From contig CAMBOD010000001.1 of the NCBI GenBank assembly GCA_945868985.1, positions 1 to 32,263 of the forward strand: a DNA stretch of 32,263 nt, read 5' to 3'. This stretch comes from Prosthecobacter debontii (GTDB lineage: Bacteria; Verrucomicrobiota; Verrucomicrobiia; Chthoniobacterales; Chthoniobacteraceae). A program made the position numbers and the translations under genes. The notes beneath the pieces were generated by a model. It saw only the letters and a list, made by a program, of their open reading frames with translations, was not told the origin of the DNA and searched no databases. Every line of letters begins with the position of its first letter. Positions within the stretch are counted from its first letter, which is position 1. Positions 1 through 32,263 of the stretch are shown here, one piece after another.

Positions 1-561
1 ATTGAAAAATGCCTCCGCCATAAAGGCCGGCATCCGGATGCAGCCGTGCGATGCGGGATAGCCGGGAAGGAAGCCCACATGCATCCCCACGCCGCCATGG
101 ATGCGCATGAAGTAAGGCATCTTCGCGCCATCATACTTCGCGCCCTTAGGCATCGGATCCTTGGTGCGATCGATGTCCTTTTTCACCACCTCTCCGGTCA
201 CCGCATCCACGTAGTCTCCGTAAAGCGAGGAGACATGATCTTTGTTTTTCTGCAGAATCTTAAATTTCCCAGTCGGCGTGCCGAAACCCTCGCGCCCCGT
301 GGAGAGTATCGAGATACCCACCAGTTGGTCTCCCTTGTAGAAATACGCCTTTTGTTCGCTGATACTGATCCGCACCCGGGGAGCACCCACCGCTTGGTCG
401 CCATCCCAATACGAGACGTTGTCGAAGTTCATCCGCTTGCCGCTTTCGGTGGGTGTGCGCTTGCCGTTGAGGTAAATGGTCTCACGACTAAAGCGCGGAT
501 CGTTGGCTCAGCCGACGATGAACAATGCGATAAAAGCAAACGCGAATCCTTGATGTTTCAT
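1..561 (-). pseudogene. L,D-transpeptidase (YkuD) lipoprotein, partial, in-frame TGA
   Basis: The gene starts at ATG 561 and runs off the left edge in frame (187 codons visible). Its C-terminal visible part reads IHGGVGMHVG, then PASHGCIRMP, the conserved His and SHGC(I/V)R catalytic motif of YkuD-type L,D-transpeptidases, which make 3-3 peptidoglycan cross-links or attach proteins to the wall. The N-terminus, MKHQGFAFAFIALFIVG, is a typical type II signal peptide. The next codon, exactly where the lipobox Cys is expected, is TGA (508-510); after it the frame is open and homologous-looking. The next in-frame ATG would remove the signal peptide. A recent nonsense mutation or a base-call error (TGC or TGT to TGA) is most likely. 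Family call is firm; whether the gene is really broken is uncertain. Confidence 0.85.
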
Positions 562-579
562 TCCTACTTTGGGGGCGCG

Positions 580-608
580 CAATAAAGGCCAAATACTCAT
601 GCCGTCAA
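580..608 (-). promoter_or_regulatory. candidate sigma70 promoter of the L,D-transpeptidase gene
   Basis: On the minus strand a TTGACG -35-like element (603-608) is followed after 17 bases by TTATTG (580-585), about 19 bases before the ATG at 561. The -35 fits well and the -10 is weak. Judged by eye only. Confidence 0.35.
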
Positions 609-689
609 GCCATTGCAAAGGACGAGCCGTGTGGCGGATGGAGCGTGGGCGGCTCGAAATGCACGCCAATCACCCGTCACGCCGTCTAT

Positions 690-2012
690 TTATCGCGTGC
701 GTCTCCCGCCTCCGCCGAAGCCGCCGCGCCCCCAATCCTGCGCTGGAAAACGATCCAGCACGGTGTTCACGGTGCGCGTCGCGCCTGCCTCATTCGCCAC
801 GGTGAGCGAGACGGTGCTGCCGCGCTGGCCGGTGCGAAGGGCTCCGTAGGCCTCGCGTGGATCTTTCGTGGTGTCCACTGTCTGGCCGTCAGCGCGGGTG
901 ATGGCCACGATGCGGTCGTTGGCCTTGAGCCCGGAATTGTTGCCCTCCGGGACATCCTGCACGACCAGCCCGCCATCGCGCGACGGGCGAATCGCCACGC
1001 CGATGCCCACCAGCGCCGCTTGATCCAGCGCACGCTGCGCCGTCTTTTGATCCCCCGCATCCGTGAGCGTGCCGATGAACGCCTCAGCCGCGGCCACGTC
1101 CTTGCCCGCCCACTTTTCCGTGATGCGCTCCACCGTGCGCGTGCGGTCGTCGCCCGGCGCAAGTTGGGAAAGTTGCTTAGCCGCAGCCGCCGGGTCCTTA
1201 TCCGCGATGCCTCGAATGGCGCTGGCGGTGATGCTCGCGCGAAGCTCCGGGTCCGTCTCCTTTCCCGCCCATGCGAGCGCATCTTCGGGATCCGTCTGCG
1301 CCCAGCCTCCTGCTACGCGGCGGAGAAAATCAGCGCGGTCCTTGCCGGTCAGATCCTTGCCGTAATCGAGAGCCGCCTGCGGGTTCTGCTTCGCGATGTC
1401 CGTGATGGCGCGGTTCATCAGCTCGCGACTCGCATCGCCCGTGAGGACTTGCTGCGCCCAGTCCGCAGCGAGCGCGGGATCCTTGTCCAGCAGCGCGTAG
1501 CCGAGGAAACCCTCGATGCGTCCATCGCGCTGGAAACGCGAACGCGCATCCGGCTGCCACGCATCAATCAGCGAAGTCGCCGCCGTCGCCCGGTCATTGT
1601 CCTTAAACTTGTTCAGCGCCGCCATCGCCGCCTTCCGGTCGCCCGTCGCCAGATGCTCGAACAGCCCCCGGATGAAAGCCGCCCGCTCATTCGGCGCAGT
1701 GATCTCCGCAAGCTGCCCCAGCGCCTTGTCGAGGTCATCCGCCGCATCGAACCCCGCCCGCTCCACACTCTGCCGCCGCTCAAAACTCAGCGGGCGCAGC
1801 TTCGCCTCACTCGCCGACGGCCCGACGCCCGTGATGTTGAAAGGATTCGCCGCCACATTGCCCTGCGAAGTCGCACTCTGCGGAGCCGTCGCCTTCACCT
1901 CCTCCTTCTCCGGCACCGGCACGACAGGCGAGCCAGTGAAAACGAACACAGCGGCAGCCGCCACCACCGCCGCAGCGGCACCGGCGACGAGAATGAACAT
2001 GGATTTTTGCAT
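690..2012 (-). CDS. membrane-anchored helical-repeat protein with C-terminal PDZ domain
   Basis: The open frame reaches 2111, but the ATG at 2012 is preferred because it begins MQKSMFILVAG, followed by a hydrophobic Ala/Val-rich segment (about residues 5-26) that is a signal peptide or N-terminal anchor. This gives 440 aa. A Pro/Glu linker follows, then an all-helical region of imperfect repeats of roughly 35-40 residues built round motifs such as DPALAADWAQ, NPQAALDYG, DPEDALAWAG and DPAAAAKQL. About residues 340-425 look like a PDZ domain (GIGVAIRPSRDGGLVVQDV, then LKANDRIVAI). The tail is Gly/Arg-rich. Such TPR-like repeat proteins are common in Verrucomicrobiota. The PDZ suggests binding of protein C-termini in the periplasm, but there is no protease triad. 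Function unknown. Confidence 0.8.
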   Translation of the reverse strand: MQKSMFILVAGAAAAVVAAAAVFVFTGSPVVPVPEKEEVKATAPQSATSQGNVAANPFNITGVGPSASEAKLRPLSFERRQSVERAGFDAADDLDKALGQLAEITAPNERAAFIRGLFEHLATGDRKAAMAALNKFKDNDRATAATSLIDAWQPDARSRFQRDGRIEGFLGYALLDKDPALAADWAQQVLTGDASRELMNRAITDIAKQNPQAALDYGKDLTGKDRADFLRRVAGGWAQTDPEDALAWAGKETDPELRASITASAIRGIADKDPAAAAKQLSQLAPGDDRTRTVERITEKWAGKDVAAAEAFIGTLTDAGDQKTAQRALDQAALVGIGVAIRPSRDGGLVVQDVPEGNNSGLKANDRIVAITRADGQTVDTTKDPREAYGALRTGQRGSTVSLTVANEAGATRTVNTVLDRFPAQDWGRGGFGGGGRRTR

Positions 2013-2124
2013 GATTGGAAAGTTGAAGATGGAAGCGGCGGAGTCAAACACCATGCCCGCCCCTTCGTCGCAAAGAAAGTTCCCGCTATGGAAGCCTACC
2101 CATCTGCACACGCTTCAATAAAGC

Positions 2125-2445
2125 CTAGGCGCGTCGTTCGATGCGATGAGGCCAATAAGCAGGCTCCCGGCTACAGTGCATCACGGCATAAATGGTGACG
2201 CGCTCGTGGAGTGCTTCCCAACGATAGTAGATGACAAACGGGAAACGGCTGAGGACATGGCGACGAATCTCCGGCTCCTCGAAAATTCGCCAGCGAGTCG
2301 GTGCGGCAACCACAGTGGCGATGGCGGATTCAACTGCGGTAACAAACCCATCTGCAACTCGTAGGGACGCAACTCCGAGGTAGTAATTGACGGCCTCCGC
2401 ATACTCCAAGAGTGCATCGGGATGAAAACCGTAGCTGGCAGCCAT
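2125..2445 (-). CDS. RelE/ParE-family toxin
   Basis: A 106-aa protein with the ParE/RelE layout: an N-terminal helical pair (FHPDALLEYAEAVNYY), a middle helix, then the beta-strand core with RHVLSRFPFVIYYRWE and the end motif VTIYAVMHCSREPAYW. These are hallmarks of the plasmid-stabilisation (ParE) toxin family, whose members inhibit gyrase or cleave mRNA; which one applies cannot be told here. Its ATG (2443-2445) overlaps the TGA stop of the upstream antitoxin by one base (TGATG), so the two are translationally coupled. Its stop codon lies inside the repeated GCCTAGGC palindrome at 2123-2130. Confidence 0.85.
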   Translation of the reverse strand: MAASYGFHPDALLEYAEAVNYYLGVASLRVADGFVTAVESAIATVVAAPTRWRIFEEPEIRRHVLSRFPFVIYYRWEALHERVTIYAVMHCSREPAYWPHRIERRA

Positions 2446-2693
2446 CAGTTCGCCGTGCGTGCGGAGGCGACGAGGCGACGAACTTGCGCCAGCGCCTCTT
2501 CGCCAGGGATGAGTGTGACCTCGCCAGCCTCGACCTGGGCGATGCGGCTCCGAACTTCAGCAATCTGTGCCTGCGCAATGTCCGGTGGGATGTCGTGGGC
2601 AAGACTCTCCACAATCCGGTCGGCTAGTTCGGCGCGCTCAGTGGCGGAAAGCTGCTCCGCCTCTTCGAGAATGTGGGCAACGGCTTGAGTCAT
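2445..2693 (-). CDS. addiction-module antitoxin (ParE partner)
   Basis: An 82-aa protein starting MTQAVAHILEEAEQLSATER. The frame is open further upstream to 2741, but the ATG at 2693 gives the family's normal length. The N-terminal helical pattern (QLSATERAELADRIVESL) matches the short 'putative addiction module component' antitoxins usually found directly before ParE-like toxins. The mid-part (PPDIAQAQIAEVRSRIAQVEAGEVTLIPGEEA) is typical of the toxin-wrapping tail. The stop overlaps the toxin start by one base. By family precedent the pair would be autoregulated. Confidence 0.82.
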   Translation of the reverse strand: MTQAVAHILEEAEQLSATERAELADRIVESLAHDIPPDIAQAQIAEVRSRIAQVEAGEVTLIPGEEALAQVRRLVASARTAN

Positions 2694-2699
2694 AGATTC

Positions 2700-2727
2700 A
2701 GAATACCAATCGTTTGGCTTCGGGCAA
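2700..2727 (-). promoter_or_regulatory. candidate promoter of the toxin-antitoxin pair
   Basis: On the minus strand TTGCCC (2722-2727) and TATTCT (2700-2705) are spaced by 16 bases and end only six bases before the antitoxin ATG. If real, the transcript would be nearly leaderless, consistent with the missing Shine-Dalgarno site. Weak, visual evidence. Confidence 0.3.
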
Positions 2728-2921
2728 GCGGGCAGAATCACCGTGCAAAGAATCCCGCCCTGCGGATAGGATTATCTGTCTGACACTACCTCCCCCTGGG
2801 GAATGCTCCTCGCCACCCGAGCCTAGGCGGCGAAAGAATCAGTCACTGCTCTTCTACCGAATAACCAAACCAGTTCAACTTTAATGACACTGGGGCTTTG
2901 CCCGGATGCCTTCAGAAAAGC

Positions 2922-3698
2922 CTAGGCGTTCGGTTCATTGTCGAAAAGCTCGAAACGTGGGACACCGTGTTGTGAAGCGAGGCGTGTTACCTCGTCGCGA
3001 CCCTCGATAACAATTACGCGCGCCTCCTGTGCTTCGCGGCGTTGCTCGCCGGTGAGCTTACCGGTTGTGGCGAAAACCGCGGCGTCGAGGCGTCGTGAGA
3101 AACAACCGGCAAGGAACTTGAGCCATTCGCGTTCAGTTGGCGCATTGTTCGGGCTGTGGAACTTGACCTGCACGCCAATGCTGCTCGGCTCGCCGCGAGT
3201 ATCGCCGAGGCGGTTACCAACGAAGTCCACGCCGCGTTCGCGGCGCTTGTCACGGCCTTGGTGATACCATGCGTAATTGGGATACGCCGCGCGCAATACA
3301 CGGATGAAATACTGCTCGAACGCATCACCACGCGCCGTCTCTGACGGCGCGCTCTGCTCCGTTCCGGTATCAACGTTGATTGTGGTTTCGGCGGGTTCGG
3401 CGGTGGCGGAGAGAAACTCCCGACCCTGCGAAGTGAGGTGCCATCCCGGTGAATTCTTATCGTGGGGATGGAGATAGCCTGCCTCGACTGCAACTTTGTT
3501 GACGAAAAAGCGAAGACTAGCTTTGCCCTGCTCAGAGAGAGTGTATCCCTGCGGGTTGAGAAGTGCCTCGAACGCGGCGTAAATGTCGCTAGTCTGCGCA
3601 ACACCGCCCCGCTCCGCAATTGCGCCCAGTGCAATACGGACTTGGTCATCACCGGATAGTCCGGCGTCGGTGCCTTTGATTGGTTGGAGAGCGGTCAT
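2922..3698 (-). CDS. Mrr-like restriction endonuclease (PD-(D/E)XK)
   Basis: A 258-aa protein. About residues 15-100 resemble the winged-helix N-terminal domain of Mrr-type proteins (ALGAIAERGGVAQTSDIYAA, later GWHLTSQGREFL). After a low-complexity linker (about 100-120) comes a PD-(D/E)XK core: GDAFEQYF with E128, RGVDFVG with D158, then IGVQVKF with Q177 and K179, the D...QxK signature of Mrr-type nucleases. Such enzymes cut foreign or modified DNA as type IV restriction systems. No methyltransferase or specificity gene is adjacent, so it stands alone next to the toxin-antitoxin pair. Substrate is unknown. Its stop codon is in the GCCTAGGC repeat. Confidence 0.78.
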   Translation of the reverse strand: MTALQPIKGTDAGLSGDDQVRIALGAIAERGGVAQTSDIYAAFEALLNPQGYTLSEQGKASLRFFVNKVAVEAGYLHPHDKNSPGWHLTSQGREFLSATAEPAETTINVDTGTEQSAPSETARGDAFEQYFIRVLRAAYPNYAWYHQGRDKRRERGVDFVGNRLGDTRGEPSSIGVQVKFHSPNNAPTEREWLKFLAGCFSRRLDAAVFATTGKLTGEQRREAQEARVIVIEGRDEVTRLASQHGVPRFELFDNEPNA

Positions 3699-3890
3699 CT
3701 ACAAATAGTGAGAGCGTAGAACGCCTAAAATCCTTCTATGCCGCAAACAGGCAAGGGAGTTGGTAGGAGTGCGTTTGGCATGGCGGAGGGAGGGGAGCGG
3801 GTTTTGGCTTCCTTGGAAAGCGATTATGCGCTGCGCGGGAGAAACGGTGTGGACTTTCGCCCGCCATTTGTAGCAGGGTGCGGGAGCGGT

Positions 3891-5294
3891 ATGAGGAAAA
3901 CAAAAATCATCGCCACACTCGGGCCGGCGACGGAAGGGCTCGGGAGCATACAGGGGTTAATTACGGCGGGGGTGGATTGCTTTCGCCTGAATATGAGCCA
4001 TGCGGCGCATGATTGGGTGCGGGTGATTGTGCCGCGCATCCGCTCGGCGGCGCGTGAGCTGGGGCGGGTGGTGGCCATTTTAATGGATACGCAGGGGCCG
4101 GCGATCCGCACGGGGGATTTGCCGTCGAAGCTGGTGCTGAAGCCGGGGGATGTGTTTGAGTTCACGGTGCGGGGGGAGCGGAGTGAGGAGGCGTTTAGTG
4201 TGGATGTGAATTACGACGGGCTGGTGGAGGATATCGCGGTGGGGGATACGGTGCTGGTGGATAATGGGGTGATTCACATGCGGGTGCTGTCGAAGGCGGG
4301 GAACAAGCTGCGCTGTGAGGTGCTGACGGAGGGGGTGATGGGTTCGCGCCGGCACATCAATCTGCCGGGGGTGAAGGTGAATCTCCCGCCGCTGACGGAG
4401 AAGGATTTGGCGGATGTGGAGCTGGGGGCGGAGTTGGGGGTGGATTTTGTGGCGCTGAGCTTTTGCCGGGAGCCGGGGGATGTGGAGGTGCTCCGCAAGG
4501 TGCTGGGCGAGCATGGGAGCACGGCGCGCATCGTGGCGAAGATCGAGGACCAGCTCGCGGTGAAGAATATCGTGGGGATCATTGATACGGCGGATGTGAT
4601 CATGGTGGCGCGGGGGGATCTGGGCATCGAGTGCCCGATGGAGGAGTTGCCAATCATCCAGCGGCGGATCGTGAAGCGGTGCATCGAGCACGGGCGGCCT
4701 GTAATCGTGGCGACGCACATGCTGGAGAGCATGATCGTGAATCCCATCCCGACGCGGGCGGAGGTGACGGATGTGGCGAACGCGGTGTTTGAGCAGGCGG
4801 ATGCGATCATGCTCAGCGGCGAGACGGCGGCAGGGAAATACCCGGTGAAGTGCGTGGACGTTCTCAACCGTATCGCCCTGCGCATCGAGCACAGCGGCGG
4901 GCTGGGCTTTGCGGAACATGCGCAGCTCGACAACGACCGCGAGAAGACCGTGCGCAGTGCCGTGGTGCTCGCGAACAGTGTGCCCGACGCGAAGATCGTG
5001 ATTTTCACCCGGCGCGGCGGGATGGCCGCCTACGTGGCGGGACAGCGCCCGAACTACGCAGACATCTTCGCCTTTGCGCCGACGTGGGAGCTGTGCCGCA
5101 AGCTGGCGCTGCTGCGTGGCGTGCAGCCGATCTATCTGCCGTTCGACGTGACGCCCGAACGCACGCTGGCGACGGCGGAGAAGCATCTCATCGAAAACAA
5201 ACTCGTAAGCAGCGGCGACCATCTCGTGGTGGTGAGCGATATTTTCGCCGGCGAGGATCGCTTCGACAGCATCCAGCTCCGCCGCGTGCCGTAG
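3891..5294 (+). CDS. pyk: pyruvate kinase
   Basis: Converts phosphoenolpyruvate and ADP to pyruvate and ATP, the last step of glycolysis. The frame is open from 3738, but the ATG at 3891 is chosen because family homology starts at MRKTKIIATLGPAT and a GGGAG lies just upstream; this gives 467 aa, the normal length. Signatures in order: FRLNMSHA, DTQGPAIRT, the B-domain (VLVDNGVIH), VDFVALSFCREPGDV, the active-site segment around IVAKIEDQLAV (catalytic Lys), MVARGDLGIE with metal-binding Glu and Asp, and PVIVATHMLESM. The C-terminal allosteric domain is present. Codon choice changes abruptly near 4830, from G-ending (GCG, GTG, GGG, GAT) to C-ending codons. glgA follows 74 bases downstream. Confidence 0.97.
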   Translation: MRKTKIIATLGPATEGLGSIQGLITAGVDCFRLNMSHAAHDWVRVIVPRIRSAARELGRVVAILMDTQGPAIRTGDLPSKLVLKPGDVFEFTVRGERSEEAFSVDVNYDGLVEDIAVGDTVLVDNGVIHMRVLSKAGNKLRCEVLTEGVMGSRRHINLPGVKVNLPPLTEKDLADVELGAELGVDFVALSFCREPGDVEVLRKVLGEHGSTARIVAKIEDQLAVKNIVGIIDTADVIMVARGDLGIECPMEELPIIQRRIVKRCIEHGRPVIVATHMLESMIVNPIPTRAEVTDVANAVFEQADAIMLSGETAAGKYPVKCVDVLNRIALRIEHSGGLGFAEHAQLDNDREKTVRSAVVLANSVPDAKIVIFTRRGGMAAYVAGQRPNYADIFAFAPTWELCRKLALLRGVQPIYLPFDVTPERTLATAEKHLIENKLVSSGDHLVVVSDIFAGEDRFDSIQLRRVP

Positions 5295-5295
5295 G

Positions 5296-5361
5296 CGGGG
5301 CGAGAAGCGCGGGCATCGTGTCCGCGCTCGACTTCCGCCATCGCTCCGGCGAAACGCCCCG
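5296..5361 (+). promoter_or_regulatory. nested stem-loop in the pyk-glgA spacer
   Basis: AGCGCGG (5306-5312) pairs perfectly with CCGCGCT (5322-5328) over a 9-base loop. CGGGGCG (5296-5302) can pair with CGCCCCG (5355-5361) to enclose it, ending seven bases before the glgA ATG. No U-run follows, so it is not a classic terminator. It could affect glgA translation or mRNA stability. In GC-rich DNA such pairing may be fortuitous. Confidence 0.35.
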
Positions 5362-5368
5362 TGCGCAA

Positions 5369-6586
5369 ATGAAGGCTCTCTTTTTAACCAACGAATATCC
5401 ACCGACGATCTACGGAGGCGCGGGCGTCCATGTGGACTACCTCTCGCGCGAGCTTGCGAAACTCATCGAAGTCGAAGTCCGCTGCTACGGTGCCGCGCCG
5501 CGCGAGCCGCGTCTCGATTTACCTACGCTGAAAGCCACGGGTTACGGTTGCGACACCTCCGCTTACACCGCGCCGAAGCAACTCCACTCCGTCTTCGCCG
5601 CCGCGCAGCGGTGCCTCGACTGGAACACCACCACCGTGGACGCCGACATCGTCCATCTCCACACTTGGTATACGCACCTCGGCGGCATTTTCGCGAAGCT
5701 CAACTACGGCATCCCGCTCGTGCTCACTGTGCATTCGCTGGAGCCGCTGCGCCCGTGGAAGCGCGAACAACTTGGCGGCGGCTACGATTTTTCCTGCTGG
5801 GTGGAAAAGACCGCTATCGAAATGGCCGACGCCGTCATCGCCGTCAGCGCCGAGACGAAAGCGGACATTCACCGCCTTTTCCAAGTCCCCGACGAACGCG
5901 TGCCGGTGATCCACAACGGCATTGATCTCGACGAATACCGCCGCGTCACCACCACTGCCGCGCTAGAGAAATACGGCATCAACCCGCGCGAACCCTACGT
6001 GCTCTTTGTCGGACGCATCACACGGCAGAAAGGAATCATCCACCTCGTCAACGCCATCGAACACATGGCGCCCGGCTACCAAATCGTCCTTTGCGCCGGA
6101 GCCCCCGACACGCCCGAGATCGCCGCCGAAATGCGCGCCGCCGTCGCCGCAGCGCAGGCCAAACGGCCCGGCATCGTCTGGATCGATCAGATGGTTTCCA
6201 CACCCGAGAAGATCGAACTTTACTCCCACGCCGCCGTCTTTTGCTGCCCCTCGATCTACGAGCCTTTCGGCATCATCAATCTGGAAGCCATGGCCTGCGA
6301 TACCGCCGTCGTCGCCAGCGCAGTCGGCGGCATCAAGGAAGTCGTCGTCCACGGTGAAACGGGCTACCTCGTCCATCTCGAACAAATGACCGCAAGTCCC
6401 TTCGAGGCAGTGAACCCAAGACAGTTCGCCCGCGACCTCGCCGAGCGGATCAATTTCCTAATGACCAACCCCTCCATCCGCACACGCATGGCCGCCGACG
6501 GACGCAAGCGTGTCGAACAACACTTCGGCTGGCCTGCCATCGCCCAGCGCACCGCAGCCCTCTACGAGAGCTTGGTGAAAAAGTAG
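5369..6586 (+). CDS. glgA: glycogen synthase, GT4 family (Corynebacterium-type GlgA/GlgM)
   Basis: A 405-aa GT-B glycosyltransferase. The ATG at 5369 begins MKALFLTNEYPPTIYGGAGV, the donor/acceptor glycine loop of this family, although the frame is open far upstream inside pyk. Later signatures are VHLHTWYTHLGG, VLTVHSLEPLRPWK, the nucleotide-sugar segment FVGRITRQKGI, and EPFGIINLEAMAC, the EX7E catalytic pattern of GT4 enzymes. This branch uses ADP-glucose either to extend glycogen or, as in mycobacterial GlgM, to make maltose-1-phosphate; sequence alone does not decide. It follows pyk closely, possibly cotranscribed, placing glycogen storage next to lower glycolysis. There is no clear Shine-Dalgarno site. 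Confidence 0.9.
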   Translation: MKALFLTNEYPPTIYGGAGVHVDYLSRELAKLIEVEVRCYGAAPREPRLDLPTLKATGYGCDTSAYTAPKQLHSVFAAAQRCLDWNTTTVDADIVHLHTWYTHLGGIFAKLNYGIPLVLTVHSLEPLRPWKREQLGGGYDFSCWVEKTAIEMADAVIAVSAETKADIHRLFQVPDERVPVIHNGIDLDEYRRVTTTAALEKYGINPREPYVLFVGRITRQKGIIHLVNAIEHMAPGYQIVLCAGAPDTPEIAAEMRAAVAAAQAKRPGIVWIDQMVSTPEKIELYSHAAVFCCPSIYEPFGIINLEAMACDTAVVASAVGGIKEVVVHGETGYLVHLEQMTASPFEAVNPRQFARDLAERINFLMTNPSIRTRMAADGRKRVEQHFGWPAIAQRTAALYESLVKK

Positions 6587-6666
6587 TCGGCAATCCCCCG
6601 CCCTCTCGGTCATCCTCTTCTCCCGCTGGCGTATTTTGGGTAATTGGAACGCTCGCGCGAAGGTGT

Positions 6667-7299
6667 ATGTATCCGTGGAATTGCGGCTTGCTGCATATAG
6701 GTGGTGCGTTAGCGTTTCGACCGCTGCAAGTGATTCGTCGTTATAACACTTCCCAAATCGTCAAGGGGCTGCTCCGCATCGGGCTGGGCGCTGTGGCGTT
6801 CTGGCTGGCGTTCATATTCTTTCGTTTCGCGGCGGAGATCTTTTTTGAGCGCTTTGGAGTGAAGGGATATTCGCCCGCGCAGGTCGCGGCGGTTTGCACG
6901 GTGTTGATGGGGGCGTCGGGGCTGTGGCAGTGGGTGAAAGGAGGGGAGCGTTCCACTTTCACCGATAGCGTGCTCTACGACATGAACTGGCTGGCGCATG
7001 ATTTGGATCCCTTTCGCAGATCGATTGCGTCACAAGTGCCGGGTTTGTCTTATGCGTTGGCTCAGGTTTTCATGGCCGGACCTCTGCAAGTGCTGAAGGG
7101 CGTGGCGATGTTGTGTTCGCTTTTGCCGGTCAGCGGCGATCTGGAGGCAAGGATGCTGCGGCTGCTGGAGGAAATGCGTGCGGTGAGCGGCTGGCAGGAT
7201 GCGCGCAAATATGCCGACCATGGGGAGGAACTCGGGGCGCTGATTCGCTGCGGAGCCATCGAGTTCAGCGCGACGAAGGGTCGGGTGAAGGCGGGTTGA
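6667..7299 (+). CDS. unknown membrane protein with two predicted helices
   Basis: A 210-aa protein of unrecognised family. One long hydrophobic stretch (about residues 36-64, KGLLRIGLGAVAFWLAFIFF) and a weaker one (about 74-92) suggest two N-terminal membrane spans. A soluble, partly helical region follows to the C-terminus (for example LEARMLRLLEEMRAVSGWQDARKY). A GAAGG lies very close before the ATG. The first 20 residues look less protein-like, so a later start is possible. It converges on the epimerase gene with a 17-base gap and no obvious terminator. Reality of the gene rests on the long open frame, membrane pattern and position. Confidence 0.6.
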   Translation: MYPWNCGLLHIGGALAFRPLQVIRRYNTSQIVKGLLRIGLGAVAFWLAFIFFRFAAEIFFERFGVKGYSPAQVAAVCTVLMGASGLWQWVKGGERSTFTDSVLYDMNWLAHDLDPFRRSIASQVPGLSYALAQVFMAGPLQVLKGVAMLCSLLPVSGDLEARMLRLLEEMRAVSGWQDARKYADHGEELGALIRCGAIEFSATKGRVKAG

Positions 7300-7316
7300 G
7301 GGGTGGTTTTTCGGTG

Positions 7317-8237
7317 CTACTGGATGCCCCAGCAGAAGGGGTCGGTGTCGTCTAGGAGGAGGGTGGTCTCGGCGGTGATGTGGGCGGTGCCGGTGATGGT
7401 GGGGGCGATTTTGCCGGTGGGGCGATCCAGCCAGCGGTAGGTGCCGGTGAGTTTGCTGCCGATGATGCTTTCCTGGGTCCATGTGTCGCCTTCGGCAAGG
7501 GTGCCTTCGGCGGCGAGGCAGGCGAGTTTGGCGCTGGTGCCGGTGCCGCAGGGGGAGCGGTCATACGCGCCGCCGGGGCAGAGGACGAAGTTGCGGGAGT
7601 GGCCGCCGCTTTGGGCGGGGCCGAAGAGTTCGATGTGGTCCACTTCGGGATAGCCGTTTTCATTCACCGCGCTGCGGACGCACCGGGCGAAGGTGGTGAG
7701 GCTCACGGGATCGGTGAGCGGCTGGCCGTGGTCGGCGGTGAGGAAGAACCAGTTACCGGCCCAAGCGACATCGCCGGTGATTTTGCCGTGGCCGGGGATG
7801 TCCACGCTGATGGCGCGGGCGGTGCGCCAACTGGGGATGTTGGCGACGCTGACGGTGCCGTCGCCATGCAGGGTGGCGGTGACGATGCCGACGTTGGTTT
7901 CGATGCGATGGACGCCCGCGCGGATTCGCCCGAGGTGGGCAAGGGTGACGATGAGGCCGATGGTGCCGTGCCCGCACATGCCGAGGACGCCGACGTTGTT
8001 GAAATAGATGACGCCGGTGGTGCATCTCGCATCCGCCGGAGGGACGAGCATTGCGCCGACGAGGACGTCGTGCCCGCGCGGTTCGCAGATGACGGCGCGG
8101 CGAAAGGCGTCGTGTTGCGCACGGAAGACGCGCGCCTGCTCGGCGACGTTTCCTTTCCCCAAGTCCGGCCCGCCCGCGATGACGACGCGCGTGGGTTCGC
8201 CCCCGGTGTGGGAGTCAACTGTTCGGATGCTCGTCAT
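7317..8237 (-). CDS. proline racemase family protein, probable 4-hydroxyproline epimerase
   Basis: A 306-aa protein starting MTSIRTVDSHTGGEPTRVV at the ATG 8237, with a good GAGGAGA ribosome site just upstream. The N-terminal motif and both catalytic cysteines are visible: MCGHGTIG (C88) and SPCGTGTSAK (C230). Family members with two Cys are racemases or epimerases; trans-3-hydroxyproline dehydratases carry Thr at the second site. The residues near the active site and the neighbouring DapA-like lyase favour trans-4-hydroxy-L-proline to cis-4-hydroxy-D-proline epimerisation over proline racemisation. Its start overlaps the end of the MgtC-like gene by 23 bases, so it is the last gene of a coupled operon. 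Confidence 0.85.
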   Translation of the reverse strand: MTSIRTVDSHTGGEPTRVVIAGGPDLGKGNVAEQARVFRAQHDAFRRAVICEPRGHDVLVGAMLVPPADARCTTGVIYFNNVGVLGMCGHGTIGLIVTLAHLGRIRAGVHRIETNVGIVTATLHGDGTVSVANIPSWRTARAISVDIPGHGKITGDVAWAGNWFFLTADHGQPLTDPVSLTTFARCVRSAVNENGYPEVDHIELFGPAQSGGHSRNFVLCPGGAYDRSPCGTGTSAKLACLAAEGTLAEGDTWTQESIIGSKLTGTYRWLDRPTGKIAPTITGTAHITAETTLLLDDTDPFCWGIQ

Positions 8238-8727
8238 GATTCTCCTCGGTGAGCTTTGGGAATTTACGATGGAGGAATTTTTCGAAGGGGCGGCCAATCA
8301 CGAGGACGAGTAGTGTGAAGCCGGTGCCCACGAGCGCGCCAGACCAGACGCCCGCGCCGCAGAGGATTCCGAGCGCGGCGGAGAGCCAGATGGTGGCGGC
8401 GGTGGTGAGGCCGTGGATGCGCGTGCCGCTGTTGTCGCGGATGATGACGCCTGCGCCGATGAAGCCGACGCCGGTGATGATTCCCTGCACGGCGCGGCTC
8501 ACGGCGTTTGCATCTGCGGCTTGTCCCGCTTCAGCGCCGAGCGAGATGCCGATGCTCGCCAAAGTGGTGAGCGCGGCGCCGAGTGCGACAAGCGCGTTGG
8601 TGCGAAGACCTGCGGGTTTGCCGCGCAATTCACGGTTCACGCCAAGCAATGCTCCGATGAACACTGCGCTGCCGAGGCGCAGTATGATTTCCGTCCACCC
8701 GAGCAGCTTCAGCGGATCCATGGTCAT
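8215..8727 (-). CDS. MgtC/SapB family inner-membrane protein
   Basis: A 170-aa integral membrane protein with the N-terminal MgtC core: LRLGSAVFIGALLGVNRELRG, KPAGLRTNALVALGAAL, GVGFIGAGVIIRD and GLTTAATIWLSAALGI. About five transmembrane segments are seen, and the C-terminal end is short, so it resembles the SapB/YhiD-type short form rather than full MgtC. Family members are linked to low-magnesium growth, acid tolerance and control of F-ATPase, but their biochemical role is not settled. The ATG overlaps the stop of the lyase gene by four bases (ATGA) and its end overlaps the epimerase start, an unexpected place for an MgtC protein. Met3 is an alternative start. Confidence 0.88.
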   Translation of the reverse strand: MTMDPLKLLGWTEIILRLGSAVFIGALLGVNRELRGKPAGLRTNALVALGAALTTLASIGISLGAEAGQAADANAVSRAVQGIITGVGFIGAGVIIRDNSGTRIHGLTTAATIWLSAALGILCGAGVWSGALVGTGFTLLVLVIGRPFEKFLHRKFPKLTEENHDEHPNS

Positions 8728-9638
8728 TTCTTTTTCGGCAGCTTAGGCCGGGCGGCGATTCCGTCGTGGATGACTTTCAGCACGCGCTTGCGCTCTGCGC
8801 CGGTGAGCGGGAGTCGTGGCGCGCGCGTCCACTCCGCGCCGAGGCCACATTCCTGCACGCAGAGTTTGATGTATTGGACGAATTTCACGGTCGTATCGAG
8901 GTGGAGCAGCGGGGTGAACCAGCGGTAAATCGGCAGCGCTTTCTCCCACTCGCCGCGTTGCATCAGCTCCCACAGGTATTGGTTTTCCGCAGGAAAGGCG
9001 ATGCCGGTGCCGGCGACCCAGCCGTCAATGCCGAGCACGGCGGATTCCATCGCGAGCGGGTCCACGCCGGTGAACAGCGCGTAGCGATCGCCGCAGACGT
9101 TGTGCAGGTCGGTGATGCGCCGCGTGTCGCCGCTGGATTCCTTGAGCGCGACGAAATTTTTCACCGACGCGAGCTGCGCGAACATCTCGGGCGTGACGTC
9201 GTTTCCGTAGCTGATCGGGTTGTTGTAAATCATGATGGGTAACGCGGTGCTCTTCGCCACGGTGCGGAAATGCGCCATCGTCTCGGCGGGGTCGGGCGTC
9301 TTGTAGCACATCGCGGGCATCACCATGAAGCCGTCGGCGCCGAGGCGCTCGCAGTCCTGCGCATACAATACGGCCTCGGCGGTGGAAGTCTCCGCCACGC
9401 CACTGAGCACGGGCACGCGCCCGTCCACCACTTCAACTCCCAGCGCGAGCACGCTGCGCTTTTCCTCCGCAGTGAGCATCTGGTTTTCACCCAGCGAGCC
9501 GAGCATGACGAGACCGCTGACGCCGCTCGCGAGCAGCACTTCGATGTGGTTTGCGGTCGCTTTCATATCCAGCGAGCCGTCGCGTTTCATTTGTGTGGTG
9601 ATGGCGGGGAAGACCCCGCTCCATAAAGGTTTTGCCAT
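8724..9638 (-). CDS. DapA-family class I lyase, possible pyrroline-4-hydroxy-2-carboxylate deaminase
   Basis: A 304-aa TIM-barrel protein of the dihydrodipicolinate synthase/N-acetylneuraminate lyase superfamily. Visible landmarks are LVMLGSLGENQMLT (substrate carboxylate loop), the catalytic Tyr in IMIYNNP (Y138), and the Schiff-base Lys in FVALKESSGD (K166). The ATG at 9638 is preferred; a GTG at 9650 is also in frame. True DapA is possible, but the overlapping operon with a hydroxyproline-type epimerase suggests the superfamily member that deaminates 1-pyrroline-4-hydroxy-2-carboxylate to 2-oxoglutarate semialdehyde. The D-hydroxyproline oxidase and semialdehyde dehydrogenase of that pathway are not in the window. 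Superfamily certain, substrate inferred. Confidence 0.85.
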   Translation of the reverse strand: MAKPLWSGVFPAITTQMKRDGSLDMKATANHIEVLLASGVSGLVMLGSLGENQMLTAEEKRSVLALGVEVVDGRVPVLSGVAETSTAEAVLYAQDCERLGADGFMVMPAMCYKTPDPAETMAHFRTVAKSTALPIMIYNNPISYGNDVTPEMFAQLASVKNFVALKESSGDTRRITDLHNVCGDRYALFTGVDPLAMESAVLGIDGWVAGTGIAFPAENQYLWELMQRGEWEKALPIYRWFTPLLHLDTTVKFVQYIKLCVQECGLGAEWTRAPRLPLTGAERKRVLKVIHDGIAARPKLPKKK

Positions 9639-9734
9639 AGAGAGGCCCACATCAGCCGTGCCGGGCGTGATTCACAAGCGAGAAAGCGAAGTGCTGCACT
9701 GAAACGATGAAACACAAAGGACGGATCGCGGCGG

Positions 9735-9762
9735 TTGACAGGAAACTTTCGTCCGCTAGCCT
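9735..9762 (+). promoter_or_regulatory. candidate promoter of ilvC
   Basis: A perfect TTGACA (9735-9740) is followed after 16 bases by TAGCCT (9757-9762), a poor -10. The ilvC ATG is at 9777, giving a very short leader, and no Shine-Dalgarno site is present, which fits a short-leader mRNA. Low certainty. Confidence 0.35.
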
Positions 9763-9776
9763 CCGCCCCCTTTTCT

Positions 9777-10799
<1,023 letters not shown>

Positions 10800-10845
10800 G
10801 TGCAGACGCGGGTTTTGCGCCCGTAAAAGTGCGAAATTTCTTTCA

Positions 10846-10864
10846 ACGCGAGGATGACTCGCGT
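10846..10864. other. perfect 7-bp stem-loop downstream of ilvC
   Basis: ACGCGAG (10846-10852) pairs with CTCGCGT (10858-10864) over a 5-base loop, 47 bases after the ilvC stop. No U-run follows on either strand, so it is not a standard intrinsic terminator; it may mark the 3' end of the ilvC mRNA. The rest of the 194-base gap to the ABC operon shows no clear promoter. Confidence 0.4.
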
Positions 10865-10993
10865 GTCTGAACGCGCGTGAATAACAAAGCGTCACTTGCC
10901 AAGCATGGCAGGCCTGATACTTCTCGCGCCCCTGCGTTTCGGCGACGTGCGTCGCATGTCGGTCGGGGCAGTGCTTTGTGAACGAATAATCCC

Positions 10994-11923
10994 ATGATCA
11001 GCGTCAAAAACCTGAGCAAAAAATACGGCTCCTTCACCGCAGTGAACGACATCAGTTTCGAGGTGGAGAAAGGCGAAATCGTCGGCTTCCTCGGCCCGAA
11101 CGGCGCGGGCAAAAGCACGACGATGAAAATGCTCACGGGCTACCTGCCGCCTACATCAGGCGCGGCGAGCATCGCGGGTTTTGATGTTTTCGAAAAGAGC
11201 ATCGAGGCCCGTCGGCACCTCGGCTATCTGCCGGAGAATACGCCGCTCTATCTCGATATGCGCGTGAACGAATATCTGCGCTACCGCGCCCATTTGAAGG
11301 GCGTCGCGCGCGGGAAGGTTTCGGAGGCCGTTGGTGAGGCCATCGAGCTCTGCTCGTTGCGCGATGTGGAGAAAAAGATGATCGGCGCGCTTTCAAAAGG
11401 CTACCGTCAGCGCGTGGGTCTGGCGGATGCGCTGGTGCATGATCCGGATTTACTGATTCTGGACGAACCCACGATCGGCCTCGATCCGAATCAAATCCGT
11501 AGCGTGCGCGAATTAATCAAAAACCTCGCACAGCGGCGCACAGTTTTGATCAGCACTCATATTTTGCCGGAGGTAGAAATCATGTGTTCGCGCGTGATCG
11601 TCATTCACAAAGGGAAAATCCGCGCGAGCGACACAGCTGAGAATCTTCTCAAAAACCATCGCGCTGCCGGGCAGCTGCGCATCGAGGCGAAGGCCGGGCC
11701 AGAAGCGCGCGAGGAATTTGGACGCATGGCTGGTGTGAAGGATGTGCAGGTGGAGCAGGATGGCGAGTTCACCACTTTCACACTCCGTCTCGATGCGAAT
11801 GCTGATGTTTCCGAGGAAGCGTTCCGCCTCGCCGCAGACCGCAAATGGAACGTCCGCGAACTCGTGCGAAAACGCGCGACACTCGAAGATGTTTTCGTCG
11901 AACTCACCCACTCGGATATTTAA
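10994..11923 (+). CDS. ABC transporter ATP-binding protein (GldA-like)
   Basis: A 309-aa ABC ATPase. Walker A is GPNGAGKST (residues 34-42), the signature loop is the variant LSKGYRQR (133-140), Walker B is LLILDEPT (153-160) and the H-loop His is in ISTHI (189). The extra C-terminal region after about 215 is typical of the ABC-2 export group that includes GldA and the NosF/CcmA-like exporters. It is followed after three bases by a permease, then by GldG-like and DUF4340 proteins, so it should energise that membrane complex. In Bacteroidota GldA/F/G support gliding; outside that phylum the substrate is unknown, and no other gliding genes are seen here. Confidence 0.93.
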   Translation: MISVKNLSKKYGSFTAVNDISFEVEKGEIVGFLGPNGAGKSTTMKMLTGYLPPTSGAASIAGFDVFEKSIEARRHLGYLPENTPLYLDMRVNEYLRYRAHLKGVARGKVSEAVGEAIELCSLRDVEKKMIGALSKGYRQRVGLADALVHDPDLLILDEPTIGLDPNQIRSVRELIKNLAQRRTVLISTHILPEVEIMCSRVIVIHKGKIRASDTAENLLKNHRAAGQLRIEAKAGPEAREEFGRMAGVKDVQVEQDGEFTTFTLRLDANADVSEEAFRLAADRKWNVRELVRKRATLEDVFVELTHSDI

Positions 11924-11926
11924 ACC

Positions 11927-12694
11927 ATGCGCACTCTATTCCACCTGACCGCCCGCGAGGTGAAGAGCTTCTTTTACTCGCCCATCGCCTACGTGATGCT
12001 GGTGATCTTCCTCGCGCTAAACGGCGTCGCTTTCTACTACGCAGTGCAGACACTCACGAAGATTCCCGCCGATGAATCGGTCGTCTTCGTCACGTTTTTC
12101 AGCCCGTTTTTCGTCTGGCCGTTCATCCTCATCATGCCGCTGCTCACGATGCGCGTTTTTGCTGATGAATTCCGAATGGGAACCATCGAATCCCTCACGA
12201 CTGCGCCTGTGAAAGACTGGCAGGTGGTGATGGCGAAGTTTTTTGGAGCGCTCGTGTTTTACATCGTTCTATTCATTCCGACGTATTGCTATTTTTTCTT
12301 CTACAAATGGTTTACCGGCATCCCTGCCGCGTTCGCTGCCGGGCCGTATTGGGGAAGCGCCTTGCTGCTGTTGCTGGCCGGAATGTTTTTCATCTCGATG
12401 GGCTGCCTGGCTTCCGCGCTGAATCGCGAGCAGATCAACGCCGCTGCGATGTCGCTCGTGATGACGGTGCTCTTCATTTTCCTCGCTGCGCTGCCGGATT
12501 TCTTCGTGGGGAAAAACGAGGAGGAAACAAAGTGGCTCACGCATTTCATCGGCTACATCTCGTTCTTCGAGCATCTGCCTACGTTCTGTCGCGGCATCAT
12601 AGATACGCGGCCCATCGTCTTCTACCTTTCGCTCACCGCGCTTTTCCTTTTCATCACTCACCACGTCTTCCAGGCACGGAAGTGGAAATCCTAA
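11927..12694 (+). CDS. ABC-2 type permease (GldF-like)
   Basis: A 255-aa polytopic membrane protein with about six transmembrane segments: around residues 18-40 (PIAYVMLVIFLALNGVAFYY), 60-80, 105-125, 143-165, 175-195 and 230-248. The segment MRVFADEFRMGTIESLTTAP is the conserved cytoplasmic coupling region of ABC-2 permeases of the GldF/NosY type. It sits three bases after the ATPase stop and three bases before the GldG-like gene, an obvious operon. It forms the membrane channel of the exporter driven by the upstream ATPase. Substrate unknown. Confidence 0.92.
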   Translation: MRTLFHLTAREVKSFFYSPIAYVMLVIFLALNGVAFYYAVQTLTKIPADESVVFVTFFSPFFVWPFILIMPLLTMRVFADEFRMGTIESLTTAPVKDWQVVMAKFFGALVFYIVLFIPTYCYFFFYKWFTGIPAAFAAGPYWGSALLLLLAGMFFISMGCLASALNREQINAAAMSLVMTVLFIFLAALPDFFVGKNEEETKWLTHFIGYISFFEHLPTFCRGIIDTRPIVFYLSLTALFLFITHHVFQARKWKS

Positions 12695-12697
12695 GCC

Positions 12698-14248
12698 ATG
12701 TCTGACCCAGCATCCAAACCCGTTGGTATCAATCGCGGCCTCATCGGCACAAACGTCGTCATTCAGATCGTTGTCTTGTTCGCGCTCGTATTCATGGCGA
12801 ATTACGTCTCCTACCGCCAGTTCAAGCGGGCGGATTTTTCGCGCGATTCAAAATACTCGCTCGCTGGCCAGACGCGGAATTTGCTGAAGGCGCTAAAAAA
12901 ACCGGCTCATGCCTACGTGGTTTTCAACAACGGCGCTGCCGACATGGCGATGTTCATGGACCCGGATTCACAGATTTTCGCCGCTGTGATGGGCGACCTG
13001 ACGACATTACTGCGCGAATATCAGCTCAACTCGGATGGAAAGTTTGAATTCGAAATCGTGAACCCCTACTCCGAGGGCAAGCGCGCAGAGGAGCTGATGA
13101 CCAAATACAAGGTCGGCGAGACTGAGAGCGTGCTCATCCTCGAATACGACGGACGCAGCAAATTTCTCACAGGTAAAGACCTCGGCGAAATCGAGCGGGG
13201 CCGCGACAACGCAAGGCTCAAAGGCTTTAAAGGCGAGCGCGCAATTACCAGCACGCTTCTCGGTCTCTACGATTCGAAACCGAACAAACTCTTTTACGTG
13301 ACCGGGCACGGAGAGCCGGATTGGGACGGCAAAGCGATGCTGTATTTCCGCGAGACGATGGAGCGTCAAAATGTGAAGGCCGAGAAACTGAGTCTCGCCG
13401 ATGTGGAGGCTGTGCCTGCCGATGCAAGCGTAGTGATGATCAACGGCCCGCGTTTCGATTTCAGCGAGCGCGAAATGAAGTTACTTGGCGACTATTGGGA
13501 GAAAAAAGGGCGCATTATTGTATGCAGCGGCTGGTCTGTTAAACCGCTGGAGCAACTCAATGGATGGCTCGCCGAACGGGGCATCCGCCCTCAAAATGAC
13601 TGGGTCAACAAGAGCGGGCGCACAGCGACGGGAGAGCCTGCACTGTATGAAATGGTAGGAATTTTCCCGAAGAATCCTATCTCGATTCTCAAGTTAATCA
13701 GCGGAGTCGCCATCCGTCTCGGTGACCCTACGGTTTCGCCTACGCAGTCCCTGCTACTGGATCAAAAAAAGCAGCAGGCAGACAAACTCACGCTCACCCC
13801 GCTGCTCACTGCGCCTGAGGGTTTCTGGGGCAAGGTGGATTTGGATCCGAAGAGTCAGGAGTTGCCATACTTTGACCCCAAAAAGGATCACCAAGGCCCC
13901 CTTACTCTCGCCGCCGCCTGCGTGAAAGGCGCGCCCGCCGACCCATCCGTAAAAGTGGAGACGCCACGTCTCGTCGTAATCGGCAACTCTTCAATCTTCA
14001 CCACGCGTCCGATGGAAGAAAGCGGAGTCGGTGAAACTTTCGCCATCGGAATTTTCAACTGGTTACTCGATCGCGAGGAACTCACAGATATCGCGCCACG
14101 CGAGAAATCCACCAAAATACTGCGTCTGGATGAAGACCCCGAAAAAGAAACCCGCAAACTGAAAATTCTGGCACTCACCGTCATCCTCGTTGTGCCGCTC
14201 ATTTTCGCCATGATCGGAGCGGTCGTTTGGGCGCGGCGGCGATACTAG
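12698..14248 (+). CDS. GldG-like ABC-associated membrane protein
   Basis: A 516-aa protein with one N-terminal membrane span (about residues 22-40, VIQIVVLFALVFMANYV), a large extracytoplasmic region and a C-terminal span (about 490-512) ending in WARRRY. After the first span comes FSRDSKYSLAGQTRNLLKAL, the usual entry to the ABC-type 'auxiliary' domain of GldG-like proteins. The part around FYVTGHGEPD and VVMINGPRFDFSEREMKLL matches the Rossmann-like (glutamine-amidotransferase-like) fold, with no visible catalytic triad. It probably forms the periplasmic part of the ABC complex. It is spaced three bases from the permease and nine from the DUF4340 gene. Confidence 0.9.
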   Translation: MSDPASKPVGINRGLIGTNVVIQIVVLFALVFMANYVSYRQFKRADFSRDSKYSLAGQTRNLLKALKKPAHAYVVFNNGAADMAMFMDPDSQIFAAVMGDLTTLLREYQLNSDGKFEFEIVNPYSEGKRAEELMTKYKVGETESVLILEYDGRSKFLTGKDLGEIERGRDNARLKGFKGERAITSTLLGLYDSKPNKLFYVTGHGEPDWDGKAMLYFRETMERQNVKAEKLSLADVEAVPADASVVMINGPRFDFSEREMKLLGDYWEKKGRIIVCSGWSVKPLEQLNGWLAERGIRPQNDWVNKSGRTATGEPALYEMVGIFPKNPISILKLISGVAIRLGDPTVSPTQSLLLDQKKQQADKLTLTPLLTAPEGFWGKVDLDPKSQELPYFDPKKDHQGPLTLAAACVKGAPADPSVKVETPRLVVIGNSSIFTTRPMEESGVGETFAIGIFNWLLDREELTDIAPREKSTKILRLDEDPEKETRKLKILALTVILVVPLIFAMIGAVVWARRRY

Positions 14249-14257
14249 TTTTCCGAC

Positions 14258-16264
14258 ATGAAGACCAAACACACTCTCATCCTGCTCGTCCTCGCGGCTG
14301 CGGCGTTCGCCTATGTGTGGCTCGTCGAAAAAGAGCGGCCTTCTAGCAATGAAGCGCTCGACAAGGCTGGCCTCGTCAGTGAATTCGAGCGCAACGACAT
14401 TGATGCGATTTCCATTCGTAACCCAACCGGCGCCATCGAACTTCGCAAGCGCGACGGGCACTGGTTCATGGATGCGCCCGTGAAGGATCGCGCGGAGGAA
14501 TTTGCCATCACGCAGCTTTTCACGACTTGCGAAAAACTACGCGGCGAAACGTCACTCGCAGACACGAAAGAGAACCGTGACAAGTGGAAGGAGTGGGGGG
14601 TTTCCAAGGGAGATACTGCGGTGAAGTTTGTCGGCCCGAAGGGTGTGTATGAGATCATCGTGGGCAAGGACACCGTTTATGAAGGGAAAAACTATGCGCG
14701 TGCTGAGGGTTCGAATGTCGTCCACGTCATCAAAAAGAACCTCAAGGATGACCTGAATAAAAACACCGACAACTACCGCGACAAACGCCTGGCCGATATT
14801 ACCCCGGCACAAGTCTCGAAGCTTGTCATCAAGAGCGCGAAAGGAGAGTTTGAGTTGGAGAAGAAAGGAGGTCACTGGTCGCTTATTCGCCCGCTCAAAG
14901 CCCGCGCAGACGATCAGAAAATCGGCGATCTTATAGCTAATGTGACGACAGCACGCATTGAGGAATTTGTGAGCGAAGCAAAGGATCTTGGCTCATTTGG
15001 ACTCACCGAACCGAGGGCGACACTCACTTTCACAGCCGAAGGAGTGAAGGAACCTGTGGTGCTGCAAATCGGCGCTGCCAAGACCGGTAAGAATGAGAAG
15101 AAAAAAGAAGGGGAGGATTTGAATAAATCTGCACTTCCTCAGACGGCGGCTCATGTATTTGTGAAGCTAAGCACGCGCGATGGTGTGGTTACGGTGCCAG
15201 TGGCAATCGAGAGTTTTATCAACACTCAGCCCAACGATCTTCGCGATCAGTGCTTGATGCGCGTGCAGAGCGACATGGTGGATCGCATCACTATAGAAGC
15301 GCCGGGCAAAGAGAAAATCGTGCTCGCACGAAATGCCGAAGCTTGGGTGCGCAAGCAAGATGGCAAGAACGACGTGCCTACGAATAGTGGTGCCGCGAAC
15401 AAGCTGCTGAATGACCTCGTGAGCACAAAAGTCGCGCGTTTTGTCGCGGACATGGCGGGCGAACTGAAAGGCTTCGGCCTTGATCAACCGCAGGCGACGC
15501 TGACTTTGAGCAGCTATTCGACCGAGGGAACTCCCGAGTCGAAACCAGGCGACAAGCCAATTGTGAAGATTCTGCTCGGCAAGTTCGAGGGCGACGCTGG
15601 CTATGCGAAGCTCGACGACGAGCCATTCATCGTAGCCGTTCCGAAAACTGTGCTCGATGGCGTATGGACGGATTCGTTGCAGTGGCAGGACTTGAAGGTT
15701 CTCGATTTAAAAATGGAGGACATTGTCGGATTTGAAATCACACGAACCGGACAGGCATCGCTAAATCTCGTTTTCGACAAAGAAAAGGGCTGGAAACTTT
15801 CCAAGGGCGATAGCGTAGTGAATCAAAACGCCGCGCAATCGCTGGTGAATACGTTCACCTCGCTCCGGGCTGTGCGCTGGGTGGGCGCGACCGATGTCGT
15901 GAAGCATGGTTTTGAAAAACCGAACCTCATCGTTTCCTACACCCTCGCTGACAAGAAGACCGGAAAGATCACCATCGGTGGTAATACTGCCGAAGAACTG
16001 TGGCTCACAACCATCGCGGGTAAAACTGGCACTTTCTTGATGAACAAACCGGACTTCGATGCACTCAATGCTGCGCTCATCGAAACGCCGAAGCCCACGG
16101 CGAATGTTGTAAAGCCGGGAGAGCCAGCCGCTACAACGCCGCCAGTCAACGTGACGACTCCGCCCGCACCGGTCGAGCCCACAAAGGTGACAGAAACTCC
16201 GAAGCCCACCGAAGTTCCTTCGCAAGTCACAAAGCCTGCACCCGAAGCCGCGCCGAAGCCCTAA
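14258..16264 (+). CDS. DUF4340 protein, last gene of the GldAFG-like operon
   Basis: A 668-aa protein with an N-terminal membrane anchor (residues about 5-21, HTLILLVLAAAAFAYVW), then two or more copies of the DUF4340 beta-rich unit. Recurrent phrases such as GAIELRKRDGHWFMDAPVK and GEFELEKKGGHWSLIRPLKA, each followed by a LAD/IGDLI-type helix, mark the repeats. The last 60 or so residues are a Pro/Thr/Val/Lys-rich tail of PKPT-like units, a likely unstructured spacer. DUF4340 proteins regularly follow GldG-like genes, so a structural role next to that complex is inferred. Its TAA stop overlaps the stop of the convergent ubiE gene. Confidence 0.9.
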   Translation: MKTKHTLILLVLAAAAFAYVWLVEKERPSSNEALDKAGLVSEFERNDIDAISIRNPTGAIELRKRDGHWFMDAPVKDRAEEFAITQLFTTCEKLRGETSLADTKENRDKWKEWGVSKGDTAVKFVGPKGVYEIIVGKDTVYEGKNYARAEGSNVVHVIKKNLKDDLNKNTDNYRDKRLADITPAQVSKLVIKSAKGEFELEKKGGHWSLIRPLKARADDQKIGDLIANVTTARIEEFVSEAKDLGSFGLTEPRATLTFTAEGVKEPVVLQIGAAKTGKNEKKKEGEDLNKSALPQTAAHVFVKLSTRDGVVTVPVAIESFINTQPNDLRDQCLMRVQSDMVDRITIEAPGKEKIVLARNAEAWVRKQDGKNDVPTNSGAANKLLNDLVSTKVARFVADMAGELKGFGLDQPQATLTLSSYSTEGTPESKPGDKPIVKILLGKFEGDAGYAKLDDEPFIVAVPKTVLDGVWTDSLQWQDLKVLDLKMEDIVGFEITRTGQASLNLVFDKEKGWKLSKGDSVVNQNAAQSLVNTFTSLRAVRWVGATDVVKHGFEKPNLIVSYTLADKKTGKITIGGNTAEELWLTTIAGKTGTFLMNKPDFDALNAALIETPKPTANVVKPGEPAATTPPVNVTTPPAPVEPTKVTETPKPTEVPSQVTKPAPEAAPKP

Positions 16265-16974
16265 ACTCGGCGGGCGGTGTAGAGTGAGACGATGCCGCCA
16301 GTGAGTGGTCGGCACTGGGTTTCATCGAAGCCCGTGCTGGCGATGAGGCGATTCATCGCTTCGCCCTGCGGAAATTCCTCGATGGATGCGCCCAAGTATT
16401 CATACGCGCTCTTTTCTCCGGTAAGCAGACCGGCGAGGAATGGCACGATGCGATGGAGATAGATGCGGTAGAGCCAGCGCAGTGGCGCGCGTGGCACGGA
16501 AAAATCCAGCACCAGCAAATGTCCGCCGGGGCGCAGCACGCGGGCGAATTCCGCGAGCGCCCGCTCCATGTTTTCCATGTTGCGCAGGCCGAAGGCTACG
16601 GTGAGGACATCAAATTCACCGTTGGAAAATGGAAGATTCATTGCGTCGGCCTGCACGAGGTTGGTGAGGCCTTTGCTCCGGGCCAGGTCCAGCATCGGCT
16701 GGCAAAAATCTGCGCCAACAATTGTGGCCGACGGGCATTGTTTTGTGATGGCCAGCGCCAGATCGCCGCTGCCGGTGGCCATATCCAGAACGCGCTTTGG
16801 AGCCCAACTATGGACGATTTTCGCCGCCCGTCGGCGCCATAGAAAATCGAGTCCACCACTGAGTAGATGATTCGCCAGATCGTAGCGTCCTGCAATTGCG
16901 CCGAAGAGGCGCTGGACGATGGGCCCCTTGCCGGGTTCCGGCTTGGGACTTGGTTTAGTGGCGATATCGGTCAC
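16261..16974 (-). CDS. ubiE: demethylmenaquinone/ubiquinone C-methyltransferase
   Basis: A 237-aa class I SAM-dependent methyltransferase for the last step of menaquinone (MenG) or a late step of ubiquinone synthesis; in this phylum menaquinone is the likely product. The UbiE signatures are FGAIAGRYDLANHLLSGGLD, the SAM loop VLDMATGSGDLAL, FGLRNMENMERALAEFARVL with RPGGHLLVLDFS, and YEYLGASIEEFPQG. The start is GTG at 16974; no upstream ATG is in frame and no Shine-Dalgarno site is visible. The N-terminus is Pro/Lys-rich. It is divergent from the hybrid kinase gene with only 16 bases between starts, so promoters must lie within coding DNA. The 3' end overlaps the DUF4340 stop. Confidence 0.95.
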   Translation of the reverse strand: MTDIATKPSPKPEPGKGPIVQRLFGAIAGRYDLANHLLSGGLDFLWRRRAAKIVHSWAPKRVLDMATGSGDLALAITKQCPSATIVGADFCQPMLDLARSKGLTNLVQADAMNLPFSNGEFDVLTVAFGLRNMENMERALAEFARVLRPGGHLLVLDFSVPRAPLRWLYRIYLHRIVPFLAGLLTGEKSAYEYLGASIEEFPQGEAMNRLIASTGFDETQCRPLTGGIVSLYTARRV

Positions 16975-16982
16975 GAAGGAGG
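16975..16982 (+). promoter_or_regulatory. strong ribosome-binding site deciding the hybrid kinase start
   Basis: GAAGGAGG ends eight bases before the GTG at 16991, which is in frame with the receiver domain. The ATG at 17039 has no such site. This is one of the best Shine-Dalgarno matches in the window and favours the GTG start. Confidence 0.6.
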
Positions 16983-16990
16983 CATATCCC

Positions 16991-17575
16991 GTGCTAAGTA
17001 GTGCGTCGAACGAAACCTGCGACGACAGCCCATCGCAAATGTCCTTACTTCAAAATTCTCCTGCAAAAATTCTCATCATTGATGATGAGCCATCGAATGT
17101 CCGCCTCCTCGAGCGGATGCTGGACCTTTTTGGCGGGCTCGAATACCGCACAACTACTGACCCTCGCGAGGCGGTGTCTATGTTCGCCGAGTTCCAGCCC
17201 GATCTAGTGCTCACGGATCTCCATATGCCACATATTGACGGCTACGGACTCATGGAGCAGTTGAGGCAACTCATCCCGGAAGGCAGCTTTTTACCCATCG
17301 TAGTGCTTACAGCGGATATTACTGCGGAAACGCGACGCAAGGCTCTGGCGACGGGTGCGAGTGATTTCATCACAAAGCCGCTAGATACAACGGAGGTGCA
17401 ACTGCGCATCCGCAATTTACTCGAAAACCGTTTTCTCAACCTGAAACTCGAAGAGCAGGTCTTGCAACGAACAATCGAATTGGAGCATGCGCTCGAACAG
17501 CTACGTGCGACGCAGAATCAAGTCGTGAAACAGGAGCGTCTCAGCGCGCTGGGAACAATGGCCGGGGGGGGGTAG
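16991..17575 (+). CDS. hybrid histidine kinase, 5' part: receiver domain and start of kinase (frameshifted)
   Basis: The 5' part of a REC-kinase-REC gene. The GTG at 16991 is chosen for its ribosome site; ATG 17039 is the alternative. The receiver domain begins KILIIDDEPSNVRLLERMLD, has the phospho-acceptor Asp in DLVLTDLHMPHIDGYGL, the Thr in VVLTAD and the Lys in FITKPLD. A coiled coil (LEEQVLQRTIELEHALEQLR) leads to the H-box start LSALGTMAGG. Then a run of nine G (17564-17572) sends the frame into TAG at 17573-17575. With seven or ten G the frame would continue as VAHDFNN, the H-box with the phosphorylated His. As written, the product is a receiver protein with a dimerising tail and no kinase. 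Confidence 0.8.
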   Translation: MLSSASNETCDDSPSQMSLLQNSPAKILIIDDEPSNVRLLERMLDLFGGLEYRTTTDPREAVSMFAEFQPDLVLTDLHMPHIDGYGLMEQLRQLIPEGSFLPIVVLTADITAETRRKALATGASDFITKPLDTTEVQLRIRNLLENRFLNLKLEEQVLQRTIELEHALEQLRATQNQVVKQERLSALGTMAGGG

Positions 17576-17601
17576 CACATGATTTCAATAACACGCTGAC
17601 G

Positions 17602-18630
17602 ATGATGATCGGCTACGGCGAGATGTTGCTGCCGTGGTTTGAAAAAGCAGCACCGGATACAAAGGAGCAAACGTATCTCAAGCACATCGTCTCTGCCGCG
17701 CAGGACGCAACGCATGTCGTAAAACGTCTGCGCGATTTCTATCGTCCTGCGGATGCTGCCGATGTGCGTGTAGCCGTGGACTTGAACCAGCTTTGCGAGC
17801 AGGCCGTCGGTTTTACCGCTCCGAAATGGAAAGGTGCGTCGCGCGCTGCTGGCGCATCAATCGAAGTAGTGCATGATTTCAGCGAAGTGCCGTTCGTGCT
17901 CGGTTGCGCACCGGAGTTGCGCGAAGTGCTGACGAATCTCATTTTCAACGCAGTGGATGCGATGCCCGAAGGCGGGCAGATCACCGTGCGCACTCGCTCA
18001 CTGCCAAATCATGTGCGAGTGGATGTGACTGACACCGGCATCGGCATGACGCCTGAGGAAAAGGTGCGCTGCCTCGAACCATTCTTCACCACGAAGGGCG
18101 AACACGGAACCGGGCTGGGGCTCGCCGTCACCTACGGTATCGTGCAGCGCCATGGTGGGCACATCGAAATCGAGAGCGAAAAAGGGTGCGGCACTACATT
18201 TTCACTGTTGTTTCCGGTGGCGGATTCAGATGCGAACAATGGGACTGTGGCACTCGCAAAGGATGCGGTGCGCTCACTGCGCGTGCTAGTGGTGGACGAT
18301 CAGGAGATCATCTGCGAACTCATATCCGAACACCTCATCGCCGACGGGCATCAGCCGGTGACAACTTCGGAAGTCGAGAATGCGATCCAATTTTTGAGAG
18401 ACGGTAGTTTCGATTTGGTCGTCACCGACCAATCCATGCCCGTCATGAATGGGATTCAGTTTGGGCAGATGGTGAAGCAAATGCACCCAACGACGCCTGT
18501 GATTTTACTCACCGGTTTTGGAGATGAGTTGAAAGTGAATGGTCAAATGCCGGATTGCATAGACATGATCGTCTCAAAGCCGGTGTCATCGGTCGAACTC
18601 CGCCGGGCGATACTCGAAGTCACAAAATAA
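17602..18630 (+). CDS. hybrid histidine kinase, 3' part: DHp/ATPase and C-terminal receiver
   Basis: The continuation of the split kinase in another frame. The first ATG after the break is at 17602, but homologous sequence begins at about 17571 with VAHDFNNTLTM, so a product started at 17602 would lack the phosphorylated His. The ATPase domain is complete: N-box LIFNAVDAMPEGG, G1 DTGIGMTPEE, F-box LEPFFTTKGE, G2 HGTGLGLAVTYG. The C-terminal receiver has VLVVDDQEI, the Asp in DLVVTDQSMPVMNG and the Lys in IVSKPVSS. It belongs to the HDFNN (NtrB-like) kinase group. No output domain or dedicated response regulator is nearby. A terminator lies at 18651-18670. Confidence 0.82.
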   Translation: MMIGYGEMLLPWFEKAAPDTKEQTYLKHIVSAAQDATHVVKRLRDFYRPADAADVRVAVDLNQLCEQAVGFTAPKWKGASRAAGASIEVVHDFSEVPFVLGCAPELREVLTNLIFNAVDAMPEGGQITVRTRSLPNHVRVDVTDTGIGMTPEEKVRCLEPFFTTKGEHGTGLGLAVTYGIVQRHGGHIEIESEKGCGTTFSLLFPVADSDANNGTVALAKDAVRSLRVLVVDDQEIICELISEHLIADGHQPVTTSEVENAIQFLRDGSFDLVVTDQSMPVMNGIQFGQMVKQMHPTTPVILLTGFGDELKVNGQMPDCIDMIVSKPVSSVELRRAILEVTK

Positions 18631-18650
18631 GTTGTGCCCTATAACAAAAG

Positions 18651-18677
18651 GGCAGGCGAATGTGCCTGCCAGTTTTG
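18651..18677. terminator. bidirectional terminator between kinase and tRNA-Leu
   Basis: GGCAGGC (18651-18657) and GCCTGCC (18664-18670) form a perfect 7-bp stem with a 6-base loop. On the plus strand AGTTTTG follows; on the minus strand CTTTTG follows, so it can end both the kinase transcript and the tRNA transcript. Confidence 0.7.
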
Positions 18678-18685
18678 CAAAGAAG

Positions 18686-18767
18686 TGCTCGCGAGAGGAA
18701 TCGAACCTCCATGGGTCTCCCCATATGATTCTGAATCATACGCGTCTGCCAGTTTCGCCACGCGAGC
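18686..18767 (-). tRNA. tRNA-Leu (anticodon CAG)
   Basis: The minus strand folds into a class II tRNA. The acceptor stem is GCTCGCG (18761-18767) with CGCGAGC and discriminator A at 18686. The D-arm includes TGGCGAAACTGGCAGACGCG, typical of tRNA-Leu. The anticodon stem is TATGA/TCATA around the loop TTCAGAA (anticodon CAG, reading CUG). There is a long variable arm (TGGG-GAGA-CCCA) and a T-arm with GGTTCGATTCC. The 3' CCA is not encoded. Confidence 0.93.
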
Positions 18768-18783
18768 AATGAAAGAGGCGCGG

Positions 18784-18810
18784 ATAAAAGCCTCACCGTC
18801 ATGGGGAGGC
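18784..18810 (-). terminator. intrinsic terminator of dnaN
   Basis: On the minus strand GCCTC (18806-18810) pairs with GAGGC (18790-18794), extended by CC/GG across one mismatch, and is followed by TTTTAT (18784-18789). It lies 19 bases after the dnaN stop and ahead of the tRNA gene. Confidence 0.6.
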
Positions 18811-18829
18811 AAGTGATTTGTCGCAGACC

Positions 18830-19924
18830 TTACGAGATGCGCATCGGCATCAGCACATAGAGGAACGGCGTGCCGATTTTGATCACGCCCGGGCTCATCT
18901 CATCAATGAGGTCAATATGCACTTCATCATCGGTGAGATTGCGGAGCGGATCTTGAAGGAATCCGGGGTTGAATGCGATGGACATTTCCTTGCCCTTGAA
19001 ATTGACCGCGAGGGATTCGTGCGCTTCGCCGACTTCCGGTGTGTTCGCGGTGATTTCGAGGTTGTTCTTGGTGAAAATCAATTTCACCGAGTTGGATTTG
19101 TCGCTCGAAAGCAGCGATACGCGGCGCACTGCGGTGAGCAACAATTCGCGCTCGATGGTCACGCGCTCCTTGGCTTCCGGTGGGATGACTTGTTTGTAGT
19201 TCGGGTAGTTGCCTTCGATGAGTTTGGAGACCAGGACTTTTCCGTTTACGTCGAAGCCGACTTGGTTTTCACCGACGTTCATTTTGATCTCGCCCTCTTC
19301 ACCGAGCAGGCGCTGGAGTTCAGTTACGCATTTAGAGGGAACGATCACGTCCACTTCCTGTCCGCGAGGAAATTCCAATTCGAGATCCACAAGCGCGAGG
19401 CGGCGGCCATCGGTGGCCACCATGGTCAGTTTGCCCTCTTTGAAAGAAAACAGGATGCCATTCAGCACGTAGCGCGTTTCGTCTGTCGAGATCGCGAAGG
19501 CGGTTTTTCGCAGCGCGTCCTTCAATTCCTTTTGGCGGAGCGTGAAGACTTTTGCGTCGGCCAGCTTGGGCAATGCAGGGAACTCCTCCTCGGCGAGGCC
19601 CATCATTTTGAAAAAACTCTGGCCGCAGCGAATGGACGCGATGTTCTTGCTGTCCACTTCGACTTCCACATCGGCGGCTGGCAGTTCTTTCACGATGCTC
19701 GCGAGGCGCCGGGCGGGCAGTGTGGTGCCGCCGCCTTTTTCCACCTTGGCTTCCACGGTGCAGCTCATGCCCACATCGAGGTCGTTTGTGGTGAAGCGCA
19801 ACACGCCGTCTTCGGCGCGGATGAGGACGTTGGAAAGTATCGGCAGCGTAGTGCGTGTGCTGACGATGTTTTGGACGGTCTGGAGACCATCAAGGAGTTT
19901 GTCTTTGGCGACGTTGAATTTCAT
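18830..19924 (-). CDS. dnaN: DNA polymerase III beta subunit (sliding clamp)
   Basis: 364 aa from the ATG 19924 (MKFNVAKDKLLDGLQTVQN), the normal length; the frame is open upstream to 19996, but that extension covers the inverted repeat. It forms the ring-shaped clamp holding the replicase on DNA. Visible family features are VSTRTTLPILSNVLI in domain 1, NDLDVGMSC, the central TDETRYVLNGILF with MVATDGRRLAL, IVPSKCVTELQRLL, IEGNYPNYKQVIP, VRRVSLLSSDKSNSVKL and the C-terminal PFLYVLMPMR. dnaA, recF and gyrB are not adjacent, so this is not the classic dnaA-dnaN origin arrangement. Probably transcribed alone from the gap upstream. Confidence 0.97.
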   Translation of the reverse strand: MKFNVAKDKLLDGLQTVQNIVSTRTTLPILSNVLIRAEDGVLRFTTNDLDVGMSCTVEAKVEKGGGTTLPARRLASIVKELPAADVEVEVDSKNIASIRCGQSFFKMMGLAEEEFPALPKLADAKVFTLRQKELKDALRKTAFAISTDETRYVLNGILFSFKEGKLTMVATDGRRLALVDLELEFPRGQEVDVIVPSKCVTELQRLLGEEGEIKMNVGENQVGFDVNGKVLVSKLIEGNYPNYKQVIPPEAKERVTIERELLLTAVRRVSLLSSDKSNSVKLIFTKNNLEITANTPEVGEAHESLAVNFKGKEMSIAFNPGFLQDPLRNLTDDEVHIDLIDEMSPGVIKIGTPFLYVLMPMRIS

Positions 19925-19964
19925 AACGTATATGGGTGGGTAAAGTTCCGCGCCTTTTGACCGA

Positions 19965-20003
19965 ACATCTTGTGGGGTGCAAACTTTTTTAGCCACAAGA
20001 TGT
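19965..20003. repeat. perfect 11-bp inverted repeat upstream of dnaN
   Basis: ACATCTTGTGG (19965-19975) and CCACAAGATGT (19993-20003) are perfect reverse complements separated by 17 bases that include a run of six T. The element is 41-79 bases before the dnaN start, in the short gap after the TolC-like gene. TTAGCCACA (19989-19997), across the right arm, differs from the DnaA box TTATCCACA at one base. It could be an operator, a hairpin in the dnaN leader, or a weak terminator of the upstream gene (the T/A run is in the loop, not after the stem). Confidence 0.65.
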
Positions 20004-20030
20004 GGGGTTCGCAGCAGTGGCTGCGAGCGT

Positions 20031-21518
20031 TTACTCCACTTTTACACCACGGACGCGTAACGTAGTCCCCGTTTGCTGCTGAAATTGAGCGACCGCTTTG
20101 TTGTAGTCAGCCTTCGCGCGCAACTCGGCGGTTTCTGCTTCTGCGAGTTTCTTTTGCAATTCCAGCACCTCGAAAACAGTGCCGCTTCCCGCAACAAGTC
20201 GCTTTTCTCCCGCATCCAGACTTTCCTTTGCGAGCCGGTGCGATTCGCGAGTGGCTTCGATGCGTTGTTTCGCAGTGACGACTGCGCCGTTCGCATTGTC
20301 CACCCGCACGATGATATCCTGTTCGAGTTGCTGGAGCCGAACGAGAGCCTGCGCAGATTCGAGTTGAGCGGCATTGTAGCGACCGCGCGCGGCTTGATTG
20401 CCAAGCGGAACGCTGAACGTCGCACCTGCGTTCCATGCGGACTGATCGCGCCTCGTGGTTCGCTGTGCGCTGGTGCCGAAATCATCATCCAAGCCGAGCA
20501 AGCTGAGGCTTCCTGTGAGATCAAGACGAGGAAGCGTCTGGTTTTTTTCAAATGCCATGGCGATGTGACGGTTTTGCAGATCGAGTTTCGCCTGCCGGTA
20601 ATCGGGCCGCAATTCGAGCGCCTCGCGCACACCGGCAATCACACTCGCAGCGAAGTCCGGCGTCTTTGGCGGCACGATCTCCACTCGTGTGCCGAGCAAT
20701 GGCAGCAGGTCGGCAGTGATGAGTTGCTTCAGGAAATTCTCCTGATCCTTCACCTCACGCAGTGTCGTGATCACAGCCTCCTCGCGTGCAGCGACCTCGG
20801 CTTGTGCAGTTGTCACATCGAGCGCCTTCATCACGCCCACTTCCACGCGCTTGATGTTGTCCTGCAAAAGCTGCTGAGCCAGCCCGCGAGTGCGCTTCGC
20901 CACCTCGAGGTTTTCGTGCGCGAAATGCAGCTCGTTATACACATCAATCACATCCGTGATCACCGCAATGACCCGCTCTTTCAGCCCCCATTCCGAAATC
21001 ACCACATTATTCCGCGCCACGCGCACGCCGGCGAGCTGCGCATCAGTCCCGGCGTCTCGCAACAATGGCTGGCTGACGCTAAACGACGCCTCGCTCGCGT
21101 AGTCCGCATCGAAGCGGTTGAAAGTCCCGCGCTGCCGCCGTGAACTCAGACCGACATCATAGCCAAGCCCCCACACAGTCACGCCGCTCACACCAGTGCT
21201 CCAAGTGTTGCTTTGCGTAATCCCATCGAACGAAAAATGGTGGCCTGCACCGCTTGCATCGCGCCGAAATTGATCCCGCACCGTGGCCTCGCCCCGCCGA
21301 AAACTGATGTCAAAATTTGGATCGAACTTCCCTTTCGCCGTCCGCTCCTGCTCCTTCGCAATCTTTGGTTCATAGCGCGATACTTCGATGGAAAAATTCT
21401 TCGCCAGTGCAAACCCGATAGCCTTATCGAGATCGAGCGCCAGCACGCGATGGCCGGGCGCATCATCGCCGGCCAGTAAAGTCGCCGCGTAGAGAAAAGG
21501 GATTATTTTGCAAAACAT
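20031..21518 (-). CDS. TolC-like outer membrane efflux protein
   Basis: 495 aa from the ATG 21518, which starts MFCKIIPFLYAATLLAGDDA, a short signal peptide; ATG 21566 would add 16 residues. The rest is the two-fold repeated TolC/OEP pattern: LDLDKAIGFALAKNFSIEVSRY near the N-terminus, a beta-barrel stretch with aromatic strands, long heptad-rich helices (NLEVAKRTRGLAQQLLQDNI), then the second half with ALELRPDYRQAKLDLQ and AGATFSVPLGNQAARGRYNA, and another long coiled-coil hairpin. It should form the outer-membrane exit duct for an export system. No membrane-fusion or inner-membrane pump gene is adjacent. It lies directly upstream of dnaN on the same strand with a 106-base gap. Confidence 0.9.
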   Translation of the reverse strand: MFCKIIPFLYAATLLAGDDAPGHRVLALDLDKAIGFALAKNFSIEVSRYEPKIAKEQERTAKGKFDPNFDISFRRGEATVRDQFRRDASGAGHHFSFDGITQSNTWSTGVSGVTVWGLGYDVGLSSRRQRGTFNRFDADYASEASFSVSQPLLRDAGTDAQLAGVRVARNNVVISEWGLKERVIAVITDVIDVYNELHFAHENLEVAKRTRGLAQQLLQDNIKRVEVGVMKALDVTTAQAEVAAREEAVITTLREVKDQENFLKQLITADLLPLLGTRVEIVPPKTPDFAASVIAGVREALELRPDYRQAKLDLQNRHIAMAFEKNQTLPRLDLTGSLSLLGLDDDFGTSAQRTTRRDQSAWNAGATFSVPLGNQAARGRYNAAQLESAQALVRLQQLEQDIIVRVDNANGAVVTAKQRIEATRESHRLAKESLDAGEKRLVAGSGTVFEVLELQKKLAEAETAELRAKADYNKAVAQFQQQTGTTLRVRGVKVE

Positions 21519-21632
21519 GTGAAGAACCAACCCGCGAGCGTCGCGCTTACTAGTGTTGGTGCTCATTGAGCAAAATAATTCGCTCGAAGTCGAACCTTGT
21601 CGCCAAACAACCATCCTGCCAGCTTCTACACC

Positions 21633-21947
21633 GTGAAATTTCTGCCGCTCTTAGCTTTCGCTTTTCTCACTGGTTGCCAGACCTATTCTGGCTCACAGAC
21701 CTATACCAAGTTAAGCGTGAGCAATCATCAAGGTGACCACATATCCGAATGGATCGCGGAGGGCCATGTAAGTAAAATAGAGCATGGCTACTCAATCAAA
21801 GCCATCGAACGTCACAGCGGGGCGCCAAATAAAGTAGTGAATCGCTATCCCAACGGCTGGCGAACCACCGTCATCGGGCCGAATATCGTCCGGCAACCCG
21901 TGGATAAACCGGCCTGGCTTGTCGAACTCGACGCCGAAAAGAAATAG
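21633..21947 (+). CDS. small lipoprotein of unknown function
   Basis: The frame is open from a TTG at 21597, but the GTG at 21633 gives a textbook lipoprotein signal, MKFLPLLAFAFLTGC with lipobox LTGC (C15), so it is preferred (104 aa). The mature part (QTYSGSQTYTKLSVSNHQGD, then ISEWIAEGHVSKIEHGYSIKAIER) is about 90 residues with no domain I recognise. It is divergent from the TolC-like gene (115 bases between starts) and converges on hisF with a 6-base gap. A role in the envelope is all that can be inferred. Confidence 0.75.
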   Translation: MKFLPLLAFAFLTGCQTYSGSQTYTKLSVSNHQGDHISEWIAEGHVSKIEHGYSIKAIERHSGAPNKVVNRYPNGWRTTVIGPNIVRQPVDKPAWLVELDAEKK

Positions 21948-21953
21948 GGCGGG

Positions 21954-22727
21954 TTAAAGCCGCACGGAGACCCCGTGTTCGGCTAGGTATTTTTTTACGT
22001 CCGCTACGGTGTATTCGCCGAAATGAAAGATGCTCGCGGCGAGCACGGCGTCTGCGCGGCCCTCGCTGAGCACGTCGGCCATGTGCCCGAGATTTCCTGC
22101 ACCACCGCTGGCGACGACGGGGACGCCGACTGCTTCGCTCACTCGGCGGGTGATGACGAGGTCGTAGCCGGCCTTGGTGCCGTCGGCGTCAATCGAATTC
22201 AGCACGATCTCCCCCGCCCCGCGCTGCACGGCTTCCTCGGCCCATGCGACTGCGTCCTTGCCGGCGGGCTTGCGTCCGCCGTGGATGAAAACTTCCCAGC
22301 GATCGGGCGCGGTTTTTTTGCAATCAATGCTGACGACGATGCACTGGCTGCCGAATTTATCCGCTCCAGCGCTGATGAGTTCCGGCGTGGCGATGGCGGA
22401 GCTGTTGATGCTCACTTTGTCCGCACCGGCTTTGAGCATTGCGCTCATATCGTCCACCGCGCGGATGCCGCCGCCGACGGTGAGCGGCATAAAGCAGCAA
22501 GCGGCGGTGCGCTCGATCACATCCACCATCGTCGCGCGGCCGTGTGCGCTCGCGGTGATGTCGAAAAAAACCATCTCGTCCGCACCTTGATCGTTGTAGC
22601 GGCGCGCAAGCTCCACGGGATCGCCGACGTTGCGCAGTCCGCCGTCCTCGGCGCGCCCGAACTGCACGCCGCGCGTGACTTTTCCATCGTGGACATCGAG
22701 GCACGGAATGACGCGTTTTGTGAACAT
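21954..22727 (-). CDS. hisF: imidazole glycerol phosphate synthase cyclase subunit
   Basis: 257 aa from the ATG 22727 ([20 protein letters not shown]). HisF is the synthase half of the HisH-HisF complex and makes imidazole glycerol phosphate and AICAR from PRFAR and ammonia, joining histidine and purine synthesis. The catalytic acids are in PCLDV (D11) and VSIDCKK (D135); phosphate-binding loops are PLTVGGGIR and VVASGGAGN. The length is normal. No other his gene is nearby, so histidine genes are scattered in this genome. Confidence 0.96.
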
Positions 22728-22845
22728 GAGAACCGCGATTTAGCGGACGGCGCGCGCGGGCGCAACTCCGGCGGAATGTGACAGTCCTGTATGCCAGTAA
22801 TCTCCGTTTCATTTTGCACATGGACTGTGCTTCATTCGCGCACCC

Positions 22846-23481
22846 ATGAGCGCCATGCAGCAACCTTCTGAGCCCGCCAAGGAAGTTATCGCACCGAGGC
22901 ACGAATCATTGACCAAGGAATTCGATGAAGCGCGGCGTGCACTTCAGCCCGAGTATGGCGAAGTGCGTCTGTGGCTTGTGGCGCGCGATCCGCACTGGCT
23001 GTTTGCCTATTGGGAGTTTAATCCCGACGAGCATCCCGAAGCGCGTGGCGAAGATGGTGCCGCTCATTTTTTCCTTCGCGTCCAGCGCGAGGACGGAACG
23101 GTGGAGGCGACCGTCGAAATCCAGCCCGGCGCGGGAAACTGGTATGTTCCCGTGCGACAAGCTGACTGCGCCTACACAGCAGAGCTTGGTATTTTCACAT
23201 CGGGGGCGTGGGCATTTCTAGCGCGCTCCGGTGCGACCCGCACTCCGCCTGTGGATGCAGACGACGTTTTCACAACACTAACATCGAAAATTCCCTCACG
23301 ACTCAGCCTCACCGAAATGCGTGCGCTGATGGCGGGTCAATCGCTGCCCGGAGAAAGCACCGCGCAAACCGCCGCGCGCGTGCAGGACTCCGTCCACCGC
23401 ACTGTGCGCTGGACGCCCGAGCAGGAACGGATGCTGGAGAAATTGCTCGCCGAGGAGGCCGAAAAACGCAGCGCGCAATAA
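22846..23481 (+). CDS. DUF4912 domain protein
   Basis: A 211-aa soluble protein. About residues 35-125 carry the DUF4912 pattern: EVRLWLVARDPHWLFAYWEF, a beta-sandwich with FFLRVQREDGTVEATVEIQP, NWYVPVRQADCAYTAELGIF and the ARSGATRTP end. This resembles a carbohydrate-binding-like or Ig-like fold, and its role is unknown. The C-terminal 60 residues are helical and charged, with WTPEQERMLEKLLAEEAEKR. Transcription ends at the strong hairpin at 23531-23558. It is divergent from hisF with 118 bases between starts. Confidence 0.85.
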   Translation: MSAMQQPSEPAKEVIAPRHESLTKEFDEARRALQPEYGEVRLWLVARDPHWLFAYWEFNPDEHPEARGEDGAAHFFLRVQREDGTVEATVEIQPGAGNWYVPVRQADCAYTAELGIFTSGAWAFLARSGATRTPPVDADDVFTTLTSKIPSRLSLTEMRALMAGQSLPGESTAQTAARVQDSVHRTVRWTPEQERMLEKLLAEEAEKRSAQ

Positions 23482-23530
23482 AGACGTAGAATAGATCGCG
23501 AGCGGAGGGAAACGCACCCCTTCACCAAAA

Positions 23531-23560
23531 AAAGCCGGAGCCTTTCGACTCCGGCTTTTT
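23531..23560. terminator. strong bidirectional intrinsic terminator
   Basis: AAAGCCGGAG (23531-23540) and CTCCGGCTTT (23549-23558) form a perfect 10-bp stem with an 8-base loop. It is flanked by an A-run on the left and a T-run on the right, so it ends both the DUF4912 transcript and the convergent oxidoreductase transcript. Confidence 0.92.
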
Positions 23561-23579
23561 GTAAGCTTGCTTGGTGCGC

Positions 23580-24968
23580 TTAGATTTTGTCGGCGGAATA
23601 TTCCCAGCCTTTGCGATAGGCGGTGCGCTTGATGAATTTGTTCGCGTCTTCGTTGTCGAACTTGAGCGCCTTGGAATCCCACTTCAGGCGTTTGCCGGGG
23701 AAGCGCATGGCGAGACCGCCGATGAGCGTGGCCTCGGTCAGCGGGCACGAGTAGTCGAAGTGTGCAGCGTATGCGAATTCCTTTCCGAGTTTGATGGACT
23801 CGGTCCATTCCTGCTGCGGGTTGCCGTGTGTGATGCTGCGCGGCTCGGTCTTTGGGATTTTGTCTTCCGGGAATTCCTCGCGGCGTTTCTTGGGCCAGAT
23901 TTGCATGCCCTTCGCCTGGTCGCTCTTGTTCAAAATGACGCCCTCGGTGCCGACAATCATCCAGCCACCTGCGGAGACGCCCCTGCCAAATGCCTCGGCC
24001 ATATCAATGCTGGCCGGGAATTCCGGCAGGTAGGGTTTGCCGTCGGGCTTCTTGCCTTCATACCAAGTGAACGGAACGTCTCCGTGGCCGGGGACGTTGG
24101 TGAATTCGAGTTTCACGATGCTGCCGGTCGGCCATGCGATGTCAGTCAGATCGTCCACTTGCGTGGCTGTCACCGCGCTCGCGGTGGTGAGGCCGAGCGC
24201 GACGAAAGGCGCGTCCATCAAATGGCAGCCCATGTCGCCAAAGGCGCCGGCACCCCATTCGAGAAAGCCGCGCCATTTGAAGGTGTGCACGTTGTCCGAA
24301 TACGGAATGTCTGGTGTCTGGCCGAGCCACTGCGTCCAGTCGAGGTGCGCGGGCGCCTTGCCGGTTTTGTTGAGCACGGCGCTTTTCCCCTGCGGCCAAA
24401 TCGGGCGGTTTGTCCACACGTGGACTTCTTTCACTTTGCCAATGACGCCCGCCTTCACCCACTCGGTGGTGACGCGGTTGCCTTCGTAAGTGTGGCCCTG
24501 ATTTCCCATCTGTGTGATGACGCCTTTTTTGCGCGCAGCGAGATGGAGCTGGCGGTTTTCCCACAGCGTGTTCGTGAGTGGTTTCTGGATGAACACATGC
24601 TTACCGAGGCCGATGGCGTGCATCGCTGCGGGGTAGTGCATGTGGTCGGGCGTGCTGATCGTCACGGCCTCGATGCCCTTGATCTCGTCGAGCATCTTGC
24701 GGAAATCGCTGTAGGCTTTTGCGTTCGGGTAGCGCTTTTGTGCGTTCGCAAGGGCGTTCGCGTCCACGTCGCAAATGGCGACGATTTCATTGTTGCCGGA
24801 AACGCCCGAGGCATCGCTCTCGCCTTTGCCGCCTACGCCGATGCACGCGAGCGCGACCTTCTTGTTCGCACCCTGCGCGCGCAGGTAATTGGGAAACATG
24901 CCCGATGCCGTGATGGCACCGATGCCTTTGAGGAATGAACGACGGGATGTCTGTGGAATATGGATCAT
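23580..24968 (-). CDS. Gfo/Idh/MocA family oxidoreductase with Tat signal
   Basis: 462 aa from the ATG 24968. The N-terminus has a twin-arginine signal, TSRRSFLKG (RR at 9-10), followed by a short hydrophobic stretch, so it is probably exported folded with its cofactor. The Rossmann loop is CIGVGGKGE, then VAICDVDANAL, STPDHMHYPAAMHAIGLGKH and VFIQKPLTN, where the usual EKP is QKP but the catalytic Lys remains. The C-terminal half is the alpha/beta substrate domain. Such secreted NAD(P)-dependent sugar oxidoreductases are abundant in Planctomycetota and Verrucomicrobiota. It follows the MurK-MurQ-like gene by 95 bases on the same strand. Substrate unknown, probably a sugar or glycan. Confidence 0.92.
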   Translation of the reverse strand: MIHIPQTSRRSFLKGIGAITASGMFPNYLRAQGANKKVALACIGVGGKGESDASGVSGNNEIVAICDVDANALANAQKRYPNAKAYSDFRKMLDEIKGIEAVTISTPDHMHYPAAMHAIGLGKHVFIQKPLTNTLWENRQLHLAARKKGVITQMGNQGHTYEGNRVTTEWVKAGVIGKVKEVHVWTNRPIWPQGKSAVLNKTGKAPAHLDWTQWLGQTPDIPYSDNVHTFKWRGFLEWGAGAFGDMGCHLMDAPFVALGLTTASAVTATQVDDLTDIAWPTGSIVKLEFTNVPGHGDVPFTWYEGKKPDGKPYLPEFPASIDMAEAFGRGVSAGGWMIVGTEGVILNKSDQAKGMQIWPKKRREEFPEDKIPKTEPRSITHGNPQQEWTESIKLGKEFAYAAHFDYSCPLTEATLIGGLAMRFPGKRLKWDSKALKFDNEDANKFIKRTAYRKGWEYSADKI

Positions 24969-25063
24969 GTGGTTGTTTGGTTTTGTTGGGAAGTGACCGG
25001 ACGAACCGGCACGCAAGGGAGTATGACCCGCGTGGGTATTGCCAGCTTAGAATCTGTGAAAAG

Positions 25064-26815
25064 TTATTTACCGATCGGACGTCGGGAAAGTGCCGCGACA
25101 ACGTCCCAATGATTCGCGACGAGCAATTCGCGAGCGACTTCGGTGTCCAGCCCGAGCGCCACAGCCACCATGCGTGTCGCGCGGTCACGCAATTTCACAT
25201 TGGTCGCGCGCAGATTTACCATCGCACCGCCGCGCACTTTGCCGAGGCGGATCATCGCGCAGGTCGAGAGGATGTTCAGCGCAACTTTCGTGGCGGTGCC
25301 CGCTTTCAGGCGCGTGGAACCGGTGACGATCTCCGCGCCCGTCGGCAGATCGAACTCCACGTCCCACGGCTGCGGCGATGGGTTCCGTGTTGGATTGCAG
25401 GTGAGAAGAATCGTCCGCGCTCCGAGTTGCCGCGCTCGCGCCAGTGCGCCGATCACAAACGGCGTCCGCCCGCTCGCAGCGATCCCGCACACCACATCGC
25501 CCGCACGCACGCCGCGCCCGGTCATCGCGAGCGCGCCTGATTCACGTGAATCCTCCGCAGCTTCCGCCGAATGTGTGAGCGCAGACGCACCACCGGCGAT
25601 CACGCCCTGCACCAATTCGGACGGCGTGCCAAAAGTCGGCGGGATCTCGCTCGCATCCAGCACGCCCAGACGACCGCTCGTGCCCGCACCTGCGTAAAGA
25701 AGCCGCCCGCCCTTCGACAGCGCGGCTGCGATCAATTCCACCGCATCCGCGAGCCTGTCTTTGCACGCCGCCAGCGCCACACGCACTCGATCCTCTTCTT
25801 CGACAAACAGCGCCACGAGTTCGCCCGCCGACATTTTCTCAAGCTCCTCCGCACGCGGATGCACCTGCTCGGTCGCCGCGCTCGCCAGCTCTCCGGCGCT
25901 AGCGACTTCAGAGGAAAGTGCGGCGGGATTTTCCATATGAACCGCCCCTTTTCGCGCCAGCGCCGCCGCACCAAAAGCCCCACTCCGCGTGCAAAGCTCT
26001 ACGTTTGCGCCCGGCAATTTCTCAGCGAGCAAACGGCGGTAGTGCGCTGCGTAGCCGGGTTCCTTCGTGAGGAGCCCGCCGAGCAGACGCACATCAACGC
26101 TTTCCATCCCGAGACGTTGCGCGACCGCGACCGTGAACCGAGCAAGATCACCAGCGCGATGTTCGATCAACTCCTGCATTTCCACGTCACCCGCATCCGC
26201 CGCCCGGAAAATCACGGGCGCAAGCCGCGCGACCTGCATCTTGTCGGCCTGGTTCACCCAGTCCACGAGCTGCGGCAGTTCATTCAGCGAAAGCTCGGCG
26301 AGGATCGCCGATGCGAGCGGGGAAAGCGTGCCCTCGATGTCGTAACGCAGGATCACCTTGCGCAGGGCGTGACGACACATGTCGTAGCCGCCACCACGGT
26401 CGCCGAGGATGTGCCCCCAACCGCCGGATTTTTCCACGCGCCCGCCCTTCCTTCCATGCACGACAGCACCCGTGCCGCTGATGACCACGATTCCGTCGCC
26501 ATCCCCCAGCGCCGTGGCAAAGCCAGATTCACAATCACTCCCCACACTCACGCGCGCAGCCGGCCACGCAGCGACAGCCAGCCGCCGCAGCCGTGCGCGA
26601 TCGTTTTCCGACAAACACCCCGCGAGAAACACGCCCGCTTCATTCACCTCGCGCGGCAGCACCGCGAAAAGTTGCGAGAGCTGCGTATCCGTGGAGAGCT
26701 TCAGATTCGCCGCGCCAAGCTGGCCTTCCCCGAGCACGCGCCCAGTGTCATCGAGAAGCACCCAGTCGGTTTTTGTGCCACCGCCTTCAACGCCGAGAAT
26801 GGTGTGATTTGCCAT
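25064..26815 (-). CDS. murQ: fused N-acetylmuramate/GlcNAc kinase and N-acetylmuramate-6-phosphate etherase
   Basis: One 583-aa frame from the ATG 26815. Residues about 1-295 form a BadF/BadG-type sugar kinase: LGVEGGGTKTDWVLLD (phosphate 1), SDCESGFATAL, VVISGTGAVVHG (phosphate 2) and the adenosine motif VRLLGGLLT. After a linker, residues about 310-583 are MurQ, a SIS-domain etherase: GGRLLYAGAGTSGRLGVLDA followed by SEIPPTFG (catalytic Glu), then HSAEAAEDS and GIAASGRTPFVIGAL. Clostridial MurK, a BadF-family kinase, phosphorylates MurNAc and GlcNAc; MurQ then splits MurNAc-6-P into GlcNAc-6-P and D-lactate. The fusion would join two consecutive steps of peptidoglycan recycling. The actual sugar of the kinase half is inferred from its partner. 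Confidence 0.92.
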   Translation of the reverse strand: MANHTILGVEGGGTKTDWVLLDDTGRVLGEGQLGAANLKLSTDTQLSQLFAVLPREVNEAGVFLAGCLSENDRARLRRLAVAAWPAARVSVGSDCESGFATALGDGDGIVVISGTGAVVHGRKGGRVEKSGGWGHILGDRGGGYDMCRHALRKVILRYDIEGTLSPLASAILAELSLNELPQLVDWVNQADKMQVARLAPVIFRAADAGDVEMQELIEHRAGDLARFTVAVAQRLGMESVDVRLLGGLLTKEPGYAAHYRRLLAEKLPGANVELCTRSGAFGAAALARKGAVHMENPAALSSEVASAGELASAATEQVHPRAEELEKMSAGELVALFVEEEDRVRVALAACKDRLADAVELIAAALSKGGRLLYAGAGTSGRLGVLDASEIPPTFGTPSELVQGVIAGGASALTHSAEAAEDSRESGALAMTGRGVRAGDVVCGIAASGRTPFVIGALARARQLGARTILLTCNPTRNPSPQPWDVEFDLPTGAEIVTGSTRLKAGTATKVALNILSTCAMIRLGKVRGGAMVNLRATNVKLRDRATRMVAVALGLDTEVARELLVANHWDVVAALSRRPIGK

Positions 26816-26900
26816 GTGAAAAAATCGGTTGCCGGAAAATGCCCTCATAACCCGCGCTTGGCAATGGCGGCAAACCTACTAACTCAACAGCCACTCAAAC

Positions 26901-27326
26901 ATGACTCCCGCACTCATCTGGTTCCGTCGCATCTGCTGGCTCGGTGTCGCGATTTGGACGGCAACGGTATTTTACCTCTCGTCCCAAGGCGGCCCGGATC
27001 TCGCCGAACAAATGCCATTCTTCATGGCGATGTGGGACAAGCTCCTGCATTTCGTCGCATTTCTCAGCGGCGCATGCGCTCTGCTGCCAGCACTGCGGCT
27101 CAGCTATTCATGGTCGTGGAAAAAAGTCGCGCTCACTTGCATCGCCTGCCTTTCCATCTACGGCGCACTCGACGAAGTGCACCAATACTGGACGCCAAGC
27201 CGCAGCGCGCTCGACCCGCTCGACTGGCTCGCAGATACTCTCGGAGCCGCCACCGGCACCACACTCGCCTTTTTCATCCATGCCTTCTGCGAAAGAAAAA
27301 ATCGCCGCACTACGTCGGGAAATTGA
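26901..27326 (+). CDS. VanZ-like membrane protein
   Basis: A 141-aa protein with about four membrane segments (near residues 8-26, 45-65, 75-92 and 115-132). It has the VanZ family marks: DKLLHFVAFLSGACAL after the first loop, and DEVHQYWTPSRSALDPLDWL followed by ADTLGAATG. VanZ-like proteins are widespread, and their role outside teicoplanin resistance is unclear. Its last 47 bases overlap the start of ligA in another frame, so the two are probably coupled. It is divergent from the murQ fusion gene with 85 bases between starts. Confidence 0.88.
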   Translation: MTPALIWFRRICWLGVAIWTATVFYLSSQGGPDLAEQMPFFMAMWDKLLHFVAFLSGACALLPALRLSYSWSWKKVALTCIACLSIYGALDEVHQYWTPSRSALDPLDWLADTLGAATGTTLAFFIHAFCERKNRRTTSGN

Positions 27327-30198
27327 GGAACACGACCGTCGCTACTACGTCGAGGCCCGCCCGACGATCAGCGACGCCGCCTACGACGTGCTCTATCGCG
27401 AACTCCGCGCACTCGAAGAAGCACACCCAGAACTCATCACACCCGATTCGCCAACGCAGCGCGTGGGCGGCGCGCCGTCGAAAGGCTTCAAACAGGTGCG
27501 TCACCAGGTGCCGATGCTGTCGTTGGAAAAAATCGAGCCACCGACACTAACGGGCGCGGATGCGGAACTGGAGTTTTCAAAGCGTGTGCGCTTGCAGGAC
27601 GAGCGCACCGTCGAGGAACTGCGCTGGTTTGACCAGACGATCCGCAAACAGCTCGACTCGGAGAAGGTCGGCTATGTGATGGAGCCGAAGGTGGATGGCG
27701 TCTCCATTTCAGTCTATTACCGCGATGGTTTGCTAACGCTAGGCGTCACGCGCGGCGACGGCACGACAGGAGACGATATCACGGCAAATCTCCGGGCGGT
27801 GAAGGCGATCCCGCTGCGACTCGACATGCCGAATCCTCCCGCGCTGCTCGAAGTCCGTGGCGAGGCCTACATGCCGGTGAAGGAATTCGAGGCGATGAAC
27901 GCCGCGCTCGAAGCTGCTGGCGAGAAGACGTTGCCGAATGCGCGCAACGCGACCGCAGGCACGCTCAAGCAGCTCGATTCCAACGCCGTCGCGAAGCGCC
28001 CGGTGCGCGCGGTCTTTTACGCTGTTGGTGCGCTCGATGGCATCAGCTTTGCCACGCACGGCGACACGCTGCGCGCGTTGAAGAAATTCGGCCTGCCGAC
28101 GCAGGAGCTGTGGTGGGAGTGCGACGACATGGAGGACGTCATCGCGAAGTATCAGAGCGAAGTGGTGAGCGATTACGACGAGAGTCGCGACCTGCGGACG
28201 AAGCTCCACTACGAGATCGATGGCATCGTGATCAAAGTGAACGACCGCGCCGCGTGGGAGCTCATCCCCGCGAAGGCGAAGGCACCGGGCTACGCGATCG
28301 TCCACAAGCCCGTGCCGTGGATTTCCGGCGCGGTGACTGAACTTCTCGGCATCACGATTCAGGTCGGACGCACTGGCGTGCTTACGCCCGTCGCCGAACT
28401 AAAGCCTGTGTTCGTGCAAGGCTCCACTGTCTCTCGCGCAACACTGCACAACGACGAAGAAATCAAGCGTAAGGACATCCGCATCGGTGACACGCTCATT
28501 ATTCGCAAAGCCGGCATGGTCATTCCCGAGGTAATTGAGGTCGTGAAGTCAAAGCGCCACAGCTCTGCAAAACCGTTCGATCTCTTTGAATACGTTGGTG
28601 GTAGATGTCCCGCGTGCGGAGGGCAGGCAAAACGCGATCCCCGATTCCACGTGTATGCCAAATGCACAAACCCGGAGAAGATCGGAACCCGATTCAAATG
28701 CACATATAGTTCGGACGATTTAAGTTTGGTTGACCAAACATGCCCGATTTGTCGCGAGGCTAAAATGAAGCGAGAAGCAGACTATGCTGACTGGATTTGT
28801 GAAAACATCTCCGGCTGCCCCGCGCAGCTCGTTCGACGCGTTGAGTTCTTCGGCCAGCGGAGTGCACTCGATATTGAGGGCGTCGGCGGGGTCGTCGCGG
28901 AAAAACTCGTCGAGCGCGGGCTGGTAAAATCACCGCTCGACCTTTTCGATCTGCGACTCGAACAACTCGCGAAACTCAACCTCGGTAGCGACGACGAACC
29001 GCGCATTTTCGGCGAGAAAAACGCCACGAAAGTCATCGAGGGAATTTCGCGCGCAAAGACGCAACCGCTCGCTCGCTGGCTTCACGCGTTTGCCATTCCC
29101 GATGTTGGCGAACAAACTGCTTCCGATTTAGCAGCGTTCTATCCGGATCTGAAAACACTACTCACTTCAGATCTGATCAAAGACACAGCTGAACTCGGAA
29201 AATTCAGGCGTATTTTTGAGCAAAACAAAAATGGGAAAGAGGAAGCGCACCTGACGGCACCTGAAAAAACAGCGAGAAGGCAACGCCAAGAAGAAGCAAA
29301 ACATCAAGGGAACCCGATCGGTCAGCGCTTGGTAGAATCAGGCTTTGCTCGTTCTGCCGCCCAACCGTGGCAGGCAAAGACACTGATTGGTCCAAGTGCT
29401 GCACAGGCAATCGTGGATTGGGCGGCAGGACCGTATGGGCTGGCTGCATTGCAGAAGATGGATGCTCTAGGACTCAATCCTAGCGCAGCGAGAAGGTATC
29501 ATTTGAAGACAGCAACGCAGGCGGTGGTGCATCTGGCCTCTAACAGACAAAAGAAACTTCTGAAATTCTTCGGAGCAAAGTTTTCCGATCGATTGTCTGT
29601 CGGTGCCGCAGGCTTCGAGATCAAGAAGTTGATGGATAATGAGGCCCGCCGAGAGCTTTGGAGAAAGTATCTTTTTCTAAGCCAGGATTTCGATTCCGAA
29701 TCTGACGAACTCAAACCATACGATGCGGACGCATTGGCGTCTGTGGTGGTTCCGGAGGATTGGAGTAGTTCGGATGCAGTTTCTGAATACCGCAAGGAGT
29801 TTGCTGCGGATTTGCTGCAAGACCATTCTCCTTACGACGATCCTCAGCCACCTATCGAATTTGTTGATCGTTCCTTTGTTTTCACTGGGGCGTTTGGTTT
29901 CGGATCTAGAATTGAGTGCCAACAAGAGGTTATTCGGCGAGGAGGTAAAACACAGAGCGCGGTCAGTCGGACAGTTGACTACCTCGTTATCGGTGAGGAG
30001 GGCAGCAAAGCTTGGAAGGAAGGAGCTTATGGAAACAAAATTGAGGCGGCAGTTATCGCGCGCAGGGAGTGTGGAATGCCAGCGATCGTATCTGAAGCGC
30101 ATTGGGTTGAAGCACTGCTTCGCAATCCGATCGAGGAACATCAGGCCCCGAAAATTAAGGCACCGCTGAATGATGATAAACAGGGCAGTCTTTTTTGA
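27280..30198 (+). CDS. ligA: NAD-dependent DNA ligase, unusually long and mosaic (LigA)
   Basis: 972 aa from the ATG 27280; LigA is usually 650-720. The N-terminal Ia domain (HDRRYYVEARPTISDAAYD), adenylation domain (EPKVDG, K137; TRGDGTTGDDIT; RGEAYMP; YEIDGIVIKV) and OB fold (RTGVLTPVAELKPV) are normal apart from a roughly 25-residue insert near 84-115. The zinc-finger region is doubled: C443/C446/C462/C474 and C488/C491/C507/C513. The first helix-hairpin-helix motifs follow (DIEGVGGVVAEKL, FAIPDVGEQTASDL). An insert of about 75 charged residues (635-700) then splits them from IGPSAAQAIVDW. About 120 novel residues precede a BRCT-like end (861-950; FVFTGAFGFGSR, VDYLVIGEEGSKAW). DNA at about 28590-28800 and 29150-30198 is visibly AT-richer. 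All catalytic motifs are intact. Confidence 0.93.
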   Translation: MPSAKEKIAALRREIEEHDRRYYVEARPTISDAAYDVLYRELRALEEAHPELITPDSPTQRVGGAPSKGFKQVRHQVPMLSLEKIEPPTLTGADAELEFSKRVRLQDERTVEELRWFDQTIRKQLDSEKVGYVMEPKVDGVSISVYYRDGLLTLGVTRGDGTTGDDITANLRAVKAIPLRLDMPNPPALLEVRGEAYMPVKEFEAMNAALEAAGEKTLPNARNATAGTLKQLDSNAVAKRPVRAVFYAVGALDGISFATHGDTLRALKKFGLPTQELWWECDDMEDVIAKYQSEVVSDYDESRDLRTKLHYEIDGIVIKVNDRAAWELIPAKAKAPGYAIVHKPVPWISGAVTELLGITIQVGRTGVLTPVAELKPVFVQGSTVSRATLHNDEEIKRKDIRIGDTLIIRKAGMVIPEVIEVVKSKRHSSAKPFDLFEYVGGRCPACGGQAKRDPRFHVYAKCTNPEKIGTRFKCTYSSDDLSLVDQTCPICREAKMKREADYADWICENISGCPAQLVRRVEFFGQRSALDIEGVGGVVAEKLVERGLVKSPLDLFDLRLEQLAKLNLGSDDEPRIFGEKNATKVIEGISRAKTQPLARWLHAFAIPDVGEQTASDLAAFYPDLKTLLTSDLIKDTAELGKFRRIFEQNKNGKEEAHLTAPEKTARRQRQEEAKHQGNPIGQRLVESGFARSAAQPWQAKTLIGPSAAQAIVDWAAGPYGLAALQKMDALGLNPSAARRYHLKTATQAVVHLASNRQKKLLKFFGAKFSDRLSVGAAGFEIKKLMDNEARRELWRKYLFLSQDFDSESDELKPYDADALASVVVPEDWSSSDAVSEYRKEFAADLLQDHSPYDDPQPPIEFVDRSFVFTGAFGFGSRIECQQEVIRRGGKTQSAVSRTVDYLVIGEEGSKAWKEGAYGNKIEAAVIARRECGMPAIVSEAHWVEALLRNPIEEHQAPKIKAPLNDDKQGSLF

Positions 30199-30325
30199 AA
30201 ACAAGCGAGGGAACGAAGATAAAAAGCACCGAAACAGGACGAGTTATTTTGATCGTCAGAACACCGATGGCGACCGTGAAAAAAACCGTAGGAAGCGGGC
30301 ACTGAGTTCGCTACAGTCCACGCCC

Positions 30326-30985
30326 ATGGAAATTGTCCCGATTGAAGTTTTTGGCATCCACGTTGACGTCGCATTCCCTGCACCGCTCGGCTTTCAGGCC
30401 GCGAAGCTGGAGGAGTTTGGCGCAAAGATTTGCGACCCCAAAGAGGGACTGCCACTGCGTGCGGAACATATCCGGCTCCGCCGCTTCGATGAGCTTTTCG
30501 ACTACGAAGTGAAGGCTGTATTTTTCGGCGAAAACGGCACGCTCACCCGCACTGCGGAACGCATCAAACTCGGCATCCGCAACGCACGCACACAGGGCGA
30601 CTGGAACGTGATCCAGCAGACGTTCACGCGCTTTTATACGCTCATGGATTTCGACGAGAAGTCTCTCTCTCACCTCTCCGCGCACGCGCACGCAAAGTTT
30701 GAAACACTCGAAGCACGCGATGAGTGGCTGAAACAATTTTCACACAACGCCCTGATAGATAAGGCCGCGGCGCTCGGCTACGTGAAGATCGCCGATTGGG
30801 AAAAAGAAATCCGCGTGCTCATGGAACCATCAAACATGGTGCCGAACGCCGTCTTTATTTCGTGGGATACCCAGTTCGTGAACCTTCAGGAATGGGACAC
30901 CTTCATCGGCTCTCTGCCGAATGTGATGGAAAACTCGGCGAACTATTTCGAGATCGGCTTCGAACCGTTCAAGGAACGCGTATAG
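30326..30985 (+). CDS. unknown soluble protein
   Basis: 219 aa from the ATG 30326 (MEIVPIEVFGIHVDVAFPAP); the frame is open from 30170, but the upstream part is Lys/Arg/Asn-rich and unlikely to be coding. There is no signal peptide or membrane segment. The N-terminal half looks beta-rich (FDELFDYEVKAVFFGENGTLTR) and the middle helical (ERIKLGIRNARTQGDWNVIQQTFTRF). No family recognised. It lies 127 bases after ligA; that AT-rich gap shows no clear promoter or terminator. It converges on the prenyltransferase-like gene with a 3-base gap. Normal codon use for the window supports a real gene. Confidence 0.7.
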   Translation: MEIVPIEVFGIHVDVAFPAPLGFQAAKLEEFGAKICDPKEGLPLRAEHIRLRRFDELFDYEVKAVFFGENGTLTRTAERIKLGIRNARTQGDWNVIQQTFTRFYTLMDFDEKSLSHLSAHAHAKFETLEARDEWLKQFSHNALIDKAAALGYVKIADWEKEIRVLMEPSNMVPNAVFISWDTQFVNLQEWDTFIGSLPNVMENSANYFEIGFEPFKERV

Positions 30986-30988
30986 CGC

Positions 30989-31903
30989 TCACTGAACGGC
31001 GAGATGCCCGAGTGCGAGCAGGCCGTAGAAAGTATATTCCGCATCGAGCGCATCGTCCGCCCAATGTCCGTGAAAACCACCCTCCGCGCTCCACAGCGTG
31101 TCCACAAAATCGAGACACCGCTCGCGGATTGCCTCCGGCAAAGTGCGGTCGAGACACGATAGCGCGTGAAGCGCAGTGGCCGTGGAAAGCAAATCCGGCA
31201 ACGGAGATCCGGGCGCCGCAAGCCAGCCGCCCTCCGTGTGCGCCTGCGCGAGCAGCCAGTCGCCGACGGCATCATTCACCGGCACGCCGAGCTGATGGAG
31301 CAAAGTCACCGCCGCTGCAGTCGCGGGCACCGTGCCCTGACGCATCCCGCGCACATTTCCCCACGCACCGTCGGGTGTTTCGAGAAACTTTAAGCACTGC
31401 ACCATCCACATCGCATCCGGCACTTCGCGCCCGAGGTCCTGATACGCACCGAGCGCGACAAAACACCCATACGCATGCCCGTGCACCGCGCCGCGCTTCT
31501 CGTGATAGCCGCCATCCGCCGTGCGAAATTCCTCAATGCGCGCCAGCAATTGATCGGCATCGGAAACCACACCACTCGCCGCCCTGCACCGCGCCAGCGC
31601 TCCGAGGTGGATAAAATCCAAACCTTCCCCTTCCCCAAACGCCGCCACAAATTTTCCCAGCGCATCCCGCTGCGAAGAATTTTCGTCATCCGCAAATCCG
31701 TCATTCGTCATTGTCACCGCCTGCATCCCCGCGAGCGCAAAGATGGTGTAGTAAAGATCCGCACGCCCCGCGCGGTCGCACGCCCCGCCTTCACTCGTGA
31801 ACTGCCGCATCAAAAAACCGCGCACCAATTCCGTCGAGTCTCCGAGCATCTTCGGAGCAAGCCGTGCGACCTGGAGCATTTCGAGACGGAGACTTCGGTT
31901 CAT
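30989..31903 (-). CDS. prenyltransferase/squalene-cyclase repeat protein
   Basis: 304 aa from the ATG 31903 (MNRSLRLEMLQVARLAPKML); a GTG at 31933 is also in frame. The sequence is an alpha-alpha toroid with five repeats of the GG(F/Y/W) type: SEGGACDRAGRADLYYTIFAL, ADGGYHEKRGAVHGHAYGCF, PDGAWGNVRGMRQGTVPATA, TEGGWLAAPGSPLPDLLSTA and AEGGFHGHWADDALDAEYTF. This is the layout of protein prenyltransferase beta subunits and terpene cyclases. The cyclase DXDD motif is absent and zinc ligands cannot be assigned with confidence. In Planctomycetota/Verrucomicrobiota such proteins are common and uncharacterised. It follows the truncated unknown gene by about 45 bases on the same strand. Confidence 0.82.
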   Translation of the reverse strand: MNRSLRLEMLQVARLAPKMLGDSTELVRGFLMRQFTSEGGACDRAGRADLYYTIFALAGMQAVTMTNDGFADDENSSQRDALGKFVAAFGEGEGLDFIHLGALARCRAASGVVSDADQLLARIEEFRTADGGYHEKRGAVHGHAYGCFVALGAYQDLGREVPDAMWMVQCLKFLETPDGAWGNVRGMRQGTVPATAAAVTLLHQLGVPVNDAVGDWLLAQAHTEGGWLAAPGSPLPDLLSTATALHALSCLDRTLPEAIRERCLDFVDTLWSAEGGFHGHWADDALDAEYTFYGLLALGHLAVQ

Positions 31904-31947
31904 CTCGCCAAGTCTCCGCGCCAGCACGCACACGACAAGATGATTCC

Positions 31948-32263
31948 CTAGCGCCGCTTTTTTTTGCGCGGGAGTTTTTCGTCGAAGCCGGGTCGCTTAA
32001 ATTTCCGCGCCTTCGGAAAACGCTTTGTGGTAGCACTGCGTAAACGATCCAAATGGACGAGGATTTCGAGGACGCTGTCGGTTTTTTCCGGGAAGAGTGA
32101 CTGGAGCGCCGTCCACGCTTCGATGGTGTTATCGAGAGCGATGAGAGCGACTTTGGCGGATCCATCGGAATCGAGCACGCCGGTCTGACGATCCTCGGTT
32201 TCTTCGACTCGCGAACTGAATGCGCGGCAGAGCTTCACGTAGATGAGGTGTTGATACCAGCGG
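31948..32263 (-). CDS. unknown protein, 3' end of a gene cut by the window edge
   Basis: The frame is open from the right edge to the stop at 31948-31950 (about 105 codons). A GTG at 32238 is in frame, but coding-like sequence continues upstream (RWYQHLIYVKLCRAF), so the gene most likely starts beyond the window. The visible part is helical (NTIEAWTALQSLFPEKTD, then VLEILVHLDRLRSATTKRF) and ends in a basic Lys/Arg tail (EKLPRKKKRR). No family recognised. It is probably cotranscribed with the prenyltransferase-repeat gene downstream. Confidence 0.65.
   Translation of the reverse strand, partial: RWYQHLIYVKLCRAFSSRVEETEDRQTGVLDSDGSAKVALIALDNTIEAWTALQSLFPEKTDSVLEILVHLDRLRSATTKRFPKARKFKRPGFDEKLPRKKKRR

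Follow-up and report, generated by a model that had tools for sequence, protein, structure and literature searches.

A run of nine G interrupts the H-box of a hybrid histidine kinase gene in a draft Prosthecobacter debontii genome

The locus and its reading frames

The window analyzed here, 32,263 bases of Prosthecobacter debontii DNA, makes up contig C1 of a draft genome that totals 2,516,090 bases (408 contigs, 76% complete). It carries a hybrid histidine kinase gene whose reading frame is broken inside the H-box by nine consecutive G residues, in the context ATGGCC-G9-TAGCACATGATTTC (Table 1). The upstream frame, whose ATG start aligns with residue 1 of the orthologue at locus L033, yields a protein with the C-terminal end ...LSALGTMAGGG, and a TAG stop follows the run directly. 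The shifted frame downstream translates as VAHDFNNTLTMM... and stays open for 352 residues. A preliminary description of this DNA had placed the stop at the nine G, inside the H-box, and had predicted that seven G would restore MAGGVAHDFNN; reading the sequence confirmed both. With ten G the frame would open as well, and the H-box would gain a third Gly; with eight it would stay shut. The run is therefore two bases longer than the canonical H-box requires, and a change of one base cannot turn nine G into the canonical two-Gly form.

Joined, the two frames are one ordinary REC-HisKA-HATPase_c-REC hybrid histidine kinase gene. Pfam models assign Response_reg to the first part and HisKA, HATPase_c and Response_reg to the second, all above the gathering score (HisKA at 27.9 bits against a cut-off of 26.9). 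Domain order and H-box, once the frames are joined, are those of REC-HisKA-HATPase_c-REC kinases with MAGG[IV]AHDFNN; those kinases are continuous, whereas the four domains in the window are divided between two frames. A search of solved structures returned general histidine kinase and receiver relatives and nothing more specific. The H of AHDFNN is, we presume from the HisKA family, the phosphorylated residue, and the kinase part contains no ATG, GTG or TTG start before an ATG that lies 3' of this codon. Automatic gene calling would report a receiver on its own and a kinase without its head here, where very likely the species possesses a single hybrid kinase or did so until recently.

Table 1 Features of the interrupted kinase gene and its neighbors, in window coordinates
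Feature	Position	Strand	Evidence
UbiE/MenG ubiquinone/menaquinone methyltransferase, synteny anchor	16261..16974	-	Over NCBIfam cut-off
Upstream part: receiver domain, linker and H-box start, 178 aa, stop TAG 17573-17575	17039..17575	+	ORF
First receiver domain (Response_reg, residues 11-124 of upstream protein)	17069..17410	+	Pfam
G9 run; frame break dividing receiver part from kinase part	17564..17572	+	Sequence read
Downstream part, shifted frame: VAHDFNN..., 352 aa, stop-free inside, stop codon ending at 18630	17572..18630	+	ORF
HisKA part (residues 1-58 of downstream protein)	17572..17745	+	Pfam
Codon of predicted phosphorylated His (H of AHDFNN)	17578..17580	+	Sequence
ORF from first start codon (ATG) in downstream frame; would lack the His	17602..18630	+	ORF list
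HATPase_c (residues 114-217 of downstream protein)	17911..18222	+	Pfam
Second receiver domain (residues 238-347 of downstream protein)	18283..18612	+	Pfam
tRNA-Leu (CAG), neighbor	18685..18767	-	
DNA polymerase III beta subunit (dnaN), synteny anchor	18830..19996	-	Over NCBIfam cut-off

Orthologues and synteny

A scan of named genomes gave 28 loci, the ten closest of which (L032-L041) include one, L039, that is masked with N at the H-box. The nine readable orthologues (L032-L038, L040 and L041) all encode MAGG[VI]AHDFNN in a single open frame free of internal stops, and their longest G runs, taken over the whole gene, measure 3-6 bases. In the two nearest sisters, the H-box is written GGCGGTGTG and GGCGGGGTC. 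The closest full-length matches in relatives, among the matches listed, are stop-free open frames of 533-941 codons; the match in genome G005 covers residues 41-351 only. Neighboring genes agree as far as the loci reach (UbiE/MenG, dnaN, a TolC-like protein and GldA/F/G-like ABC genes, the TolC-like and ABC assignments being below cut-offs), and it was this synteny with L033 and others that allowed the kinase gene to be identified across relatives. Along the ~7.3-21.6 kb shared with a sister contig (G007:C14), the kinase is the one split gene of the twelve counted by eye as real, and the other 11 are unsplit; shadow ORFs were excluded from this count, and none was flagged.

G-rich H-boxes in the phylum and class

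Among 387 genomes of the phylum, 48 had a match in the scan for at least six G at the H-box, and 61 sites were checked, including the window's. Six G were present at 44 sites, seven at 12, eight at four and nine at one. The frame is intact at the run in 59 of the 61, the exceptions being the window and L181. The class scan, for at least seven G, matched 10 of 384 genomes and gave nine sites besides that of the window, all in frame; three of these had already been counted and six were new. Pooled, 65 of the 66 other G-rich H-boxes are in frame, every one of the 65 with two Gly, and none of the 66 has three; these scans see long-G-run H-boxes only, so that breaks through shortening would escape them. 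All 22 sites with 7-8 G other than the window are in frame, which argues against frequent slippage or frequent error at runs of this length. On the evidence of the 66 sites, Gly spacing is strict, runs of 7-8 G are usually stable and a broken run is rare and not confined to the lineage of the window.

Several individual sites deserve mention. L181 (G243:C225, near 30050), from a different family of the phylum, has six G where five would be in frame, an excess of one. At L191 and L195 the frame is intact, with Thr in place of Ala. In L149 the frame is irregular a few codons 5' of the tract, outside the tract itself.

The survey also bears on whether the interrupted frame could be read through by programmed recoding, either by a -1 ribosomal shift on GGG GGG GGG TAG or by transcript slippage, giving both a receiver-only and a full-length protein. 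The slippery run with a stop directly after it would suit such a process, and a -1 shift would give MAGGGVAHDFNN. However, the site is missing from the nine readable orthologues, the other 66 G-rich H-boxes all lack the extra Gly of the product, and RNA structure in the 108 nt 3' of the tract is not unusual (z -0.26). We regard recoding as having almost no probability; a programmed frameshift was ruled out on the non-conserved frame transition and the lack of a stimulatory RNA structure in those 108 nt.

Selection on the two halves

The receiver half is 91-92% identical and the kinase half 78-79% identical to the two nearest sisters. The preliminary description had called both parts 'fully conserved'; conserved they are, and 'fully' is somewhat strong at these identities. 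Across the downstream half, identity is 0.787 between the window and L032, 0.781 between the window and L033 and 0.764 between the two sisters, with dN/dS of 0.140, 0.091 and 0.099, respectively; dS is high among the three (about 1 to 1.5), which makes these ratios rough. Singleton residues in the downstream half number 19 in the window, 25 in L032 and 27 in L033. At 166 columns invariant in four outgroups, private changes number four in the window, four in L032 and none in L033.

Relaxed selection after the break thus left no sign in the downstream half, where dN/dS and singletons resemble those of the sisters, and the window copy bears no sign, as judged from these comparisons, of selection-free existence over a large part of its branch. 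Purifying selection like that in the sisters implies that the break is very recent, or is not real, or has been without lasting effect. The earlier view that the break is recent or artificial is accordingly backed by the nine intact orthologues, the unrelaxed selection and the other 11 shared genes, which are unsplit.

The same data weigh on a fixed split, by which the gene would now encode a receiver alone, and what is left of the kinase would be either a pseudogene or a gene in its own right. Both halves are open, as this reading would have it. However, the downstream half is without decay, its first start lies 3' of the phosphorylated His and none of the nine readable named orthologues is split; we consider a fixed split exceedingly improbable. 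Two forms of it were ruled out: an independent downstream gene on the position of the first in-frame start after the His, and a long-standing pseudogene on the absence of relaxed selection in the downstream half.

A probable private change in tract length

From the break, its absence in the examined relatives and the intact downstream selection, we infer that the G run is, with high probability, a private, non-conserved length change in this draft genome and not an evolved switch. The run that encodes the Gly-Gly of the H-box would have been lengthened by two bases relative to the canonical form in this one genome. As to cause, we give about an even chance to a real, very recent slipped-strand mutation, which we favor over a base-call or assembly length error. 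If the mutation is real, the product would be a 178-residue protein of receiver and linker only, and the kinase part would either go untranslated or begin at the ATG at 17602, without the phosphorylated His. In line with a private lesion, one report holds singleton frameshifted genes to be likely indels or sequencing errors (PMC3711429). Against it, a change of two bases exceeds the usual one-base slip or error.

If the length is a sequencing or assembly error, the true tract in the cell is in frame and a normal kinase is made. The fragmented state of the draft and the intact downstream selection fit this reading, and the broken run at L181, in another genome of the phylum, indicates that breaks occur elsewhere at a low rate. 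Homopolymer errors have been reported in 0.32-1.02% of genes on Illumina contigs from a lake metagenome, and in about 1% of proteins at 10x coverage of Illumina metagenome contigs (PMC3277595). However, a single-base miscall works only if the true run is G10, which would bring the three-Gly H-box seen at none of the 66 other sites. The draft genome contains 26 other runs of G7-G8, and the 24 checked by eye show no clear gene break; this check is weak, with several of the runs intergenic or near contig ends, L019 the least clear and the runs on C364 and C392 without a locus. The 11 unsplit genes of the 12 shared with the sister contig likewise speak against error. A length error thus rates somewhat below an even chance; homopolymer error across the whole genome was rejected on the 24 of 26 runs without a clear break, a weak test, and on the 11 of 12 genes unsplit.

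Phase variation as an alternative

The preliminary description had proposed a natural on/off switch, in which reversible slippage of the G run would toggle the kinase and leave a free receiver in the off state. In favor of a switch, the G9 run lies in the coding region of a sensor kinase, downstream coding is maintained, and bvgS of Bordetella offers a precedent. In Bordetella pertussis, a homopolymer length change likewise truncates the sensor kinase BvgS, the gene switching between C6 and C7 (PMC1891110). The window tract, present in the assembly at a single length, differs from this system in being absent from the relatives examined and in lying two bases off the canonical length; bvgS shows that kinase switching is possible, but its link to the window gene is one of resemblance only. 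Another two-component pair, flgS/flgR of Campylobacter jejuni, also undergoes frameshifts, in poly-A/T tracts, which the reports term non-reversible owing to the shortness of the tracts (PMC8355987, PMC3928116). As described there, those are A/T tracts among laboratory variants, whereas the window presents one G run in one draft genome.

The gene has one feature of a contingency locus, a long coding homopolymer, and lacks another, conservation of the tract among related species: all nine named orthologues with a readable H-box are without it. It is also the sole G/C run of at least nine bases in the draft genome, which has four A/T runs of that length, and the canonical H-box is out of reach from nine G by a single-base step. 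On these three counts the proposed switch goes unsupported. Both mutS and mutL are present in the genome, each over its cut-off, and there is thus no sign of a mutator. We consider phase variation of this kinase unlikely. Equally doubtful is the broader proposition that the Gly-Gly run of the H-box is a slippage hot spot by which a free-living Verrucomicrobiota species switches a hybrid kinase between the full kinase and a free receiver. If reads were to show the tract at mixed lengths, the gene would be a sensor kinase subject to phase variation, in an environmental lineage without cultured members.

Matches to G8 within the window are unremarkable in number, with at least as many in 18 of 100 shuffles. 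Searching viral_contigs with a 33-base piece of the window gave no match.

Long G runs in the genus

G/C runs of nine or more bases occur in every one of the nine other same-genus genomes searched. These runs number 42, partly classified, and two of them break a frame. At L106:1501-1509 (G002), a G9 run splits a YGTT-repeat protein that would be in frame with G7; at L113:1501-1509 (G006), another G9 run splits an autotransporter-like repeat protein (both labels assigned by eye). Long G/C runs at L103, L110 and L129 (G001, G003 and G005) are situated roughly 100 bases or less from contig ends and may be an assembly effect.

The breaks at L106 and L113 speak for real slippage, and may also come from a weakness at G9 runs that the assemblies share. 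Taken with the poly-G leaders of the genus, described below, they suggest that variation in tract length is perhaps more of a genus theme than a private lesion would imply, and the presence of such G9 breaks and leaders counts in favor of a switch in the kinase gene.

Genome G008 has three near-identical leaders with poly-G tracts of 12 (L135:1501-1512), 11 (L137:768-778) and 16 bases (L138:1501-1516). They are 100, 98 and 95% identical over a 200-base query that was itself one of the three. In each, TTGCACTC is followed by the G tract (16, 12 or 11), by 0-4 further bases and by CATTTT or CACTTT, and promoter-like hexamers, picked by eye, are 16-18 bases apart. Each of the leaders precedes an ORF scoring above the cut-off of the PEP-CTERM sorting-signal model. 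On sequence grounds their anatomy is like that of a putative phase-variable promoter, for which the poly-C tracts of Bordetella fimbrial promoters are a known parallel (PMC1891110). Were the H-box hot spot real, it and the PEP-CTERM poly-G leaders would together indicate that G tracts are phase-variable in an environmental genus.

Rfam gave no match on five loci with poly-G leaders. The 200-base query also had nine further partial matches, in G006, G002, G007 and G008, and a simple pattern test found in them no such box with a nearby G run. Elsewhere in the genus, at L123:1501-1511 (G009) and L114:1501-1509 (G007), a TTGACA- or TGTGACA-like box is followed by a G11 or G9 run.

Follow-up and report, generated by a model that had tools for sequence, protein, structure and literature searches.

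DNA ligase is essential and belongs to the core replication machinery, and its gene is usually thought to be inherited vertically and with a fixed order of domains. The ligA gene considered here departs from this picture in its length, its zinc-finger region and its C-terminus, and the question that it raises is how such a gene came to have the form that it has. The window, i.e. the whole stretch of DNA that was analysed, is one entire contig (C1, 32,263 nt) from a 2.5-Mb genome that is in 408 contigs and 76% complete. The features of the locus, as we read them, are these:

26901..27326, + strand: VanZ-family gene, the 5' neighbour of ligA in many family members (the ancestral locus)
27280..30198, + strand: ligA ORF, encoding a mosaic NAD+-dependent DNA ligase (P0001) of 972 aa; ATG at 27280, stop at 30196-30198
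27280..27440, + strand: native 5' remnant of ligA, codons 1 to ~54-62; DNA ~98% identical to the ligA of the same-genus genome G007
27441..27465, + strand: left recombination junction, codons ~54-62, in a PTQRVGG motif
27535..27609, + strand: 25-residue insert (residues 86-110), the hallmark of the "type-2" ligase body
27610..28593, + strand: adenylation (K137 in KVDG) and OB domains of the type-2 body
28594..28824, + strand: doubled zinc finger, Cys 443/446/462/474 and 488/491/507/513
28825..29493, + strand: HhH domain with a long helical charged segment; a family-wide form, with the modelled helix at residues 660-687
29494..30132, + strand: fused partner replacing the LigA BRCT; helical domain (~753-850) and divergent BRCT (~861-950)
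30178..30198, + strand: C-terminal KQGSLF-stop (QxxLF, beta-clamp-binding-like), found also on native LigAs
30229..30252, + strand: native ligA scar, the last codons of the displaced gene; CCGAAACAGGACGAGTTATTTTGA = PKQDELF-stop

The product remains a recognisable LigA. It passes both NCBIfam cut-offs (NF005932, 601.9 versus 369 bits; TIGR00575, 578.1 versus 444.45), its adenylation, OB and zinc-finger domains are recognised (the first by PF01653 at 225.6 bits), and the nucleophile lysine of the KxDG motif is K137 in an intact KVDG. With bacterial LigA (PF01653-PF03120-PF03119-HHH_2-BRCT; TIGR00575/NF005932) it shares the Ia, KxDG adenylation, OB, zinc-finger and HhH domains in canonical order; it differs in the doubled zinc finger, in the two-domain partner that stands for the BRCT, and in its mosaic ancestry. 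The LigA-type C-terminal BRCT is missing, and a BRCT of another subtype is present together with an extra domain. Because the BRCT is dispensable for sealing in the LigAs tested, its loss makes the protein a variant, but still a LigA. No second ligA was found in the available assembly (76% complete); the single PF01653 (adenylation-domain) ligase gene found there is that of the window. One member of the class, in G300:C34 and G300:C35, has two genes with ligase adenylation domains (ORFs of 738 and 1078 aa). The original prediction called the enzyme oversized, and at 972 aa it is, but part of the excess is normal for the lineage, in which the other f1 LigAs are mostly open frames of 670-880 aa. 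The closest relatives with public names are in an uncultured Spartobacteria MAG, CAIRYQ01 (the G004 locus), and a Verrucomicrobiota MAG, BJFP01 (the G005 locus); nearly all of the comparison genomes are draft MAGs.

The history of the gene can be read from its borders. Compared with G007, the window is homologous at the DNA level over 21954-27530 (90%) and again over 30229-31948 (95%), with a strongly diverged ligA body in between, and VanZ and the downstream genes are the same around ligA in both. The left border is sharp: only four differences fall in 27252-27464, followed by ~45 in the next 95 nt. It lies inside a conserved coding motif, and the reading frame is unbroken across it. On the right, the scar CCGAAACAGGACGAGTTATTTTGA corresponds to the final 24 nt of the G007 ligA and stands 30 nt beyond the stop codon of the window's ligase. 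Homology to G007 thus resumes on the end of a native ligA, so the resident gene has received the body of a foreign one. A third genome, G001, has at the same locus a type-2 body with a native-type last third, its right junction being near 29117. One locus thus shows three states of the gene: native in G007, partly replaced in G001 and largely replaced in the window. We conclude that the window's ligA is a genuine mosaic and an essential gene replaced in situ; it is a domain variant of a well-known enzyme and not a new kind of system. In the upstream flank, identity to both G007 and G001 dips to 65-68% at 25850-26000 (82-98% around it), and on the minus strand an ORF at 25064-26848 appears by eye to combine an N-acetylglucosamine-kinase-like domain with a MurQ-like etherase domain.

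Domain trees divide the protein in the same manner. The tree of residues 1-85 places the window with G007 (support 0.971); that of residues 111-438 places it among other-family ligases (0.997). In a tree of the adenylation and OB domains, the window, G001, G004, G005 and G031 lie with several other families, apart from the native ligases of their own family. The adenylation domain shares 61-67% identity with other-family ligases and ~40% with most of the native ligases in its own family. The ligA of G004 is at a different locus (neighbours MurJ and aconitase), and no homology of flanking genes was seen around that of G005. From these sequence comparisons, we consider it very probable that a horizontally acquired type-2 ligA, with a fused neighbour protein, displaced the body of the resident gene at its own locus. 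An incoming xenologous ligA would have recombined at the resident locus and swapped the gene body, so that the first ~60 codons and, at the 3' end, a 24-nt scar are still native. This allele is a "type-2" ligase of the sort found across several Verrucomicrobiota families, and in it the place of the normal BRCT is taken by an entire LigA-neighbour protein, made up of a helical domain and a divergent BRCT.

The exchange could have run the other way: the type-2 gene may be old and vertical, the native-type genes of its sisters (G007, G002, G006, G008 and G009) newcomers, and the scar the product of a later exchange in the reverse direction. Both allele types do occur within the genus and the family, the VanZ locus included (G031), and the direction of exchange is unrooted. 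Yet the native type is the prevailing one in the family and forms a group of its own in the tree, and native-type N-terminal codons and a post-stop scar flank the type-2 body. Such remnants are the expected trace of a type-2 gene entering a native one, not of the reverse, and we regard the old type-2 gene as quite unlikely.

Replacement of the whole body alters how base composition along the gene is to be understood. The original prediction held that a conserved, GC-rich core was native and that AT-richer parts had been added from outside. GC and GC3 are 60-63% and 67-87% over residues 1-345, 55 and 65 in the OB domain, 52 and 52 in the zinc region, 55 and 58 in HhHa, and ~49-53 and 43-52 at the 3' end. 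The fall in the zinc region and at the 3' end is real, but it begins at the OB domain, and the stretch between the AT-richer parts (HhHa) is unlike the 5' part and is not a GC-rich island. Nor does the compositional step mark the foreign border, for the borders between native and foreign DNA are at 27441-27465 and ~30229, outside the region that had been singled out. Since the replaced part is the entire body from codon ~60, the "conserved" adenylation domain belongs to the foreign part; the native portion amounts to the first ~60 codons and the 24-nt scar after the stop. The idea of a mosaic with outside additions holds for the C-terminus and is plausible for the zinc finger, but the charged HhH segment is the family form. 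That segment does lie within the domain, at residues ~650-720, but is no insertion specific to this gene: it is common to most ligases of the window's family and is predicted to be a long, confident helix.

The C4 zinc finger between the OB and HhH domains is present, but doubled: the eight cysteines in two CxxC...C...C sets are confirmed, and the Pfam model of the LigA zinc finger matches the region in two stretches. It is single in the three nearest ligases (G001, G004 and G005), but a second set is also carried by G031, from the window's own family, and by G195 and G067, which belong to other Verrucomicrobiota families. GC3 of the zinc segment is below that of the preceding OB domain both in the window (52 versus 65) and in G195 (57 versus 96). 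This behavior suggests a segment that comes and goes, by insertion or loss. A doubled finger would give the ligase a larger DNA-contacting surface.

The C-terminus had been described as rebuilt, with about 120 unfamiliar residues before a BRCT of a divergent kind. Some 115 residues do precede a divergent BRCT, but this is no rebuilt BRCT: judged by its homologues, the last ~220 residues are an entire free-standing two-domain protein, encoded elsewhere by a neighbour of ligA, in the place of the LigA BRCT. The Pfam BRCT model scores below its cut-off here, and BRCT-like elements appear at high pLDDT in the predicted structure. In the model of the C-terminus (pLDDT 82.6), the BRCT fold is nearest to those of bacterial DnlJ and RFC1; a structure search with the same model gave no recognised fold match for the helical domain. 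Residues 739-972 are 79-83% identical in G004 and G005, and absent from G001, which has a normal LigA BRCT. The fused form is therefore common to three MAGs, with the G005 copy split across two contigs inside the BRCT. Omega values of 0.02-0.10 for the fused domains (against G004 and G005) indicate strong purifying selection. We found no description of a LigA-partner fusion in the open-access literature.

As a free protein, the partner is best seen in G195 (L073), where a 206-aa ORF, 57% identical to the window's C-terminus over its residues 6-201, begins 17 nt past a ligA ORF with an ordinary BRCT; in the alignment, partner-family homology spans both domains of the free protein. Further free genes adjoin ligA at L095/G059, L096, L098/G256 (upstream of ligA) and L100 (truncated), and others lie away from it at L089, L090, L093 and L097. 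Among loci with enough flanking sequence, five are fused and five adjacent, versus four clearly unlinked; contig ends were too close at four further loci, which were excluded. The neighbours of the unlinked copies (NUDIX, methyltransferase, S24 peptidase) form no common context, and with at least four loci away from ligA the role of the partner is not strictly bound to ligase. The family is rare, with a long match in 5 of 286 genomes of the class, and a phylum-wide profile search added matches to the BRCT half only. More distant BRCT proteins adjoin ligA in G025, G062, G067 and G317, several with another N-terminal part. At L044:3843-4823, L077:5528-6532, L078:5507-6379 and L079:5424-6353, ligA-adjacent genes encode a divergent BRCT followed by a LigA-type BRCT, as though the neighbour had acquired a copy of LigA's own BRCT.

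The partner family, in its other main branch, has likewise replaced the LigA BRCT in two Nitrospirales MAGs (L092 and L094). A single origin for these fusions and those in Verrucomicrobiota was rejected (AU test, p=6e-6). The Nitrospirales fusions (L092:3625-6612 and L094:3844-6609) have a core with a Verrucomicrobiota-like HhH segment, which suggests transfer between phyla. A mobile-element origin of the C-terminus was also rejected: phage and plasmid records match the BRCT half only, at <50% identity, and the sole IMG/VR match duplicates a match to a Betaproteobacteria contig, in both the encoded protein and the locus coordinates. Plain read-through or deletion joining ligA to a downstream gene is insufficient alone, because the fused protein ends in QxxLF like native LigAs and the free partners do not.

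These observations also bear on whether the gene is simply an ordinary lineage form, the outcome of normal divergence of Verrucomicrobiota LigA with neither transfer nor fusion. Many ligases of the lineage do have the charged HhH segment and the QxxLF tail, and doubled zinc fingers recur across the class, but the architecture is not that of the class at large: G001, 91% identical over residues 1-452, has one zinc finger and ends in a normal BRCT, G007 has a native ligA at the same locus between homologous flanks, a native scar follows the window's stop, and the C-terminus has free-standing homologues. Ordinary divergence is very unlikely. An assembly chimera of two ligase genes might be suspected in a MAG of 408 contigs and 76% completeness, the more so as the doubled zinc finger occurs only in the window among the four closest ligases, but it is highly implausible given a C-terminal fusion in three separate MAGs, a type-2 body at the same locus in G001, a frame open throughout with normal codon-level selection, and a 5' junction placed in a conserved coding motif with no break of frame.

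For in-situ replacement by a fused allele, the remaining question is what the new C-terminus would do. A LigA without its BRCT binds DNA more weakly but retains ligation, the BRCT being unneeded for nick sealing in the LigAs tested (PMC10504179); the replacement BRCT and helical domain would then supply nick binding and protein contact. The fused BRCT, of the DnlJ/RFC1 kind, would bind nicks or DNA ends in cis, and the helical domain would add a protein-binding surface. The fused partner is thus likely to be a nick- or DNA-binding and partner-tethering module in cis. QxxL(x)F is a clamp-binding consensus, and binding to the beta clamp is seen in the ligase of H. pylori (PMC4976356); the C-terminal QxxLF tail would, by analogy, tether the ligase to the sliding clamp. 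A QxxL[FL] tail ends 20 of the 43 ligases compared, as well as the window's LigA and its fused Verrucomicrobiota relatives, and QxxLF is absent from free partners and Nitrospirales fusions. We take it to be a putative clamp tether kept through the exchange, although its presence may in part be chance. QxxLF-like ends occur in the window at 30178-30198 and, in the scar, at 30232-30252, and are typical of the C-termini of LigA in this lineage.

Known systems resemble parts of this arrangement. Free BRCT proteins and the BRCT of DnaQ-type exonucleases (NF004844, PRK06195) are of the same divergent subtype (LVIG...W...YG.KI), and residues 859-926 match PRK06195; the window's BRCT, however, is covalently joined to LigA, has no exonuclease domain, and is preceded by a helical domain outside that match. 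In phage split NAD+ ligases (Eps7 "ligase subunit B"; the PR1 heterodimer, PDB 9hu3), part of the ligase machinery is separately encoded, as with ligA and its neighbour, but there the ligase itself is split, whereas genomes with the partner hold a complete LigA and an extra BRCT protein; fold matches to the phage subunits were weak. The clamp motif of H. pylori LigA is likewise near the BRCT and C-terminus (PMC4976356), and the putative motif of the window is at the extreme C-terminus.

That the partner gene is often beside ligA in other bacteria suggests that it works with DNA ligase, and two independent fusions of one neighbour protein make it a probable functional partner of LigA ("Rosetta stone"). 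We give about an even chance to the broader proposal, that an undescribed family of LigA cofactors (helical plus divergent BRCT; in Verrucomicrobiota and a few other phyla) normally acts in trans beside LigA, has been fused onto LigA on two or more occasions, displacing the native BRCT, and has been exchanged between species within whole alleles by in-situ replacement. Three related genomes show the ligA of this locus untouched, replaced in part and replaced for the most part, with a scar that can still be read. The fusions, in turn, give a directly testable claim about the role of the poorly understood BRCT of LigA and about which proteins can substitute for it.
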